Source: Brachybacterium nesterenkovii (GTDB lineage: Bacteria > Actinomycetota > Actinomycetes > Actinomycetales > Dermabacteraceae). Taken from it: a stretch of DNA of 64,000 nt. Position numbers and translations under genes: made by a program. Location: assembly GCF_900163655.1 (NCBI RefSeq), contig NZ_FWFG01000064.1, positions 1 to 64,000 on the forward strand, in the 5' to 3' direction. The first letter of the stretch is position 1. Every line of letters starts with the position of its first letter. Below the pieces are notes generated by a model, which made no database searches, was not told the origin of the DNA, and was given only the letters and a program-made list of their open reading frames with translations. Below, piece after piece: positions 1 through 64,000 of this stretch.

Positions 1-48
1 GACCCCGCCGTCCGCCTCCAGGACGACCTCTTCGGCCACGTCAACGGC
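1..48 (+). pseudogene. N-terminal scrap of an M13-family zinc metallopeptidase
   Basis: Frame 1 opens with DPAVRLQDDLFGHVNG, which matches the conserved N-terminus of actinobacterial M13 (neprilysin-like, PepO/Zmp1) peptidases, where RPQDDLFGHVNGRWLA is typical. Homology stops after about 16 codons. The frame stays open further but encodes nothing like the rest of an M13 enzyme (HExxH and GExxAD are absent) and runs antisense to a membrane-protein gene. The true start lies left of the window. I read it as the 5' end of a gene cut off by a deletion or rearrangement; the rest could have moved elsewhere. Confidence 0.55.
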
Positions 49-74
49 GCCGGGCCGACGGAGGTGCTCGGGCA

Positions 75-896
75 TCACATCGACAGCGAGGCGAGCACGG
101 CCAGCGCGGCGGTGATCACCCCGATGGCCAGGGGCGCGAACGCCCACGCGCTGCGGGTGCGCTCGTGCGGGGTGCGGCGCACCTGGACGAGGGTGGACAT
201 GCCGACGGCGATCGACAGGACCGCGGTCGCCACGGCCATGACGGGCGCGGCGGTGACCAGCACGGTCGCGCCCACCTGGAAGAGCATCAGGCCGATGACG
301 TCGAGCACGCGCATGAGCATGGTGCGACGCACGCTCACCTTCTCCAGCAGCAGCGTGGCGACCATCTCCTTGGACCACTCCGACGGGCGGGCGATCCGGC
401 GCCGTGCGGAGACGAGCTGGGCGGTGGTCAGGGCCACCCACACGAGGGCGCAGCCGATGCCGACCCACAGTCCCAGCGGCCCGCGGGCCTGGGCGGGCCA
501 CAGGATCAGCACGAGCAGGACGGCGGCGACGCGCAGTACCTCCTCGAGCACGGAGCGGGCGACCACCAGACCCGGATGCACCGACAGCTTCCGGTCGCCG
601 CGCGCGACGACCAGGCCGGTGGCCACGATCACGCCGAGCTGGAGGCCGCCGAGGACGATGCCGAGGAGCGGCACCAGCACGGTGGACGGGGTCATCGGCA
701 GGCCCGCGATCACCATCACCAGCCCCAGCAGGGGCACGAGCAGCGAAAGCACGGAGAAGCCGCGCACGAGACCGGTGACGATCTCGGAGCCGGTGGGGCC
801 GTGATCGTGCCCGGTGTGGTCGTGGGGGTCGTCGCAGCAGGCGGAGGCGGGCGCCTCGGTGGTGCCATCCGCGGAGGGGGTGGACGTCGTCGACAT
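75..896 (-). CDS. Polytopic membrane protein with a Cys/His-rich N-terminus, family unknown
   Basis: A 273-residue protein that I do not recognise. The ATG at 896 was chosen because AAGGAGCTCC sits just upstream; a longer reading frame exists but would run into the divergent gene. Residues 1-40 are hydrophilic and contain a CCDDPHDHTGHDHG stretch that could bind metal. About six hydrophobic segments follow, the last close to the C-terminus. A charged cytoplasmic loop (ARRRIARPSEWSKEM) lies in the middle. It is transcribed divergently from the ADP-ribosylglycohydrolase gene, with about 100 bases between them. Membrane location is clear from the sequence; metal handling is only a guess. Confidence 0.75.
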   Translation of the reverse strand: MSTTSTPSADGTTEAPASACCDDPHDHTGHDHGPTGSEIVTGLVRGFSVLSLLVPLLGLVMVIAGLPMTPSTVLVPLLGIVLGGLQLGVIVATGLVVARGDRKLSVHPGLVVARSVLEEVLRVAAVLLVLILWPAQARGPLGLWVGIGCALVWVALTTAQLVSARRRIARPSEWSKEMVATLLLEKVSVRRTMLMRVLDVIGLMLFQVGATVLVTAAPVMAVATAVLSIAVGMSTLVQVRRTPHERTRSAWAFAPLAIGVITAALAVLASLSM

Positions 897-1000
897 GGAG
901 CTCCTTCGTTGCGCGACCAGCGTACCGGCGGGGCCCGGGGAGGGCTTCCTCACGCCCGAACGGGACGAGTGGCCCCGCCTGCGTATGTGACCATGGACGG

Positions 1001-2071
1001 GTGACAGACGAGAGCGGACGCGATGAGGCATCGCTCGTGACGTCAGCGGTGCGCGCGAGAGCTCTCGGCAGCGTCATCGGTGCGGCCACGGGGGACGCTC
1101 TCGGTGCGCCCTATGAGTTCCAGGGGCCGATCCCGGATTCCGACGACGTCGCGATGACGGGCGGCGGGGTGCTCGGCTGGGACGTGGGCGAGTGGACCGA
1201 CGACACGTCGATGTCCATCGTAGTCCTCGAGGCCGCCGCGGCCGCCTCCCTGGGGCACGATCTGCGCCTGCCCTCGTCCCTCGACCAGATCGCGCGCGAG
1301 TGGTACGCGTGGTCGATGGGGACGCCCGACATCGGGGCGATGACCTCGAAGGTGATGGGGGCGGCGATCGCCCGCGCCGTCGCCGACGGGCGCTCGCTGC
1401 CGACCGCCGCGGATTTCGAGGCCGCCGCGCACTGCGTGGCCGAGCACACGACCAACAATGCGGGCAACGGCTGCCTCCTGCGCACGCACGCGGTCGCCCT
1501 GCCGTACCTGCACGCCGATGACGAGGTGCTCGTCGAGGCCGTCCTCGCCGTGTGCCGCCTCACGCATCAGGGGCCCGATGTCGAGGAGGCCTGCATCCTG
1601 TGGACCTTCGCGGTCCGCCACGCGATCCTCACCGGTGAGGTCGATGTGCGCGTCGCACTGGATCTCCTCGAGCCCGAGCGCGCCGAGCTGTGGGCCCAGC
1701 GCATCGAGGAGGCGGAGACGGCCGTCCCCACGGCGTTCCCGCGCAACGGCTGGGTGGTCCACGCCTTCCAGGCCGCATGGTCCGCGATCCACGGCGTGCT
1801 GCCCATCCCGCGGGGCAAGTTCGCCCAGCGCGCGGCGATGACGGAGGCCCTCGAGGCGGCGGTCCGCGCCGGCTACGACACGGACACCCTCGCGAGCATC
1901 ACCGGGGGGCTGCTCGGCGCGGCCCTGGGCCACAAGGCGATCCAGCCGGAGTGGCGGCGCGCCCTGTTCGGCTGGCCCGGGTACGAGGTCAGCGAGCTGA
2001 TCTCCCTGGTCGAGCGCGTGATCGACGCGCGGGCCTCCCAGCCCGAGCCGGTCGGGCCCACCGCGGCCTGA
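1001..2071 (+). CDS. ADP-ribosylglycohydrolase family protein (DraG/ARH)
   Basis: A 356-residue member of the ADP-ribosylglycohydrolase family, which removes ADP-ribose from modified proteins or small molecules using a dinuclear magnesium centre. The family's metal-binding signatures are visible: GAATGDALGAPYE near residues 28-38, WTDDTS at 65-70, and DTDTLAS near the C-terminus (about 295), together with an NNAGNG motif around residue 153. Length is usual for the bacterial enzymes. The GTG at 1001 is the first usable start; no strong ribosome binding site precedes it, so a start a few codons later is possible. The substrate cannot be told; many actinobacterial relatives are housekeeping or toxin-reversal enzymes. 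Confidence 0.9.
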   Translation: MTDESGRDEASLVTSAVRARALGSVIGAATGDALGAPYEFQGPIPDSDDVAMTGGGVLGWDVGEWTDDTSMSIVVLEAAAAASLGHDLRLPSSLDQIAREWYAWSMGTPDIGAMTSKVMGAAIARAVADGRSLPTAADFEAAAHCVAEHTTNNAGNGCLLRTHAVALPYLHADDEVLVEAVLAVCRLTHQGPDVEEACILWTFAVRHAILTGEVDVRVALDLLEPERAELWAQRIEEAETAVPTAFPRNGWVVHAFQAAWSAIHGVLPIPRGKFAQRAAMTEALEAAVRAGYDTDTLASITGGLLGAALGHKAIQPEWRRALFGWPGYEVSELISLVERVIDARASQPEPVGPTAA

Positions 2072-2145
2072 ATGCTGCCGCGGCCCGTGCCCGGCTACGA
2101 TCCCGTCGGACGTCACGCCCCGATCACGTCCGCGAGGAGAGCACC

Positions 2146-7090
<4,945 letters not shown>

Positions 7091-7153
7091 GAGGCGAGCG
7101 TACGAACAGCGGGCAGGTCGCGAGGGGATGTGCGCGGGCCCTGCCCGCGATCT

Positions 7154-8146
7154 TCACCGTGCGTCCACGGGCTCCTCCCGGTGCACCCGGATCCCGGCGC
7201 TCAGCGGGACGACGCGCTCCTGGCCCCCGGACAGCACGATGCGGATGCCGCTGGCAGCACCCGAGCTGCCCCTCCCGGCACGGTCGACATCGCTGCCTGC
7301 TCCTTCGGCGGCGTCCACTCCCGCGACGCCGCTGCCTGCTCCCTCGGCGGCGGCCGGGCCGAGGACCGTCAGCTGCGTGCGGTGGGCTCGCAGCGCGCCC
7401 TCGACGGCACGCGCGGTCCCCGGCAGCTCGCGGCGGGCGAACGAGGGGTCGTCGGCCTGGGCATCCGCATCGTGATAGCTGGCCACCTCGATCAGCGGCA
7501 CCCCCTGCGCGGCGGCGGCCCGCGCGGCGATCGTGTGCACGTGCACATGGTCCGGGTGGCCGTAGGTCCCGCCGTCGTCGTTGCTCAGCAGCACGTCGGG
7601 GCGCAGGGCCCGGATAGCGGCCTCGAGATCCGCGACCGCCTCGGCGACGGGGCGGCGGGTGAAGGCGTCGGGGCCCGTGTCCTCGGCCGGTCCGGCCAGC
7701 TGCGGCGTCACCCAGCGCATGCCGGAGTCGCGGTAGCGGCGCGCATCCGCGCCCGGCGCCAGCGCGGGAGGCGAGCCCAGGAAGCACGACGAGGTGATCC
7801 CCAGGCTGCGGGTCGCGCCGTCGAGCTCGGCGGCGCGCACCTCGACGAACGAGCGGGCATCGTCCGGGGCGATCGATCCGGGAACGGTCTCGCCCTCCTC
7901 CCCGCGGGTGGCGGTCACGAGGTCGATGCGCGTGCCGCGCGCGGCCAGGTGCGCCAGCAGCGCTCCCGTCGAGAGGGTCTCGTCGTCCGGATGCGCCTGG
8001 AGCGTCAGCACCCGCTGGGCGCCCTCGAGGAGTCGCCAGGCGTCGGGCGTCTGCGCGGCGGTCGGAGCCTGCGCGGCGGTCGGAACGTGCGCGGCGTTCG
8101 GCGCGGGCGCGGAGAGCGGATCCTGTGGGGAATCAGGGGCGGTCAT
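7154..8146 (-). CDS. PIG-L/LmbE deacetylase, MshB-like
   Basis: A 330-residue zinc-dependent N-acetylglucosaminyl deacetylase of the PIG-L family. It carries AHPDDE (residues 51-56), TRGEEGE, YRDSGM and GGTYGHPDHVHVHT, which correspond in order to the motifs of MshB, the mycothiol enzyme that deacetylates GlcNAc-inositol. The first 35 residues and a stretch near 265-300 are low-complexity Ala/Gly/Thr inserts not usual in MshB. Its start overlaps the stop of the upstream GNAT-MshA fusion gene by 4 bases (ATGA), so the two are translationally coupled. With an MshA-like domain as partner, a role in mycothiol assembly is likely but not proven; another glycosylated thiol or glycolipid is possible. 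Confidence 0.85.
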   Translation of the reverse strand: MTAPDSPQDPLSAPAPNAAHVPTAAQAPTAAQTPDAWRLLEGAQRVLTLQAHPDDETLSTGALLAHLAARGTRIDLVTATRGEEGETVPGSIAPDDARSFVEVRAAELDGATRSLGITSSCFLGSPPALAPGADARRYRDSGMRWVTPQLAGPAEDTGPDAFTRRPVAEAVADLEAAIRALRPDVLLSNDDGGTYGHPDHVHVHTIAARAAAAQGVPLIEVASYHDADAQADDPSFARRELPGTARAVEGALRAHRTQLTVLGPAAAEGAGSGVAGVDAAEGAGSDVDRAGRGSSGAASGIRIVLSGGQERVVPLSAGIRVHREEPVDAR

Positions 8147-10692
8147 CGGTTCTCCTCCTCGACGAGGACGTGGCGGTAGCAGGCTTCGAGGCGCAGGGCC
8201 GAGACTTCCCAGGTGCGGGACTCGGCGAACGCCCGGGCGGCGCGAGAGCGCTCATGGCGCTGTTCGGGATCGGCCAGCAGCGTTCGCACGGCCGCGGCCC
8301 AGTCCTCGGGCGAGCGCGAGCCGAGCACGACCCCATCCGGCCCGACGGCCTCGGTGACCCCTCCGGCACCGCTCCAGGCGATCACCGGTGTCCCGGACGC
8401 CTGAGCCTCGAGCGCCACCAGCCCGAAGGTCTCCGACCAGCTGGTGAGCAGCAGGGCATCGGCCTCGCGCATGCGGCGCGAGAGCTCCGCGCGGTCCACC
8501 GAGCCGATCAGCTCGATCCGATCGGCGACACCGAGACGCTGCGCGAGCTCCTCCAGGTGCCGCGGCTGGTCCGCGTCGTCCTCGCTCGCGCCGCCCGCGA
8601 GCACGAGGCGCGCGGGCGAGTCGGGGCCGAGGGCCGCGAGCACCTCGATCGCCAGGTCGGGCGCCTTGAGCGGCTGCAGGCGGGCGGCGTGCAGCAGCGT
8701 CAGACTGCCGGTATCGGTATCGGTATCGCCAGGAGCATTGTGCTCGTCCTCGGCGGGGTGGAACACGCGCGTGTCCACCCCCGGCAGGACGGTGCGGATG
8801 CGGGCGGCGGGCACGTCGTACCGCTCGCGGACCGTGCGGGCCTCGGACTCGGAGACGGCCACGACCAGGTCGGCCTGGGTGGCGGCCCGGCGCTCCCCGG
8901 CGATGCGGCCGGGCGACTCGGGAGGCTCGCCGTGATCGAGCGTGGCGGCACCCTCCGGCGCGGCGACCGAGTGGAAGGACTGCACGAGCGGCAGTCCGCG
9001 GGCGCGGGCCGCATCGAGCGCGGCGACCCCGCTGAACCAGTGGTGGGCGTGCAGCACGTCATAGGCGATACCGGAGTCCAGGTGGCGGGCGAGCGCCGCG
9101 GCGAACGGGGCGATGGTCTGCTCCATGGCGCTCTTGGCCAGGGGCCGTGCGGGCCCGGCGTCGAGGTGGAACAGGCGCAGGCCGGGGGCGATGCCGATGA
9201 CGAACGGGGCGGCCGGATCCGTGCGCCGGGTCAGCAGGTCCACCTGATGGCCCCGGGCGGCCAGCGCCCGGGCCTGCTCCAGGACCACCACGTTCATGCC
9301 CCCGGCATCCGCGGCACCGGGAGGCGCGAGCGGCGAGGTGTGCAGGCAGACCGCGGCGATCCGCAGCGGGCGCGGGGCCGCGCCCTCCGTCGAGCCCTGC
9401 TTCGTGTCCTGCTTTGAGCCCAGTTTCGTGTCCTGCGCCGCGTCGAGCTCGGTGCCCGGTCGCGCGTCCTGTTCCGTCCCCGTCGCAGCGTCCGCGGTGC
9501 CTGTCGTCGCGGTGCCCGCGGCACCTCGGTCGGCAGTGCCTGCACCGGAGCCTGGGCTGGCGGCCGATGCCGCTCGCGGCCCGCCCGCCACGGGCCGGCG
9601 CATCTGCACCACCTGATGCTGGCGGCCGGTGAGGCTCACATGGACGCCGTGGGCGCTGACGGCGAAGCCCAGATGCTCATAGAGGGCGATGTTCCCCGGC
9701 TCGTCGGCCCGGACGGTGCACGTGACGGCGCGCAGCCCCTGCGCCTCGGCCTCGGCGAGGGCCCATTCGACGAGCGCCCGCGCATGCCCCTGTCCCCGGT
9801 GCTCGGGCGCGACCGCCACCCGCGACAGCTGCAGGGCGCGGGTGCGCGAGACGGTCGTCTTCATCGCGGCGAAAACGACGTCGTCGACCTGCACCGCGAT
9901 CGCCCGCATGCCGCGGGCCATCTCCGCGGCCAGGGTCTCGGGCGTCTCGAGCATCGCGCCGGAGGGGGCCTCGGTCGCGTCGTACTGCCGGAAGGCGTCA
10001 TGGATGACGCAGGCGAGCAGCTCGGCATCCTCCGCGCCGAGCTCCCGCAGAGCGCGGCGCGGAGAGGACGCGGGGGAGCGATCGGGAGGAGAGGGCGCGA
10101 GGTCCTCGTCGAAGCGGCCCTCGAGTCGCAGCAGCGTCATCTCGGTGCCGTCGGGCGCGGTGAACTCCTCCTCGCCGATCAGGCGCATGCCGTGGCGGCG
10201 GTACACCTCGGTCAGACCGGCATGGCGCGGGACCACGTTGCAGGCCAGGCCCGCGAAGCCCTCCGTCCGGGCGAGTGCGGCGAGAGCGGTGATGAGGTGC
10301 CCGGACAGCCCCTGCCCGCGATAGGACGGCAGCACCGACAGCCGCCAGAAGTACAGCAGGTCGCTCCCGGCATCGGGGTGCATCTTCACGACCGCGACCG
10401 GTGCGTCCCCGTCGAAGATCCCGAGGGCGCGGCCGGCGCCCTCGAGCTCGGTGCGGATCGACGCGTCCGTCTCGCGCTCCGTGCCGTAGGAGAAATCGGG
10501 CGTCGTGTACTCGGCGAAGGCCGCCTGCATCACCTCGCGCACCACGGGCGCGTCCTCCGGCGTCAGCTCGCGGACGGTGCGGCCGCGCGGCGCGGCATCC
10601 GGCGCGGCATCCGACGGGGCGCGGACCCCATCGCGGGACGCAGGGCCCGGCGCGGCGGTCGGGAGCGGGGCGGGGGAGTCATCGATCGGCAC
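8143..10692 (-). CDS. Fusion protein: two GNAT acetyltransferase domains plus MshA-like glycosyltransferase
   Basis: An unusual 849-residue fusion. Residues 39-195 form a GNAT acetyltransferase domain (acetyl-CoA loop RGQG at 115-118) and 214-365 a second one (RGQG near 279). A low-complexity linker (366-440) leads to a GT-B glycosyltransferase (441-849) with HTSPLAPPGAADAGGMN at 451-467, the hallmark of MshA, which joins GlcNAc to inositol phosphate. Later GT4 landmarks (HSVAAPEG, VLPGVDTRVF, ETFGLVALEAQASGTPVI) are intact. In mycothiol synthesis MshA starts the pathway and MshD, a tandem GNAT protein, finishes it, so the fusion may join both ends; the GNAT halves are not obviously MshD. The GTG at 10692 is chosen because a longer frame would invade the divergent gene; no good ribosome binding site is seen. 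Confidence 0.82.
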   Translation of the reverse strand: MPIDDSPAPLPTAAPGPASRDGVRAPSDAAPDAAPRGRTVRELTPEDAPVVREVMQAAFAEYTTPDFSYGTERETDASIRTELEGAGRALGIFDGDAPVAVVKMHPDAGSDLLYFWRLSVLPSYRGQGLSGHLITALAALARTEGFAGLACNVVPRHAGLTEVYRRHGMRLIGEEEFTAPDGTEMTLLRLEGRFDEDLAPSPPDRSPASSPRRALRELGAEDAELLACVIHDAFRQYDATEAPSGAMLETPETLAAEMARGMRAIAVQVDDVVFAAMKTTVSRTRALQLSRVAVAPEHRGQGHARALVEWALAEAEAQGLRAVTCTVRADEPGNIALYEHLGFAVSAHGVHVSLTGRQHQVVQMRRPVAGGPRAASAASPGSGAGTADRGAAGTATTGTADAATGTEQDARPGTELDAAQDTKLGSKQDTKQGSTEGAAPRPLRIAAVCLHTSPLAPPGAADAGGMNVVVLEQARALAARGHQVDLLTRRTDPAAPFVIGIAPGLRLFHLDAGPARPLAKSAMEQTIAPFAAALARHLDSGIAYDVLHAHHWFSGVAALDAARARGLPLVQSFHSVAAPEGAATLDHGEPPESPGRIAGERRAATQADLVVAVSESEARTVRERYDVPAARIRTVLPGVDTRVFHPAEDEHNAPGDTDTDTGSLTLLHAARLQPLKAPDLAIEVLAALGPDSPARLVLAGGASEDDADQPRHLEELAQRLGVADRIELIGSVDRAELSRRMREADALLLTSWSETFGLVALEAQASGTPVIAWSGAGGVTEAVGPDGVVLGSRSPEDWAAAVRTLLADPEQRHERSRAARAFAESRTWEVSALRLEACYRHVLVEEENR

Positions 10693-10790
10693 GACGGCAT
10701 CGTAGAGGGCGCGCCCGCATCCGCCCTGTTTCGCGATCGGCGTACCACACCGATGTGACATCCGTGCACGCTGCGGGACACAGTGGGGGG

Positions 10791-11393
10791 ATGACGAGCG
10801 CACCCGAGGTCGATTGGCATGCCTTCAACACCTCCGCGGCGGGTCGTCCCGCCAGACGCCTCGTCTCCACAGCGATCTCGGCCATCGGTGCCGTGACCGG
10901 TGCCGGGCGCTCCGTCCTGGATCTCGGGGCGGGCGGCGGATCGGATGCGCTCGAGTTCGCGCGCCGCGGCTTCACCGTCTTCGCGTACGACAGCGACGAC
11001 ACGATCGCCTCGCGCCTGGTGGAGAACTCCCGCATGGACGGGACCATCTACTTCCGCCACGGCGACATCGCCGAGGTCGAGGCCTTCCCGGCGGCGGACA
11101 TCATCTACTCCGGGTACGCGCTGCCGCTGCTCGGCGATGCCCTGCCGGCCGTGTGGGAGAAGCTCCGGGCGGCGCTGAAGCCGGGCGGCGTGGTCGCCGT
11201 CGACCTGTTCGGCGAGCACGACACCTGGGCGGGCGATGACAGCATCGCCACGTTCACCGCGGCCGAGATCGACGCGATGCTCGAGGGCATGCGGATCGTC
11301 CAGCGGGAGATCCGCGACGAGGACGGCCGCGACTTCGCCGACGGCAAGAAGCACTGGCACGTCCACACGCTCGTGGCGCGCGCGGCCGCTTGA
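10791..11393 (+). CDS. Class I SAM-dependent methyltransferase
   Basis: A 200-residue Rossmann-fold methyltransferase. Motif I is VLDLGAGGGSDALEFARRG (about residues 43-61), followed by an acidic residue after beta-2 (FAYDSDD) and a motif III-like LKPGGVVAVDLFGE. The pattern of first residues and small size resembles the TehB/UbiE-like group that acts on small molecules; the substrate is unknown. The ATG at 10791 follows a GGGGGG run. It is transcribed divergently from the GNAT-MshA fusion, about 100 bases away, so a shared control region is possible. Confidence 0.85.
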   Translation: MTSAPEVDWHAFNTSAAGRPARRLVSTAISAIGAVTGAGRSVLDLGAGGGSDALEFARRGFTVFAYDSDDTIASRLVENSRMDGTIYFRHGDIAEVEAFPAADIIYSGYALPLLGDALPAVWEKLRAALKPGGVVAVDLFGEHDTWAGDDSIATFTAAEIDAMLEGMRIVQREIRDEDGRDFADGKKHWHVHTLVARAAA

Positions 11394-11587
11394 GCGACGG
11401 GGCTCCGCCGTGGTCTGCCGACGTCTGGCATGATCGTGCACGGCGTCGACCCGCCGCCCAGCCCGCGCTCGGCCCCAGCCCGAGCGTCGCGGCGAAGGGG
11501 AGCGAATCCTCGGGTCTCTCGAACTGCTCATGACGCGTCCGCGCGCCGCCGCATGCTGGGGATGTCCGACGGCGCGAGGTGACAGCC

Positions 11588-12136
11588 ATGACCCGAGACC
11601 ACGACCTCAAGCGCCTGATCCGCGCCCGCATGAGCGCGACCGGCCAGAACTACACCGCCGCCCGGGCCGCCCTGATGGCCCAGAGGGCGACGGACCCCAG
11701 CGCCCTCGTATCGGCGCCCGCCGCGCCGCGGGCCGCTGCGGACGCCGTGGACGCTGAACCCGCGATCGATCCGGTGCGCGCCCGCGCCGAGCACGAACGC
11801 CTCCTCCGCCCCTTCTGGAGGGAAGGCCGGATCACCTCGATCCCCGCGCGCCGCCGAGCGCGCTTCGCCCTCCTCCTCGAGCTGCTGGCCCGTTTCGCTC
11901 CCGGCGAGGAGTACAGCGAGGCCGAGGTCGGGGAGATCCTCGGCGTGCTCCACCCGGACATCGCGTTCTGGCGGCGCGAGCTCGTGGACTACGCCCTCCT
12001 CGAGCGGGACGCCTCCGGTGCGCGGTACCGGGTCGCGGCGCGGGTACCGAACCGCACCGGGAACATGGCGCAGGAGGTCACGGACTGGGAGCGGATCTGG
12101 CTGCCGCGCTTCCTGGGCGGGGAGACCAGGAGCTGA
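11588..12136 (+). CDS. DUF2087 domain-containing protein
   Basis: A 182-residue protein. The N-terminal 25 residues (LKRLIRARMSATGQNYTAAR) are a short helical motif seen at the start of many actinobacterial hypotheticals. An Ala-rich linker leads to a DUF2087 domain (about residues 75-155) with the typical FWREGRITSIPARR start and the EEYSEAEVGEIL...D...RRELVDYALLER core, which looks like a small winged-helix nucleic-acid-binding fold. The ATG at 11588 lies about 7 bases after GAGGTGAC; a GTG three codons earlier is possible. Followed by a strong hairpin. Probably regulatory; the target is unknown. Confidence 0.82.
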   Translation: MTRDHDLKRLIRARMSATGQNYTAARAALMAQRATDPSALVSAPAAPRAAADAVDAEPAIDPVRARAEHERLLRPFWREGRITSIPARRRARFALLLELLARFAPGEEYSEAEVGEILGVLHPDIAFWRRELVDYALLERDASGARYRVAARVPNRTGNMAQEVTDWERIWLPRFLGGETRS

Positions 12137-12145
12137 CGAGCGACG

Positions 12146-12177
12146 GGCAGGTCCGACCGGCACCGGTCGGACCTGCC
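12146..12177. terminator. Perfect 15-bp stem-loop after the DUF2087 gene
   Basis: The arms GGCAGGTCCGACCGG (12146-12160) and its exact complement (12163-12177) begin 10 bases after the stop codon. No T-run follows, as is common for terminators in high-GC actinomycetes. Confidence 0.75.
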
Positions 12178-12337
12178 GGGCGCACCCGCATGCATTCATG
12201 CCTGCAGGTGCCCGGGTTCACCGACCACGACGTCGCAGGTCACGGAACGGTGTCGACATGCGATCACGGCGGTGGCCCAGGTCACTCATGGGGCATGATC
12301 CCGCCCAGTCCCCATCCCCTGAACGAAGGATCCTCCG

Positions 12338-13492
12338 ATGCGACGTCGCACCGTCACCTCCGCCCTCGCCCTGGCCGTCCCGGCCCTCCTGCTCGGCGCT
12401 CCCGCCCTGGCCGAGCCCTCCGCCGCCTGGACCCCGGAGCGCACCCGCGAGCTCGCCGGCCGCCTGCCCGACCTGCGCTCGCGCCGCACCGCCGCGGGCG
12501 CGCGCATGGCCGCCCTGGTCGCGGCGGAGGGACGCGTCAGCGCGAGCGGCCTGGCCCGCGCCATCGACGGCGGCCAGTACGCCTGCGGCCCCACCCGGAT
12601 GCGCGACTACATCACCGAGTCCACCAAGGACTGGACCGCCGAGGACTTCGACCTCATGGACCAGCTGGGCCTCCTCGACTGGCCCACCTACCACGCGCTC
12701 CTGTTCGCTCCCGACGGCCCTCAGACCTACGGGATCGACGGCGAGTACGGCAAGGAGCTCACGAAGACCTTCCGCCGCCTCCAGGGCTTCTGGGACGTCG
12801 ACGGCAGCGACATCCTCCTGGCCGCGATGCACGGGTCGATCTTCGCCGACACCGAGGCGCTCGTCCCGATGGTGACGCTGGTCTTCGAGATCTCCGAGGC
12901 CGATGCCCGGGAGATCATCGCCGCCGTCCAGGAGTACCTGGCCCAGCCGAAGTTCGACGGCGGTCGCCACCCGCTGTTCACGTTCAACGCCTTCGCCTAC
13001 TCCGATCGCGACGCCGGCCCGGACGAGGCCCTCGGCGTCCCGGACAAGATCATCATGGGCGACGGCATCCTGCAGTGCATGGAGAACCTGGGCCTGGGCG
13101 ACGTCGCTCCCCGCGGCATCCTCGCCCACGAGTACGGCCACCAGGTCCAGTACCGCCTGGGCCTGTTCGCCGAGCACGCCGGCACCCCCGAGGCCACGCG
13201 CGAGACCGAGCTCGAGGCCGACGCCCTGGCCGGCTACTACCTCTCCCACCCCCGCGGCGAGCGCCTGCGCGCCCAGCGCGTCGACGCGTTCATCCGCACC
13301 GACTACGAGGTGGGCGACTGCTCGTTCGCCTCGAACGGCCACCACGGCACCCCGAACCAGCGCGCCGCCACCGGCACCTGGGCCGAGGAGCTCGCCGACG
13401 CCAAGGGAGCCAAGGGGCACGTCCTCACGGCGCGCGAGGTCTCCGACGCGTTCCGCGCCGAGCTCCCGGAGATCCTGACCCCCGACGCCTGA
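12338..13492 (+). CDS. Secreted zinc metalloprotease-like protein
   Basis: A 384-residue protein with a Sec signal peptide (MRRRTVTSALALAVPALLLGAPALA, cleavage probably after residue 25). Near residue 265 it has ILAHEYGHQVQYR, an HExxH zinc site, followed about 30 residues later by ELEADALAGYYLSH, whose glutamate may be the third zinc ligand. This arrangement resembles neutral zinc metallopeptidases of the YpfJ type, though overall similarity is not obvious. Two cysteine-containing stretches (YACGPTRMRDY and VGDCSFAS) could form a disulfide. It stands alone, with a terminator upstream. Function outside the cell is inferred; the substrate is unknown. Confidence 0.8.
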   Translation: MRRRTVTSALALAVPALLLGAPALAEPSAAWTPERTRELAGRLPDLRSRRTAAGARMAALVAAEGRVSASGLARAIDGGQYACGPTRMRDYITESTKDWTAEDFDLMDQLGLLDWPTYHALLFAPDGPQTYGIDGEYGKELTKTFRRLQGFWDVDGSDILLAAMHGSIFADTEALVPMVTLVFEISEADAREIIAAVQEYLAQPKFDGGRHPLFTFNAFAYSDRDAGPDEALGVPDKIIMGDGILQCMENLGLGDVAPRGILAHEYGHQVQYRLGLFAEHAGTPEATRETELEADALAGYYLSHPRGERLRAQRVDAFIRTDYEVGDCSFASNGHHGTPNQRAATGTWAEELADAKGAKGHVLTAREVSDAFRAELPEILTPDA

Positions 13493-13495
13493 TCA

Positions 13496-13807
13496 TCACG
13501 CTGCGCTCGCCCGCGGCATGCGCCGCCGGGCGAGCGCGGCCAGCACGATCCGCGCGCAGTCCTCGATCCCCGCGGGCTCGTGCACCTTCGCGCCCTCCTC
13601 CATCGGCTCCACCACCACCCAGCGGGGGCGGCCCAGACGGCGCATGCGACCGACCTCGATCGCACGTCCCTGCCCGACCGGCACGGTCAGGGCGCCGCTC
13701 GGCCCCTCCACCAGGCGCGCCGCGAGAGCGGGGCGACGGGCCAGCAGGGCGCGGCGGATGCGCTCGCGCTCGCCGTGGGCATCGGATCGTCGGGTGTCCT
13801 CAAGCAT
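13496..13807 (-). CDS. Small hypothetical protein
   Basis: A 103-residue protein that I do not recognise. The ATG at 13807 is preceded by GGAGGAGACC, an excellent ribosome binding site. It is rich in Arg and Ala, with a helical N-terminal half (ERERIRRALLARRPALAARLVE) and a beta-rich centre (ALTVPVGQGRAIEVGRMR, then RWVVVEPMEEG), ending in a short basic helix. No membrane segment. It converges on the metalloprotease gene, with only 3 bases between the stops. The composition and good start argue for a real gene; no function can be offered. Confidence 0.65.
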   Translation of the reverse strand: MLEDTRRSDAHGERERIRRALLARRPALAARLVEGPSGALTVPVGQGRAIEVGRMRRLGRPRWVVVEPMEEGAKVHEPAGIEDCARIVLAALARRRMPRASAA

Positions 13808-13955
13808 GGTCTCCTCCTGCGGTCGCTCATCGGATGATCTGTCGATGACGACGCTAGGGAGGGGGGCTGACGAACGAAGGCGACAGCGCTGTCGATCCGC
13901 TGTGCGGGCCCGTGACCAGGGCACAGGAACGGACGGGTCTTCTGCGCGTCCCGCG

Positions 13956-15365
13956 TCAGCCCTGCGGTGCCTGCGACCAGGTGAGCGGATCGCCCCCGTA
14001 CCTCCGCGGCGGGAACGGGAACGCGATGGCGTCGTCCGCGGAGGAGAAGAGCGGAGCGGCGTGCAGCAGGCGTCCGTGCGGACTGTCCGATTCCTGGAGC
14101 GCGATCGCGATCGGAGCGCCCTCGTCCTGCGGGACCGGCAGCGCGAGAAGCTGATGGGCGACAGCGGCGAGCGACACGTGCGCGCCGCCCGCCCGTCCGG
14201 TCCTTTCCCGGTGCACGAGGAGGGCCCAGGTCGCGGCCGCCAGCAGGCAGCCGGCCGCGTGGTCCAGAGCCTGCACCGGCAGGGCGCCGGGCCGGCGCAT
14301 CGGCTCCTCGTCGGCCCCGCGGCGCGCCGCCTCCCCGTACAGCCACGCGATGCCCGACGCCGACTGCACGAGCGAATCGAAGCCGCGGTCGTGCGACCAC
14401 GGCCCCGTACCGCCCCAGGCGTCGAGCCAGACCGTCACCAGCCGCGGCGCCACGCGCGCGAGGGTCTCGGCATCGAGTCCCAGCGCCGCGAGCGCCCCGG
14501 GCCGGTAGCCGGTGACGAGGACGTCCGCCTCCGCGCACAGCTCGAGAATGCGCGATCGCGCCCGCGGATCGCGGAGATCCGCGAGAGCGGTGCGCTTGCC
14601 GTGATCGCGATCGAGGTGCTGATCGAGCAGCTCGGGCAGCTGCGGCGGATCGATGCGCAGCACGTCGGCCCCCAGCAGCGCCAGGAGTTGCGTGCACGTC
14701 GGCCCGGCGATCACCCGGGTGAGATCCAGGACGCGCGGCCGGTCCCTGCGCGCAGACCCGACGGCGAGCGTCGCCACGTCCCCCGGATCCACGTCGATCA
14801 GGGGAGTCGCCGCCGCGGCCCGTCCCATCGGGGAGGACGACCATTCCGGCGGCGTGCGCATGGCCGCCGCGGCGCCTCCGGCACGACGGGTCCGTCTCTC
14901 GGCCTCGCGGCGCGGCAGCGAGCCGAGCGCGTCCCGCACCGCTCCCGCAGGGTCGTCGCAGTCCGAGGCGGCGAGGCCGAGAGCCTCCCGCAGAGCCCGT
15001 TCGTGGTGCGGGTAGCTCGCATGGGTGCGGATCCAGCCGTCGGAGCACCGGAAGAAGCCGGAGAGCGGGGCGAATCCTTCCGGGGCGCACCCGTCGATCC
15101 GCAGATGCGAGAGCGAGCCGAAGGCCCCTGCCACCCGCGCGGCGTCGACCGCGATGTCCGACCGTCCCGTCCACAGGGCGGCGGAGCGGGCTGCGGCCAG
15201 TGCGCTGCCCAGGGCGAGTCCCTCGACGTCGAGCGGCCCGCTCCACCAGCGGCGCGGCCCTCGCACAGGCACGGCCGGGGCGTCGAGGCCGAGGACCTCT
15301 CCGATGCCGCCGAACAGGTCGGGGACATCGGCGATCCCACCCGCCGTGCCGAGGGAGGGGGTCAC
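13956..15365 (-). CDS. CaiB/BaiF-type CoA-transferase family protein
   Basis: A 469-residue protein of the class III CoA-transferase family, whose members move CoA between carboxylic acids. The region around residues 215-420 holds the family core: [32 protein letters not shown], then DLRDPRAR and [19 protein letters not shown]. In typical enzymes the catalytic Asp comes early in the core; here only one clear N-lobe is seen and the first 200 residues are divergent, so substrate and activity are uncertain. The GTG at 15365 overlaps the TGA of the upstream M19 dipeptidase gene by 4 bases, so the two are translationally coupled. Such a pairing is unusual. Confidence 0.8.
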
Positions 15366-16498
15366 GGCCGCCGCAGCGCCGGGTCCACGGGCGCACCCGC
15401 GCGCAGCTCGCGGGAGACGGCCTCGGCCGCGCGCCACGTCGCGAGCACGTTGCGTCCGCCGAGCCGGGCGAGGTCGTCATCGCTCCAGCGCCGTGCGCGC
15501 AGGGCGTCGAACAACCGCGGATAGGTGCTGACGTCCTCGAGGCCGACGGGCATCGTGCCCGCGCCGTCGTAGTCGCCGCCCAGGCCGATGTGCTCGATGC
15601 CCGCGACCTCGCGCGCGTGCTCGATGTGGGCGACGACCTCCTCGAGCGTCGCCGGCGGCGCCGGATGCGGCCACGTCGCCTCGAAGGCGTCGCGGGCGGT
15701 GAGGTCCAGCGGGTCGATGCCCGACGCCGTGGCGGCGGCCTCCACCTCGTCGCTCCACGCCATCACCCGCTGCGAGACGAAGCGCGGCACCATCGTGATC
15801 ATGCAGGTGCCGCCGCGCTCGGCCATGTCCGCGAGGACATCGTCGGGCACGTTGCGCACGTGGCCGCACACGCTCAGGCACGACGAGTGGGAGAAGATCA
15901 CCGGCGCCGCGCTCACGACGAGGGCGTCGCGCATGGTCGACGGCGCCACGTGCGAGAGGTCCACGAGCATCCCGATGCGGTTCATCTCGCGCACCACGTC
16001 GCGCCCGAAGTCCGTGAGCCCGCCGTGATCGGCGGCGCCGGTCGCGGAGTCCGCCCAGGCGTTGCTCTCGTTGTGCGTGAGGGTCATGTACCGCACGCCC
16101 AGGCGGTGCAGATCGCGCAGCACCCCCAGGGAGTCCGCGATGCAGTGCCCGCCCTCGGCGCCCAGCATCGAGGCGATCGGCGCCTCGGGCCCGGCCTCGA
16201 GCGCGCGGGCCAGGTCCTCCGGATCCGTCGCGAGCACGAGATCGTCCGGGTACCGCTCGATGAGGGCGTGCACGGCGTCGACCTGCTCGAGCGTCGCCCG
16301 CAGGAGATCGGGGATGGTCGAGGGCGCGTACACCGACCAGAACTGCCCGCGGACGCCCCCGGCGCGCAGGCGCGGCAGATCCGTCTGCAGATGGGGGAGC
16401 GGTATCGCGATGTCGTCAGCGGAGAGGTCGTAGCCGCGCTCGCGCAGCTCCCAGGCCAGGTCGTTGTGGCCGTCGACGACGGCGATCGGTGCGCTCAT
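15362..16498 (-). CDS. Membrane dipeptidase, peptidase family M19
   Basis: A 378-residue renal-dipeptidase-type zinc enzyme that cleaves dipeptides, often with a D-residue in second place. Metal ligands are visible: the HxD pair in DGHNDLAW (residues 9-16), glutamate in [11 protein letters not shown], histidine in LVDLSHV, and HSSC (about 205). The C-terminal GGDYDGAG motif (about 308) is also typical. No signal peptide is seen, so it is probably cytoplasmic in this organism. It heads a two-gene unit with the CoA-transferase downstream. The ATG at 16498 begins directly at the fold. Confidence 0.93.
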
Positions 16499-16552
16499 GC
16501 CCCCATCGTCGCACCGCGCTGTCGCACCCGGAGGGATCTGGGGCGGAGGGGG

Positions 16553-16900
16553 TCAGGCGGGGCGGAGGACCCTGGTCATCGGCCTGCCCTGGGCGATCTC
16601 GTCGATCAGCTTGTCGAGGTACCGGATCCTCCGCATGAGCGGGTCCTCGACCTCCTGGACCTTGACCCCGCAGACGCAGCCGGTGATGAGCGAGGCGTGC
16701 GGGTGCAGCGTCGCGGCGGCGAAGAAGTCCTCGAAGCTCGTGCGATCGTCGAGGTGGTGCTGGAGGGTCGCATCGTCGAAGCCGGTGAGCCAACAGACCG
16801 CTTCGCGCACCTCCGCCTCGGTGCGCCCCTTGCGCTCGACCTTGGTCACGTAGTGCGGGTACACCTCGGCGACGGGCATGGAGAAGACGCGGTGGGCCAT
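16553..16900 (-). CDS. DUF2200 family protein
   Basis: A 115-residue protein matching the DUF2200 family along its whole length: [29 protein letters not shown] at the start, [11 protein letters not shown], then a C-terminal helix with [19 protein letters not shown]. Family members are small, soluble and of unknown function; some genomes carry them near DNA-binding YdhG/DUF1801-like proteins. Two cysteines in TGCVCG could bind metal. The gene is monocistronic here, upstream of the M19 dipeptidase gene on the same strand with a 54-base gap. Confidence 0.88.
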
Positions 16901-16954
16901 AGTGGCAGGGTAGTCGGGGTATGCGCAGACCTGTGCACCGGGGGAAGAGCCCCG

Positions 16955-17461
16955 TCAGTCCTGCCGCACTACCCGCGACCCGGCGAGCAGGTCGGGGATC
17001 GTGCGGCCGCCGCGGCGCACGACGGGGACGATGCCGGCGATCATCGCTGCGTAGGTCGCCGCGTAGGAGCCGATGAGCAGCGCGTCCGGCTTCTCGAAAC
17101 CTCCCCACATGCCGTGGATCGTCGCGGTGTGGCCCTGCTGCCAGGGGATCGCCACCTTGGCCGTGGCCCGGACGGCGGCGCGGGGGAGAGGGAGGCGCCC
17201 GCCCTCGACGGCCTCGGTGCGCAGCCCCATAGCGCGCTTGCCCGGCGTCCCCTGACGGGGCCCGGACTCCGCCCATGCGGCCCAGGCGGTCGCGGCGACC
17301 ACCGGGACCGCGCTCAGAGCCTGCACGGTCGGCTCCGAGATCCACTCCGGACGCCCGCGGCGCAGCGCGAGACCGAGCGGCACGGTCGCGGCGGCGATGC
17401 CCAGGCAGCAGGTCATGTCCAGGGCGTAGGCGGCCAGGCGGCGCGTCGCGAGAGGGTCCAT
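16955..17461 (-). CDS. RDD family membrane protein
   Basis: A 168-residue membrane protein of the RDD family, named for conserved Arg and Asp residues. [15 protein letters not shown] (residues 7-21) is the RDD start, [11 protein letters not shown] (about 72-82) is the family loop motif, and [15 protein letters not shown] closes the domain. Three to four transmembrane segments are visible. Some RDD proteins act in sodium or osmolyte efflux, but most have no known role. The ATG at 17461 was preferred over an upstream in-frame start because the fold begins there. It is divergent from the dnaK operon, and its promoter region abuts the HAIR sites. Confidence 0.82.
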
Positions 17462-17536
17462 GGCGCCACCGTAGGCACTGGATCTGTGATCCGTGCCACG
17501 GCCGCGCATCGGCGGAATATCCGCCCCACCCCCAGG

Positions 17537-17557
17537 GTTGAGCCTGGTGAGCGCAAG
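17537..17557. promoter_or_regulatory. Candidate HspR operator (HAIR), upstream copy
   Basis: GTTGAGC-N7-GCGCAAG resembles the HspR-associated inverted repeat consensus CTTGAGT-N7-ACTCAAG, with five of seven matches in each arm and the correct spacing. It lies 147 bases before dnaK, whose operon encodes HspR. Confidence 0.55.
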
Positions 17558-17573
17558 TTAGATGCACCAGGGT

Positions 17574-17601
17574 TTGACACTCCGGAACCGCCGGGTATCT
17601 G
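17574..17601 (+). promoter_or_regulatory. Probable dnaK promoter
   Basis: A perfect -35 hexamer TTGACA (17574-17579) is followed 16 bases later by TATCTG (17596-17601), a weak -10. The downstream HAIR site begins at the next base, so bound HspR would cover the transcription start. Confidence 0.55.
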
Positions 17602-17622
17602 CTTGAGCCGCTTCGACTCAGA
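17602..17622. promoter_or_regulatory. Candidate HspR operator (HAIR), promoter-proximal copy
   Basis: CTTGAGC-N7-ACTCAGA matches the HAIR consensus at 6/7 and 5/7 positions with exact 7-base spacing. It sits immediately after the putative -10 of dnaK, a good place for repression. Confidence 0.7.
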
Positions 17623-17683
17623 TCTTCCCGCCGGGCTCCGGCGGAACAGTGCGACCGCACCGGTCGCGGAAAGGCAGGCACAC

Positions 17684-19543
17684 ATGTCCCGTGTCGTCGG
17701 CATCGACCTCGGAACCACCAACTCGTGCGTCGCCGTCCTCGAGGGCGGTCAGCCCACCGTCATCGTGAACGCCGAGGGCGCTCGCACCACCCCGTCCGTC
17801 GTGGCCTTCTCCAAGCAGGGCGAGGTCCTCGTGGGCGAGGTCGCCAAGCGTCAGGCGGTCACCAACGTGGACCGCACCATCGCGTCCGTCAAGCGCCACA
17901 TGGGCACCGACTGGACCATCACCATCGACGACAAGAAGTACACGCCGCAGGAGATCTCGGCCCGCACGCTGGGCAAGCTCAAGCGCGACGCCGAGTCCTA
18001 CCTCGGCGAGACCGTCACCGACGCCGTCATCACCGTCCCCGCCTACTTCTCGGACTCCGAGCGCCAGGCCACCAAGGACGCAGGGCAGATCGCGGGCCTG
18101 AACGTACTGCGCATCATCAACGAGCCCACCGCGGCGGCCCTCGCCTACGGCCTCGAGAAGGGCAAGGATGACGAGCAGATCCTCGTGTTCGACCTCGGCG
18201 GCGGCACCTTCGACGTGTCCCTCCTCGAGGTCTCCAAGGACGAGGACGGCTCGACCATCCAGGTCCAGGCGACCGCGGGCGACAACCGCCTCGGCGGCGA
18301 CGACTGGGACCAGAAGATCGTCGACTGGCTGATCTCGCAGGTCAAGAACAAGGACGGCGTGGACCTGTCCAAGGACCGCATCGCCCTGCAGCGCCTCAAG
18401 GAGGCCGCCGAGCAGGCCAAGAAGGAGCTGTCGTCGGCCACCTCGACGAACATCTCCCTGCAGTACCTCTCCATGACGGAGAACGGCCCGCTGCACCTGG
18501 ACGAGAAGCTCTCCCGCTCCCAGTTCGAGGAGATGACCTCCGACCTGCTCGAGCGCACCAAGGCGCCGTTCCATCAGGTCATCAAGGATGCCGGCATCAA
18601 GGTCTCCGACATCGACCACGTGGTCCTCGTCGGCGGCTCCACCCGCATGCCCGCCGTCTCCGAGGTCGTCAAGGAGCTCACCGGCAAGGAGCCCAACAAG
18701 GGCGTCAACCCCGATGAGGTCGTCGCGATCGGCGCGGCCCTGCAGGCCGCCGTCATCAAGGGCGAGCGCAAGGACGTCCTGCTCATGGACGTCACCCCGC
18801 TGTCGCTGGGCATCGAGACCAAGGGCGGCGTGATGACCAAGCTCATCGAGCGCAACGCGGCCATCCCGACGAAGTCCTCCGAGGTGTTCTCCACCGCCGA
18901 GGACAACCAGCCGTCGGTCGCGATCCAGGTGTTCCAGGGCGAGCGCCAGTTCACCCGCGACAACAAGCTCCTGGGCACCTTCGAGCTGACCGGCATCGCC
19001 CCGGCGCCCCGCGGCATCCCGCAGATCGAGGTCACCTTCGACATCGACTCCAACGGCATCGTGCACGTGTCCGCCAAGGACCGCGGCACCGGCGCCGAGC
19101 AGTCCATCCAGATCACCGGCGGCTCCGCCCTCTCCCAGGAGGACATCGACCGGATGATCAAGGACGCCGAGGCCCACGCGGCCGAGGACGCCGAGCGCCG
19201 CGAGGCCGCCGAGGCCCGCAACACCCTCGAGCAGCTCGTCTACCAGGGCGAGAAGCTGCTCAAGGACAACGAGGACAAGGTCTCGGACGCGGACAAGTCC
19301 GCCGCCGAGGACGCGATCAAGGACGCGAAGGAGACCCTCGCCAAGGAGGACGCCGACAAGTCCGAGCTCGAGTCCAAGCGCGATGCGCTGAACACCGCGC
19401 TGCAGGCCGTGGGCACCGCCATCTACTCCCAGCAGGGCGACGCCCAGCCGGGTGCCGAGGGCGCCGACGCTGCGTCGAGCACTTCCGGGGACGATGACGT
19501 GGTCGACGCCGAGATCGTGGACGAGGACGAGGAGACCAAGTGA
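17684..19543 (+). CDS. dnaK: Chaperone DnaK (Hsp70)
   Basis: A 619-residue Hsp70 chaperone that binds exposed hydrophobic segments of unfolded proteins in an ATP-driven cycle with DnaJ and GrpE. The nucleotide-binding domain (about 1-355) starts with [19 protein letters not shown] and has [14 protein letters not shown] and [12 protein letters not shown]. The substrate domain follows from [14 protein letters not shown], and the tail ends [17 protein letters not shown], typical of actinobacteria. The ATG at 17684 follows GGAAAGGCAGG. It leads the dnaK-grpE-dnaJ-hspR operon and overlaps grpE by 4 bases. Two HAIR operators and a promoter upstream point to negative control by HspR, encoded last in the operon. 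Confidence 0.99.
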
Positions 19544-20268
19544 CCGAGAACGCCGGCACGAACCCCCAGCAGGAGCCGCGCGACGGCTCGGCCGAGGGCC
19601 AGGGCGGCTCGTTCTCCTTCGCCGACAAGCGTCGCGTGGACCCGACGGACGGCACCGTCCGCCCGTCGGGCCCCGCGGCCGGCGAGCAGGAGCAGCCCGA
19701 GGGCGCTGCGTCCGCGGACGATGCCTCCGCCCCCTCGCAGGGCGCTGAGGGCGTCGACCCGATCGATGCCGAGGCGGCCGAGCTGTTCGCCGAGGCCGAG
19801 CAGGGTGAGACGCCCGGCGCGGCGTCCGACGCCCGCGTGGCCGAGCTCGAGGGCCGCGTCGCCGAACTCCAGGAGGAGCTCAAGCGCGCCCAGGCGGAGT
19901 ACGTCAACTCGCGCCGCCGCATCGAGGCCAGCGCCCAGGTGGGCACCGAGACTGCGGTCGCGGGCGTGCTGTCCTCGCTGATCGGGGTCCTCGACGACGT
20001 CGAGCTGGGCCGCCAGCACGGCGACATCGCCGAGGGCACGCCGTTCGCTTCGATCGCCTCCAAGCTCGAGGACGCCCTGCGCGCCCACGGCATGGAGCGC
20101 TTCGGCGCCGAGGGCGAGGCCTTCGACCCGACCATCCACGAGGCCCTCATGCACGAGGACTCCGACGAGGTCGAGGTCGCGGAGATCAAGACCGTCCTGC
20201 AGCGCGGCTACCGCATGAAGGAGCGCGTCCTGCGCCCCGCTCGTGTGGCCACCCGCGGCCCGCAGTGA
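19540..20268 (+). CDS. grpE: Nucleotide exchange factor GrpE
   Basis: A 242-residue exchange factor that releases ADP from DnaK. The first 95 residues are acidic, disordered and longer than in most GrpE proteins. A coiled-coil helix follows ([29 protein letters not shown], about 100-128), then the GrpE core with [11 protein letters not shown] and the C-terminal beta domain containing [18 protein letters not shown] and [18 protein letters not shown]. The GTG start overlaps the dnaK stop (GTGA), indicating translational coupling. A gap of 242 bases containing a strong hairpin separates it from dnaJ. Confidence 0.97.
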
Positions 20269-20341
20269 CGCCCGAGACCTCCTGACGACACAGCACCCGT
20301 GACGCCGCGGTCCCCGTGACGTCGCAGCCCCGGTGACCCGG

Positions 20342-20377
20342 GTGCTCCGCCCGCCGCACGCGGCAGGCGGAGCACCT
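20342..20377. terminator. Stem-loop between grpE and dnaJ
   Basis: An 11-bp perfect stem (GGTGCTCCGCC, 20342-20352, with 20367-20377) closes a 14-base loop that can itself pair further. It could partly terminate or process the operon transcript so that dnaJ is made at a lower level. Short CCGTGACG repeats precede it. Confidence 0.55.
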
Positions 20378-20510
20378 GCGGCACGACGACGACGGCGGAT
20401 CGTCCGCAGCCCAGCTGCCGGGCGGTCCGCCGTCCCCGCAGGGACCGGTCCCCGGCCGCGGCCCTCGCGACACCACCACCATCACGTTCATCATGCGGAA
20501 GGAGGGCCAG

Positions 20511-21542
20511 ATGTCCGGACAGGACTGGCTCGACAAGGACTTCTACGCGGTGCTCGGTGTCTCGATGGACGCGAGCGCCCAGGAGATCAAGAAGGCGTAC
20601 CGGAAGAAGGCCAAGGAACTGCACCCGGACCGCCACCCCGGCGACAAGACTGCCGAGGAGCGCTTCAAGGCGGTCGGCGAGGCCTACGGCGTGCTCCACG
20701 ACGAGGAGCAGCGCAAGCAGTACGACGCGATCCGGGCGATGGGCGCCGGCGGCGCCCGCTTCGCCTCCGGTCCCGGCGGCGCATCCGGCGCCGAGGGCTT
20801 CGAGGACATGTTCTCGGCGATGTTCGGCGGCGGCGCCGGCGGCACCCGGGTCCGCTTCGGCGGCGCGGGCGCCCAGGGGCAGCCGAACATGGAGGACATC
20901 TTCTCCATGTTCGGGGGCTCGCAGGGCTTCAGCGGCGGCCAGGGCTTCGGGGGCGGCGCCTCCGGTTTCGGCGGCGGGGGCTACGGCGCCCCGACCGCGG
21001 GCCAGGACCTGTCGGCCCGCACCCGTCTGAGCTTCCGCGAGGCGGCGCTGGGCACCGAGATCCGCCTCGAGGTCGGCGGGCGCACCGTCACCACGCGGAC
21101 CCCGAAGGGGGTGCGCGACGGCCAGAAGATCCGCCTGCGCGGCAAGGGCCAGCCGTCCCCCAACGGCGGCAAGCCCGGCGATCTGATCCTCACCATCGAC
21201 GTGACGCCCCACCCGGTGTACTCGCTCGACGGTGCGGACCTGCGCATCACGGTGCCGATCCGCTTCGACGAGGCGGCCCTCGGCACGACCATCGAGGTCC
21301 CGCTGCTGGAGGGCGGTCATGTGCGCATGCGCGTTCCCGCGGGAACGCCCTCGGGCCGTGTGCTGCGCGCCAAGGGCAAGGGGATCACCACCTCGAAGCG
21401 CACCGGCGATCTGCTGGTGACGCTCCAGGTGGACGTCCCCTCCGAGCTCGACGACGCGACCCGCGCCGCCGTCGAGCAGCTCCGCGAGGCGCAGAAGGAC
21501 GTCGACCCGCGAGCGTCCCTGGTCGCCGACGCGGCCCGCTGA
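20511..21542 (+). CDS. dnaJ: DnaJ-type co-chaperone lacking the zinc-finger domain
   Basis: A 343-residue Hsp40 that delivers substrates to DnaK and stimulates its ATPase. The J domain occupies residues 6-75 with the HPD motif in LHPDRHPGD. A long Gly/Phe-rich region (about 80-165) follows, then the two beta-sandwich C-terminal domains. The four CxxCxGxG repeats of classical DnaJ are absent, so this is a type II (CbpA-like) J protein, as is common for the operon copy in actinobacteria. The ATG at 20511 follows GGAAGGAGGGCCAG; an in-frame ATG six codons earlier would include the ribosome binding site and is rejected. Confidence 0.95.
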   Translation: MSGQDWLDKDFYAVLGVSMDASAQEIKKAYRKKAKELHPDRHPGDKTAEERFKAVGEAYGVLHDEEQRKQYDAIRAMGAGGARFASGPGGASGAEGFEDMFSAMFGGGAGGTRVRFGGAGAQGQPNMEDIFSMFGGSQGFSGGQGFGGGASGFGGGGYGAPTAGQDLSARTRLSFREAALGTEIRLEVGGRTVTTRTPKGVRDGQKIRLRGKGQPSPNGGKPGDLILTIDVTPHPVYSLDGADLRITVPIRFDEAALGTTIEVPLLEGGHVRMRVPAGTPSGRVLRAKGKGITTSKRTGDLLVTLQVDVPSELDDATRAAVEQLREAQKDVDPRASLVADAAR

Positions 21543-21631
21543 CGCGGGCCATACTGACGGGGCGGGGATCGACGCCCCGCCCCGATCCCGAATCTGATCC
21601 CGCCGACGGCATCCTCGAGGAGGCGATCCGC

Positions 21632-22075
21632 GTGTCCCCGGCGCATGAGCTCGACGAGCACGCCCCCGTGTTCGTCATCTCCGTCGCGGCGGAGCTGTCG
21701 GGCATGCACCCGCAGACGCTGCGCCAGTACGACCGGCTGGGTCTGGTCACGCCCCGCCGCACCTCGGGGCGCGGGCGCCGCTACAGCGCCCACGATGTGC
21801 GGCGCCTGCGCCAGGTCCAGCAGCTCTCCCAGGAGGAGGGCATCAACCTCGCGGGCATCAAGCGGATCCTCGAGCTCGAGGACCAGGTCCGCGCGATGCA
21901 CGAGCAGCTCGCGAGCGTCCAGCGCGCCGTCCAGGAGCGCATGACGCCCGAGTCCGCGCGCCGCGTGTTCGCCGCGGGAAGCGACGGTCAGGTGACCCCG
22001 CTGCGCCGCGGCCAGCGCCCGGCCCGCCCCGAGTCCGGGGCGCTCGTGCTGTGGCGTCCCGAGCGGCGTTCCTGA
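21632..22075 (+). CDS. hspR: Heat-shock repressor HspR (MerR family)
   Basis: A 147-residue MerR-family repressor of the dnaK operon and other chaperone genes. The winged helix-turn-helix is clear: VFVISVAAELSGMHPQTLRQYDRLGLVTPRR (about residues 11-41), followed by RRYSAHDVRRL and a coiled coil (LAGIKRILELEDQVRAMHEQL). Actinobacterial HspR binds HAIR sequences together with DnaK as co-repressor; two HAIR-like sites occur before dnaK here. The GTG at 21632 is preceded by GAGGAGG. It lies 89 bases after dnaJ, completing the usual operon order. Confidence 0.94.
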   Translation: MSPAHELDEHAPVFVISVAAELSGMHPQTLRQYDRLGLVTPRRTSGRGRRYSAHDVRRLRQVQQLSQEEGINLAGIKRILELEDQVRAMHEQLASVQRAVQERMTPESARRVFAAGSDGQVTPLRRGQRPARPESGALVLWRPERRS

Positions 22076-22295
22076 CGGGCGCGGAGCGGCCGGGCACGGG
22101 CTCGTGTCCGATGGGCCGCATCGTCCCGCAGCGCCACGCCGGGATCTTCCTCACGTCGCCTCCCGCGCGGTCGGTGAGATGCGCGCGGGCATCGCGGGTC
22201 ACGTGGAGGCCTCCCGGCCCCTCGCCTACTCTTGTGCGGGCCCGGACCCCGGTCGCCGTTCTCGGTAGCCGACCGCCCGCTGACAGGAGCACCCT

Positions 22296-24431
22296 GTGGC
22301 CTCAGAGCCCACGTCGACCTCCCGCCCGCCCGCCGCCGACCTCCGCGACTCGGCATCCGACCCCGCAGATGCCGCCCCGCAGGCGGCCAGCGCTCCCGCA
22401 TCCGAGGCCCCGCTGCCCGGTCGTCCGCTGCCCGACAGCCCGGTGCCTGGCAGTCCTGTGCCCGACAGCCTGGTCCCCGACCCGCGCCCTGAGGAGCCGG
22501 ACTACCCGCACGGCCTGCATCCGGGCCTCGTCCCCGGCGTCCCCGTCGACCGCAACCGCATCCGCTTCGGCCTGGACCGCGTGGTCTTCGGCATCACCGG
22601 CACGCTCGTCCTCGCCTTCGTGGTCTGGGGCATCCTCGCCCTCGGCGCCATCGGCACCGTCACGGGGACCGCGATCGGCTGGGTCATGCGCAACCTCGGC
22701 TGGCTGTTCAACCTGTGCGTCGCAGGCGTGCTGCTGTTCATGCTCTACCTGGCCTTCAGCCGCTAGGGGGACATCCCGCTGGGACCCGACGGGGAGGAGC
22801 CCGAGTTCAGCCGCTTCGCCTGGGTGGCCATGATGTTCGGCGCCGGCATCGGCGTGGGCATCTTCTTCTACGGGCCCTACGAGCCGCTTTTCCACTACGT
22901 GACCCCGCCGCCAGAGACCGTCGCGAGGGAGACCCCCGAGGCCCTGCACCACAGCCTCGCACAGGTGATCTTCGAATGGGGCCCGCACGCCTGGGCGATC
23001 TACGCCCTCGTCGGCGGCGCCGTCGCCTACTCCTCCTACCGACGCGGCCGCCCCTCCCTGCTCAGCTCCGTGTTCCACGCCCTCATCGGCTCCCGCCACA
23101 CGCAGGGGACGGTGGGGCGGATCATCGACATGGCCGCGATCATCGCCACCGTGTTCGGAACCGCCGGGGCCCTCGGCATCGCCGCCCTGCAGATCATGGA
23201 GGGCGTCCAGGTGGTCACGGGCGTCGGCCGCGTCGGCAACGGCGTGCTCGTGCTCATCATCGCCTTGCTTGGCGTCGCCGTGATCGTCTCCGCGGTCTCC
23301 GGCGTCTCCCGCGGCATCCGCTACCTGTCGAACGTCAACATCGCCCTCACGCTCGCGCTCGTCGCGTTCGTGTTCGTCACCGGGCCTACGCTGTTCCTGC
23401 TCAACCTCATCCCGTCCTCCGTCATGCAGTACGGCCAGGAGGTGCTCGGGATGATGAGCCGCTCGCTGTCGTGGGGCGAGGAGACCGTGGAGTGGCAGGC
23501 CGCGTGGAGCGTCTTCTACTTCGCCTGGTGGATCGCCTGGTCGCCCTTCGTGGGGATCTTCCTGGCCCGCATCTCCCGCGGCCGGACGATCCGCGAGTTC
23601 GTGCTGGGCACCATGCTGATCCCCAGCTCGATCCTCGTGATCGCCTTCGCCGTCTTCGGCGGCACCTCGATCAGCATGTACCGCGACGGCGTCGAGGGCA
23701 TCACGCCGGAGGCCAGCCCGCCGCAGGTGCTGTTCGGCATGTTCGAGCACCTGCCGCTGTCGGGCCTGGTGTCGGTTCTCGTGTGCATCGTCCTGGCGAG
23801 CTTCTTCATCACCAGCGCGGACTCGGCGTCCGTGGTGATGGGCACGCTGTCCTCGCGCGGCGACCCGAAGCCCCGCAAGGCCCTCGTGATCTTCTGGGGC
23901 GTGATGATGATCGGCATCGCCGTGGTGATGCTGCTGGCCGGCGGCGAGACCACGCTGGACGCCCTGCAGAGCCTCATGATCATCGTGACGGTGCCCTTCG
24001 CGGCGATCCTGCTGCTGGTGGCCGCGGCGTTCCACAAGGAGCTGTCGACGGATCCGGCGGCCATCCGCCAGGATCACGCTTCGGCCGCTCTTGACCTCGC
24101 GGTCCGACGCGGCATCGAGGAGCACGGCGACGACTGGACGTTCCCCGTCGGGTCCTCGCCCGCCGGGCAGGGCGCCGGTGCGGAGATCGACTCGCGCAGC
24201 GAGCACGTCACCGCGTGGTATCGCCGCACGGACGAGGACGGCCAGCCCGTGGACTACGACTACGAGACCGACACCTGGGGCGATGGCTGGACCCATGAGG
24301 ACGACGAGCCCGAGGGCGACGAGCCCGCCGATGGTGAGCGCGCAGATGGCGTGACCGTGGACGACGAGCGCACGGACGGCGTGCCCGCGGACGCCGTGCC
24401 TGCGGACGGCGAGCCGGCGGCGCGCGCCTGA
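22296..24431 (+). pseudogene. BCCT-family betaine/choline/carnitine transporter interrupted by an in-frame TAG
   Basis: A 712-codon reading frame for a BCCT osmolyte transporter, continuous except for TAG at 22764-22766 (codon 157). The N-terminal 90 residues are Pro/Ala-rich, then transmembrane helix 1 (VVFGITGTLVLAFVVWGILALG). The stop falls in the conserved loop LAFSR-*-GDIPLGPDGEEPEFSRF, where relatives have an aromatic residue, so one base change from TAC or TAT explains it. Downstream, AGIGVGIFFYGPYEPL, the Trp-rich WSVFYFAWWIAWSPFVGIFLARISRGRTIREF signature and an acidic C-terminal tail are all intact. The GTG at 22296 has GACAGGAGC upstream. It is either a young pseudogene, read through, or a sequencing error. 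Confidence 0.88.
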
Positions 24432-24468
24432 CGCCAGGTGCCGCGTGCTCGCTCATCCCTGCTCCGCG

Positions 24469-24520
24469 TTGTGTCCGTTTCCGTGTACATGCCCGCGTGC
24501 ATGTACACGGGAACGGACAC
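24469..24520. terminator. 23-bp stem-loop after the BCCT gene
   Basis: Arms at 24469-24491 and 24498-24520 pair over 23 bases with a single G-T wobble around a 6-base loop. It lies between two convergent genes and would work in both directions. Confidence 0.75.
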
Positions 24521-24637
24521 AGGCGATCCGGTGCGGGGTGGGGTCCGCCTGTCAGCCGCAGCCACCGCCACTACTACCGGCCGCAGCCACAGCCACCGCC
24601 TCGCGCGCGGTCACCTGACCTGCTGCCTCATGCCGCC

Positions 24638-24697
24638 GTCGAGTGTCACGCTGCGACTCGGATCGGCGCGATTCTGGCATCCAGGCTGACACTCGAC
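24638..24697. repeat. Inverted repeat with GTCGAGTGTCA arms
   Basis: GTCGAGTGTCA (24638-24648) is perfectly complementary to TGACACTCGAC (24687-24697), enclosing 38 bases that include GCGACTCGGATCGGCGCG. The outer arm sequence GTCGAG recurs in the palindrome at 56613. It looks like an extragenic palindromic element. Confidence 0.6.
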
Positions 24698-24849
24698 GCG
24701 CACCCCGGAGGATGGTGGCGGGGGTAACCAGGCTGGCGCTCGACGCGCATTCCGGAGGATGGTGGCGGGGGTAACCAGGCTGGCGCTCGACGCGCACCCC
24801 GGAGGATGGTGGCGGGGCAGCGGGGCTGGCGCTCGATGCGCATTCCGGA
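24683..24849 (+). repeat. Tandem 47-bp repeat, about 3.5 copies
   Basis: Units start at 24683, 24730 and 24777, with a partial copy from 24824. Each begins AGGCTGRCRCTCGACGCGCA and continues CCGGAGGATGGTGGCGGGG; units one and two differ at only four positions. The start of each unit repeats the right arm of the inverted repeat at 24638-24697. Non-coding; no ribosome binding site or conserved reading frame. Confidence 0.85.
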
Positions 24850-24894
24850 CCAGCGGCGCACCCCGGACCAGCGGCGCACCCGGACCAGCGGCAC
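24845..24894 (+). repeat. 18-bp tandem repeat, 2.8 copies
   Basis: CCGGACCAGCGGCGCACC occurs at 24845-24862 and 24863-24880, followed by a degenerate copy to 24894. It abuts the 47-bp array, and together they fill the gap before the glycosyltransferase gene that ends at 24921. Confidence 0.8.
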
Positions 24895-24920
24895 GTGGCG
24901 CCGTCCCGAGCCCTCGCCCC

Positions 24921-26072
24921 TCAGCGACCGATCGGCCGCACGCCCTGGACGCGGTAGATCTCGCCCAGGCGCTCGGCCACCCGGTGCAGGTCCACCGCCT
25001 CGGCCTCGGCGCGACCGGCGGCCGTGAGATCCGGCAGATCGCCGGCCAGCAGCGCGCTCAGACGCGCCACCGCATCATCGACCACGGCACGGCCCTCGCC
25101 GCGCACCATGTGCGTGACGCGGCCATCGGCCAGCCACTCGCGGTAGATCGGGATGTCGCGCACCACCACCGGGGCCTCGCACGCGAGCGCCTCGAGCAGC
25201 ACGATCCCCTCGGTCTCCTCGCGGGTGAGGAAGCAGAAGGCGTCGCAGCCCGCGTAGGCGTCCCGCAGCACCGTCGGCGCGACGTAGCCGGGGAACAGGC
25301 AGTTGGCGGGGGCACCGGCGATCGCCGCGGCCACGTCCCGGGTGATCATCCGCGGATCCGTGCGGCCGTACCAGACGAAGGTGACGTCCGGCAGGCGCCG
25401 GGCCACCTCGACCCAGTCGAGGATCCCCTTGCGGACCATCTGCAGGCCCACGCTCATCACGACCTGCGCGTCCGGAGCCAGCCCCAGGCTCTCGCGCAGG
25501 CGCTCCCGGGCCGACGGGTCGGGACGGAAGAAGGTCGTGTCCACGCCGTTGGACAGCACGTGGATGTTGCGGCGCAGCCGGTACTGCGGGCGCGAGATCA
25601 GGGAGCGCGCGTACGGGGTGGGCGTCACGACGGCGTCGCCCGTGCGGTAGATCGACGCGATCCAGCGGCGGAACCACGGCGCGATCGCATTGGCCCCGGT
25701 GAACGAGTCCCGGAAGTCCTCCTCCGTCGAATGCGCCCACACGAGGACGGGCCGCCCCCGCCAGCGCGCCCAGCGGGCCAGCAGGGGGGTGTCGGGGAAG
25801 GGGGTGTTCAGGTGCACCACGTCGAACGGCGCGAACGGACTGGTGACCACCTCATGGCCCAGGGCCTCGACGGCCCGGCGCTGATGGCGCATGGCCTCGC
25901 CGATGCCGGACTGGGTGGCCAGGGCCGCCAGCCCGCGGGGGATCAGCACCCGCAGCGGACGATCCGGGACCGGCGCGGCAGGGCGGCGCGAGGGGACGTG
26001 GCGGCGGGAGGCGGAGGAGAGGCGGTCGAGGAGTCGATCGCATAGGGTCCCGGGGAGGCGGGTGCGGGGCAT
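24921..26072 (-). CDS. GT4 glycosyltransferase, LafB-like glycolipid synthase
   Basis: A 383-residue GT-B glycosyltransferase strongly resembling the second enzyme of the glycolipid-anchor pathway in Gram-positives (Listeria LafB and relatives), which extends glucosyl-diacylglycerol. Shared stretches include SGIGEAMRHQRRAVEALG, VWAHSTEEDFRDSFTGANAI, TPTPYARSLI, VLSNGVD and the GT4 donor-binding TREETEGIVLLEALACEAPVVVRDIP. The first 40 residues are Arg/Pro-rich. It lies 14 bases downstream of a LafA-like gene, so the two form an operon. Probable role: making the diglycosyl lipid that anchors lipoteichoic acid or a lipoglycan in the membrane. Sugar specificity cannot be read from sequence. Confidence 0.85.
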   Translation of the reverse strand: MPRTRLPGTLCDRLLDRLSSASRRHVPSRRPAAPVPDRPLRVLIPRGLAALATQSGIGEAMRHQRRAVEALGHEVVTSPFAPFDVVHLNTPFPDTPLLARWARWRGRPVLVWAHSTEEDFRDSFTGANAIAPWFRRWIASIYRTGDAVVTPTPYARSLISRPQYRLRRNIHVLSNGVDTTFFRPDPSARERLRESLGLAPDAQVVMSVGLQMVRKGILDWVEVARRLPDVTFVWYGRTDPRMITRDVAAAIAGAPANCLFPGYVAPTVLRDAYAGCDAFCFLTREETEGIVLLEALACEAPVVVRDIPIYREWLADGRVTHMVRGEGRAVVDDAVARLSALLAGDLPDLTAAGRAEAEAVDLHRVAERLGEIYRVQGVRPIGR

Positions 26073-26086
26073 CGGGGGCGCCCGGT

Positions 26087-27451
26087 TCAGGCCGCAGCGG
26101 GCGCGGCAGGCGCAGCGGGCGCGGGAGGCGCAGAGGGCGCACCGGGCGCGGCAGGTGCAACCGGCGCACCGGTGCGGCGGGCGATGGCCTCGCGGTACAC
26201 GGCGATGGCCGCGCGGCCGAAGGCCTCCGCGCCGCAGGACTCGTGCGCGTGCGCGGCGGCGGCGCGGGACATGCGCCCGCGCACATTGGCGTGGTCGAGG
26301 AGGTCGCCGAGGCGGTAGACGAACTCCGCCCGGCCCTCGTACTGCCAGCCGGTGATCCCGTCGAGGACCACGCCCGTGAGCGAGGGGTCGCGGCGGCACA
26401 GCAGCGGCGTGCCGCAGGCGAGCGCCTCGATGAAGGTCAGCCCCTGGGTCTCGCTGAGGGACGCGCTGACGAACACGTCGCCCATCCGGTACCAGCGCGG
26501 CACCTCGGCGGGGTCGACGGCGCCGATGAGGCGGACGCGATCGGCGAGCCCCAGCTCGCGCGCGTGCTGCTCGAGCTCGGTGCGGAAGGGCCCGTCGCCG
26601 ACGAGCACCAGGGTCCAGTCCTCGCGGCCCGATGCTGCCAGGTGCGAGAGCACCTCGTCGAGATTCTTCTCCTTGGCCAGGCGGCACACGGAGACGAGCA
26701 CGCGGTGGTCGGCCGGGATGCCCAGCTCGCGGCGCAGCGCGGCGGCGTCCTCGTGCTCGGCCGCGGTGCCCGCCGGGCGGAAGCGGCTCAGATCCAGCCC
26801 GGTGGGGACCACGTGGATGGGGCGGTCGACGCCGTAGCCGCGCAGCAGGGCGTCGACCTTGGCGGTGGGCACCACGACGTCATCGGTGCGGGCCAGCACG
26901 CGGCGGGAGAACGTCTCGACCACTTTGCGGCCCATGGTGCGCGAGGGCGAGTAGTAGTGCGTGTAGTCCTCGTAGATGGTGTGGTACGTGTGCACCAGCG
27001 GGATGCCGAGCTCGCGAGACAGGCTGCGGGCCCACACGAAGGTGGAGAACTCGCACTGGGAGTGGATCACGTCGGGTGCCCAGTCCAGCAGGGCGCGGCG
27101 GATCGGGTCGTTGCGCAGCACGCCGATGCGGGCGCGGTCGTACAGGATCGATGCGGAGATCGAGCCGAGGCGGTAGACGCCGTCGTCGGAGGCGGAGGAG
27201 TGCAGCCCCTCGGCGAGCGTGAGCACGCGGACCTCGCATCCCGCCTTCTCGAGCTCGCGGCGCAGGGTCGTGACGGAGGCGACGACGCCGTTGACGGCGG
27301 GCTCCCACCAGTCGGTGGTGAGCAGCACCCGCAGCGGGCGGCGCACGGACGCGGGCACGGGCATGGGGGAGGGGAAGGGAGCCGGGACGTCGACTGTCCA
27401 CCCGACAGGCTGCTGCCTGCTGGTGGGGTCGCCCACGGTCGATGCGGTCAT
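26087..27451 (-). CDS. GT4 glycosyltransferase, LafA-like (diacylglycerol glycosyltransferase family)
   Basis: A 454-residue GT4 enzyme of the group that adds the first sugar to diacylglycerol. Recognisable parts are TDWWEPAVNGVVASVTTLRRELE (about residues 45-67), HTYHTIYEDYTHYYSP, VVPTAKVDALLRGYGV, VVPTGLDLSRF, VGDGPFRTELE and the donor-site SETQGLTFIEALACGTPLL. The C-terminus is an Ala/Pro tail of about 25 residues. The first 38 residues are a Pro-rich extension; the true start could be later. It forms a two-gene operon with the LafB-like gene. Joint presence of LafA- and LafB-like enzymes supports a glycolipid anchor for lipoteichoic acid or similar polymer. Confidence 0.85.
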   Translation of the reverse strand: MTASTVGDPTSRQQPVGWTVDVPAPFPSPMPVPASVRRPLRVLLTTDWWEPAVNGVVASVTTLRRELEKAGCEVRVLTLAEGLHSSASDDGVYRLGSISASILYDRARIGVLRNDPIRRALLDWAPDVIHSQCEFSTFVWARSLSRELGIPLVHTYHTIYEDYTHYYSPSRTMGRKVVETFSRRVLARTDDVVVPTAKVDALLRGYGVDRPIHVVPTGLDLSRFRPAGTAAEHEDAAALRRELGIPADHRVLVSVCRLAKEKNLDEVLSHLAASGREDWTLVLVGDGPFRTELEQHARELGLADRVRLIGAVDPAEVPRWYRMGDVFVSASLSETQGLTFIEALACGTPLLCRRDPSLTGVVLDGITGWQYEGRAEFVYRLGDLLDHANVRGRMSRAAAAHAHESCGAEAFGRAAIAVYREAIARRTGAPVAPAAPGAPSAPPAPAAPAAPAAA

Positions 27452-27554
27452 GCCCCGAGACTACGGCGCTGCCTGGGTCGCGGTGGTCCGCCGCGCCCCG
27501 GAGTTTCCCCGGAAGGTCGGGACCGTCACGTCTCCGCCGTCGGGACGATACGCG

Positions 27555-28037
27555 TCAGTCGTCGGCGCGATACGTCGCCGTCACCGAGGCGCTCGCCAGG
27601 GCCTGCGTGTGGATCGCGAAGCGCGCCTGGACGTGCGGCGCCTCGGCGTCCACGCCCAGGGTCTCGACGGGCAGGGCGTGCACGGTGAAGACGTAGCGGT
27701 GCTCCTCGCCCGCGGGCGGGAACGCGCCGGTGTAGCCGGGCTCCCCGGCGTCGCTGACGCCCTGGACGAGGCCGTCGGCGTCGCGCGGCAGGCCGGCCGG
27801 GAGGCTGGTCGTGGACGCCGGGATGTCCCAGGCGATCCAGTGCCAGAAGCCCGAGCCCGTGGGGGCGTCCGGGTCGTAGCAGGTGATCGCGAAGGACCGC
27901 GTGCCCTCGGGCGCACCGGACCAGCTCAGATCGGGGGAGATCGACGGCCCGCCGGCGGGCTCGCCCACCTGGTCATGGGCGAGGACGGAGCCGTCGGGCA
28001 CAGCGGACGAGGTCAGGGTGAACGTGTTCTGGGTCAT
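27555..28037 (-). CDS. YbhB/YbcL family (PEBP) protein
   Basis: A 160-residue protein of the phosphatidylethanolamine-binding protein fold, bacterial YbhB/YbcL branch. The anion-binding signature is present: SPDLSWSGAPEGTRSFAITCYDPDAP (about 35-60), GFWHWIAWDIP and the later GYTGAFPPAGEEHRYVFTVHAL. No signal peptide is seen, so it is cytoplasmic. The ATG at 28037 begins directly at the family domain. Bacterial members have no settled role; they may bind small anionic ligands or affect kinase signalling. It lies alone between the glycosyltransferase and ATP-grasp operons. Confidence 0.93.
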   Translation of the reverse strand: MTQNTFTLTSSAVPDGSVLAHDQVGEPAGGPSISPDLSWSGAPEGTRSFAITCYDPDAPTGSGFWHWIAWDIPASTTSLPAGLPRDADGLVQGVSDAGEPGYTGAFPPAGEEHRYVFTVHALPVETLGVDAEAPHVQARFAIHTQALASASVTATYRADD

Positions 28038-28198
28038 GGTCCCCAGCCTACGAAGACTCCGCGGGCGCGCATCCAGGGGATGCGGAGGTTGGACCACCAG
28101 GTTCCGCGTCGGACGGCGAGATCGCCCCGGGGCAGAGCGCGACCGGAGCCCGCAGCGACGCGACCGCCCGCGAGGGCTGATCCTCAGGGGCCGACGCC

Positions 28199-29485
28199 TC
28201 AGAACCCGTCGGTCGTCGGCTTCGGGTAGTGGCGCAGGAACTTGCGCACCTGGTTGACCATCGCGAGGGCCACGTACTTGCGGCGGCCCAGGCCCTCGGG
28301 CCCGTACAGCAGCGGGTGGACCGTCGCGCCCTTGGCGATCGCCTTGACCCGGCGCAGCAGCGCGGGATCGGTGATGTAGCGCCACAGCAGCGGCTTCGGG
28401 ACGATCGAGTACAGGATCTCCCGCTGCGGGGTGATCCGCTCGATCGCGCGCTGCTCCACGACGTCGGCGACCACCGCGCGCGCGACGTTCGCGCCGGCCG
28501 CGGTCATGTACACGTTGTTGCGGCCGATACGGGGGTTGACCTCGAAGAACTTCGCGACGCCGTCCTTCGGATCCACCTTCACGTCGAAGTTCGCGTAGCC
28601 GCGGTAGCCCGTGTGCTGCAAGAAGGCGACGGACTGCTCGGCGATCTCGCCCTGGTCGGTGGTGATCATCGCGGCGGGGTTGCCCAGCGCGCCCGGCGTG
28701 TGCTCCTCGAGCAGCACGTGCGCGCCGCCCAGCAGCGTCACCTCGCCGCGGGAGTCGACGTACGCGGTGATCGACCGCATCGCGGTGTCGTCGCCGCCGA
28801 CCATCTCCTGGACCACGAAGCGATCGTCGAAACCGGCGGCGTCCAGGGTCCGCACCAGCTCCTCGAGCTCGGCGAGCGAGGCGATCTCGTACACCTTCTT
28901 CTTGCCCGCGAAGGAGACGCGCGAGTACGCCGAGGAGCGCGAGGTCTTGGCCACCACCGGGTAGGGCAGGTCGATCTCGGGCACGGGGGTGGGGCCCTCG
29001 CCGGAGAAGTCGATGATGATCGTGCGCGGGGTGGGCACGCCGATCTCGGTGCACAGGCGGGTGAACTCGGCCTTGTCGGAGACCGCCTCGAGGGTCTCCG
29101 GCGCCAGGATCGGCAGCACGAACACCTCGCCGAGCGCCTCGCGGTTCTCGCTCATGAGCACCACGAGCCAGTCCGCGTTGGCCAGCAGGATGATCGGGAC
29201 GTCGGCACCGCGGCGCTCCCGGATCTCGCGCCCCGCCGCGAGCAGCGCGGACACCAGTTGCTCGTCGCTCGCGCCCATCCCGACCTCGCGGGTGCGCAGG
29301 ATCCGCGAGTCCGCGACCGGCCCGGACACCTGCCGGGTCACGACCGTGGAGACGGTCCCGTACTCCTCGTGGAAGGCGCGGGCCAGCGCGTAGATGCCGA
29401 TGTCGCCGCCCAGCAGCACGACCTCGACATCGGGGAGGCCGCGAGCGGGGGTCGGCTCGGCGGAGGGAACGGTCGCAGAGGTCAC
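28199..29485 (-). CDS. ATP-grasp carboxylate-amine ligase, D-aspartate ligase-like (second of pair)
   Basis: A 428-residue ATP-grasp ligase similar to Enterococcus D-aspartate ligase, which attaches a D-amino acid to the third-position diamino acid of the peptidoglycan stem. An N-terminal Rossmann-like part (VVLLGGDIGIYALARAFHEEYG) is followed by the ATP-grasp core: YPVVAKTSRSSAYSRVSFAGKKKVYEI, FVVQEMVGGDDTAMRSITAYV and the metal-binding NFDVKVDPKDG...FFEVNPRIGRNN. The GTG at 29485 has CCAGGAG upstream, 17 bases after the stop of the paralogous upstream gene. The pair may add two different residues in sequence; see the finding. No membrane segment. Confidence 0.85.
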   Translation of the reverse strand: MTSATVPSAEPTPARGLPDVEVVLLGGDIGIYALARAFHEEYGTVSTVVTRQVSGPVADSRILRTREVGMGASDEQLVSALLAAGREIRERRGADVPIILLANADWLVVLMSENREALGEVFVLPILAPETLEAVSDKAEFTRLCTEIGVPTPRTIIIDFSGEGPTPVPEIDLPYPVVAKTSRSSAYSRVSFAGKKKVYEIASLAELEELVRTLDAAGFDDRFVVQEMVGGDDTAMRSITAYVDSRGEVTLLGGAHVLLEEHTPGALGNPAAMITTDQGEIAEQSVAFLQHTGYRGYANFDVKVDPKDGVAKFFEVNPRIGRNNVYMTAAGANVARAVVADVVEQRAIERITPQREILYSIVPKPLLWRYITDPALLRRVKAIAKGATVHPLLYGPEGLGRRKYVALAMVNQVRKFLRHYPKPTTDGF

Positions 29486-29502
29486 GGGGTCTCCTGGTCG
29501 GC

Positions 29503-30762
29503 TCAGAAGCCGGTGTCGGTGGGGCGCGGGTAGACCGCGCGGTACTTGCGCACGAAGTTCAGCCCGGACACGGTCGCATAGGCCTTCATCCAGGCGCCCT
29601 CGGGGCGGTACCGGAACGGGTTGGCGAGCTTCGTCCGGGCCAGGCGCCGTACGCGATCCCGCAGGGCGGCGTCGCGGATGTACCGCAGCACCAGGCGCAC
29701 CGGGAGGATCGAGTACAGGAACGGCTCGGTCACGACCACCTGCTCGATGTCGTGTCCGAGCACGAGGTCCTCGACCACGTGGCGCGCCACGGACTCGCCC
29801 GTCGCGGTCACGTAGTAGTTGTTGCGGCCGATGCGCGGATTCAGCTCGAAGAAGCACTCCTCGCCCGTGCGCGGGTCCACCTTCACGTCGAAGTTCGCGA
29901 AGCCCACGTAGTCGACGGCGTCGAGGAAGCGGGCGGCGGCGTCGGTCAGGCTCGGGAAGGAGCCGGTGACCATCGCGGCGGGACGGCCCAGGGCATCGGG
30001 CGTGTGCTCGCCCAGCAGCACCTGCGCGGCGCACAGCAGCGTGACCTTCCCGCGGCTCGAGCGGTACGCGGTGATCGAGCGGCAGACGGTGTCGTCGCCC
30101 GGGATCAGCTCCTGGAACAGGAAGCGGCCGGTGAAGCCGGCCTCGCGCAGGCGTCGCACCGTGTCGCGGACGTCCTCGGCGGACTCCAGGAAGTACACCT
30201 TCTTCTTGCCCTCGAAGGACAGGTGGGAGTACTCGGCGGTGTTCGCGGCCTTGCCGACGCAGGGGAAGGACCACGGCAGCTCGTCGTCCCCGTTCCAGTC
30301 CGGCTCGCCGGCCCGCGAGAAGTCGACGATCACGGTGGGCGGGGTCGCGATGCCCAAGCCCTGGCAGATCTCGGCGAACTCCGCCTTGTCGGCCAGGCGC
30401 TCGAGCATCGCGCGCGGCACCTGCCCCAGCAGGTAGTCCGGCTCAAGATCCTCGCGGAAGCGGTCGATGAAGTCGATCAGCGAATCCGCATTGCACAGCA
30501 GCAGAGCGGGGCGCCCCTCCGGGCGCTTCGCGGCGAGATCGACGAGCGCGTCGCGCATCGCCTCGTCGCTCGCGCCCTTGCCCAGCACCACCGTGTCCGC
30601 CGTGACCGTGCGCTCGTTCATCTCGACGGGCACGCGGCACACGACGGTCGACCGCATCCCGTACTCCTGGTGGAAGGCGATCGTGAGGTTCAGGGAGTTG
30701 AGGCCCGCTCCCAGGACGACGACGTCGAAACCGGGATCGGGGGCTGGAGCGCTCTCGGGCAT
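29503..30762 (-). CDS. ATP-grasp carboxylate-amine ligase, D-aspartate ligase-like (first of pair)
   Basis: A 419-residue ATP-grasp ligase, a clear paralogue of the gene that follows it. It begins VVVLGAGLNSLNLTIAFHQEYG, then has the lysine-containing GKAANTAEYSHLSFEGKKKVYFLE, the adenine-binding FLFQELIPGDDTVCRSITAYR and the metal site NFDVKVDPRTGEECFFELNPRIGRNN. The PGDD and NPRxGR motifs are shared with Enterococcus faecium D-aspartate ligase. Both genes end in a similar basic tail (RKYRAVYPRPTDTGF here). It is first in a two-gene operon, with a start at 30762 close behind the GH13 gene region. The amino acid added is not predictable from sequence alone. Confidence 0.85.
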   Translation of the reverse strand: MPESAPAPDPGFDVVVLGAGLNSLNLTIAFHQEYGMRSTVVCRVPVEMNERTVTADTVVLGKGASDEAMRDALVDLAAKRPEGRPALLLCNADSLIDFIDRFREDLEPDYLLGQVPRAMLERLADKAEFAEICQGLGIATPPTVIVDFSRAGEPDWNGDDELPWSFPCVGKAANTAEYSHLSFEGKKKVYFLESAEDVRDTVRRLREAGFTGRFLFQELIPGDDTVCRSITAYRSSRGKVTLLCAAQVLLGEHTPDALGRPAAMVTGSFPSLTDAAARFLDAVDYVGFANFDVKVDPRTGEECFFELNPRIGRNNYYVTATGESVARHVVEDLVLGHDIEQVVVTEPFLYSILPVRLVLRYIRDAALRDRVRRLARTKLANPFRYRPEGAWMKAYATVSGLNFVRKYRAVYPRPTDTGF

Positions 30763-30798
30763 GGCCGTGATCCTACCGAGACCCCGATCCTCGGCCGC

Positions 30799-32442
30799 TC
30801 AGATCTCCCGCAGCCAGACCGTGGTCTCGGCGGGGATCACATCGGCGTCGACCGGGCCGGAGGCGGCGATCACACCCAGGCCGGCGGCGCCCGGCAGCTT
30901 CGCGAGCGGGACGTCCGCGTCGGTCGTGTTGACCGCGACGAGCACCCCGCCGTGGAGCAGCGCCAGCACGCCCTCCGGCGCGTCCTCGACGAAGGCGACG
31001 CCGTCGGCGTGCTCGCCCAGGCGCAGCTCCCGACGCAGGTGCAGGGCCGTCCGGTACATCTCGAGGGTCGAGCCGTCGACGCCCTCCTGGAGGTCCGCCG
31101 CGACAGCGCCGAACGACTCCGGCTGGGGCAGCCAGCTCTTGCCCGTGGGCGAGAACCCGTAGGCGGGGGCGTCGTGGACCCAGGGGAGCGGGACGCGGCA
31201 GCCGTCGCGGCCGGGCACGCCCGCCCGCTTGTGCGCCGGGTCCTCGCGCAGCGCGTCGGGGATGTCGGCCACCTCCGGCAGGCCCAGCTCCTCGCCCTGG
31301 TACAGGTAGGCGGCGCCCGGCAGCGCCAGCATCAGCAGCGTCGCGGCGCGGGCGCGGCGCAGCCCCAGCTCCGCATCCGGGGTCTCCTCGCGCGAGAGGC
31401 CCTCGCCGAAGCGGTGCTCGGGCGCGAAGCCGTAGCGGGTGGCGTGGCGGATCACGTCGTGGTTGGAGAGCACCCAGGTGGTCGGGGAGTCGACCGCATC
31501 GGCCAGCTCGAGCGGCTTCTCGATCGCGCGGCGCATCGTGTCCACGCCCCAGCGGGCCTGGAGGAACCCGAAGTTGAAGGACTGGTGGGCGCGGTCGGCG
31601 CCGATGTACTGGGGCAGGCGGTGCTCGGGGATCCACGCCTCGAGCACCATCATGCGGTCCCCGTCGTACTCGTCGAGGAGCGGGCGCCACTCCTGGTAGA
31701 TCTCCACCACGCCGTCGTTGTCGAAGTAGATCGGCACCTCGCCCTCGGGGATGTCGATGAGCCCGGCGGAGTTGACGGTCGCATCGGGCAGGCCCGCGGG
31801 CTTGGCCATCCCGTGGGCCACGTCCACGCGGAAGCCGTCGGCCCGGTGATCCAGCCAGAAGCGCAGCACGCCCGCGAACAGCTCGTGGACCGCGGGGTTC
31901 TCCCAGTTCCAGTCCGGCTGCGTGGTGTCGAAGATGTGCAGGTACCACTGGCCCGGGCTGCCGTCGGCCTCGGTGACGCGGGTCCAGGCGTCCCCGTGGA
32001 AGATCGACGTCCAGTTGTTCGGGGGCAGCTCCCCGTTCTCGCCGCGGCCGTCGCGGAAGATGTACATGTCCCGCTCGGGGGAGCCCGGGGCGGCCGCGAG
32101 CGCCCGCTGGAACAGCTCGTGCTCGTTCGAGGAGTGGTTGGGGACGATGTCCACGAGCACCTTCAGCCCCAGCTCATGGGCGCGGGCGATGAGGGCGTCG
32201 GCGTCCGCGAGGGTGCCGAAGCGCGGGTCGACGTCGCAGTAGTCCGCCACGTCGTAGCCCGCGTCGTGCTGCGGCGAGAGATAGAAGGGCGACAGCCACA
32301 GGGCGTCGACCCCCAGATCCCGCAGATACGGCAGGCGCTCGGTGATGCCGGGGAGGTCGCCCATCCCGTCGCCGTCGGAGTCGGCGAAGGAGCGGGGGTA
32401 GACCTGGTACACGACGGCGTCGCGCCACCACTGATGGGACAT
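30799..32442 (-). CDS. Alpha-glucosidase, glycoside hydrolase family 13
   Basis: A 547-residue GH13 enzyme of the alpha-glucosidase/oligo-1,6-glucosidase type. The (beta/alpha)8 barrel starts at WWRDAVVYQVYPRSFADSDGDGMGDL. The nucleophile is D207 in DGFRVDVAH, the acid/base E268 in MMVLEAW and the third carboxylate D329 in VLSNHDV; QGEELGLPEV is also typical. Val after the nucleophile motif region and the TRYGF loop suggest specificity for short alpha-glucosides, but linkage cannot be fixed. The ATG at 32442 follows AGGAGGGATCC. It is the last gene of the sugar ABC transporter operon, so it probably hydrolyses the imported sugar in the cytoplasm. Confidence 0.93.
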   Translation of the reverse strand: MSHQWWRDAVVYQVYPRSFADSDGDGMGDLPGITERLPYLRDLGVDALWLSPFYLSPQHDAGYDVADYCDVDPRFGTLADADALIARAHELGLKVLVDIVPNHSSNEHELFQRALAAAPGSPERDMYIFRDGRGENGELPPNNWTSIFHGDAWTRVTEADGSPGQWYLHIFDTTQPDWNWENPAVHELFAGVLRFWLDHRADGFRVDVAHGMAKPAGLPDATVNSAGLIDIPEGEVPIYFDNDGVVEIYQEWRPLLDEYDGDRMMVLEAWIPEHRLPQYIGADRAHQSFNFGFLQARWGVDTMRRAIEKPLELADAVDSPTTWVLSNHDVIRHATRYGFAPEHRFGEGLSREETPDAELGLRRARAATLLMLALPGAAYLYQGEELGLPEVADIPDALREDPAHKRAGVPGRDGCRVPLPWVHDAPAYGFSPTGKSWLPQPESFGAVAADLQEGVDGSTLEMYRTALHLRRELRLGEHADGVAFVEDAPEGVLALLHGGVLVAVNTTDADVPLAKLPGAAGLGVIAASGPVDADVIPAETTVWLREI

Positions 32443-32540
32443 GCGGGGGATCCCTCCTGAGGGGTCGTGGGGTGATGGGGGGCGAGCCCGCGGGGTCGGT
32501 GTGCTCCTCGACGGTATGCGAGAAGAGTCGGGGGAGAGGA

Positions 32541-32558
32541 CTCGGGAGCGGTCCCGAG
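32541..32558. terminator. Small stem-loop between the DUF624 and GH13 genes
   Basis: CTCGGGA (32541-32547) pairs with TCCCGAG (32552-32558) around a 4-base loop. It lies in a 137-base intercistronic gap and might tune expression of the glucosidase gene. Weak on its own. Confidence 0.35.
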
Positions 32559-32579
32559 AACGGTGTTGGGGGACGGTGC

Positions 32580-33221
32580 TCACACGGCGGCGCGAGCGTT
32601 CCGGCGCAGTTCGTCGATAGTGCGCCGTTGGACGAGGGCGATCAGGTAGGCGATGAAGGCGATGCCGAGGATGACCAGGAACCAGACGACGGCTCCGACG
32701 GCCCCCGGCAGGAGCGCGGCGAGAACGACCGGGGCGATGACCAGCACGAGGCACAGCGCGGTGGTCCCGAGGCGCCCGAGAGCGAGGCGGGCGGCATTGC
32801 GCAGATGCTGAGTCGCAGGAGCATCGAAGAGGGCGATCAGCGGCAGCAGCCACAGCAGAACGGCCAGCAGCATCAGCACTCCGAACGCGCTGAGCGCGGT
32901 GAGCGCATCGCCGACGGTGGGACTCGCCGCCGAGCCCGACAGCACCGTTCTCTCCCAGACCCCGAGCGCTCCGAGGGCGGGGAACGGCGGCCACCAGACG
33001 AGAGAGGCCTTCAGCTCGCTCCGGAACGTCCGCCACCAGGTGCGCGCGACGGAGCCGCCCTCATCGCGGGCCATCTCCATGACGGAGCGCGTGCACGCGA
33101 CGAGGGATGCACCGGCTGTGACCACCGGAGCGCAGGCCACCAGTGTGAGCATGTTGACCAGGACCAGGTCGGCTGCAGCTGCCCAGGCCCGGTAGACGGG
33201 AGCGTCAGGGTTCAGACGCAC
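32580..33221 (-). CDS. DUF624 (YesL-like) membrane protein
   Basis: A 213-residue membrane protein of the YesL/DUF624 family, usually encoded next to sugar ABC transporters of the CUT1 class. The family pattern is visible: N-terminal helix with LVNMLTLVACAPVVTAGASLVACTRSV (about 22-48), a cytoplasmic stretch with WWRTFRSELKASLVWW, then three more hydrophobic segments and a basic tail (RRTIDELRRNA). Its role is unknown; an accessory in sugar uptake is inferred from gene context only. It sits between the MalG-like permease and the GH13 gene, 40 bases after the permease stop. Confidence 0.8.
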   Translation of the reverse strand: MRLNPDAPVYRAWAAAADLVLVNMLTLVACAPVVTAGASLVACTRSVMEMARDEGGSVARTWWRTFRSELKASLVWWPPFPALGALGVWERTVLSGSAASPTVGDALTALSAFGVLMLLAVLLWLLPLIALFDAPATQHLRNAARLALGRLGTTALCLVLVIAPVVLAALLPGAVGAVVWFLVILGIAFIAYLIALVQRRTIDELRRNARAAV

Positions 33222-33261
33222 GAGCGCTCCTGACGACGGCCGACAGGGTGGCGGATCGCTC

Positions 33262-34164
33262 TCACCCCTTGACCGCGCCGGCGGCGACGCCCTCCACGAT
33301 GTGCTTCTGCCCGAAGAGGTAGAAGACGACGATGGGGATGATCGCGAGGACCAGCATGGCCATCTGCGCGCCCATGTCGCGGTTGCCGTTGGAGCCGATG
33401 AGCATCTGGATCACGATCGGGATCGTCTTGTAGCGCTCGTCCTGGCCGATCACGAGGTTGGGCAGGAGGAAGTCGTTCCACACCCACATCGCGTTGAGGA
33501 TCGCGACGGTGACCGTGGTGGGCATGAGCAGCGGCATCACGATGCGGAAGTAGGTCTGCAGCGGGGAGCAGCCGTCCATGTAGGCGGCCTCCTCGATCTC
33601 CAGCGGGATCGACTTGATGAAGCCGGCGAAGAGGAAGACCGACAGGCCGCCGCCGAAGCCCAGGTACAGGAGGATCATCCCCCAGGGCGTCGCGAGTCCG
33701 AGCATGTCGGCGATCTTCACGGTGGGGAACATGACCATCTGGAAGGGCGCGACCATCGAGAACGCGAACAGGTAGTAGAGCAGCGACGTCCACCAGGTCT
33801 TCACGCGCGTGATGTAGTACGCCGTCATCGCGGTGAGGAGGACGATCACGGCGACGGAGCCGACCGTGATGAACAGCGACCAGCCGATCGCGCGGGCGAA
33901 GCCGGACAGCTGGAGACCGGTGATGTAGTTGTCCAGGCCTGCGAAGGTCTCGCCGTCCGGCAGCGCGAACGGCGCCCCCGAGATGAAGAACTTCCCCTTG
34001 AAGGAGTTGATCAGGATGAAGGCGAGGGGGACGAGCCAGATCAGCGAGAGGACCGTCATGAGGGCGACGAGGAACGGGGTTCCCGCGCCGTAGTGGCGGC
34101 TGGGCTTCGCCGCCCGTGCGGTCGTGGCGGGGGCGGCGGTCGGGGTGCTGGTCGAGGTGCTCAC
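33262..34164 (-). CDS. Sugar ABC transporter permease, MalG-like
   Basis: A 300-residue CUT1-family permease. The first 25 residues are Ser/Thr/Ala-rich, then six membrane segments. The EAA loop that contacts the ATPase reads EIEEAAYMDGCSPLQTYFRIVMPLL (about residues 187-211), the best diagnostic of this family. The C-terminus ends GVAAGAVKG, as in MalG-type subunits. The GTG start overlaps the stop of the MalF-like gene by 4 bases. No ATPase gene is present in the operon; a shared MsiK-type ATPase encoded elsewhere probably energises it, as in other actinobacteria. Confidence 0.95.
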   Translation of the reverse strand: MSTSTSTPTAAPATTARAAKPSRHYGAGTPFLVALMTVLSLIWLVPLAFILINSFKGKFFISGAPFALPDGETFAGLDNYITGLQLSGFARAIGWSLFITVGSVAVIVLLTAMTAYYITRVKTWWTSLLYYLFAFSMVAPFQMVMFPTVKIADMLGLATPWGMILLYLGFGGGLSVFLFAGFIKSIPLEIEEAAYMDGCSPLQTYFRIVMPLLMPTTVTVAILNAMWVWNDFLLPNLVIGQDERYKTIPIVIQMLIGSNGNRDMGAQMAMLVLAIIPIVVFYLFGQKHIVEGVAAGAVKG

Positions 34165-35006
34165 GCGTCGACCTCCTTCGAACGGGTCGCGCGCAGCTGG
34201 ATGAGCGCGATGGCGGAGACGATGAGGAAGAAGACGACTGCCTGGGCCTGGGCCACGCCCTCCTGGCCGACCTTGGAGTACATGGCGTCGACGATGTTCA
34301 GCGCAGCCATCTGGGTCTTGTTCAGTGGAGCACCGGCCGTCAGCGCGAGGTTCTGGTCGTACATCTTGAAGGTGTTCGCCAGGGTGAGGAACAGGCAGAT
34401 GGTGATCGAGGGCATCACCATGGGGATGGTGACGCTGCGCAGTGTCCGGGACTTGCCGGCCCCATCGATCTCGGCGGCTTCGAGCAGCTCTTTGGGGACG
34501 TTCTGGAGCCCGGCGATGTAGATGATCATCATGTAGCCGAGCATCTGCCAGTTCACGAGCATCACGAGGCCCAGGAGCCCGAGGCGCCAGTCGTTGACGA
34601 TCGTCTGGCCCCAGTTCTTGAGGATCGCGTTGAGCATCACCTGCCAGGTGTACCCGAGGACGATGCCGCCGATGAGGTTGGGCATGAAGAACACCGAGCG
34701 GAACAGGTTGCGGCCGGGGAACCTCCGCGTGAGCAGGTAGGCGAGCGCGAAGGCGCCGACGTTGACCGTGACGATCGAGATCGCGGCGACCAGGGCGGTG
34801 AAGGCGAGCGCCGCCACGAATCCGGAGCGGTCGCCGAAGGCGTCCTTGTAGTTCTGGAGGCCGATGAACTCGGCATCGGTGAGCGTCGTGAAGTCGGTGA
34901 AGGAGAGGTAGAGGCCCATCGCGAAGGGGATGACGAACGCGATGAGGAACGCGAGGACCGTGGGGCCCGCGAAGATCGGGAAGTACTTCTTGAGTGCTCT
35001 GGTCAT
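34161..35006 (-). CDS. Sugar ABC transporter permease, MalF-like
   Basis: A 281-residue CUT1 permease with six transmembrane helices. It begins MTRALKKYFPIFAGPTVLAFLIAFVIPF and carries the EAA loop KELLEAAEIDGAGKSRTLRSVTIPM (about residues 170-195). Together with the MalG-like partner it forms the membrane channel for the lipoprotein-delivered sugar. It is short for MalF, lacking the large periplasmic loop, as usual in Gram-positives. It begins 103 bases after the binding-protein gene; a hairpin in that gap may lower permease expression relative to the binding protein. Confidence 0.95.
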   Translation of the reverse strand: MTRALKKYFPIFAGPTVLAFLIAFVIPFAMGLYLSFTDFTTLTDAEFIGLQNYKDAFGDRSGFVAALAFTALVAAISIVTVNVGAFALAYLLTRRFPGRNLFRSVFFMPNLIGGIVLGYTWQVMLNAILKNWGQTIVNDWRLGLLGLVMLVNWQMLGYMMIIYIAGLQNVPKELLEAAEIDGAGKSRTLRSVTIPMVMPSITICLFLTLANTFKMYDQNLALTAGAPLNKTQMAALNIVDAMYSKVGQEGVAQAQAVVFFLIVSAIALIQLRATRSKEVDA

Positions 35007-35055
35007 GATGCCTTCGTTCAGCCGCCGCCTGACGCGGGAGGGCGGTGCGGGGGAC

Positions 35056-35093
35056 GGCGACGGCGCCCGATCTTCCGACAGGGCGCCGTCGTC
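35056..35093. terminator. Stem-loop after the binding-protein gene
   Basis: GACGGCGCCC (35059-35068) pairs perfectly with GGGCGCCGTC (35081-35090) around a 12-base loop; flanking bases extend the stem. Such hairpins after binding-protein genes commonly allow high binding-protein and low permease expression. Confidence 0.6.
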
Positions 35094-35109
35094 ATGTGCG
35101 AGGGGGCCG

Positions 35110-36441
35110 TCAGGCCTTCTCGGCGGCCCACTCGGTGGTGACGTACTCGATCACGGCCGCCCAGTCCTCCTTGCCCGAGGCGTACTGGGACAGGTGCTGG
35201 CCGAACTGGTCCTTGAAGTCCTGGCTGGGGAAGATCTGGAACACCCAGTTGATGGGGTAGAGGTCCTTGTTGTTCATGAACTCCGAGACCTGCTTGCCCA
35301 GCGGGTCCTCCGGGGCGAGCTCCGCGAAGGCGGTGTACGGCGCGATGATGCCGAGCTTCTCCGCGGCGAGCTTGCTGCCCTCGGGGTCGGTGAAGAGCCA
35401 GGTGAGGAAATCGCCGGTGGCCTTCTGCGCGGCCTCGGAGGCCTTGGAGTTGATGGTCAGGTAGTTCTCGGTGCCGATCGCGATACCCGAGTTCTCCTCG
35501 CCCTCGACGCCGATGTAGATCGGCATGAAGCGGATGTCCTCCTCCTTGACCGTGTTGCCGTCGACCTCGGAGATCTGCGACCAGGCCCAGTTGCCGTTCT
35601 GCACGAAAGCGGCTTGGCCGAGCGCGAACTCGGACATGGAATCCGTGACGGTCTTGGCCGAGGTCTCGGTCTTGGGAACGGTGGAGTTGTTCAGGTACAG
35701 GTCGAAGATCTGCTTGTACTGGTCCCCGTAGGTCATCTTGAACGCCTTGGTGTCCGTGGCGTTGGCGTCCCGCAGCTCGTAGAAGAGCGGGTAGTTGGCC
35801 AGGTGGGTATGCCAGCGCCAGTCCTCGCCCGGGGCGAGGGACGTGGAGGCGAAGACGCCCTTGATGCCGAGCTGGTCCTTCTTGGTCTGCATGTCCTCAG
35901 CGAGGGCCTTGAGGGCGTCGAAGCCCTTGACCTCGTCGATCGAGGCGACCTTCGCGCCCGGGAGGGTGAAGTACTTGTTGAGGATCGCGGCGTTGTAGAT
36001 CAGGCCGTAGCCCTCATTGGCCAGCGGGAGGCCGTAGATCTTGCCGTCCTCGCCCTTGAGGCCCATCGAAGGGTCGATGAGCGCCTTGGCAGTCTCCGTC
36101 TCGGACATGTCCGTGGCGTAGTCCTTCCAGTTGGCCAGGCCGATCGGGCCGTTCATCTGGAACAGGGTGGGCGGGTTCGACTTGGCGACCTCGGACTTCA
36201 GGGTCTGCTCGTAGGTGCCCGAGGCTGCGGTGACGACCTTGACCTCGACGCCCTTGGCGTCCTGGTAGGTCTTCGCGATCTCCTTGAAGGCGGCCTCGGA
36301 TTCCGGCTTGAAGTTCAGGAAGTAGATGCCGTCGCTGCTGCTGCCGCCGCCGGAGGATCCGTTGGAGCAGGCGGCCAGGGCGCTCGCGGCGGTGAGTGCG
36401 GCGGTTCCTCCGAGAAGGGCGCGGCGGGAGACGGGGTGCAT
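35110..36441 (-). CDS. Sugar ABC transporter substrate-binding lipoprotein
   Basis: A 443-residue extracellular solute-binding protein of the CUT1 class. The signal peptide MHPVSRRALLGGTAALTAAS ends in a lipobox SALAAC, so Cys25 is lipid-anchored, followed by a Ser/Gly linker. The mature part has features of maltose/oligosaccharide binders: NPPTLFQMNGP, GLPLANEGYGLIYNAAIL, GQAAFVQNGNWAWSQI. The ATG at 36441 has a perfect AAGGAGG ribosome binding site. A second, upstream in-frame GTG at 36504 also has AAAGGAG and would add 21 residues with an RRKSFLALGAAG motif; see findings. It is first gene of the operon, followed by two permeases. Confidence 0.93.
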   Translation of the reverse strand: MHPVSRRALLGGTAALTAASALAACSNGSSGGGSSSDGIYFLNFKPESEAAFKEIAKTYQDAKGVEVKVVTAASGTYEQTLKSEVAKSNPPTLFQMNGPIGLANWKDYATDMSETETAKALIDPSMGLKGEDGKIYGLPLANEGYGLIYNAAILNKYFTLPGAKVASIDEVKGFDALKALAEDMQTKKDQLGIKGVFASTSLAPGEDWRWHTHLANYPLFYELRDANATDTKAFKMTYGDQYKQIFDLYLNNSTVPKTETSAKTVTDSMSEFALGQAAFVQNGNWAWSQISEVDGNTVKEEDIRFMPIYIGVEGEENSGIAIGTENYLTINSKASEAAQKATGDFLTWLFTDPEGSKLAAEKLGIIAPYTAFAELAPEDPLGKQVSEFMNNKDLYPINWVFQIFPSQDFKDQFGQHLSQYASGKEDWAAVIEYVTTEWAAEKA

Positions 36442-36561
36442 GGGGGTCCTCCTTTGGACGCCGGCGGCACCGAGGGCGAGGAAGGACTTACGACGGATGA
36501 GCACCGTGTTCTCCTTTGAATCGTGGCGGGGCAGGGAACGAAGTTGCTTCCTGCAGGCCCC

Positions 36562-36590
36562 ACACTAGGCGACCTGCCGAGTCTGTGCAA
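36562..36590 (-). promoter_or_regulatory. Probable promoter of the sugar transporter operon
   Basis: Reading leftward, TTGCAC (36590-36585) and TAGTGT (36567-36562) are spaced by exactly 17 bases. The upstream element overlaps an inverted repeat (36586-36609), consistent with repression by the divergent LacI-type protein. Confidence 0.45.
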
Positions 36591-36626
36591 GAATGCGAAA
36601 GAACTTGCGAGCGTGTCGGCCGACAC
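36586..36626. promoter_or_regulatory. Candidate LacI-family operators
   Basis: Two dyads lie between the transporter operon and the regulator gene: TGCAAG-N12-CTTGCG (36586-36609), covering the -35 element, and the perfect 14-bp palindrome GTGTCGGCCGACAC (36613-36626). Either could be the binding site of the LacI-type protein. Confidence 0.5.
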
Positions 36627-36688
36627 AGGAGTCCGCCGGGGGCCCAGAGCCTCGGACGAGCACGCGCCGCGACCATGAAGGAGCTTTC

Positions 36689-37714
36689 ATGAAGCCCCGC
36701 CTGATCGACATCGCCCAGCGCGCCGACGTGAGCGAGGCGACCGTCTCCCGCGTTCTCAACGGTAAGCCGGGCGTCACCGAGGAGACCCGCTCCGCGGTGC
36801 TCGAGGCCGCCCGCGACCTGGGACGCGACCTCACGGGGCTGCCCGGCACCCGCGAGCGCCTCGTCGGCGTGCTCGTCCCCGACCTCGAGAACCCGATCTT
36901 CGCCCAGTGGGCCGAGCGCGTGGAGGCCGAGCTCTTCCAGCGCGGCGCCGCGACGCTGATCGCTGTGCGCGCCCGCACCGTCGAGCGCGAGCAGGAGGCC
37001 TTCGAGCGCTTCCTGCGGGCCGGCGCCTGCGGGATCGTCGTCGTCTCCGGCCACCACGCCCAGGAGGAGGGCTCCGTCGGCCACTACCGGGCCATCGTCC
37101 AGCAGGGCATCCCCCTGGCCCTCGTCAACGGCGTGCGGCCCGACCTCGACGCGACCTACATCTCGACCGACGATGACCGCGCGGTCCGGATGTCCATCGC
37201 GCACCTGCGCGAGCTCGGGCACACGGCGATCGCCCTGGCGGTGGGCGATGAGCGGACCTGGCCGGTGCGCGAGAAGGTGCGGGCCTTCGAGCAGGCGCTC
37301 GCGGCGGAGAGCGGCGTCCGCGGCACGGTCGCCTACACGGACTTCTCCTACGCGGGCGGGTATCAGGCGGCCCGGGAGGTCGCCGCCGCGGGCTGCACGG
37401 GCCTGCTGTGCGGCCCCGACGTCATGGCCGCCGGGGCGCTCGAGGGGGTGCGGTCGCTGGGCCTGGCGGTCCCCGGGGACGTCTCCGTCATCGGCTACGA
37501 CGACGCCCAGTGGGCCGCGATGACCTCCCCGGCGCTGACGACGGTGCGCCAGAGCGTGCCCGAGATGGCGCGCGCCGCCGTCCGCGCCGTGCTCGAAGGT
37601 GGGGAGCACTCCCGGCGGCCGGCCCGCACCGAGCTGCAGACCATCCCGCAGCTCATCGTCCGCGGCACCACCGGGGCGGCCCCGCGCGGCGGAGCGGACG
37701 CGCCGGAGAGCTGA
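36689..37714 (+). CDS. LacI-family transcriptional regulator
   Basis: A 341-residue repressor of the LacI/GalR family. The DNA-binding helix-turn-helix is at the start (MKPRLIDIAQRADVSEATVSRVLNGKPGVTEETR), followed by the hinge and a periplasmic-binding-protein-like sensor domain (GVLVPDLENPIFAQWAERVE; SVIGYDDAQWAAMTSPALTTVRQ). The ATG at 36689 follows AAGGAG; a longer frame upstream is excluded because the helix-turn-helix starts here. It is divergent from the alpha-glucoside transport operon, so it probably represses that operon until the sugar or a derivative is present. Confidence 0.94.
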   Translation: MKPRLIDIAQRADVSEATVSRVLNGKPGVTEETRSAVLEAARDLGRDLTGLPGTRERLVGVLVPDLENPIFAQWAERVEAELFQRGAATLIAVRARTVEREQEAFERFLRAGACGIVVVSGHHAQEEGSVGHYRAIVQQGIPLALVNGVRPDLDATYISTDDDRAVRMSIAHLRELGHTAIALAVGDERTWPVREKVRAFEQALAAESGVRGTVAYTDFSYAGGYQAAREVAAAGCTGLLCGPDVMAAGALEGVRSLGLAVPGDVSVIGYDDAQWAAMTSPALTTVRQSVPEMARAAVRAVLEGGEHSRRPARTELQTIPQLIVRGTTGAAPRGGADAPES

Positions 37715-37807
37715 GCGGGCGTGCCGGGGAGCTGAGCGTGCCGGGGGGGCGGGGGCCGCGGGGGTCGGCCGCCGTGGCGCCGCCGAGCACCTCGTTACGA
37801 TGTCCCG

Positions 37808-38890
37808 GTGACCGACGCCGCGAACCCCACCGTCCACCGTTCCAGCTACGACGCCGCGCTCGCGCGCAGCGAGGCGCTGGAGGCCCGCATCGCCTCCGAC
37901 CCCTCCGGCCTGCGCGTCCTCACCGGCGACCGCCCCACGGGCGCCCTCCACGTGGGCCACTACTTCGGCACGCTGCGCAACCGCGTGCGCCTGCAGGAGG
38001 CGGGCGTCGAGACCTGGGTGCTCGTGGCCGACTACCAGGTGATCACCGACCGCGACGTGATCGGCGACATCAAGGGCTCGGTGCGCGAGCTGCTGACCGA
38101 CTACCTGGCCGTGGGCATCGACCCCGAGCGCGCGACGATCTTCGCCCACTCCGCCGTCCCCGCGCTCAACCAGCTGCTGCTGCCGTTCCTCTCCCTCGTG
38201 ACCCAGCCCGAGCTCGAGCGCAACCCCACCGTCAAGGCCGAGCTGCAGGCCGCGGGCAAGAGCGCCATGGGCGGTCTGCTGCTGACCTACCCCGTGCACC
38301 AGGCCGCGGACATCCTGTTCTGCCACGGCAACGTCGTGCCCGTCGGCAAGGACCAGCTGCCCCACATCGAGCAGACCCGCGTGATCGCGCGCCGCTTCAA
38401 CGAGCGCTACGCGGGCGGCGAGCAGCTCTTCGCCGAGCCGGACGCGCTGCTCTCCGAGGCGCCGACGATCCTGGGCCTGGACGGGGACAAGATGAGCAAG
38501 TCCCGCGGCAACGCGATCATGCTGCGCATGACCGAGGCCGAGACCGCCAAGCTGGTCAAGAAGGCCAAGACCGACGCCGACCGCACGATCACCTTCGACC
38601 CGGAGGGTCGCCCCGAGGTCGCGAACCTCCTGACGCTCACCGCGCTGTCCACCGGCCGCACGCCGGAGGAGATCGCCGCCGAGATCGGCGACAAGGGCGC
38701 CGGGACGCTCAAGGTGATGTGCGCCGAGGCGCTGAACGCGCACTTCGCGCCGATCCGCGAGCGCCGCGCCGAGCTCGAGAAGGATCCCGCGCAGCTGTTC
38801 GAGATCCTCCGCCGCGGCAACGAGCGCGCGAACGCGGTGGCCGACGACACCCTCGCCCGGGTCCGCGAGGTCATGGGGATGGTCTACTGA
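37808..38890 (+). CDS. trpS: Tryptophanyl-tRNA synthetase
   Basis: A 360-residue class I synthetase that charges tRNA-Trp. The HIGH-equivalent HVGH is at 48-51 within LTGDRPTGALHVGHYFG, and KMSKS is at 228-232. The GDRPTGxLHxGHY form, rather than the SGIQPTGxLHLGNY form, marks the clade also found in streptococci. Actinobacteria may carry one or two TrpRS types; whether another exists outside the window is unknown. The GTG at 37808 is the best start. It stands alone between the LacI gene and the convergent DUF5129 gene, from which it is separated by only 24 bases. Confidence 0.96.
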   Translation: MTDAANPTVHRSSYDAALARSEALEARIASDPSGLRVLTGDRPTGALHVGHYFGTLRNRVRLQEAGVETWVLVADYQVITDRDVIGDIKGSVRELLTDYLAVGIDPERATIFAHSAVPALNQLLLPFLSLVTQPELERNPTVKAELQAAGKSAMGGLLLTYPVHQAADILFCHGNVVPVGKDQLPHIEQTRVIARRFNERYAGGEQLFAEPDALLSEAPTILGLDGDKMSKSRGNAIMLRMTEAETAKLVKKAKTDADRTITFDPEGRPEVANLLTLTALSTGRTPEEIAAEIGDKGAGTLKVMCAEALNAHFAPIRERRAELEKDPAQLFEILRRGNERANAVADDTLARVREVMGMVY

Positions 38891-38914
38891 CCCTCCCTCA
38901 GCACTGCCCCTCCC

Positions 38915-40561
38915 TCAGAACCGGCCCGAGCTGCCTGCTCCCGAGAAGCCCCCGCCGCCGCCCGAGTAGCCGGAGAACCCGCCGCTCGAGGACGAGGACT
39001 GCGGCGGGTTGCGGTAGGTGTCCAGGTCGGTGCTGGCCGAGTGCTGCCATGTGCTCAGCCAGAGGATCGGGCTGAGGTTCCAGAACGGGTCGTAGGAGGC
39101 GGGGTACCGGCTCCAGCGGCGCCCGCGGATCGTGCCGTAGCGATCCCGCTCCGCGTAGCCCTGGCCGGCGTCGCGCATCACCTCGGCCTCCTGCTCGGAG
39201 CGGGCGGTCGCGGCGATCACCGCGTCGCGGTGCGCGGTGGCGGCCCGGCCCAGGGCCGCGGTCATGAGGTCCAGCTCGGCGAGCGCGTCGTCCGGGCTCA
39301 TCGTCTGCTCCTCGAGCGCGCGGGTGGTCGAGGCCAGCCCCGACTCGGCCTTGTCCGCGACCGTGCGCAGGGCCCGGGCGGTCGGGGCGTCGGCCAGGCT
39401 CCGCTCCTGCATGACCGCCTGGTCCACCTGTGCGAGGGAGTCCCGGATCGGCGCCATCTCGCGCTCCCAGGCCTCGCGCCAGCGGCTGCCGCGGTTCAGG
39501 AGGTCATTGGTCGCGATGATCTGGTCGTCGAGCTCGTCGATCCGCGAGACGGCCGCGTCGAACGCGCGGGCGCGGTCAGCGCTGCCCGGCTTCAGCCCCC
39601 ACATCACTCCGAGGTGCGCGGGCAGCTCCTGGCGCAGGCGCGTGGCCTCGGCGGCGCGCTGGGAGAACTCGTCGTAGTCGCGCAGCACCGGCTCGCCATA
39701 GCGGGAGGTCTCCGGGATGGTCTTGGCGGCCAGCTCCGTCTCGACGAACTGCATCATCACATCGTCGTAGCGGGCGATCGCGCGGCGGGCCCTGCGGGCG
39801 ACGGAGGAGCCGCGCCAGAGGGTCGCGAAGAAGGCGGCCACCGCGAGCCCCACGGCCGCGAGGGCCGAGAGGATCACCGTCGGGTCCAGGTAGAAGGGGC
39901 GCCCGAGCAGGGATGCGTACTCCGCGGCGCCCTCGACGATCGCGCCGTTCCAATCGGCCTGGCGCGCAGGTCCCCGCATCGCCTCCTGGATGTCGACGAA
40001 CTGCCCGTCGGAGAGCTTGACGTCCTCGCCGGCATAGGCGCCGACGAAGCGGTTGTCCGGGTCGATCGCGATGATCACGAGCCCGTCGCGCCAGAAGGCG
40101 CCGCCATCGGTGATCCACTCCGGGTGGTTCTGCGTGGCGTAGGCCAGCACGGCGTCGTTCAGCGCGAGGTTCGAGGAGGGGGAGTAGCCGAGGGCCCTGA
40201 CGTCGACCGTGAGCGCGACGATGTCCACGCTCTCGCGGAAGTCGATCCTCTGCAGGCGCTCGGTGAGCGCGGCGGCGTTGAGGTCTCCCGTGGTGTCCTC
40301 GACCGTGATCGTGCGCGGTGCCTCCGCGCGCGCCGCCGGAGCTCCCGCGAGCAGCCCCGTCAGCAGGGCGAGAGCGAGCACCAGGGCGAGCACCGCGGTC
40401 CGGACCAGTGGCATGCGCGTCGCAGCGGCGCCCGCAGTCCCGGACGCAGCGGCGCCCGCAGTGCCGTTCCCGGTGCCGGTCGCGGCGCGCGCCAGCGGGG
40501 CGGGGCCGACGGCCGTGGTCGCAGCCGCAGGGGGACGGGTGCCGATCGGGGTGAGCGCCAT
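38915..40561 (-). CDS. DUF5129 domain-containing membrane protein
   Basis: A 548-residue protein of the actinobacterial DUF5129 family. After a low-complexity Ala/Thr/Gly stretch (1-49) comes a hydrophobic signal or anchor (VRTAVLALVLALALLTGLLAG), then an extracellular TPM-like alpha/beta domain (TITVEDTTGDLNAAALTERLQRI to about 230), a second membrane helix (TVILSALAAVGLAVAAFFATLW) and a long coiled-coil-rich intracellular part. The C-terminus ends in a Ser/Gly/Phe-rich tail (SGGGGGFSGAGSSGRF), as in TPM proteins. An alternative start at Met50 (40414) would give a normal signal peptide. Function unknown; the TPM fold suggests a role in envelope protein quality control. Confidence 0.85.
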   Translation of the reverse strand: MALTPIGTRPPAAATTAVGPAPLARAATGTGNGTAGAAASGTAGAAATRMPLVRTAVLALVLALALLTGLLAGAPAARAEAPRTITVEDTTGDLNAAALTERLQRIDFRESVDIVALTVDVRALGYSPSSNLALNDAVLAYATQNHPEWITDGGAFWRDGLVIIAIDPDNRFVGAYAGEDVKLSDGQFVDIQEAMRGPARQADWNGAIVEGAAEYASLLGRPFYLDPTVILSALAAVGLAVAAFFATLWRGSSVARRARRAIARYDDVMMQFVETELAAKTIPETSRYGEPVLRDYDEFSQRAAEATRLRQELPAHLGVMWGLKPGSADRARAFDAAVSRIDELDDQIIATNDLLNRGSRWREAWEREMAPIRDSLAQVDQAVMQERSLADAPTARALRTVADKAESGLASTTRALEEQTMSPDDALAELDLMTAALGRAATAHRDAVIAATARSEQEAEVMRDAGQGYAERDRYGTIRGRRWSRYPASYDPFWNLSPILWLSTWQHSASTDLDTYRNPPQSSSSSGGFSGYSGGGGGFSGAGSSGRF

Positions 40562-40660
40562 GGCACGAACCTACGGCATCCGTGTGACGCGCGTCGCGGA
40601 TGCCGCGCGCTCCGTGCGCGGCTCCCAGCGGACTCCCGATCACCGCTCCGGCTGCGCACT

Positions 40661-40666
40661 TATACT
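40661..40666 (+). promoter_or_regulatory. Possible -10 element of cysK
   Basis: TATACT stands out in GC-rich surroundings 76 bases before the cysK start; no convincing -35 lies at 17 bases. A 9-bp inverted repeat (GGCATCCG/CGGATGCC) is found upstream in the divergent gap. Confidence 0.4.
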
Positions 40667-40741
40667 CCCGCCAAGAGAAGCTTAGGGCTGCGCGGTGCGG
40701 GAGACCTGCCGCCGCGGCCCCTGACCCGAGGAGGACACCGC

Positions 40742-41671
40742 ATGCCCGTCTACGACAACGTCTCCGAGCTCGTCGGCCGCACCCCGCTGGTGCGCCTGAA
40801 CCGCCTGGGCGAGGACGTGAAGGCCACCGTCCTGGCCAAGCTCGAGTTCTACAACCCCGCCAACTCCGTCAAGGACCGCATCGCCGTCGCCATGATCGAC
40901 GCGGCCGAGCAGTCCGGGGACCTGCAGCCCGGCGGCACCATCGTCGAGGCCACGAGCGGCAACACCGGCATCGCGCTCGCGATGATCGGCACCTCCCGCG
41001 GCTACCGCGTGGTCCTGACCATGCCCGAGTCCATGTCCAAGGAGCGGCGCGCCCTGCTGCGCGCCTTCGGCGCCGAGCTCGTGCTCACCGAGGCCGCCGG
41101 CGGCATGAAGTCCGCCGTCGAGAAGGCCCGCGAGATCGCCGAGGAGACCGGCGGCGTCCAGGTGCGCCAGTTCGACAACCCCGCCAACGCCGCGATCCAC
41201 GAGGCCACCACGGGCGTCGAGATCTGGGAGGACACCGACGGCGCCGTCGACGCCCTCGTGGCGGGCATCGGCACCGGCGGCACCATCACCGGCGCCGGGC
41301 GCGCGCTCAAGCAGCGCAAGAGCGACGTGAAGGTCTTCGCCGTCGAGCCGCAGGAGTCCCCGATCCTCAACGGCGGCAAGCCCGGCCCCCACAAGATCCA
41401 GGGCATCGGCGCGAACTTCGTGCCCACCGTCCTCGACCAGGACGTCTACGACGAGGTCCTCGACATCGACGCCGACGCCGCGATGGAGCGCGCCCGCTCG
41501 GTCGCCCGCACCGAGGGCCTGCTGGTGGGCATCTCCGCCGGCGCCGCGATCGAGGCCGCCGTCCGCATCGGCTCCCGCGACGAGATGGAGGGGAAGACCA
41601 TCGTGGTGATCGTCCCGTCCTTCGGCGAGCGGTACCTGACCACGCCCCTGTACGCCGAGTACATGGACTGA
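40742..41671 (+). CDS. cysK: Cysteine synthase (O-acetylserine sulfhydrylase)
   Basis: A 309-residue PLP enzyme that makes cysteine from O-acetylserine and sulfide. The PLP lysine lies in [14 protein letters not shown] (about residue 42), the substrate loop is [13 protein letters not shown], and the phosphate-binding loop is [10 protein letters not shown]. The C-terminal [10 protein letters not shown] is also typical. The ATG at 40742 follows CGAGGAGGAC. It is followed at 25 bases by cysE, whose product supplies O-acetylserine and forms the cysteine synthase complex with CysK. Cysteine is also the building block of mycothiol, which the 7-10 kb operon may help make. Confidence 0.97.
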
Positions 41672-41696
41672 TCCCCGTAGAGGACCCCCCTTTCCC

Positions 41697-42293
41697 ATGC
41701 GTTCCCTCCCCGGCGCGCTGCTGCGCGGCGCTCGTCGCGCCGCGCAGCACGTGCGCGACGACATCGCCACCGCGCAGCAGCGCGACCCCGCCTCCCAGTC
41801 CGGGGTGCAGATGGCGGTGACCTCGCCCGGCCTCCACGCGATCTGGGCCCACCGCGCCGCCCACGCGCTGTGGCGCCGCGAGCACCGCATGCCCGCGCTC
41901 CTCGTGGCGCAGGCCGCGCGCTTCCTCACCGGGGTGGAGATCCATCCGGGCGCCCGCATCGGCCAGCGGTTCTTCATCGACCACGGCATGGGCGTGGTGA
42001 TCGGGGAGACCGCCGAGGTGGGCGATGACGTCATGCTCTACCACGGCGTGACGCTGGGCGGGCGCAGCATGGAGCGCACCAAGCGCCACCCCACGGTCGG
42101 GGACGGCGTCGTGATCGGTGCGGGGGCCCGCCTGCTGGGCCCGGTGGAGATCGGCGACGGCGCGCAGATCGGCGCCAACGCCGTGGTGGTCAAGGACGTG
42201 CCCGGCGACGCGATCGCCGTGGGCGTGCCCGCCGTCATCCGCGGCGGCGCCGCCCATCACGGGCTGCTCGAGGACCCCGCGATCTGGATCTGA
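41697..42293 (+). CDS. cysE: Serine O-acetyltransferase
   Basis: A 198-residue acetyltransferase that makes O-acetylserine from serine and acetyl-CoA. The left-handed beta-helix of hexapeptide repeats runs from about residue 80 ([45 protein letters not shown]) to the C-terminus. The N-terminal helical part is short, as in other actinobacterial CysE proteins. The ending PAIWI may be the tail that inserts into the CysK active site; CysE proteins commonly end in Ile. Cotranscribed with cysK. Feedback by cysteine is expected from the family. Confidence 0.96.
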
Positions 42294-42311
42294 CGCCCTC
42301 GCCCGGACGCG

Positions 42312-43112
42312 TCAGTCGAAAGGATCCAGGAACGTCGAGGACCGGACGCCGTTGAGGGCGCGCTCCCACTGGGGGAGCACGTCGTGGGCGTCGCCCGTGA
42401 TGACCTCGTCGAACTGGGCGCGGGCGCTCACCGGATCCTCGGGGTTGACGTCGATCAGCACGGTGCGGGCCCCGGCCCGGCGTGCCGTGGGCGCGAGCTG
42501 CGCGGCCGGGAACACGACGCCGGAGGTCCCGACCGCCACGAACAGATCCGCCTCCCGGGCCAGGCGCTCGGCGCGCTCGAGGGCGTCGGCGGGGAGCATC
42601 TCATCGAACAGGACCACGTCGGGTCGCGTCGGCGCACCGCAGACCGGGCACAGTGAGGGCGCGCCGTGGTCCTCGGCGCGCTCCCCGTCCCCGGGGGCGA
42701 GCTTGGTGCTCCACGTGCAGTCCGGGCCCAGGCAGGCGGCGCGCCCCGCATCCCCGTGCAGCTCGGCCACGTCGCGGTTGCCCGCGGTTTGGTGCAGGCC
42801 GTCGACGTTCTGGGTGATCACGGCGGCGCCCATCCGCGCGATCGCCCGGTGCCCGGGCGTGGGGCCCGTGCGCTGCGCGGCGGCGTACATGCCTGGCCAC
42901 ACGCGCCACAGGTCCGGGATGCAGTCCGGCAGGGCGCTCGCGTGCATCGCCCGCTCGAGCTCGGGGTGCACGGCCCACAGGCCGTCCTCGCCGCGGAACG
43001 TCGGCAGGCCCGCGCGCGCCGAAAGCCCGGCGCCCGTCAGGAAGACGATGCGCCGGTGCTCGCGGGAGGGCCGGAAGGCGCTGCCGCGGGCGGACGCCCG
43101 GCCCGTCACCAT
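42312..43112 (-). CDS. Sir2-family NAD-dependent protein deacylase (sirtuin)
   Basis: A 266-residue sirtuin that removes acyl groups from lysine using NAD. The NAD-binding GAGLSARAGLPTFRG (about residues 27-41), the catalytic ITQNVDGLHQTAG with His near the end, and the zinc-binding cysteines (ACLGPDCTW and CPVCGAP) are present. The GTSG and VDVNPE-like (VLIDVNPED) motifs complete the Rossmann fold. The first 20 residues are basic. It converges on cysE at its 3' end and overlaps the aldo/keto reductase gene by 7 bases at its 5' end, so the two are cotranscribed. Confidence 0.94.
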   Translation of the reverse strand: MVTGRASARGSAFRPSREHRRIVFLTGAGLSARAGLPTFRGEDGLWAVHPELERAMHASALPDCIPDLWRVWPGMYAAAQRTGPTPGHRAIARMGAAVITQNVDGLHQTAGNRDVAELHGDAGRAACLGPDCTWSTKLAPGDGERAEDHGAPSLCPVCGAPTRPDVVLFDEMLPADALERAERLAREADLFVAVGTSGVVFPAAQLAPTARRAGARTVLIDVNPEDPVSARAQFDEVITGDAHDVLPQWERALNGVRSSTFLDPFD

Positions 43113-43945
43113 TCCTCGTGCGTGCGCGAGTCCCAGGCGGCGTCCTCGCCCAGGTCCAGGCTCGCCAGCAGGGCGCGGTCCGCGTCATTGAGCAGCACGC
43201 CGTCCAGGCTCGCGTTGCGGCGCTGGCGCTCGGGATCCGTGGACTTCGGGATCACGATGATGCCCTGGTCGACCGCCCAGCGCAGCGAGACCTGCGACGG
43301 TTCGACCCGGTGCTCGGCGGCCACGCGGCGCAGGGCGAACTGGGCGGGCAGGCCCTCGCGACCGCCGAGCGGGCCCCAGGCCTGGGTGAGGATCCCGTGC
43401 TCGGCGTGGAAGGCGACCGCCTCGGTCCGGGGGAGGGCGGGAGAGAGCTGGATCTGGTTGATCTCCGGCCACTCGCCGGTGGCGGCGTGCAGCTCCTCCA
43501 GCTGCTCGCGGCGGAAGTTCGAGACGCCCGCATGGGCGATGAGCCCCTCCTCGCGCAGGTCCAGGAGCGTGCGCCACGTCTCCAGCGCGAGACCGCGGGA
43601 GGGATTGGGCCAATGGATGAGGACGATGTCGATGCGCTCGAGGCCCAGGCGGCGGGCGGACTCCTCGACGCCGCGGCGGGCCGCCTCGCGGCCCTGGTCC
43701 CCGCCGGCCACCTTCGTGGTCACGAGCACCTCGTCGCGGTCCACGCCGCTGTCGACGAGTCCCTGGCCGACGGCGGCCTCGTTGCCGTACTGGGCGGCGG
43801 TGTCGACCAGGCGGTAGCCCGCGCGCAGGGCGTTCGCGATCCCGGCCGCTCCCTCGACGCCCTTCATCGCGTTGGTGCCGAAGCCCACCAGCGGAACCGG
43901 CGTGCCGTCGCGGAAGGCGGTCATGGGGATGGACAGTGCGGCCAT
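43106..43945 (-). CDS. Aldo/keto reductase
   Basis: A 279-residue NADPH-dependent oxidoreductase of the aldo/keto reductase superfamily (AKR5-like). The catalytic tetrad is visible: Asp and Tyr in LVDTAAQYGNE, Lys in VTTKVAG and His in IVLIHWPNP. The cofactor-binding IPKSTDPERQRRNASLDG motif (about 235) is intact. Members reduce aldehydes and ketones such as methylglyoxal or 2,5-diketogluconate; the substrate here is unknown. It is first in a two-gene unit with the sirtuin, and divergent from the arginine deiminase gene. Confidence 0.95.
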   Translation of the reverse strand: MAALSIPMTAFRDGTPVPLVGFGTNAMKGVEGAAGIANALRAGYRLVDTAAQYGNEAAVGQGLVDSGVDRDEVLVTTKVAGGDQGREAARRGVEESARRLGLERIDIVLIHWPNPSRGLALETWRTLLDLREEGLIAHAGVSNFRREQLEELHAATGEWPEINQIQLSPALPRTEAVAFHAEHGILTQAWGPLGGREGLPAQFALRRVAAEHRVEPSQVSLRWAVDQGIIVIPKSTDPERQRRNASLDGVLLNDADRALLASLDLGEDAAWDSRTHEEW

Positions 43946-44031
43946 GTGGACCTCCTGGGCTCGGCGGGACAGGTCAGTCCTACCATGCGGGGACGACGAC
44001 GATGCAGGACGACCGGTGAGCGGAGGCCCAT

Positions 44032-45339
44032 ATGGGCGGTGCAGGACATGCGGACGGTGCAGGACATGCGGACGGCGCAGGACACGGCGGGGCGGCGCGC
44101 TTCGGCATCGAGGACGAGATCAGCCCCCTGCGGCGGGTGATCGTCCACCGACCCGGCCTCGAGCTCGAGCGCCTCACGCCCGACACCCGCGATCGATTCC
44201 TGTTCGACGAGGTGCTGTGGACGGAGCGCGCCCAGGCCGAGCACGACGCCTTCACGGACGTCCTGCGGGCCGAGGGCGCCGAGGTGCTGGTGCTGGCGGA
44301 TCTCCTGCGGGAGACCCTCGCGCAGCCCGGCGCCCGGGCCGAGGTGCTCGAGGCCACGCTCGACCCGCGTGTCCTCGGCGACATCGCCGTGCAGGATCTC
44401 CGTGCGTGCCTGGGCGACCTCCCGCCCGAGCGCCTGGTCGACGTCCTCATCGGCGGCATCTCCCGTGCCGAGGTCGAGGCGCTCGGCGTGCAGGTGCGCT
44501 CCGTGGCCCTGGCCCGCCTCGAGCCCGACGACTTCGTGCTCGACCCCCTGCCCAACCACCTGTTCACGCGAGACTCGTCCGCGTGGATCGGCCGCGGCGT
44601 CGCGGTCACCTCGATGCAGCGCACCGCCCGACGGCGCGAGAGCATCCACCTGACGGCGATCTACCACCGGCACCCCCTGTTCGCAGGCGCGCAGGCCGCA
44701 GCCGCGGCGGCGCCCGGGGAGCGTCCGGCGCTGTGGAGCGACGGGGCCGGGGGAGCGGCCGCGGTCGAGGGCGGCGACGTGCTCGTGCTGTCGCGCGACA
44801 CCGTCGCGATCGGACTGTCCGAGCGGACCACGGCGGCCGGCGCCGAGCGCCTCGCCGGGCAGCTGCTCGAGCGCGGCGCCGCGCGCCGCGTGATCGCGCT
44901 CGCGATGCCGCATCGCCGCTCGATGATGCACCTGGACACGGTGATGACCGTGATCGACCCCGAGACGGTGATCCGCTACGCCGGGCTGGGCCCGCTCGCG
45001 ACCTACGAGATCGAGCGGGTCGGAGGCCGCTTCACCACCACGGCCCATGCCCCCGAGGAGATGGACGCCGTGCTCGCGCGCGGCCTGGGGGTCCCCGCCC
45101 TGCGCGTCCTCGTGCCGCCGCTGGATCGCTGGGCCGCCGCCCGAGAGCAGTGGGACGACGGCTGCAACCTGCTGGCCGTCGCGCCCGGCCGGGTGATCGC
45201 GTACGAGCGGGCGGCCGCAACGAACGACCACCTGCGCTCCCAGGGCGTGGAGGTCATCGAGGTCGCGGGCGGCGAGCTGGGACGCGGGCGCGGAGGACCG
45301 CGCTGCATGACCTGCCCGGTGCTGCGCGAGAGCGTCTGA
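44032..45339 (+). CDS. arcA: Arginine deiminase
   Basis: A 435-residue enzyme converting arginine to citrulline and ammonia. The guanidinium-binding [16 protein letters not shown] (about 173-188), HLDTVMT with His, and the catalytic cysteine C425 in [12 protein letters not shown] are intact. The N-terminus begins with an unusual Gly/Ala/His/Asp repeat ([16 protein letters not shown]), encoded by an 18-bp tandem repeat at 44041-44083, before the usual [19 protein letters not shown] start. No arcB or arcC gene is adjacent, so the deiminase may serve acid resistance or arginine catabolism with distant partners. Confidence 0.95.
44041..44083 (+). repeat. 18-bp tandem repeat inside arcA
   Basis: GCAGGACATGCGGACGGT occurs at 44041-44058 and, with one change, 44059-44076, followed by a partial copy. 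Because 18 is a multiple of three it adds a His/Asp-containing hexapeptide per copy; length may vary between strains. Confidence 0.8.
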
Positions 45340-45380
45340 CCGGGCTCGACCGGGGCCGCTGCCAGGACGGGCGGAGGGTC

Positions 45381-45947
45381 TCAGGACGGGCGGATCGGGC
45401 GCGGCGCCGACCAGGCCGCCTCGGGGCCCTCGGGCAGCGGATCGGCGATCGTGCGCTCCATGAGCAGCTGCTGGGTCCCGAACTCCTCGAGACCGCGGCG
45501 GGTGGTGAAGCCCAGGCGCTTCAGCAGCGCGATCGCGCGCTTGTTGCGCGCCTGCGACACCGCGATCACCGTGGTGTCCTCGAGGTTGTCCTGCGCCCAC
45601 GCGAGGACGGCGCGGCAGGCCTCGCCCGCGAAGCCGTAGCCGACGTACTCGGGCAGGAGGGCGTAGGACAGCTGCACCTCGCCGCGGTCGTAGTCCAGGG
45701 AGATCGACCCGATCATGGTGTCGTCCGTCAGCTGTGCGATCACCCAGTTGCCCCAGGTCAGGCCCAGCGGAGAGAGCTCGAGCGCCTGCCGGGAGGCGTA
45801 GTCGACCGCCCCGCCGAGGTACTCCCGGGTCACGGGGTCGGTCAGCAGGCGGATGAGCGATGCGCGGTCGGCGTCGCGGCCCTCGCGGATCAGCAGCCGC
45901 GTCGACTCGATCCGCACGGGCCACTCGTCGGTTCCCTCTCGTGTCAC
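45381..45947 (-). CDS. GNAT-family acetyltransferase (RimJ/RimL type)
   Basis: A 188-residue acetyltransferase of the RimJ/RimL branch. It starts IESTRLLIREGRDADRASLIRLL and has the acetyl-CoA-binding strand and loop around YALLPEYVGYGFAGEACRAVLAW (about 98-120), followed by VSQARNKRAIALLKRLGF. Such enzymes acetylate N-termini or small molecules; the target is unknown. The GTG at 45947 was chosen over a longer frame because family homology begins soon after it. It converges on arcA with a 41-base gap and is divergent from gcvT. Confidence 0.85.
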   Translation of the reverse strand: MTREGTDEWPVRIESTRLLIREGRDADRASLIRLLTDPVTREYLGGAVDYASRQALELSPLGLTWGNWVIAQLTDDTMIGSISLDYDRGEVQLSYALLPEYVGYGFAGEACRAVLAWAQDNLEDTTVIAVSQARNKRAIALLKRLGFTTRRGLEEFGTQQLLMERTIADPLPEGPEAAWSAPRPIRPS

Positions 45948-46031
45948 CCCGCCAGGGTACCGCCGGGCGCCCATCCGTCCGAGGGCCGGCGACGCGGCCT
46001 GTGGATCCCCGGTGTTCTGTCCGCGGTTCCA

Positions 46032-46037
46032 TATACA
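46032..46037 (+). promoter_or_regulatory. Possible -10 element of gcvT
   Basis: TATACA in GC-rich context, 90 bases before the gcvT start. No good -35 at the standard distance and no recognisable glycine riboswitch in the leader. Confidence 0.3.
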
Positions 46038-46126
46038 GTGATGGGCGCCGCTCAATGACGTGCGGCCCGCTGAGCGGCCAGGCCCAGCTCGCAGCCGTCA
46101 CGGACAGGTCGACCGAAGGAGCCCCG

Positions 46127-47251
46127 TTGTCCCAGGAACTTCTCATCAGCCCGCTCGGCGCCGTGCACGAGGCCGCCGGTGCCGCGTTCACGGATTTCGC
46201 GGGCTGGAAGATGCCCGTGCGCTACACCTCCGACCTCGCCGAGCACGCGGCCGTGCGCGAGAGCGCCGGCCTGTTCGACCTCAGCCACATGGGCGAGATC
46301 GAGGTCGCAGGGCCTGCGGCGGGGGAGGCCCTCGATCGGGCGCTCGCCGGGAAGCTGTCCACGCTCGCCGTGGGGCGCGCGAAGTACTCCCTGCTGCTCG
46401 CCGAGGACGGCGGCGTCCTGGACGACCTCATCGTCTACCGCCTCGCCGATGAGCGCTTCCTCGTCGTCGCCAACGCCTCCAACGCCGAGGTCGTCGCCCG
46501 CGAGCTGCTCGCCCGCGCCGACGGCCCGGACTCCCGCGTCACCGACCGCTCCCGCGAGTACGCCCTCATCGCCGTCCAGGGGCCGCGCAGCGTCGACATC
46601 GTCACCCGCGCCGTGATGGGGGCCGACGGCACCGGCCTGAGCATCCAGGACATCACCGACATGGGCTACTACCGCGTGCTCGCCGGCGCCTACGAGGGCG
46701 CCGAGCTGCTCGTGGCCCGCACCGGCTACACCGGCGAGGACGGCTTCGAGCTCTACACCCCGGTCGAGCACGCGGAGAGCCTGTGGAACTCCCTCGTGGA
46801 GGCCGGCGGCGACGAGCTGGTCCCGTGCGGCCTCGCCTGCCGCGACACCCTGCGCCTCGAGGCCGGGATGCCGCTGTACGGCCACGAGCTCGGCGCGGAC
46901 CTCTACCCGGCGCAGTCCGGCGTCGGTTGGGTGGTCGCGCTGTCGTCCAAGGGCGACTTCGTGGGCCGCTCGGGCGTCGAGAGCGCCGACATGACCGGTC
47001 GGCCCGTGCTCGTCGGGCTCGCGGGCGAGGGCCGTCGCGCCGCCCGCGCGGGCTCGACCGTCAAGGACGCCGAGGGGCGCGAGGTCGGCGTCATCACCTC
47101 GGGCGTCCTCTCGCCCACGCTCGGCCACCCGATCGCGATGGCGCTCGTGGACCCTGCCTGCGCCGAGACCGGCACCGCCCTCGTTGCCGACGTGCGCGGC
47201 AAGGACCTGCCGATGACCGTCGTCGACCTGCCCTTCTACCAGCGCTCCTGA
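46127..47251 (+). CDS. gcvT: Glycine cleavage system T protein (aminomethyltransferase)
   Basis: A 374-residue tetrahydrofolate-dependent aminomethyltransferase. It receives the aminomethyl group from H-protein lipoamide and forms methylene-tetrahydrofolate and ammonia. FTDFAGWKMPVRY, LFDLSHMGEIEVAG, TGYTGEDGFELY and CRDTLRLEAGMPLYGHEL are all typical. A TTG at 46127 is the only start with a good ribosome binding site (GAAGGAG) and begins LSQELLISPLG; this rare start is worth noting. First of gcvT-gcvH-gcvP; the lipoamide dehydrogenase gene is not in the window. A hairpin follows the stop codon at once. Confidence 0.95.
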   Translation: MSQELLISPLGAVHEAAGAAFTDFAGWKMPVRYTSDLAEHAAVRESAGLFDLSHMGEIEVAGPAAGEALDRALAGKLSTLAVGRAKYSLLLAEDGGVLDDLIVYRLADERFLVVANASNAEVVARELLARADGPDSRVTDRSREYALIAVQGPRSVDIVTRAVMGADGTGLSIQDITDMGYYRVLAGAYEGAELLVARTGYTGEDGFELYTPVEHAESLWNSLVEAGGDELVPCGLACRDTLRLEAGMPLYGHELGADLYPAQSGVGWVVALSSKGDFVGRSGVESADMTGRPVLVGLAGEGRRAARAGSTVKDAEGREVGVITSGVLSPTLGHPIAMALVDPACAETGTALVADVRGKDLPMTVVDLPFYQRS

Positions 47252-47253
47252 CC

Positions 47254-47274
47254 GGTGCGGGCGGGGCCCGCACC
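47254..47274. terminator. Stem-loop between gcvT and gcvH
   Basis: GGTGCGGGC and GCCCGCACC form a perfect 9-bp stem with a 3-base loop, starting 3 bases after the gcvT stop. It may attenuate or stabilise the transcript rather than end it, as gcvH follows. Confidence 0.5.
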
Positions 47275-47352
47275 CTGTCCCGCATGCACTCGCAGCACCC
47301 GACCGAACGCCCGCGACCGCGGGCGGGAACTCCCCCGATGAGAGGAAGCCCC

Positions 47353-47730
47353 ATGGCCGCCACCGAAGACCTCAAGTACTCCAAGGACCACGAGTGGGTC
47401 CGCGTCGACTCCGAGGGCGTCGCCACCATCGGCGTCACCGCCTTCGCCGCCGGGCAGCTCGGCGACGTTGTCTACGTCGACCTGCCCGAGGAGGGAACGG
47501 AGCTGATCGCCGGCTCCGAGATGGGCGAGATCGAGTCCACCAAGTCGGTCTCCGAGCTGTACTCGCCGATCGACGGCACCGTCCTCGAGGCGAACGCCGC
47601 CGTCGTCGACGCCCCCGAGACGGTCAACGCCTCGCCGTTCGACGAGGGCTGGCTGGTGCGCGTGCAGTTCACCGAGCTGCCGGCCGATCTCATGGACGCC
47701 GACGCCTACGCCGAGCTGACCGGGGCCTGA
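47353..47730 (+). CDS. gcvH: Glycine cleavage system H protein
   Basis: A 125-residue lipoyl carrier that shuttles the aminomethyl group between P and T proteins. It has KYSKDHEWVRVDSEGVATIGVTAFAAGQLGDVVYVDLP and the lipoylated lysine in GEIESTKSVSELYSP (about residue 63). The ATG at 47353 follows GAGAGGAAGCC. Size and composition are normal. The gene lies 101 bases after gcvT and 119 bases before gcvP, each gap holding a hairpin. Confidence 0.97.
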   Translation: MAATEDLKYSKDHEWVRVDSEGVATIGVTAFAAGQLGDVVYVDLPEEGTELIAGSEMGEIESTKSVSELYSPIDGTVLEANAAVVDAPETVNASPFDEGWLVRVQFTELPADLMDADAYAELTGA

Positions 47731-47763
47731 TCCCCGCCGGCCGCGACGCCGCGGCCGCTCCCC

Positions 47764-47791
47764 GCCGGGGCCGCCTCCGCGCGGCCCCGGC
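47764..47791. terminator. Stem-loop between gcvH and gcvP
   Basis: An 11-bp perfect stem (47764-47774 with 47781-47791; core CCGGGGCCGC) with a 6-base loop. It could give unequal amounts of the H and P proteins. Confidence 0.5.
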
Positions 47792-47849
47792 CCCATGACC
47801 GGCCCGACGCCCGTCGTGCCGCCGTCCGACGAGAGGAACAGCCGTCCCC

Positions 47850-50861
<3,012 letters not shown>

Positions 50862-50930
50862 CCGCTGCGCGGCCGGGCACGGTCGCATCCCCGACCCCGT
50901 GCCTGCGCCCGCGCCCGTGTGACGTCGTGT

Positions 50931-50968
50931 GACGGCGCCCGGCCCGCTGCCTTGGACCGGGCGCCGTC
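50931..50968. terminator. Stem-loop after gcvP
   Basis: GACGGCGCCCGG (50931-50942) pairs exactly with 50957-50968 around a 14-base loop that can pair further. It lies 20 bases before the MetE-like gene start. Confidence 0.6.
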
Positions 50969-50987
50969 GTGTCCGTAGGTTGTCCCC

Positions 50988-52199
50988 ATGACCGAGATCC
51001 TCACCACCCATGCGGGCTCGCTCCCGCGCACGCCCGAGCTCATCGAGGCCAACGCCTCCCGTCCCGTCGCCGAGGACGGCATCACGCCCGTCCGCGATGA
51101 GGGCTTCGACGCCGTGCTGGCCGCCGCGGTCGACTCCGTCGTCGCCTAGCAGCGCCGGATCGGCATCTCGCTGCCCAACGACGGCGAATACGGGCACGCG
51201 ATGGGCTCGACCCTGAACTACGGCTCCTGGTGGTCGTACATCTTCGACCGCGTCGACGGCCTCGAGCTGACCGGCGAGGACCACCTAACCTCCGAGCCCG
51301 TCCGCTCCGCCCCCGGCGACATCCGCCTGACCAGCATGCCCGACCGCCGCGACTGGGTGCGCTTCGCCGCCGCCTACCAGGACCCGGACTCCGGCATCAC
51401 GATCGGCAAGCAGACCACGTTCCCGGCCGCGACCGGTGCCGTCTCCTACTCCGACCTCGGGCGCGAGCAGACCGCCCGCGACATCGCCAACCTGCGCACA
51501 GCGCTGGATGCCCACGGCTACAGCGGCGGTTTCCTGAACTCCCTGTCCCCGGGCTCCGGCTCGCGGATCGTCGACGACCACTACGGGGACGTCGACGCCT
51601 TCCTGGACGCCTGGGTGGACGTGATGCGCCCCGAGTACGAGGCGATCGCCGCCGCCGGGTTCGTGGTGCAGATCGACGACCCCTCGATCGCCGAGAACTG
51701 GGACCAGATCAATCCCGAGCCCAGCGTCGAGGACTACGTCGCGTTCACCGCCAAGCGGGTCGACGCCATCAACCGGGCCGTCGCGAACGTGCCCACCGAG
51801 CTCACGCGCTTCCACCTGTGCTGGGGATCCTGGCACGGGCCCCACACCACCGACATCGAGCTACGGCACATCGTCGGCCTGCTGCTGGACATCGACGCGC
51901 AGTACTACAGCTTCGAGGCCGCCAACGTGCGCCACGAGCACGAGTGGACCGTCTGGGAGGAGACGGTGCTGCCGGAGGACAAGGTGCTCGTGCCCGGCGT
52001 CGTCTCCCACGCCACGAACGTCGTCGAGCATCCCGAGCTGGTGGCCCAGCGCCTCGAGCGCTTCGCCCGCATCGTCGGCCCCGACCGGGTGATCGGCTCG
52101 ACCGACTGCGGCCTGGGCGGGCGCATCCACCCGGACATCGCGTGGGCCAAGCTCGAGTCCCTCGTCGAGGGCGCGAGGATCGCGTCGGCCCGCCTCTGA
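50988..52199 (+). pseudogene. Cobalamin-independent methionine synthase II-like gene with an in-frame TAG
   Basis: A 404-codon reading frame for a protein of the UROD/MetE C-terminal-like family (methionine synthase II, COG0620), interrupted by TAG at 51147-51149 (codon 54). It starts MTEILTTHAGSLPRTPELI, as usual. The stop lies in DSVVA-*-QRRIGISLPNDGEYG, where relatives have a charged residue; a single base change of AAG, GAG or CAG would produce it. Beyond the stop the barrel is intact, with zinc-site candidates HLCWGSWHGPH and GSTDCGLGG. Such proteins act on methylated thiols or are of unknown role. It is either a fresh pseudogene, read through, or a sequencing error. Confidence 0.87.
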
Positions 52200-52217
52200 C
52201 GGTATTCGGCACGACGG

Positions 52218-52254
52218 CACGGGCCCGGGACGCGAGCAGCGTCCCGGGCCCGTG
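52218..52254. terminator. Perfect 16-bp bidirectional terminator hairpin
   Basis: CACGGGCCCGGGACGC (52218-52233) and its complement (52239-52254) flank a 5-base loop between the convergent MetE-like and DUF3592 genes. Confidence 0.75.
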
Positions 52255-52308
52255 GTGCGTCCGGGGGCCTGCTGCGGCGAAGTGGCGGGCGGAGAAGCGG
52301 GTGCCGGC

Positions 52309-52746
52309 TCAGCCGTTCTCGGCGCGGGGCCGGAGGAAGCCGTGGGTCTGCACGCGCAGGCGGAGCACGAAAGCCGACGCGAGGGCGCCGAGCAGGAGGA
52401 GGCCCGGCACCGTCGCGACCTCGCGCACGCCCAGCAGCGAGGCGTCATCGGGATCGTCCACGGCATACAGAACCGTGCGATCATCGCCGGTGTTCGGATG
52501 CCACGGCGAGGTCTCGGACGCGGTGAGCAGGTGCGTCTCGCCGTCGACCTCGAACTGGACCACGGCGCGGTAGCGGGTGTCGCCGTCGGAATCGGTCTCC
52601 GACTCGGCCCCGACGATCTCGCCCGCAGCGCGCGCATGCGCTCCACCGAGGAGACCGAGGCGGTCGCCCAGGGCGATGACGGCCCCGACCGCGAACGCGA
52701 GGGCCGCGAGCGCGCACAGCAGAGTGAGGAGGCGGCTCGGGCTCAT
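52309..52746 (-). CDS. DUF3592 family membrane protein
   Basis: A 145-residue protein with two membrane helices: residues 8-32 (LLCALAALAFAVGAVIALG) and about 108-127 (VATVPGLLLLGALASAFVL). Between them is an extracytoplasmic beta domain with RYRAVVQFEVDGETHLLTAS, typical of DUF3592. The sequence VLYAVDDPDDASL before helix two is also a family mark (VxYdPxxP). The ATG at 52746 is preceded by weak purines. Function unknown. It lies downstream of the radical SAM gene on the same strand, 85 bases away. Confidence 0.8.
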   Translation of the reverse strand: MSPSRLLTLLCALAALAFAVGAVIALGDRLGLLGGAHARAAGEIVGAESETDSDGDTRYRAVVQFEVDGETHLLTASETSPWHPNTGDDRTVLYAVDDPDDASLLGVREVATVPGLLLLGALASAFVLRLRVQTHGFLRPRAENG

Positions 52747-52831
52747 GGCTCCAGGATGCCCCATGGCCCGTGCCCGCGCAGTGCAGCGAGCCGACACCGA
52801 GACAGAGCGCCCGCCGAGCACCGTGCGCGTC

Positions 52832-54187
52832 TCAGTGGTCGGCGGTCGCCCGGAGGTTCTCCGCCGCGGGCTCGGCGGCCTCGACGGGCGTGATGCCCAG
52901 CGCGATCGGCGCCGTGCGCGCCCCCGTGATCGGGTCCTCGTCCGCGTGCTCGGCCGTCCACCGCGCGGGCACGTAGGCGCACGTCGGATCCGAGGCGAGC
53001 ATGTCCCCGGTGACCGCGTAGGCGTGGGAGCGCGAGCCGCCGCACACCTGGTTGAACTCGCACACCCCGCACTTGCCGCGGAAGGCGTCCGGGCGGCGCA
53101 GCGACAGCATCGTCTTGTGCTCGCGGTAGATACCGCGGAACGACTCCGTCTTCACGTTCCCGCACACGTAGGGCAGGAACCCGGACGGGTAGACGTCGCC
53201 CAGATGGTCGATGAACACGAATCCGCGGCCCGCGTTCGTCGCCAGCGGCGGGCGCGGACGACGGTTCACGAGCTCCTCGGCCGAGACCAGCTCGAGGGTG
53301 CGCGCCATGAGGCGGTCGTACAGCTCGCCGTGCGGCGGAGCGTCCCCGGTGGCGCGCTTCATCGCCACGCGCCGGTACGCCTGCGCCTCGGTGGTCTTGA
53401 TCGCGATGAAGCCCGAGCAGTCCTGGGCCCACTGCAGGACGTCCTCGACCTGGTCCGCATCCAGGGCCTGCAGCGCCTGCCCGCGGCCCGTGGGGACCAG
53501 GAAGAAGATCGACCACAGGTGCGCGCCCATGCCCGTCACCTGCACCATCAGGTCCGGCAGCTCGTCGACCGTGCGGGTGGTGACGGTGGAGTTGATCTGC
53601 AGACGGAACCCGGCGTCGCGCACCTGCTGTGCCGCGACCAGCGTCGCGTCGTACGTGCCGCCGAAGCCCCGGAAGGCGTCGTGGGTCTCGGCGCGCGAGC
53701 CGTCCAGCGACAGCGAGATCGCCTTGCCGCCGGCCGCGTTCAGCGCGGCCAGGCGGTCCGGCGTCACGTTCGCGGTCACCGAGGGCGAGAGCGCCATCGA
53801 CAGGCCGATCGCGCTGCCGTGGGCCACGAGGTCCTCGAGGTCCCGCCGCTCGAAGGGGTCGCCGCCGGTGAGCACGACGATCGGGGTGGGCCTGCCGAAG
53901 GCCGCGATGTCGTCCAGCAGCGTCTTGCCCTGCTCGAGCGTGAGCTGATCGGGGTGGAAGCGCGTCTGGGCGTCGGCGCGGCAGTGCTTGCACACGAGCT
54001 GGCAGGCGCGCGTGACCTCCCAGATCACGATGAACGGGCGATCGTCGGGGTCGTGCCGCAACTCGCGGACGGCCGCGCGCGGGCCCCGTGTCGTCGCCTC
54101 CGTCGGGCGGGATGCGGGGCTGCTCGCCGGACGGCCGGCGGGTGCTGGGGCGGCGTCCTCGCCGTGGGGCTGCGGGATCGTGCTCAT
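52832..54187 (-). CDS. Radical SAM/SPASM domain protein
   Basis: A 451-residue radical SAM enzyme. The first iron-sulfur cluster binds C62, C66 and C69 (CQLVCKHC). The barrel motifs [13 protein letters not shown] and [13 protein letters not shown] follow. The C-terminal SPASM region has extra cysteines ([19 protein letters not shown]) for auxiliary clusters. The order resembles heme-pathway radical SAM proteins (AhbD/NirJ group) and the related family often seen alone in actinobacteria; peptide maturation is another possibility, but no short precursor peptide is obvious nearby. The ATG at 54187 has GGAG upstream; the first 45 residues are Ala/Pro-rich. Confidence 0.88.
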
Positions 54188-54358
54188 GGGGGAGGACTCC
54201 AGGGGCCGGGGGTTCGCGCGGCAGGGGAGAGGGAACCCGCCCCGCGGATGCATCAGCCGCCCGCCCGCGCAGAGCGGAGGGCCGCGGGGCCGACGACCAT
54301 CGTACGCCGCGGCCACCGGCCCGGCCGCGACCGGAGGGCCCTCCGATAGCCTGCCGAT

Positions 54359-54532
54359 GTGCCTGCTCCCGACGATCCCGCCGTCCCCGAGGCCCTCCCT
54401 GCGCTCGATGCCTCGCCGGTCCCCGCGACGGCCGTCGGCCGCTGGATCGGGCGGCGGCGCCGCCTCCTGGAGGCGGTCGCCATCGGCGCGCTGGGCACGG
54501 TCGTGCTCGACCGGAGGGATGTGCGCACCTGA
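54359..54532 (+). pseudogene. 57-codon remnant, possibly N-terminus of a membrane sensor protein
   Basis: A GTG-started frame encoding a Pro/Ala-rich head followed by [24 protein letters not shown], which looks like a basic anchor and the beginning of one membrane helix, then an abrupt end (DRRDVRT). It lies just before an ABC exporter locus whose ATPase has also lost an internal part. Such exporters are usually preceded by a histidine kinase and response regulator, so this may be the stump of the kinase. The identity is inference; it could be non-coding. Confidence 0.35.
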
Positions 54533-54648
54533 CGGACACTGCGGGACCGGGGGGCCGCGGCCGAGCACGGGGCGGGGTCGGGTTTCCCCCGCCCCGGCGG
54601 GTGGACGGCCCCGTTCCGCGGCGGCCCGTCGCGGCGTGGGATGGAGGC

Positions 54649-55212
54649 ATGTCCATCCCCGTCGCACCTCCCGTCCCGACCGATCAGCAGCCCGCCGCCG
54701 TGCGCCTGACCGGCGTCACCCGCACCTTCGCCCCGCCGTCCGGAGGCCGCCCCGTCCGGGCGCTCGCCGGCGGCAACCTCGGCGCGCGCGGCGGGCACCG
54801 CCCCTCCCAGCTCTCCGGCGGAGAGCAGCAGCGCGTCGCGATCGCTCGCGTCCTGCTGTCGTCCCCGCGGATCCTCTTCGCCGATGAGCCCACCGGCGCC
54901 CTCGACGTCCGCACGGGCGGCCTGGTGCTCGACTGGCTCGCCGACGTCGCCGCCGCCGGGTCGGCCGTCGTGACGGTCACCCACGACCCGCGGGCCGCGG
55001 CCCGCGCCGACCGGGTGCTCGTCATGGCCGAGGGCCGGATCGTCCGCGAGATGCACGGCGGCGCCGGGGAGATCGCGGCCGCGGTGCTGGCCGCGCAGGC
55101 CGCGCAGGACAGCGCGGCCGGACAGATCGGCACCGGGAGCAGCGGACGCGCGGGCGCTGCGACCGCTGCGGCGACCGGGCAGCCGACGGGAGGCGCGGCA
55201 TGCGACGCCTGA
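54649..55212 (+). pseudogene. ABC transporter ATPase with in-frame loss of Walker A region
   Basis: A 187-residue remnant of a MacB/LolD-type ATPase. It starts normally ([26 protein letters not shown]), but where the Walker A GPSGSGKST and Q-loop should follow it jumps from [11 protein letters not shown] straight to [21 protein letters not shown]. The signature, Walker B ([12 protein letters not shown]) and H-loop (VVTVTHDPR) remain. About 90-100 residues are missing without a frameshift. Without Walker A it cannot bind ATP normally. The C-terminal 45 residues are Ala/Gly-rich. It overlaps the start of the FtsX-type permease gene by 13 bases. Confidence 0.85.
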
Positions 55213-56516
55213 TCATCGCCGATCTGCGCGCTCACCTCGTCCTGTGGGTCCCCGCTCTCATCGCGATGACGGTGGCCGCGGCCATCGGGGCGGGCATCGT
55301 GATTGCCATGTGGACCGGGATCGTCGTCGCCCCCGACGACTGGATCCTCGAGGGATTGGAGGCGATCGGCACCACGGTCGGCGTCATCACCGTCGCCTCC
55401 GCGGCCGGGATCATCGGCTCCACCTGCGCGCTGTGCCTGTCCTCCCAGGCGCGCGAGCATGCGCTACGGCTCCTGACGGGCATGCGCCCGCACCAGCTGC
55501 GGCGCGTCCTGCGCGGGCAGATCCTCGCACTCGCCCTGCTCGCCGGGATCCTCGCCGTGCCGCTGTCCTACCTGGCGGCATGGGCGGTCCTGTGGCAGTG
55601 GGCCCAGCTCGGACTGGTGCCTGTGGGGCAGGGGCCGATCCTCGCCGGGGGCCAGATCCCGCTCGTCCTCGGCCTCACGGTGCTGATGGCCGTCTGGGGC
55701 GCGGCCGGCCCCACCCGGCGTGCCACGACGGTCCCGGAGATGGCGGCGCTGCGGGAGTCCGCCGGGGGCCGTGCCCGCACCGGCTGGCTGAAGATCCTCG
55801 TCTCCGTCGTGGCGCTCGGGGGCGCGATCGCGATCCTCGTGACCGTGCTGTCCGGTGCGGTCTCCGGCCCGGAGGAGCGGGTGGGGGCGGTGATGAGCGC
55901 CTGCCTGCTGCTGATCCTCGCGCTGCTGCTCGTGCCCGGCTGGACGCTGCGACCGCTGCTGCATGCGTGGACCGCTCTCGTGCCGTCCCGCGCGGTCGTC
56001 TGGCGCCTGGCGCGCGCGAACTGCCGCTTCTCGAGCGCGCGCTCGCTGACGATGATCACCCCGTTCGCCGTCGCGACCTCCCTGGTCGCGGTCCTCGATG
56101 GGGGCATCAGCGCCGTCGCCGGGGCCGAGGGCTCCCTCGCGGAGCTCGCCGTGGTGCTCGGCCCGCCGCTCGCGGTGGCCTGGTGCGGCGGCGTCTGCGT
56201 GATCGCCATGGTCCGCCGCGACCGCGTGCGGGATGACGCCCTGCTCGCGGTGGCCGGAGGAGGGCCGGGGCTGCGCCGTGCGACGGCCGCCCTCGAAGGG
56301 CTGGTCTACGCGCTGACCGCGGTGCTGTTCGGGGCGATCTTCCTGATCGGCTCGGTGCTGCTCATGTCTTCTGCCGCCGGGATGCCGGTGAGCACGGCCA
56401 TGGGGAACCTGCCGTGGTCGCACCTGGAGGTCCTCGCCCTCGCCACCGTGGCCACGTCGGTGGGCGCCGTGCTGTGGACGGGACGGGCTGAGCCCCGCCT
56501 GGTCGCCGCCGGGTGA
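55200..56516 (+). CDS. FtsX-like ABC transporter permease
   Basis: A 438-residue permease of the FtsX/MacB-type with about ten hydrophobic segments. The two FtsX-like halves are visible: [30 protein letters not shown] in the first, and [31 protein letters not shown] in the second, each the cytoplasmic coupling-helix motif. Relatives export bacteriocins, peptides or lipoproteins. The open reading frame is intact although the partner ATPase has lost its Walker A half, so this permease is probably idle unless another ATPase serves it. The ATG at 55200 lies inside the ATPase gene end. Confidence 0.88.
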
Positions 56517-56612
56517 GGCAGGGTCTGGCCGTGACGGGACGGGGCGGATGCCGGTAGCGCCCGGCCGGTGGGGTTGGACGGGCCTGGCCGTGGAGCTGGC
56601 CGGGTCGCCTCC

Positions 56613-56684
56613 GTCGAGTGATGGCGTTATAGCGGGGACTGCGAGGATATCGTCGCAGTCCCCGCTATACCGCCAGTGCTCGAC
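56613..56684. repeat. Long extragenic palindrome with GTCGAG outer arms
   Basis: A 23-base arm pair (56622-56644 with 56653-56675; 22 matches, 8-base loop) is flanked by a further pair GTCGAG (56613-56618)/CTCGAC (56679-56684). The central part TATAGCGGGGACTGCGA is perfectly repeated in inverse. It may end transcription of the permease gene, but its size and outer arms suggest a repeated extragenic element. Confidence 0.75.
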
Positions 56685-56760
56685 ATGCTTCCCGCACGAG
56701 CCCCGTGCTGATTGATCCGGCGCAACTGCGTGCAGAGGAATGCGGACTACCCTCGGGCGC

Positions 56761-57045
56761 ATGACTGAACTCCCCATCTCCTCCGTCTCCGAGGGCGGCT
56801 GCCAGTGCGGCGACGCCCACGGCATGCCCGAGCTCGACGCCCGCGAGATCCCGCACGCGATCCGCCACGGCGCGATCCTCGGTGCGCTCTCCCAGCTGCG
56901 CGCCGGCGCCTCGATGGTCCTCGTGGCCCCGCACGACCCGAAGCCGCTGCTGGCCCAGATCGCCGATCAGTTCGGCGACGCGATGACCCACGAGTACGTG
57001 GAGAGCGGCCCCGAGGCCTGGCGGATCACGTTCACCCGCGCCTGA
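56761..57045 (+). CDS. DUF2249 domain-containing protein
   Basis: A 94-residue protein of the DUF2249 family. The signature LDAREIPHAIRHGAILGALSQLRAGASMVLVAPHDPKPLLAQI (about 26-68) shows the conserved pro-histidine, the RAG turn and the HDPxPLL motif. Family members are small soluble proteins found with hemerythrins and denitrification genes, and may bind metal or heme; the added GGCQCGDAHG near the start provides two cysteines and a histidine. The start is uncertain: ATG at 56761 fits the family, while an ATG at 56740 is also in frame. Confidence 0.82.
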   Translation: MTELPISSVSEGGCQCGDAHGMPELDAREIPHAIRHGAILGALSQLRAGASMVLVAPHDPKPLLAQIADQFGDAMTHEYVESGPEAWRITFTRA

Positions 57046-57142
57046 TCAGCATCGCCTGACCGGCCCTGCCCGGCACGCATCGCCTGATCCACACCGCCTG
57101 AGTACTGTCCCCGCCGCGCCGCCGTCACCGGCGGCGCGCACC

Positions 57143-57194
57143 CGACGGCCCCTGCCTCGTCACCCGGACCGCGGTGACGAGGCAGGGGCCGTCG
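57143..57194. terminator. Perfect 22-bp bidirectional terminator hairpin
   Basis: Arms at 57143-57164 and 57173-57194 are exactly complementary with an 8-base loop; core CCTGCCTCGTCACC. It lies between the convergent DUF2249 and GNAT genes, ending 5 bases before the GNAT stop codon. Confidence 0.8.
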
Positions 57195-57199
57195 CCGTC

Positions 57200-57811
57200 T
57201 CAGATCGCGGCGGGCCGGAGCATGGTCGTCGCGGTCGCGCCGCCGCCGAGGTCCACGACCCCCAGCGGGCCGAAGCCGTGACGGGCGTACAGGCGCCTGC
57301 TCGCAGGCGTCGTCGACTCGAGGTAGGCGGGGAGGGCATCGGCGTCGACACGGGCCAGGCCGTGCTCGATCAGCGCGGAGCCCACGCCCATGCCCCGAGC
57401 GCCCTCCGCCACGGCGATGTCCTCGAGGTACCAGTGAGGCATCGTCGGGTGGTCCCGGGTGAGGCGGTGGTCGGCGCGGATCGCGGCGGGCATGCGGCGC
57501 AGACCCACCGCGCGGATCCCGCGCACGTGCTCGACGGCGCGGCGAGGCGTGCAGCGCGGCGGCCGCGGGGCCACCCAGGCGGCGACGCCGAGCAGGGGCC
57601 CGCCGCTCTCGTTGCGCGCGGTGTCCACGACTCCGTGGGCGAAGGCGCCCCCGCGCAGCTCAGCCAGCAGGGCCGCGGTCATCCGCCGCAGACGGTCCTC
57701 CGCGCCGGGGACCAGGCGGTGCATCACCGCGTCGTCGATCAGGGCGCGGGTGATCAGCCGGGCGCACTCGGGCAGCTCGGCCTCGGCGGCGGGGGAGATG
57801 ACGATGCTCAT
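57200..57811 (-). CDS. GNAT-family N-acetyltransferase
   Basis: A 203-residue acetyltransferase. Strand beta-4 and the pyrophosphate loop read HWYLEDIAVAEGARGMGVGSALIEHGL (about residues 125-151), followed by LESTTPASRRLYARHGFGPLG, both standard for GNAT enzymes of the small-molecule type. The N-terminal ITRALIDDAVMHRLVPG resembles puromycin/aminoglycoside-type relatives but no substrate can be named. The ATG at 57811 follows AGAAGGAC. Monocistronic, divergent from the glutamine amidotransferase gene. Confidence 0.9.
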   Translation of the reverse strand: MSIVISPAAEAELPECARLITRALIDDAVMHRLVPGAEDRLRRMTAALLAELRGGAFAHGVVDTARNESGGPLLGVAAWVAPRPPRCTPRRAVEHVRGIRAVGLRRMPAAIRADHRLTRDHPTMPHWYLEDIAVAEGARGMGVGSALIEHGLARVDADALPAYLESTTPASRRLYARHGFGPLGVVDLGGGATATTMLRPAAI

Positions 57812-57996
57812 CGGGTCCTTCTGCAGCGGATGGATGCTCGACCGTCGACTCTACGGGGACGACCGGGGCACCCGCCGCCGAGGCGGCCGAGCCGCCCCGT
57901 TCACACTCGGACACGCGCCTCGCGCGCGCAACGCTGGCCGCGCTGTCATGGACCGCGTCGGAACCCCGACGGCCCCTGCGCACGGAAGGACTTCTC

Positions 57997-58833
57997 ATGG
58001 CAGAGCACCACGGCACCACCCGCCGCCCGCTCATCGGTGTCACCGCGGGGACCGCCGCCATGATGCAGGGCGCCTGGGCCGGGCATGAGGCCGTCACCGT
58101 CACCGATCACTACGTCCGCGCCCTGCGCGAGGCAGGGGCGCGAGCGGTGATCCTCGCCCCGCAGGATCCGTGGTCCGATGACGAGGTCGCCGAGCTCGAC
58201 GGCATCGTCCTCACCGGCGGCACCGACCTCGACCCCGCCCTGTCCGGGGCCGCTCCCCGCGCCACGGACTTCCCCGCCCAGCGCGAGCGGGACGCCTTCG
58301 AGCTCGGCCTCTACCGCGCCGCCCGCCGGACGGGCGTCCCCGTCCTCGGCATCTGCCGCGGCCTCCAGCTGATCGTCATCGCCGAAGGCGGCGACCTCCA
58401 CCGCCACCTCCCGGTGGATCTCCCGGAGCACCCGCACGCCTTCGCCGAGGTCACCGCGGTGGACGTCGAGATCGACGCCGCGAGCGACACCGGTCTGGCG
58501 CTCGGCACCGGGGCGCGCGTCGCCGCCTACCACCACCAGGGGGTCCGCACCTGCCCGCCGTCCCTGCGCGTCGTCGCCCGCCACGCGAGTGGTCTCGCGA
58601 TGGCCGTCGAGGCCGCATCGGGCTCGCCCGTGATCGGCGTCCAGTGGCACCCGGAGCTCACCGAGACCCGCGCGGCGACGGCGGCGCAGGCGGGCGCGGG
58701 CGCCGATGCCGCGGCAGGGCAGCAGCGCGCCGGAGTGATCGCCGCCTTCGTCTCCGGTGCCCGCACGGAGCGCTCGCGCCGGGTCGGGCGCGGTGCGAGC
58801 GCCAGGGCCGCGACGGCCCCGCAGGGATCCTGA
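57997..58833 (+). CDS. Class I glutamine amidotransferase, gamma-glutamyl-GABA hydrolase family
   Basis: A 278-residue hydrolase of the PuuD type, which cleaves gamma-glutamyl bonds of small amides such as gamma-glutamyl-GABA in putrescine breakdown. The nucleophile elbow is PVLGICRGLQLI (Cys about 119) and the catalytic His/Glu pair is in VIGVQWHPELTE (about 215-223). GIVLTGGTDLDP is also typical. The last 35 residues are Arg/Ala-rich and unusual. The ATG at 57997 follows GGAAGGAC. No polyamine genes adjoin, so the substrate is uncertain. Confidence 0.92.
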   Translation: MAEHHGTTRRPLIGVTAGTAAMMQGAWAGHEAVTVTDHYVRALREAGARAVILAPQDPWSDDEVAELDGIVLTGGTDLDPALSGAAPRATDFPAQRERDAFELGLYRAARRTGVPVLGICRGLQLIVIAEGGDLHRHLPVDLPEHPHAFAEVTAVDVEIDAASDTGLALGTGARVAAYHHQGVRTCPPSLRVVARHASGLAMAVEAASGSPVIGVQWHPELTETRAATAAQAGAGADAAAGQQRAGVIAAFVSGARTERSRRVGRGASARAATAPQGS

Positions 58834-58903
58834 CGCGGCGACAGCACGAGGCGACGTCCTGGTCTAGGATGGGCGCGACTCGAGGCACCACGGAGGAGAC
58901 AGC

Positions 58904-59143
58904 ATGAGCCACACCCCTGAGGGCGCGCACCGCGCCGCCAAGCCGGTCGAGGCCGCGGAGACCACCTCCGAGGGCGCGTCGCTCGGTCTGAGCATCGTCC
59001 TGTTCCTGGTGCTGTTCCTCGCCTTCATCGGCGGGCTGTACGTCATGAGCCTGATGACCCCGGTGCTGTTCCTCGTCGGCCTCGGCATCGTGCTGCTCTC
59101 GCTGTGCGGCGCCTTCACGCTGGTGCCCCGCTTCCTCACCTGA
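58904..59143 (+). CDS. Small two-helix membrane protein, unknown function
   Basis: A 79-residue protein with a hydrophilic head (1-25, TPEGAHRAAKPVEAAETTSEG) and two closely spaced hydrophobic helices (LGLSIVLFLVLFLAFIGGLYVMSL and MTPVLFLVGLGIVLLSLCGAFTLV). The ATG at 58904 has GGAGACAGC upstream, which supports translation. It lies 70 bases after the amidotransferase gene and before a strong hairpin, so the two may be cotranscribed. I do not recognise the family. Confidence 0.7.
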   Translation: MSHTPEGAHRAAKPVEAAETTSEGASLGLSIVLFLVLFLAFIGGLYVMSLMTPVLFLVGLGIVLLSLCGAFTLVPRFLT

Positions 59144-59199
59144 GACGGCCCCGGCAGCGGCCTTCCAGCGACGTCGGCCCGGCACAGGCCTCTCAGAGA

Positions 59200-59239
59200 C
59201 GACGAGCCCCGATGCGGTGATCCGCATCGGGGCTCGTCG
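59200..59239. terminator. Perfect 18-bp bidirectional terminator hairpin
   Basis: GACGAGCCCCGATGCGG and its complement, extended by one C-G pair, flank a 4-base loop between the small membrane protein gene and convergent deoD. Confidence 0.8.
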
Positions 59240-59258
59240 CGTCCGCGGTGAGAACCGG

Positions 59259-60011
59259 TCAGGCGGTGGGCGCTGACGCCGTCGCGCCGCTCCCGTGCTC
59301 CGCGTCCAGGCGCACGATCGCGTCCAGGGCCATGACGATCATGTCGTCGAAGGTCTCCTGGCGCTCGGCCGCCGTGGTCTCCTCGCCGGTGATGATGTGG
59401 TCGGAGACGGTGCACACGGCCAGCGCCCGGCGCCCGAACTGCGCCGCCAGCGTGTACAGCGCGGCCGACTCCATCTCGACGCCGAGGACGCCGTAGCCCG
59501 CGAGCGTCGAGGCGATCGTCGTGTTCGGGTTGTAGAACTGGTCGGAGGAGAACAGCCCGCCGACCACAGCCGGCAGGGTCTTGGCCTGCGCCGCCTCCCA
59601 CGCGAACCGCAGCAGCTCGAAGTCGGCCGCAGGCGCGTAGGCGACGTCACCGAAGCGGGGCCGGTTCATCGCGGAGTCGGTCGACGCGGCGATCCCCAGG
59701 ATCACGTCGCGCACCTTCACGCTCTCGGCGATGGCGCCGCACGTGCCCACGCGGATGATCGCCTCCACGTCGTACTCGGCGAACAGCTCGTGGGCGTAGA
59801 TGCCGATCGACGGCTGGCCCATCCCCGAGCCCTGCGCGGAGATGCGCACGCCCCGGTAGGTGCCGGTGTAGCCGAGCATCCCGCGCACGTCGTTGTACTG
59901 CTGGGGATCCTCGAGGAACGTCTCGGCGATCCACCGGGCGCGGTACGGATCCCCGGGCATGAGGACATAGGGGGCGATCTGGCCGCTCTGGGCCGCGATG
60001 TGCGTCGACAT
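59259..60011 (-). CDS. deoD: DeoD-type purine-nucleoside phosphorylase
   Basis: A 250-residue hexameric-type purine nucleoside phosphorylase that splits purine (deoxy)nucleosides with phosphate. [46 protein letters not shown] and the catalytic aspartate in [10 protein letters not shown] (about residue 205) match the family. The ATG at 60011 lies about 80 bases from the divergent MFS gene, so they may share control and the transporter may be connected with nucleoside or sugar metabolism; this is only suggested by position. Confidence 0.97.
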
Positions 60012-60092
60012 GGGCCCCAGCGTACGGCCACGGCGATCGCGCCCGGGACTCCGGCCGGACAGCGGCGCTCCCGGGTGGGAGGATCATCCGTG

Positions 60093-61439
60093 ATGACCTC
60101 GACGAACGCTCCCTCCCCGTCCTCGGCGTCCGCCGGCCCCACCGCGCAGGTCCGCCGCGCGCGCTGGGCGGTCTCGCTCGTCTTCCTCCTCAACGGCATG
60201 TCGTTCTGCGCGATCCTGCCCCGCTATCCCGAGCTCGTCGAGGCCATCGGCCTGAGCAACTCCGCCTTCGGCCTGGCCGTCGGCATCGGCCCGATCGGCG
60301 GACTGCTGGCCGGGCTCGGCGCCGCCGGACTCATGCGGCGCCTCGGCTCGGCCCGCGCGGCCGTCGCCTTCCAGGTGGTCGCGAGCACCGCCCACCTGCT
60401 CGTCTACACGGCGCAGTCATGGCTGTGGCTCACCGCGACGCTGCTGCTGGCGATGGCCGCCGACGCGATCACCGACATCTCGATGAACGCCCACGGCATG
60501 CGGGTCGAGCGCCGCTACCGCCGCTCCATCATGAACTCCTACCACGGGTGGTGGTCCCTGGGCGCGGCCGCCGGCGGACTGCTGGGCGCGGCCTGCGGTC
60601 AGCTCGGCGTCCCGCTGTGGATCCAGGGCCTGTTCGGCCTGGTCGTCTTCGGGGCGCTCGCGCTGGTGGCGGGGACGGCGATGCTCCCCGGGCATGACAC
60701 GAGCGAGCGCGAGGAGCGTGCCGCCGAGCTCGCCGCGAGCGGCCCCGCTGCGGGCTCCGCCGCCGAAGTGCCCTCCGCCGAGCTCCCCGGTGCGGCGGTC
60801 TCCGGCCCGGCGGGTGACGACGCGTCGCAGGGGGCGCCCGTCCGCGGCCGCTGGTCCCTCGCGCCGCGGACGCTGGGCATGCTCGCGGCCCTGGGCATGG
60901 TCCTCGTCTTCGCGGGCTCGACCGAGGACGCGGGCGGCACGTGGAGCGCCCTGTTCATGCGCTCGACCTTCGAGGTCGGCCCCTTCGTCGCGGGCCTCGC
61001 CTTCGTGTCGCTGCAGGGCGCGCAGATGATCGGCCGCTTCACCGGCGACGCCGTCGTCGACCGCCTGGGGGACCGCATGACGGCCCGCATCGGCGCCGTC
61101 CTCTCCGCGCTCGGCATGGCGTTCGCGCTGCTGGTCCCGCACCCTGTCACGGCGATGATCGGCTTCGCGCTGGCCGGCTGGGGCATCGCGACGCTGTTCC
61201 CCGCGGCCTTCCGCGCCGCGGACGACATGGAGGGCGTGATGCCGGGCGTCGGGATCACCGTCGTCGGCTGGCTCGCCCGCCTGGGCTTCTTCCTCGCGCC
61301 CCCGATCGTCGGGGCGCTCGCCGACGCGATCACGCTGCGCTACGCGCTGTGGCTGATGCCGCTGTACGCCGCCGGGATCCTGCTGTTCTCCGGCGTCCTG
61401 GGGGGCCGTCGGACCGACCGGCACGGACCCGCCGCCTGA
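60093..61439 (+). CDS. MFS transporter
   Basis: A 448-residue transporter with twelve membrane helices. The N-terminal half begins VSLVFLLNGMSFCAILPRYPELVEAIGLSN, the pattern of the YbjJ-like MFS group, with DITDISMNAHGMRVERRYRRSIMNSYHGWWSLGA in helices 4-5. A disordered Ala/Gly/Ser insert of about 50 residues joins the halves. The C half has a matching GDAVVDRLGDRMTARIGAV loop. The ATG at 60093 is preceded by GTGGGAGGATC. Substrate unknown; drugs, sugars or nucleosides are all possible. Confidence 0.9.
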   Translation: MTSTNAPSPSSASAGPTAQVRRARWAVSLVFLLNGMSFCAILPRYPELVEAIGLSNSAFGLAVGIGPIGGLLAGLGAAGLMRRLGSARAAVAFQVVASTAHLLVYTAQSWLWLTATLLLAMAADAITDISMNAHGMRVERRYRRSIMNSYHGWWSLGAAAGGLLGAACGQLGVPLWIQGLFGLVVFGALALVAGTAMLPGHDTSEREERAAELAASGPAAGSAAEVPSAELPGAAVSGPAGDDASQGAPVRGRWSLAPRTLGMLAALGMVLVFAGSTEDAGGTWSALFMRSTFEVGPFVAGLAFVSLQGAQMIGRFTGDAVVDRLGDRMTARIGAVLSALGMAFALLVPHPVTAMIGFALAGWGIATLFPAAFRAADDMEGVMPGVGITVVGWLARLGFFLAPPIVGALADAITLRYALWLMPLYAAGILLFSGVLGGRRTDRHGPAA

Positions 61440-61475
61440 CGCACGGCCCCGTCGTCCGACGGCCCGGCGCGCGGC

Positions 61476-62093
61476 TCAGAAGCGGCTCGCGTCTCCTGCG
61501 CCCTCCCGGGCGATCACGACGTCGCCACCGGTCAGGTCGACCACCGTCGTGGGCTCGGTGCCCACGTCGCCCGCGTCGATGACGGCGTCGACCTGGGTGC
61601 CCAGCAGGTCGTTCACGATCCAGCCCTCGGTGGGCGGGTCCTCGAGGTCCGGCAGCAGCAGCGTCGAGGACACCAGCGGCTCGCCCACCTCCTCCAGCAG
61701 GGCCCGCGTGACCCGATGGTCGGGGATCCGCACCCCCACCGTGTGCTTCTTGGGGTGGGCCATGCGGCGCGGGACCTCGCGCGTGGCCGGGAGGATGAAC
61801 GTGTACGGGCCCGGCGTCGCGCTCTTGACCATCCGGAACACCGGATTGGACACGACGACGAACTGGGAGAGCTGCGAGAAGTCGGCGCACACGAGGGTGA
61901 AGTGGTGGTCCTTGCCCACCTGCCGCAGGCGCCGGATCCGCTCGAGCCCGTCGGGCGCGTCGAGCAGGCAGCCCAGCGCGTAGCACGAGTCCGTCGGGTA
62001 CGCGATGAGGCCGCCGTCGCGCAGGATCGCCGTGGCCTGGGCGATGAGCCGGGGCTGCGGATCGACCGGGTGGATGTCGAGGTAGCGCGCCAT
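61476..62093 (-). CDS. YciO/Sua5 family protein (L-threonylcarbamoyladenylate synthase type)
   Basis: A 205-residue member of the Sua5/YciO/YrdC family. It has GGLIAYPTDSCYALGCLLDA (about 27-46), RQVGKDHHFTLVCADFSQLSQF, ATPGPYTFILPATREVPRRM and VGVRIPDHRVTRALLEEVGEPLVSS, matching the YciO branch more closely than classical TsaC. The enzyme class makes threonylcarbamoyl-AMP for tRNA t6A; YciO itself has weak or uncertain activity. The ATG at 62093 begins MARYLDIHP, the normal YciO N-terminus. Downstream of the AMP-binding gene on the same strand with a 34-base gap. Confidence 0.92.
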   Translation of the reverse strand: MARYLDIHPVDPQPRLIAQATAILRDGGLIAYPTDSCYALGCLLDAPDGLERIRRLRQVGKDHHFTLVCADFSQLSQFVVVSNPVFRMVKSATPGPYTFILPATREVPRRMAHPKKHTVGVRIPDHRVTRALLEEVGEPLVSSTLLLPDLEDPPTEGWIVNDLLGTQVDAVIDAGDVGTEPTTVVDLTGGDVVIAREGAGDASRF

Positions 62094-62127
62094 GGAACGA
62101 TGCTACTGCGGTGCTGCTGCGGTCGCG

Positions 62128-63735
62128 TCACGCGGCCCCGGGCGCCTCCGTCCCGCGGACGGGTCCGGGAGCGATGTCGATGCGGCGCGGCACCTTCACG
62201 GGGGCGACGCGGGAAGCGACGAAGCGCTCGAGCTCCTCGGCGGTGCAGGTGGAGCCGGCGCGCAGGGCGACGCGGGCGCGGACCTCCTGCCCGCCGTCGG
62301 GCAGGTCCTCGCCGGTGATGACGGCGTCGGAGACGTCCGGGTGGCCCAGCAGCGCCGCGGCCACCTCGCGCGGGGAGACGGTGCGGCCGTCGGGCGCGTT
62401 GATCCGCGAACGGGAGGAGGCGAGCAGCTCGAGCTCCCCGTCGGGGCGCGGCGCGACCTGCGCCCCGGTGCGGACCCAGCCGTCGCCGGAGAGGACGTGC
62501 GCGGTCTCGTCGGGCCGGTTCCAGTAGCCGTGGAACACCTGGGGTCCGGCGACGCGCAGCTCGCGGTCGACGACGTCGGTCTGCACACCGTCGAGCGGGC
62601 GGCACAGCGGCCGTCCGTGCGCCGTGTCGAAGACCCCGGCGAAGGAGATGCCGCACTCCGGGCGGGCGTCGACGACGACGGCCTCGCGCCCGGTGAGGCG
62701 GTCGAGGCGGCGGACGACCTCGGGGGAGCTGCCGTCCAGCAGGGTGAGGGTCCGCGGGACCCGGGAGAGGTCGGCGGCGCATGCCGGAGAGGACAGCGCG
62801 GCCCCCAGGAGGACCGGCGCGGGGCCGCACAGGACCTCGGGGCGCGTCCGGCGCACGGCGGGCAGCACGTCATCGGGCCGCGGGGCGAGCACCACGGTGC
62901 GGCCCTCGCACAGCGGCGCCAGCGCGGCCAGCAGCACCCCGGCGACCTCGTGCAGCGCGACGGTCGCGACGACGGGCCCGGGCGCCTCGGCGTCCTCCGC
63001 CCACAACCGGGTGAGCCGCCGCGCGCTCTCGAGGAGGTTCTCGTGCGTGAGCATCGCCCCGAGGACCTCGCCGTCCGGGCCCGTCGTGTACTGCAGCAGC
63101 GCGAGATCATGCGGCCCGGGACGCGGATGCGAGGCGTCCAGGGGGCACGAGGCCATGACGATCGACCAGGGGATCGTGCGGTCGAGCACGCGAGGCCGCG
63201 GGTGCTGGCGCGCGCGCAGCCGCAGCGAGACGGGCCGCGGCCGCAGGCGGACGGCGCTGCGCAGCTGCTCGCGCACGGCCGACTGCACCGCGGAGCGGAC
63301 CATGTCGCGGGCGCTGCGGGGCGGGTCGACGGCGACCACGGCCTTCGGATGGACGTCGCGCGGCAGATCCCGGATGGCCCCCAGGGCGGAGCGGTCGGCG
63401 ATCGTCAGCACGGGGGAGTGGTCCTCGAACACGCGACGCAGCTCGCGGGAGGTGGACTCGGGGTCGTGCGGGACGGCGATGGCGCCGATGCGCCAGATCG
63501 CGTGGACGGCGACCACGGCCTCCGGATGGAGGGCGCAGACGAGGGCGACGCGCTGGCCGGGGCGGACGCCGAGGTCGATAAGCCCCTGGGCGAGGCGGTC
63601 GACGTCCTCGAGCAGCCGCGTGCAGGTGCGGCGCCGGCCGCGGTGGTCCACGCAGGTCTCCTGCGCGCGGCGCTCGGCCGTCTGCGCGAGGAGCTCGGGG
63701 ATGCTCCCGGGGCGGGAGCCGGCGTCAACAGGCAT
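62128..63735 (-). CDS. Degenerate AMP-binding (acyl-CoA synthetase-like) protein
   Basis: A 535-residue protein with the fold of AMP-dependent synthetases but with damaged active-site motifs. The ATP loop, normally YTSGTTGxPKGV, reads LLQYTTGPDGEVLGAMLTHENL; the adenosine-binding TGD reads RTGAQVA; and the C-terminal catalytic lysine (PRTxxGKIxR) is missing from PRRIDIAPGPVRGTEAPGAA. Length and domain order are otherwise normal (DHRGRRRTCTRLLEDVDRLAQGL at the start, CGISFAGVFD, then the C-terminal domain). It may bind rather than activate a ligand, or be decaying. The ATG at 63735 is assumed; GTG at 63753 is an alternative. Confidence 0.78.
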   Translation of the reverse strand: MPVDAGSRPGSIPELLAQTAERRAQETCVDHRGRRRTCTRLLEDVDRLAQGLIDLGVRPGQRVALVCALHPEAVVAVHAIWRIGAIAVPHDPESTSRELRRVFEDHSPVLTIADRSALGAIRDLPRDVHPKAVVAVDPPRSARDMVRSAVQSAVREQLRSAVRLRPRPVSLRLRARQHPRPRVLDRTIPWSIVMASCPLDASHPRPGPHDLALLQYTTGPDGEVLGAMLTHENLLESARRLTRLWAEDAEAPGPVVATVALHEVAGVLLAALAPLCEGRTVVLAPRPDDVLPAVRRTRPEVLCGPAPVLLGAALSSPACAADLSRVPRTLTLLDGSSPEVVRRLDRLTGREAVVVDARPECGISFAGVFDTAHGRPLCRPLDGVQTDVVDRELRVAGPQVFHGYWNRPDETAHVLSGDGWVRTGAQVAPRPDGELELLASSRSRINAPDGRTVSPREVAAALLGHPDVSDAVITGEDLPDGGQEVRARVALRAGSTCTAEELERFVASRVAPVKVPRRIDIAPGPVRGTEAPGAA

Positions 63736-63776
63736 GGACGGGATCGTAGGCACGTCCCCTGGGACGAACCTCAGCG

Positions 63777-63850
63777 CCGACCGTGCGTCGTGCGTGGTGC
63801 GTCCTGCGTGGTGCGGTGCGCTGGCCGTGCGCCGTGCGCCGTGCGCGGGG
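63777..63850 (+). repeat. Short GTGCG-rich simple repeat
   Basis: Degenerate repeats of CGTGCGTGGTGCG and CCGTGCG type fill most of the gap before the AMP-binding gene. No gene, promoter or hairpin is evident. Confidence 0.5.
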
Positions 63851-63859
63851 CGGGGCGGC

Positions 63860-64000
63860 TCAGGCGACGACGACGAACTCGCGCCCGACCCACTTCGTCC
63901 GCCGGACGCGGACGACGGCGCTGATCGGCAGCGGACCGAGGATGTGCGGGTACGTCTCGTCGGCCTCGTCCCCGTCGGTGCCGGGCTCGAACTCGACGTG
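63860..64000 (-). CDS. DUF952 family protein, C-terminal part only
   Basis: The last 46 codons of a gene that begins beyond the right edge. The translation includes ETYPHILGPLPISAVVRVRR, matching the conserved FPHxYGPLPLxAVVxV end of DUF952 proteins, small actinobacterial and proteobacterial proteins of about 110 residues with a glutathione-S-transferase-like neighbourhood in some genomes and unknown function. An odd VGREFVVVA tail follows. The region between it and the AMP-binding gene (63754-63859) is a low-complexity GTGCG-rich stretch. Confidence 0.8.
   Translation of the reverse strand, partial: HVEFEPGTDGDEADETYPHILGPLPISAVVRVRRTKWVGREFVVVA

Follow-up and report, generated by a model that had tools for sequence, protein, structure and literature searches.

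A tandem-GNAT fusion of an MshA-like glycosyltransferase overlapping an MshB-like PIG-L gene in Brachybacterium nesterenkovii

Organization of the locus

Within the window (the entire 64,000-nucleotide stretch of Brachybacterium nesterenkovii DNA analyzed here), a minus-strand frame at 8143–10692 is open for 849 codons and encodes two GNAT domains followed by a GT4 glycosyltransferase (hereafter, GT; Table 1). Pfam matches to the 849-aa protein include Acetyltransf_1 (88 bits, in two stretches), Glyco_transf_4 (117.5 bits), and Glycos_transf_1 (102.6 bits). An ATGA at 8146–8143 is common to the GT gene and the downstream PIG-L deacetylase gene, with an AGGAGG at 8159–8154. This confirms the anatomy described in a previous analysis of the bare DNA (the sequence-only reading), i.e., a GNAT-GNAT-GT4 protein whose gene runs through an ATGA overlap into a PIG-L gene. 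Third-position GC content (GNAT part: 0.93, GT part: 0.91, PIG-L: 0.90, linker: 0.81) is that expected of coding DNA in the host genome. The sole start-like codon within residues 366–451 of the fusion is a GTG at 368 with no evident ribosome site, and no ATG, GTG, or TTG occurs between residues 369 and 451; a separate start for the GT is thus not evident. At the 5' end of the fusion gene, the GTG at 10692 is an uncertain start because no clear ribosome site lies upstream.

Table 1 Features of the locus and the evidence used to assign them.
Feature	Coordinates	Strand	Residues and basis
GNAT domain 1	10078..10578	-	about residues 39-205 of fusion; Pfam Acetyltransf_1; AF2 model of pair
GNAT domain 2	9583..10077	-	about residues 206-370; best Pfam Acetyltransf_1 stretch 265-343
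Low-complexity linker	9367..9582	-	residues 371-442
GT4 glycosyltransferase, MshA-like, HHW type	8143..9366	-	residues 443-849 and stop; TIGR03449, fold, tree, pocket residues
AGGAGG, likely ribosome-binding site of PIG-L gene, inside GT gene	8154..8159	-	sequence
PIG-L deacetylase, MshB-like	7154..8146	-	start overlaps GT stop by 4 bases; Pfam PIG-L, TIGR03445, motifs
SAM methyltransferase, divergent neighbour	10791..11393	+	Pfam Methyltransf_25; 98 bases from GTG start

The GNAT pair is very unlikely to be an MshD

The sequence-only reading proposed that one polypeptide carries the first and last activities of mycothiol synthesis (MshA and MshD). The tandem GNAT architecture is indeed shared with MshD, and a fold search with the GNAT pair recovers MshD (1ozp) at rank 27 (E 2.1e-8). 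However, the pair scores 30.9 bits on the MshD profile (TIGR03448; cut-off 163.1), and a separate MshD well above this cut-off (239–242 bits) is encoded elsewhere in the genome, on contig C101. Strong matches to the GNAT pair were found in 3 of 38 Brachybacterium genomes, whereas MshD exceeds its cut-off in 29 of the 30 searched for it. Based on the separate MshD, the profile score, the rarity of the pair, and its fold rank, the GNAT pair was rejected as an MshD, and a single polypeptide with both activities is highly improbable.

The closest solved structures are other tandem GNATs, and the top fold matches are those of the clavulanic acid cluster (2wpx) and MAB_4324 (7q3a), with only 17–18% identity and a TM of 0.34–0.36 over the pair; in the AF2 model (pTM 0.50), the placement of the two domains relative to each other is uncertain. 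In the nearest relative (G183, locus L131), the tandem GNAT is a stand-alone gene, 60% identical to the GNAT pair of the fusion, and the linker position is occupied by a TAG, nine bases, and a new ATG. The GNAT domains are most likely unrelated to the pathway steps and were probably fused to the GT recently, through loss of the stop between adjacent genes. They are predicted to form an accessory acetyltransferase. The locus warns against taking a GNAT fusion for a mycothiol megasynthase.

The GT falls in an MshA-like clade of its own

The MshA profile (TIGR03449) matches residues 444–843 of the fusion with 304.3 bits and does not reach its cut-off (462.5), as is the case in all 30 genomes of the genus. 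The GT4 fold with its GGMN loop is present (HTSPLAPPGAADAGGMN), and MshA is the closest PDB match by both sequence and fold (3c4q, TM 0.86), followed in the fold search by sucrose-phosphate synthase. The GT and the Corynebacterium glutamicum enzyme (3c48/3c4q) have in common the GT4 fold, the HTSP..PG..D.GGMN loop, K78, and R154; the GT differs from MshA in its sub-cut-off score, its acceptor pocket, its linkage or fusion to a deacetylase, and its position in the tree, where it falls in a distinct MshA-like clade (HHW type). Several divergent matches of family f7 were left off this tree. Second full-length MshA-like genes of genomes with canonical MshA were considered as further HHW-type members, but the 10 placed on the tree formed a separate GGQN clade.

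Across 73 canonical MshA rows, five pocket positions (C. glutamicum MshA numbering) show 97–100% conservation, and the HHW clade departs from them at all five: its 58 rows uniformly have H in place of Y110 and S in place of T134, Y27 is mostly V, and K139 and N140 are lost. Four residues, K78, Y110, T134, and R154, we take to be the acceptor-phosphate contacts of MshA; K78 and R154 are invariant in a 9-row alignment and Y110 and T134 are changed, so the full set is not retained.

Members of three families, Dermabacteraceae, Propionibacteriaceae, and Microbacteriaceae, carry an HHW-type GT that is linked to PIG-L or fused with it. At all 30 loci retrieved for the GT from Dermabacteraceae, PIG-L adjoins it (in one frame with the GT in six), and a search for recurring neighbours at 34 named loci placed a PIG-L gene beside the GT in 23. 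Several relatives have long open frames upstream of the GT gene; these were considered as extra fusions but lie antisense over the divergent methyltransferase gene. We found neither an MshA-MshB fusion nor an account of the HHW clade in the literature, including passages of PMC4255298, PMC5358740, PMC6282198, PMC3899939, PMC4360819, and PMC2628429; an earlier description may exist in the 2008 MshA structure paper or the 2008 mycothiol review.

The PIG-L protein carries MshB motifs

The PIG-L protein (Pfam PIG-L, 84 bits) scores 129 bits on the MshB profile (TIGR03445), below the cut-off of 224.35, and only residues 49–215 align, to model positions 3–156 of 284. This partial alignment and the score set it apart from MshB. 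It nevertheless resembles MshB and Mca in carrying HPDDE, RDSGM, and YGHPDH, as well as in its best solved match (1q7t), and it also contains GEEG; these four stretches are presumably the metal-binding and pocket motifs of MshB. Across 56 linked PIG-L domains, HPDDE occurs in 55, DSGM in 54, and YGHPDH in all 56, and the exact pattern of GEEG, another MshB pocket stretch, occurs in 32. The genome contains four PIG-L matches, including Mca (408.7 bits) and a protein with a weak BshB1 score (68.9 bits); the family scan covered all but the lowest-scoring match, which lies in a 658-residue frame. Scanned against PHROGs, the PIG-L protein weakly matched one family of unknown function. The bacillithiol pair BshA/BshB follows the same logic of a GT4 enzyme and a PIG-L enzyme, and BshA structures are among the fold matches of the GT. 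However, the locus proteins score far below the respective cut-offs (88.5 bits to BshA, 37.5 bits to BshB1), and the host genome encodes an MshC-type ligase.

Co-occurrence with MshC

Profile searches of the host genome identified MshC (532 bits), MshD (242 bits), and Mca (408.7 bits) over their cut-offs and no MshA or MshB over cut-off anywhere. The next-scoring MshA match reaches 146 bits and covers profile positions 103–405 only. Judged by sequence, the GT and PIG-L protein are the best MshA and MshB candidates of the genome. The sequence-only reading held that a complete standard msh set elsewhere would point to a different product; half of this set (MshC and MshD) is present and the other half (MshA and MshB) is missing, and its proposal of a mycothiol-type MshA-like/MshB-like pair in one operon is supported. 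Likewise, MshC is over cut-off in all 16 named genomes with the HHW-type GT, and MshA in none of them.

We surveyed 198 genomes of the order, tabulated by best E-value, using raw counts that ignore relatedness. MshC exceeded its cut-off in 140 genomes, 139 of which were tabulated; of these, canonical MshA is present in 79, a divergent match in 54, and neither in six. At least three of the 54 divergent matches (G160, G125, and G218) are a sucrose-phosphate-synthase-like paralogue. Among the 54 genomes clearly lacking MshC, 52 have neither a canonical nor a divergent MshA.

The GT and PIG-L protein might instead act outside thiol synthesis, their product being a different deacetylated glycoside, for example a glycan of the envelope or of a secondary metabolite. 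The scores below cut-off are compatible with this, as are two Brachybacterium genomes with MshC in which the GT/PIG-L pair is absent, i.e., G057 and G008, the latter of which also keeps MshD and has no MshA match above 146 bits. However, a single one (G135) of the 54 genomes clearly lacking MshC has a divergent MshA-like match, which is a GGQN paralogue, and most MshC genomes that lack a canonical MshA have no better MshA candidate than the divergent GT. We consider a non-thiol product improbable.

Inositol supply and the acceptor

Inositol-1-phosphate synthase (Ino1) normally makes the inositol building block (inositol-1-phosphate) of mycothiol. No match to the Ino1 profile TIGR03450, which detected the C. 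glutamicum control, was found in the host genome (G000) or in the 14 further Brachybacterium genomes tested. Unexpectedly, Ino1 was not found in 28 of 40 tested HHW-type genomes, compared to 3 of 31 with other types. Eleven of the 12 Ino1-positive HHW-type genomes belong to one family; f13 has Ino1 in 11 of 11 tested genomes. TIGR03450 was used in place of PF07994 (0/38), a weak test in which C. glutamicum itself went undetected. The failure to find Ino1 suggests that inositol is scavenged from outside, or that the acceptor differs.

These results bear on the variant product that the sequence-only reading offered as an alternative and with which the missing Ino1 and the changed pocket are compatible. 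In the form considered here, the HHW-type GT would use free inositol or another polyol with no need for a phosphatase, or the final thiol would not be mycothiol. Besides the five replaced pocket positions and the 28 genomes without Ino1, the direct GT–PIG-L fusions fit this alternative in omitting the intermediate phosphatase step, which the textbook pathway places between MshA and the deacetylase (PMC4360819). When a phosphatase was sought among recurring neighbours at the 34 named loci, the other widespread frames overlapped the GT/PIG-L genes on the opposite strand, and four further neighbours yielded a LigD primase domain, DUF429, and two proteins without a Pfam match. However, the presumed phosphate contacts K78 and R154 are invariant in the 9-row alignment, and f13 combines the same GT type with Ino1 throughout. 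MshC, MshD, and Mca over cut-off together with the main PIG-L motifs argue for an inositol-bearing substrate. A variant thiol or first step is a less likely alternative, albeit a more serious one than a non-thiol product.

A tentative and rather unlikely extension is that the HHW clade does not use inositol-1-phosphate but transfers the sugar to free inositol, scavenged from outside, or to some other acceptor. If so, the linked or fused deacetylase would receive the product directly, without an intervening phosphatase. Such a scheme would account for the altered pocket, the fused genes, and the lack of an Ino1 match, and it would amount to a second pathway leading to mycothiol, or to a thiol of a new kind. 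A direct tie between the pocket change and Ino1 loss is not supported because f13 combines this pocket with Ino1, and Ino1 is missing from three f6 genomes with an HYW pocket.

Proposed pathway and neighbouring genes

We consider it most likely that the opening two steps of a mycothiol-type pathway are encoded here, with their genes linked in an unusual way. More specifically, the GT and PIG-L genes of the operon probably provide the MshA-like and MshB-like functions, with the GNAT domains being accessory. The GT4 domain would transfer GlcNAc from UDP-GlcNAc to an inositol-type acceptor (the inositol being imported, unless the acceptor differs), and the PIG-L protein, putatively translationally coupled, would then deacetylate the product. 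At other loci, the genome encodes MshC and MshD, which would add cysteine and acetylate it; Mca would cleave conjugates. Evidence for a thiol role comprises the GT as sole MshA candidate, co-occurrence with MshC, linkage to PIG-L, the MshA fold, and the PIG-L motifs. Counting against it are both scores below curated cut-offs (GT: 304 of 462.5; PIG-L: 129 of 224.35), MshC retention without the pair in G057 and G008, the six of 139 MshC genomes without a full-length MshA-like match, the failure to find Ino1, the incomplete conservation of GEEG (32/56), and survey counts that ignore relatedness and include at least three paralogues among the 54 divergent matches.

This reading indicates the probable first two thiol genes in Brachybacterium, some Microbacteriaceae, and some Propionibacteriaceae, in which the standard MshA model falls short even though MshC is present. 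Most relatives with the linked pair seem to lack the enzyme for the inositol building block; combined with the five pocket changes, this Ino1 shortfall raises the question of which acceptor is used and whether the MshA2 phosphatase step is universal.

In 29 of 30 loci, the SAM methyltransferase gene is a divergent neighbour of the GT. NmbA of N-methyl-bacillithiol (PMC6282198) offers an analogy, and we considered whether this enzyme modifies the thiol. This idea is weakened because G057 (99% complete) retains the methyltransferase without the pair; the site is empty of GT and PIG-L, and an endonuclease adjoins the methyltransferase, which is probably a neighbour and not part of the system.

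The operon and its conserved pair

Together, the glycosyltransferase (GT) and the PIG-L deacetylase form an MshA-like/MshB-like module whose genes are linked and sometimes fused; its acceptor pocket is changed, and it occurs mostly in genomes where inositol-1-phosphate synthase (Ino1) was not found. The curated cut-offs of the MshA and MshB families were not reached by the GT and the PIG-L protein, respectively; therefore, they are not classed as MshA or MshB, and they are proposed to work like these enzymes. The arrangement proposed by the sequence-only reading, a GNAT-GNAT-GT4 fusion in an operon with a PIG-L gene, was confirmed. The PIG-L start overlaps the GT stop (ATGA) and AGGAGG lies ahead of it, and therefore translational coupling is likely. 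Residues 366 to 451 of the fusion contain a single start-like codon, GTG at 368, and no ribosome site is evident for it.

Coordinates of the operon, its neighbors, and a reverse-order fusion
Feature	Position	Strand
LacZ-type beta-galactosidase, adjoining the operon	3030-6323	+
DUF4184 protein, adjoining the operon	6272-7090	-
PIG-L deacetylase	7154-8146	-
GNAT-GNAT-GT4 fusion (849 residues)	8143-10692	-
GNAT domains of the fusion	about residues 39-370	
Low-complexity linker of the fusion	residues 371-442	
GT4 domain of the fusion	residues 443-849	
SAM methyltransferase, divergent	10791-11393	+
Leucobacter sp. OH1287, single frame (locus L180)	4083-6350	

The conserved core of the locus is the GT-PIG-L pair. 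In the 30 Dermabacteraceae loci other than the window (picked for GT), PIG-L was always present, and both proteins shared one open frame in six (L065, L072, L125, L126, L127, and L129). The methyltransferase adjoins the operon in 29 of these loci, and an ADP-ribosylglycohydrolase-side gene (28/30), a membrane protein gene (27/30), and an endonuclease-like frame (23/30) also recur. In the frame comparison, neither the LacZ nor the DUF4184 frame emerged as shared with the 30 loci. Among the best 80 of at least 587 confirmed relatives in named genomes, 34 loci (L158-L190 and L223; Dermabacteraceae, Microbacteriaceae such as Cryobacterium, and Propionibacteriaceae such as Tessaracoccus) encode this GT type, with the HHW pocket in 33 (L159: QHW), PIG-L within the locus in 23, and one GT-PIG-L frame in five (L160, L174, L175, L178, and L179); in Leucobacter (L180), the single frame has the reverse order, with PIG-L before GT.

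Origin of the GNAT domains

The GNAT fusion arose locally, and its GNAT pair is not MshD. The sequence-only reading had suggested that one polypeptide may carry both MshA and MshD activities; this was not borne out for the GNAT part, which scored 30.9 bits on the MshD model (cut-off 163.1) and, in a fold search based on a moderate structure model (pLDDT 73, pTM 0.50), was nearest to other tandem GNATs, with MshD at rank 27. Strong matches to the GNAT pair occur in only three of 38 genus genomes: the host, G183 (60% identity), and G155 (46% identity, interrupted by TAG); a weak tandem match adjoins the GT of a fourth genome (G005). In G183, the GNAT gene stops at a TAG and the GT gene opens with ATG nine bases on, and in G155 the methyltransferase separates the GNAT frames from the GT; therefore, recent joining of neighboring genes is the simplest account of the fusion.

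Co-occurrence with the mycothiol pathway

Separate msh genes were sought by profile search of the host genome (Brachybacterium, Dermabacteraceae; 3.02 Mb, 99.98% complete): MshC (532 bits), MshD (242 bits), and Mca (408.7 bits) exceeded curated cut-offs on other contigs, and no MshA or MshB did so. The window GT clearly outscores every other MshA match of the host (runner-up: 146 bits). Of 30 genus genomes drawn, 26 encode an intact full-length MshA-like GT (278-315 bits); the match was split in G022 and fragmentary in G003 (81% complete), and no match above 146 bits was found in G001 (74% complete) or G008 (99%). MshC and MshD each exceeded the cut-off in 29/30. Contrary evidence comes from two genomes: G008 keeps MshC and MshD with the pair absent, and G057 keeps MshC and the SAM methyltransferase, with the pair missing between the latter and the endonuclease. 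Other enzymes may substitute here, the pathway may be decaying, or the pair may have a different role.

MshA-type matches were compared with MshC distribution across 198 genomes of the order, classified by best E-values with cut points set for this analysis. Genomes with MshC over cut-off (n = 139 printed) comprised 79 with canonical MshA, 54 with a divergent match, and six with none, versus one, one, and 52 of those clearly without MshC (n = 54); five had intermediate MshC scores. The canonical exception is 73% complete (G068), and the divergent one is the GGQN paralogue (G135). With canonical genomes excluded, Fisher's test gave p = 4e-24, uncorrected for relatedness. The divergent class is mixed (HHW in f1, f13, and G148; families f20, f6, and f7; a partial canonical match in G166), and in at least three of its genomes (G160, G125, and G218) the best match is the paralogue. 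In a test of 20 named genomes (four of HYW type), MshC exceeded the cut-off in 16/16 HHW genomes and MshA in none. Five genomes (G094, one contig and 99% complete; G123; G152; G205; and G050) have MshC over cut-off and no full-length MshA-like match; another, unrecognised MshA may be present.

GT phylogeny and acceptor pocket

A tree of 90 GT domains (quick search, SH-aLRT only; omitting 14 of 29 f1 rows and L128, which is frameshifted; three long branches flagged) grouped the window GT with another Dermabacteraceae genus, family f13, and a single f19 genome (98); this group in turn joined f20 (98). Thirty canonical MshA rows (99) and the GGQN paralogue clade (100) were separate. The latter GTs (L096-L099 and L103-L112; EHASPLA..DAGGQNVHV) score near MshA. 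In the fold search of the window GT, sucrose-phosphate synthase came next after MshA.

Using C. glutamicum numbering from the alignment, Y27, Y110, T134, K139, and N140 are each 97-100% conserved in 73 canonical rows, retained in four f20 rows, and replaced in the HHW clade, represented by 44 and 14 rows, where every row has Y110 to H and T134 to S. K78 and R154 are retained in HHW-type GTs; with Y110 and T134, they reportedly bind the acceptor phosphate in the 2008 structure of MshA.

Distribution of inositol-1-phosphate synthase

Ino1 of the actinobacterial kind (TIGR03450, matched by the C. glutamicum positive control) was sought in 80 chosen genomes (80 of 91 first listed). With this model, it was not found in 15/15 Brachybacterium (the pair is present in 13 and absent from G008 and G057), 2/2 other Dermabacteraceae (G089 with GT, G197 without), G148, or 13/14 named HHW genomes, the exception being P. 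acidifaciens, with matches at contig edges just below the cut-off. Ino1 was present in 11/11 f13 genomes, which share the window's GT type and show no PIG-L within the fetched stretches, and in 12/12 canonical-MshA, 6/6 f20 (including G050, whose MshA match is no more than partial), 8/8 f7, and 2/5 f6 genomes, as well as G094, G160, and G038. Overall, it was lacking in 28/40 HHW-type genomes versus 3/31 of the canonical, f20, f7, and f6 genomes.

One report (PMC3899939) describes a C. glutamicum mutant in an ino1 activator that made no mycothiol on glucose, and whose lipoglycans became wild-type-like with myo-inositol; because of these results, inositol scavenging is plausible. Three f6 genomes of one genus (G084, G150, and G217), where TIGR03450 found no Ino1, have MshC and an MshA-like GT with the HYW pocket, and would be a second group that needs to scavenge inositol.
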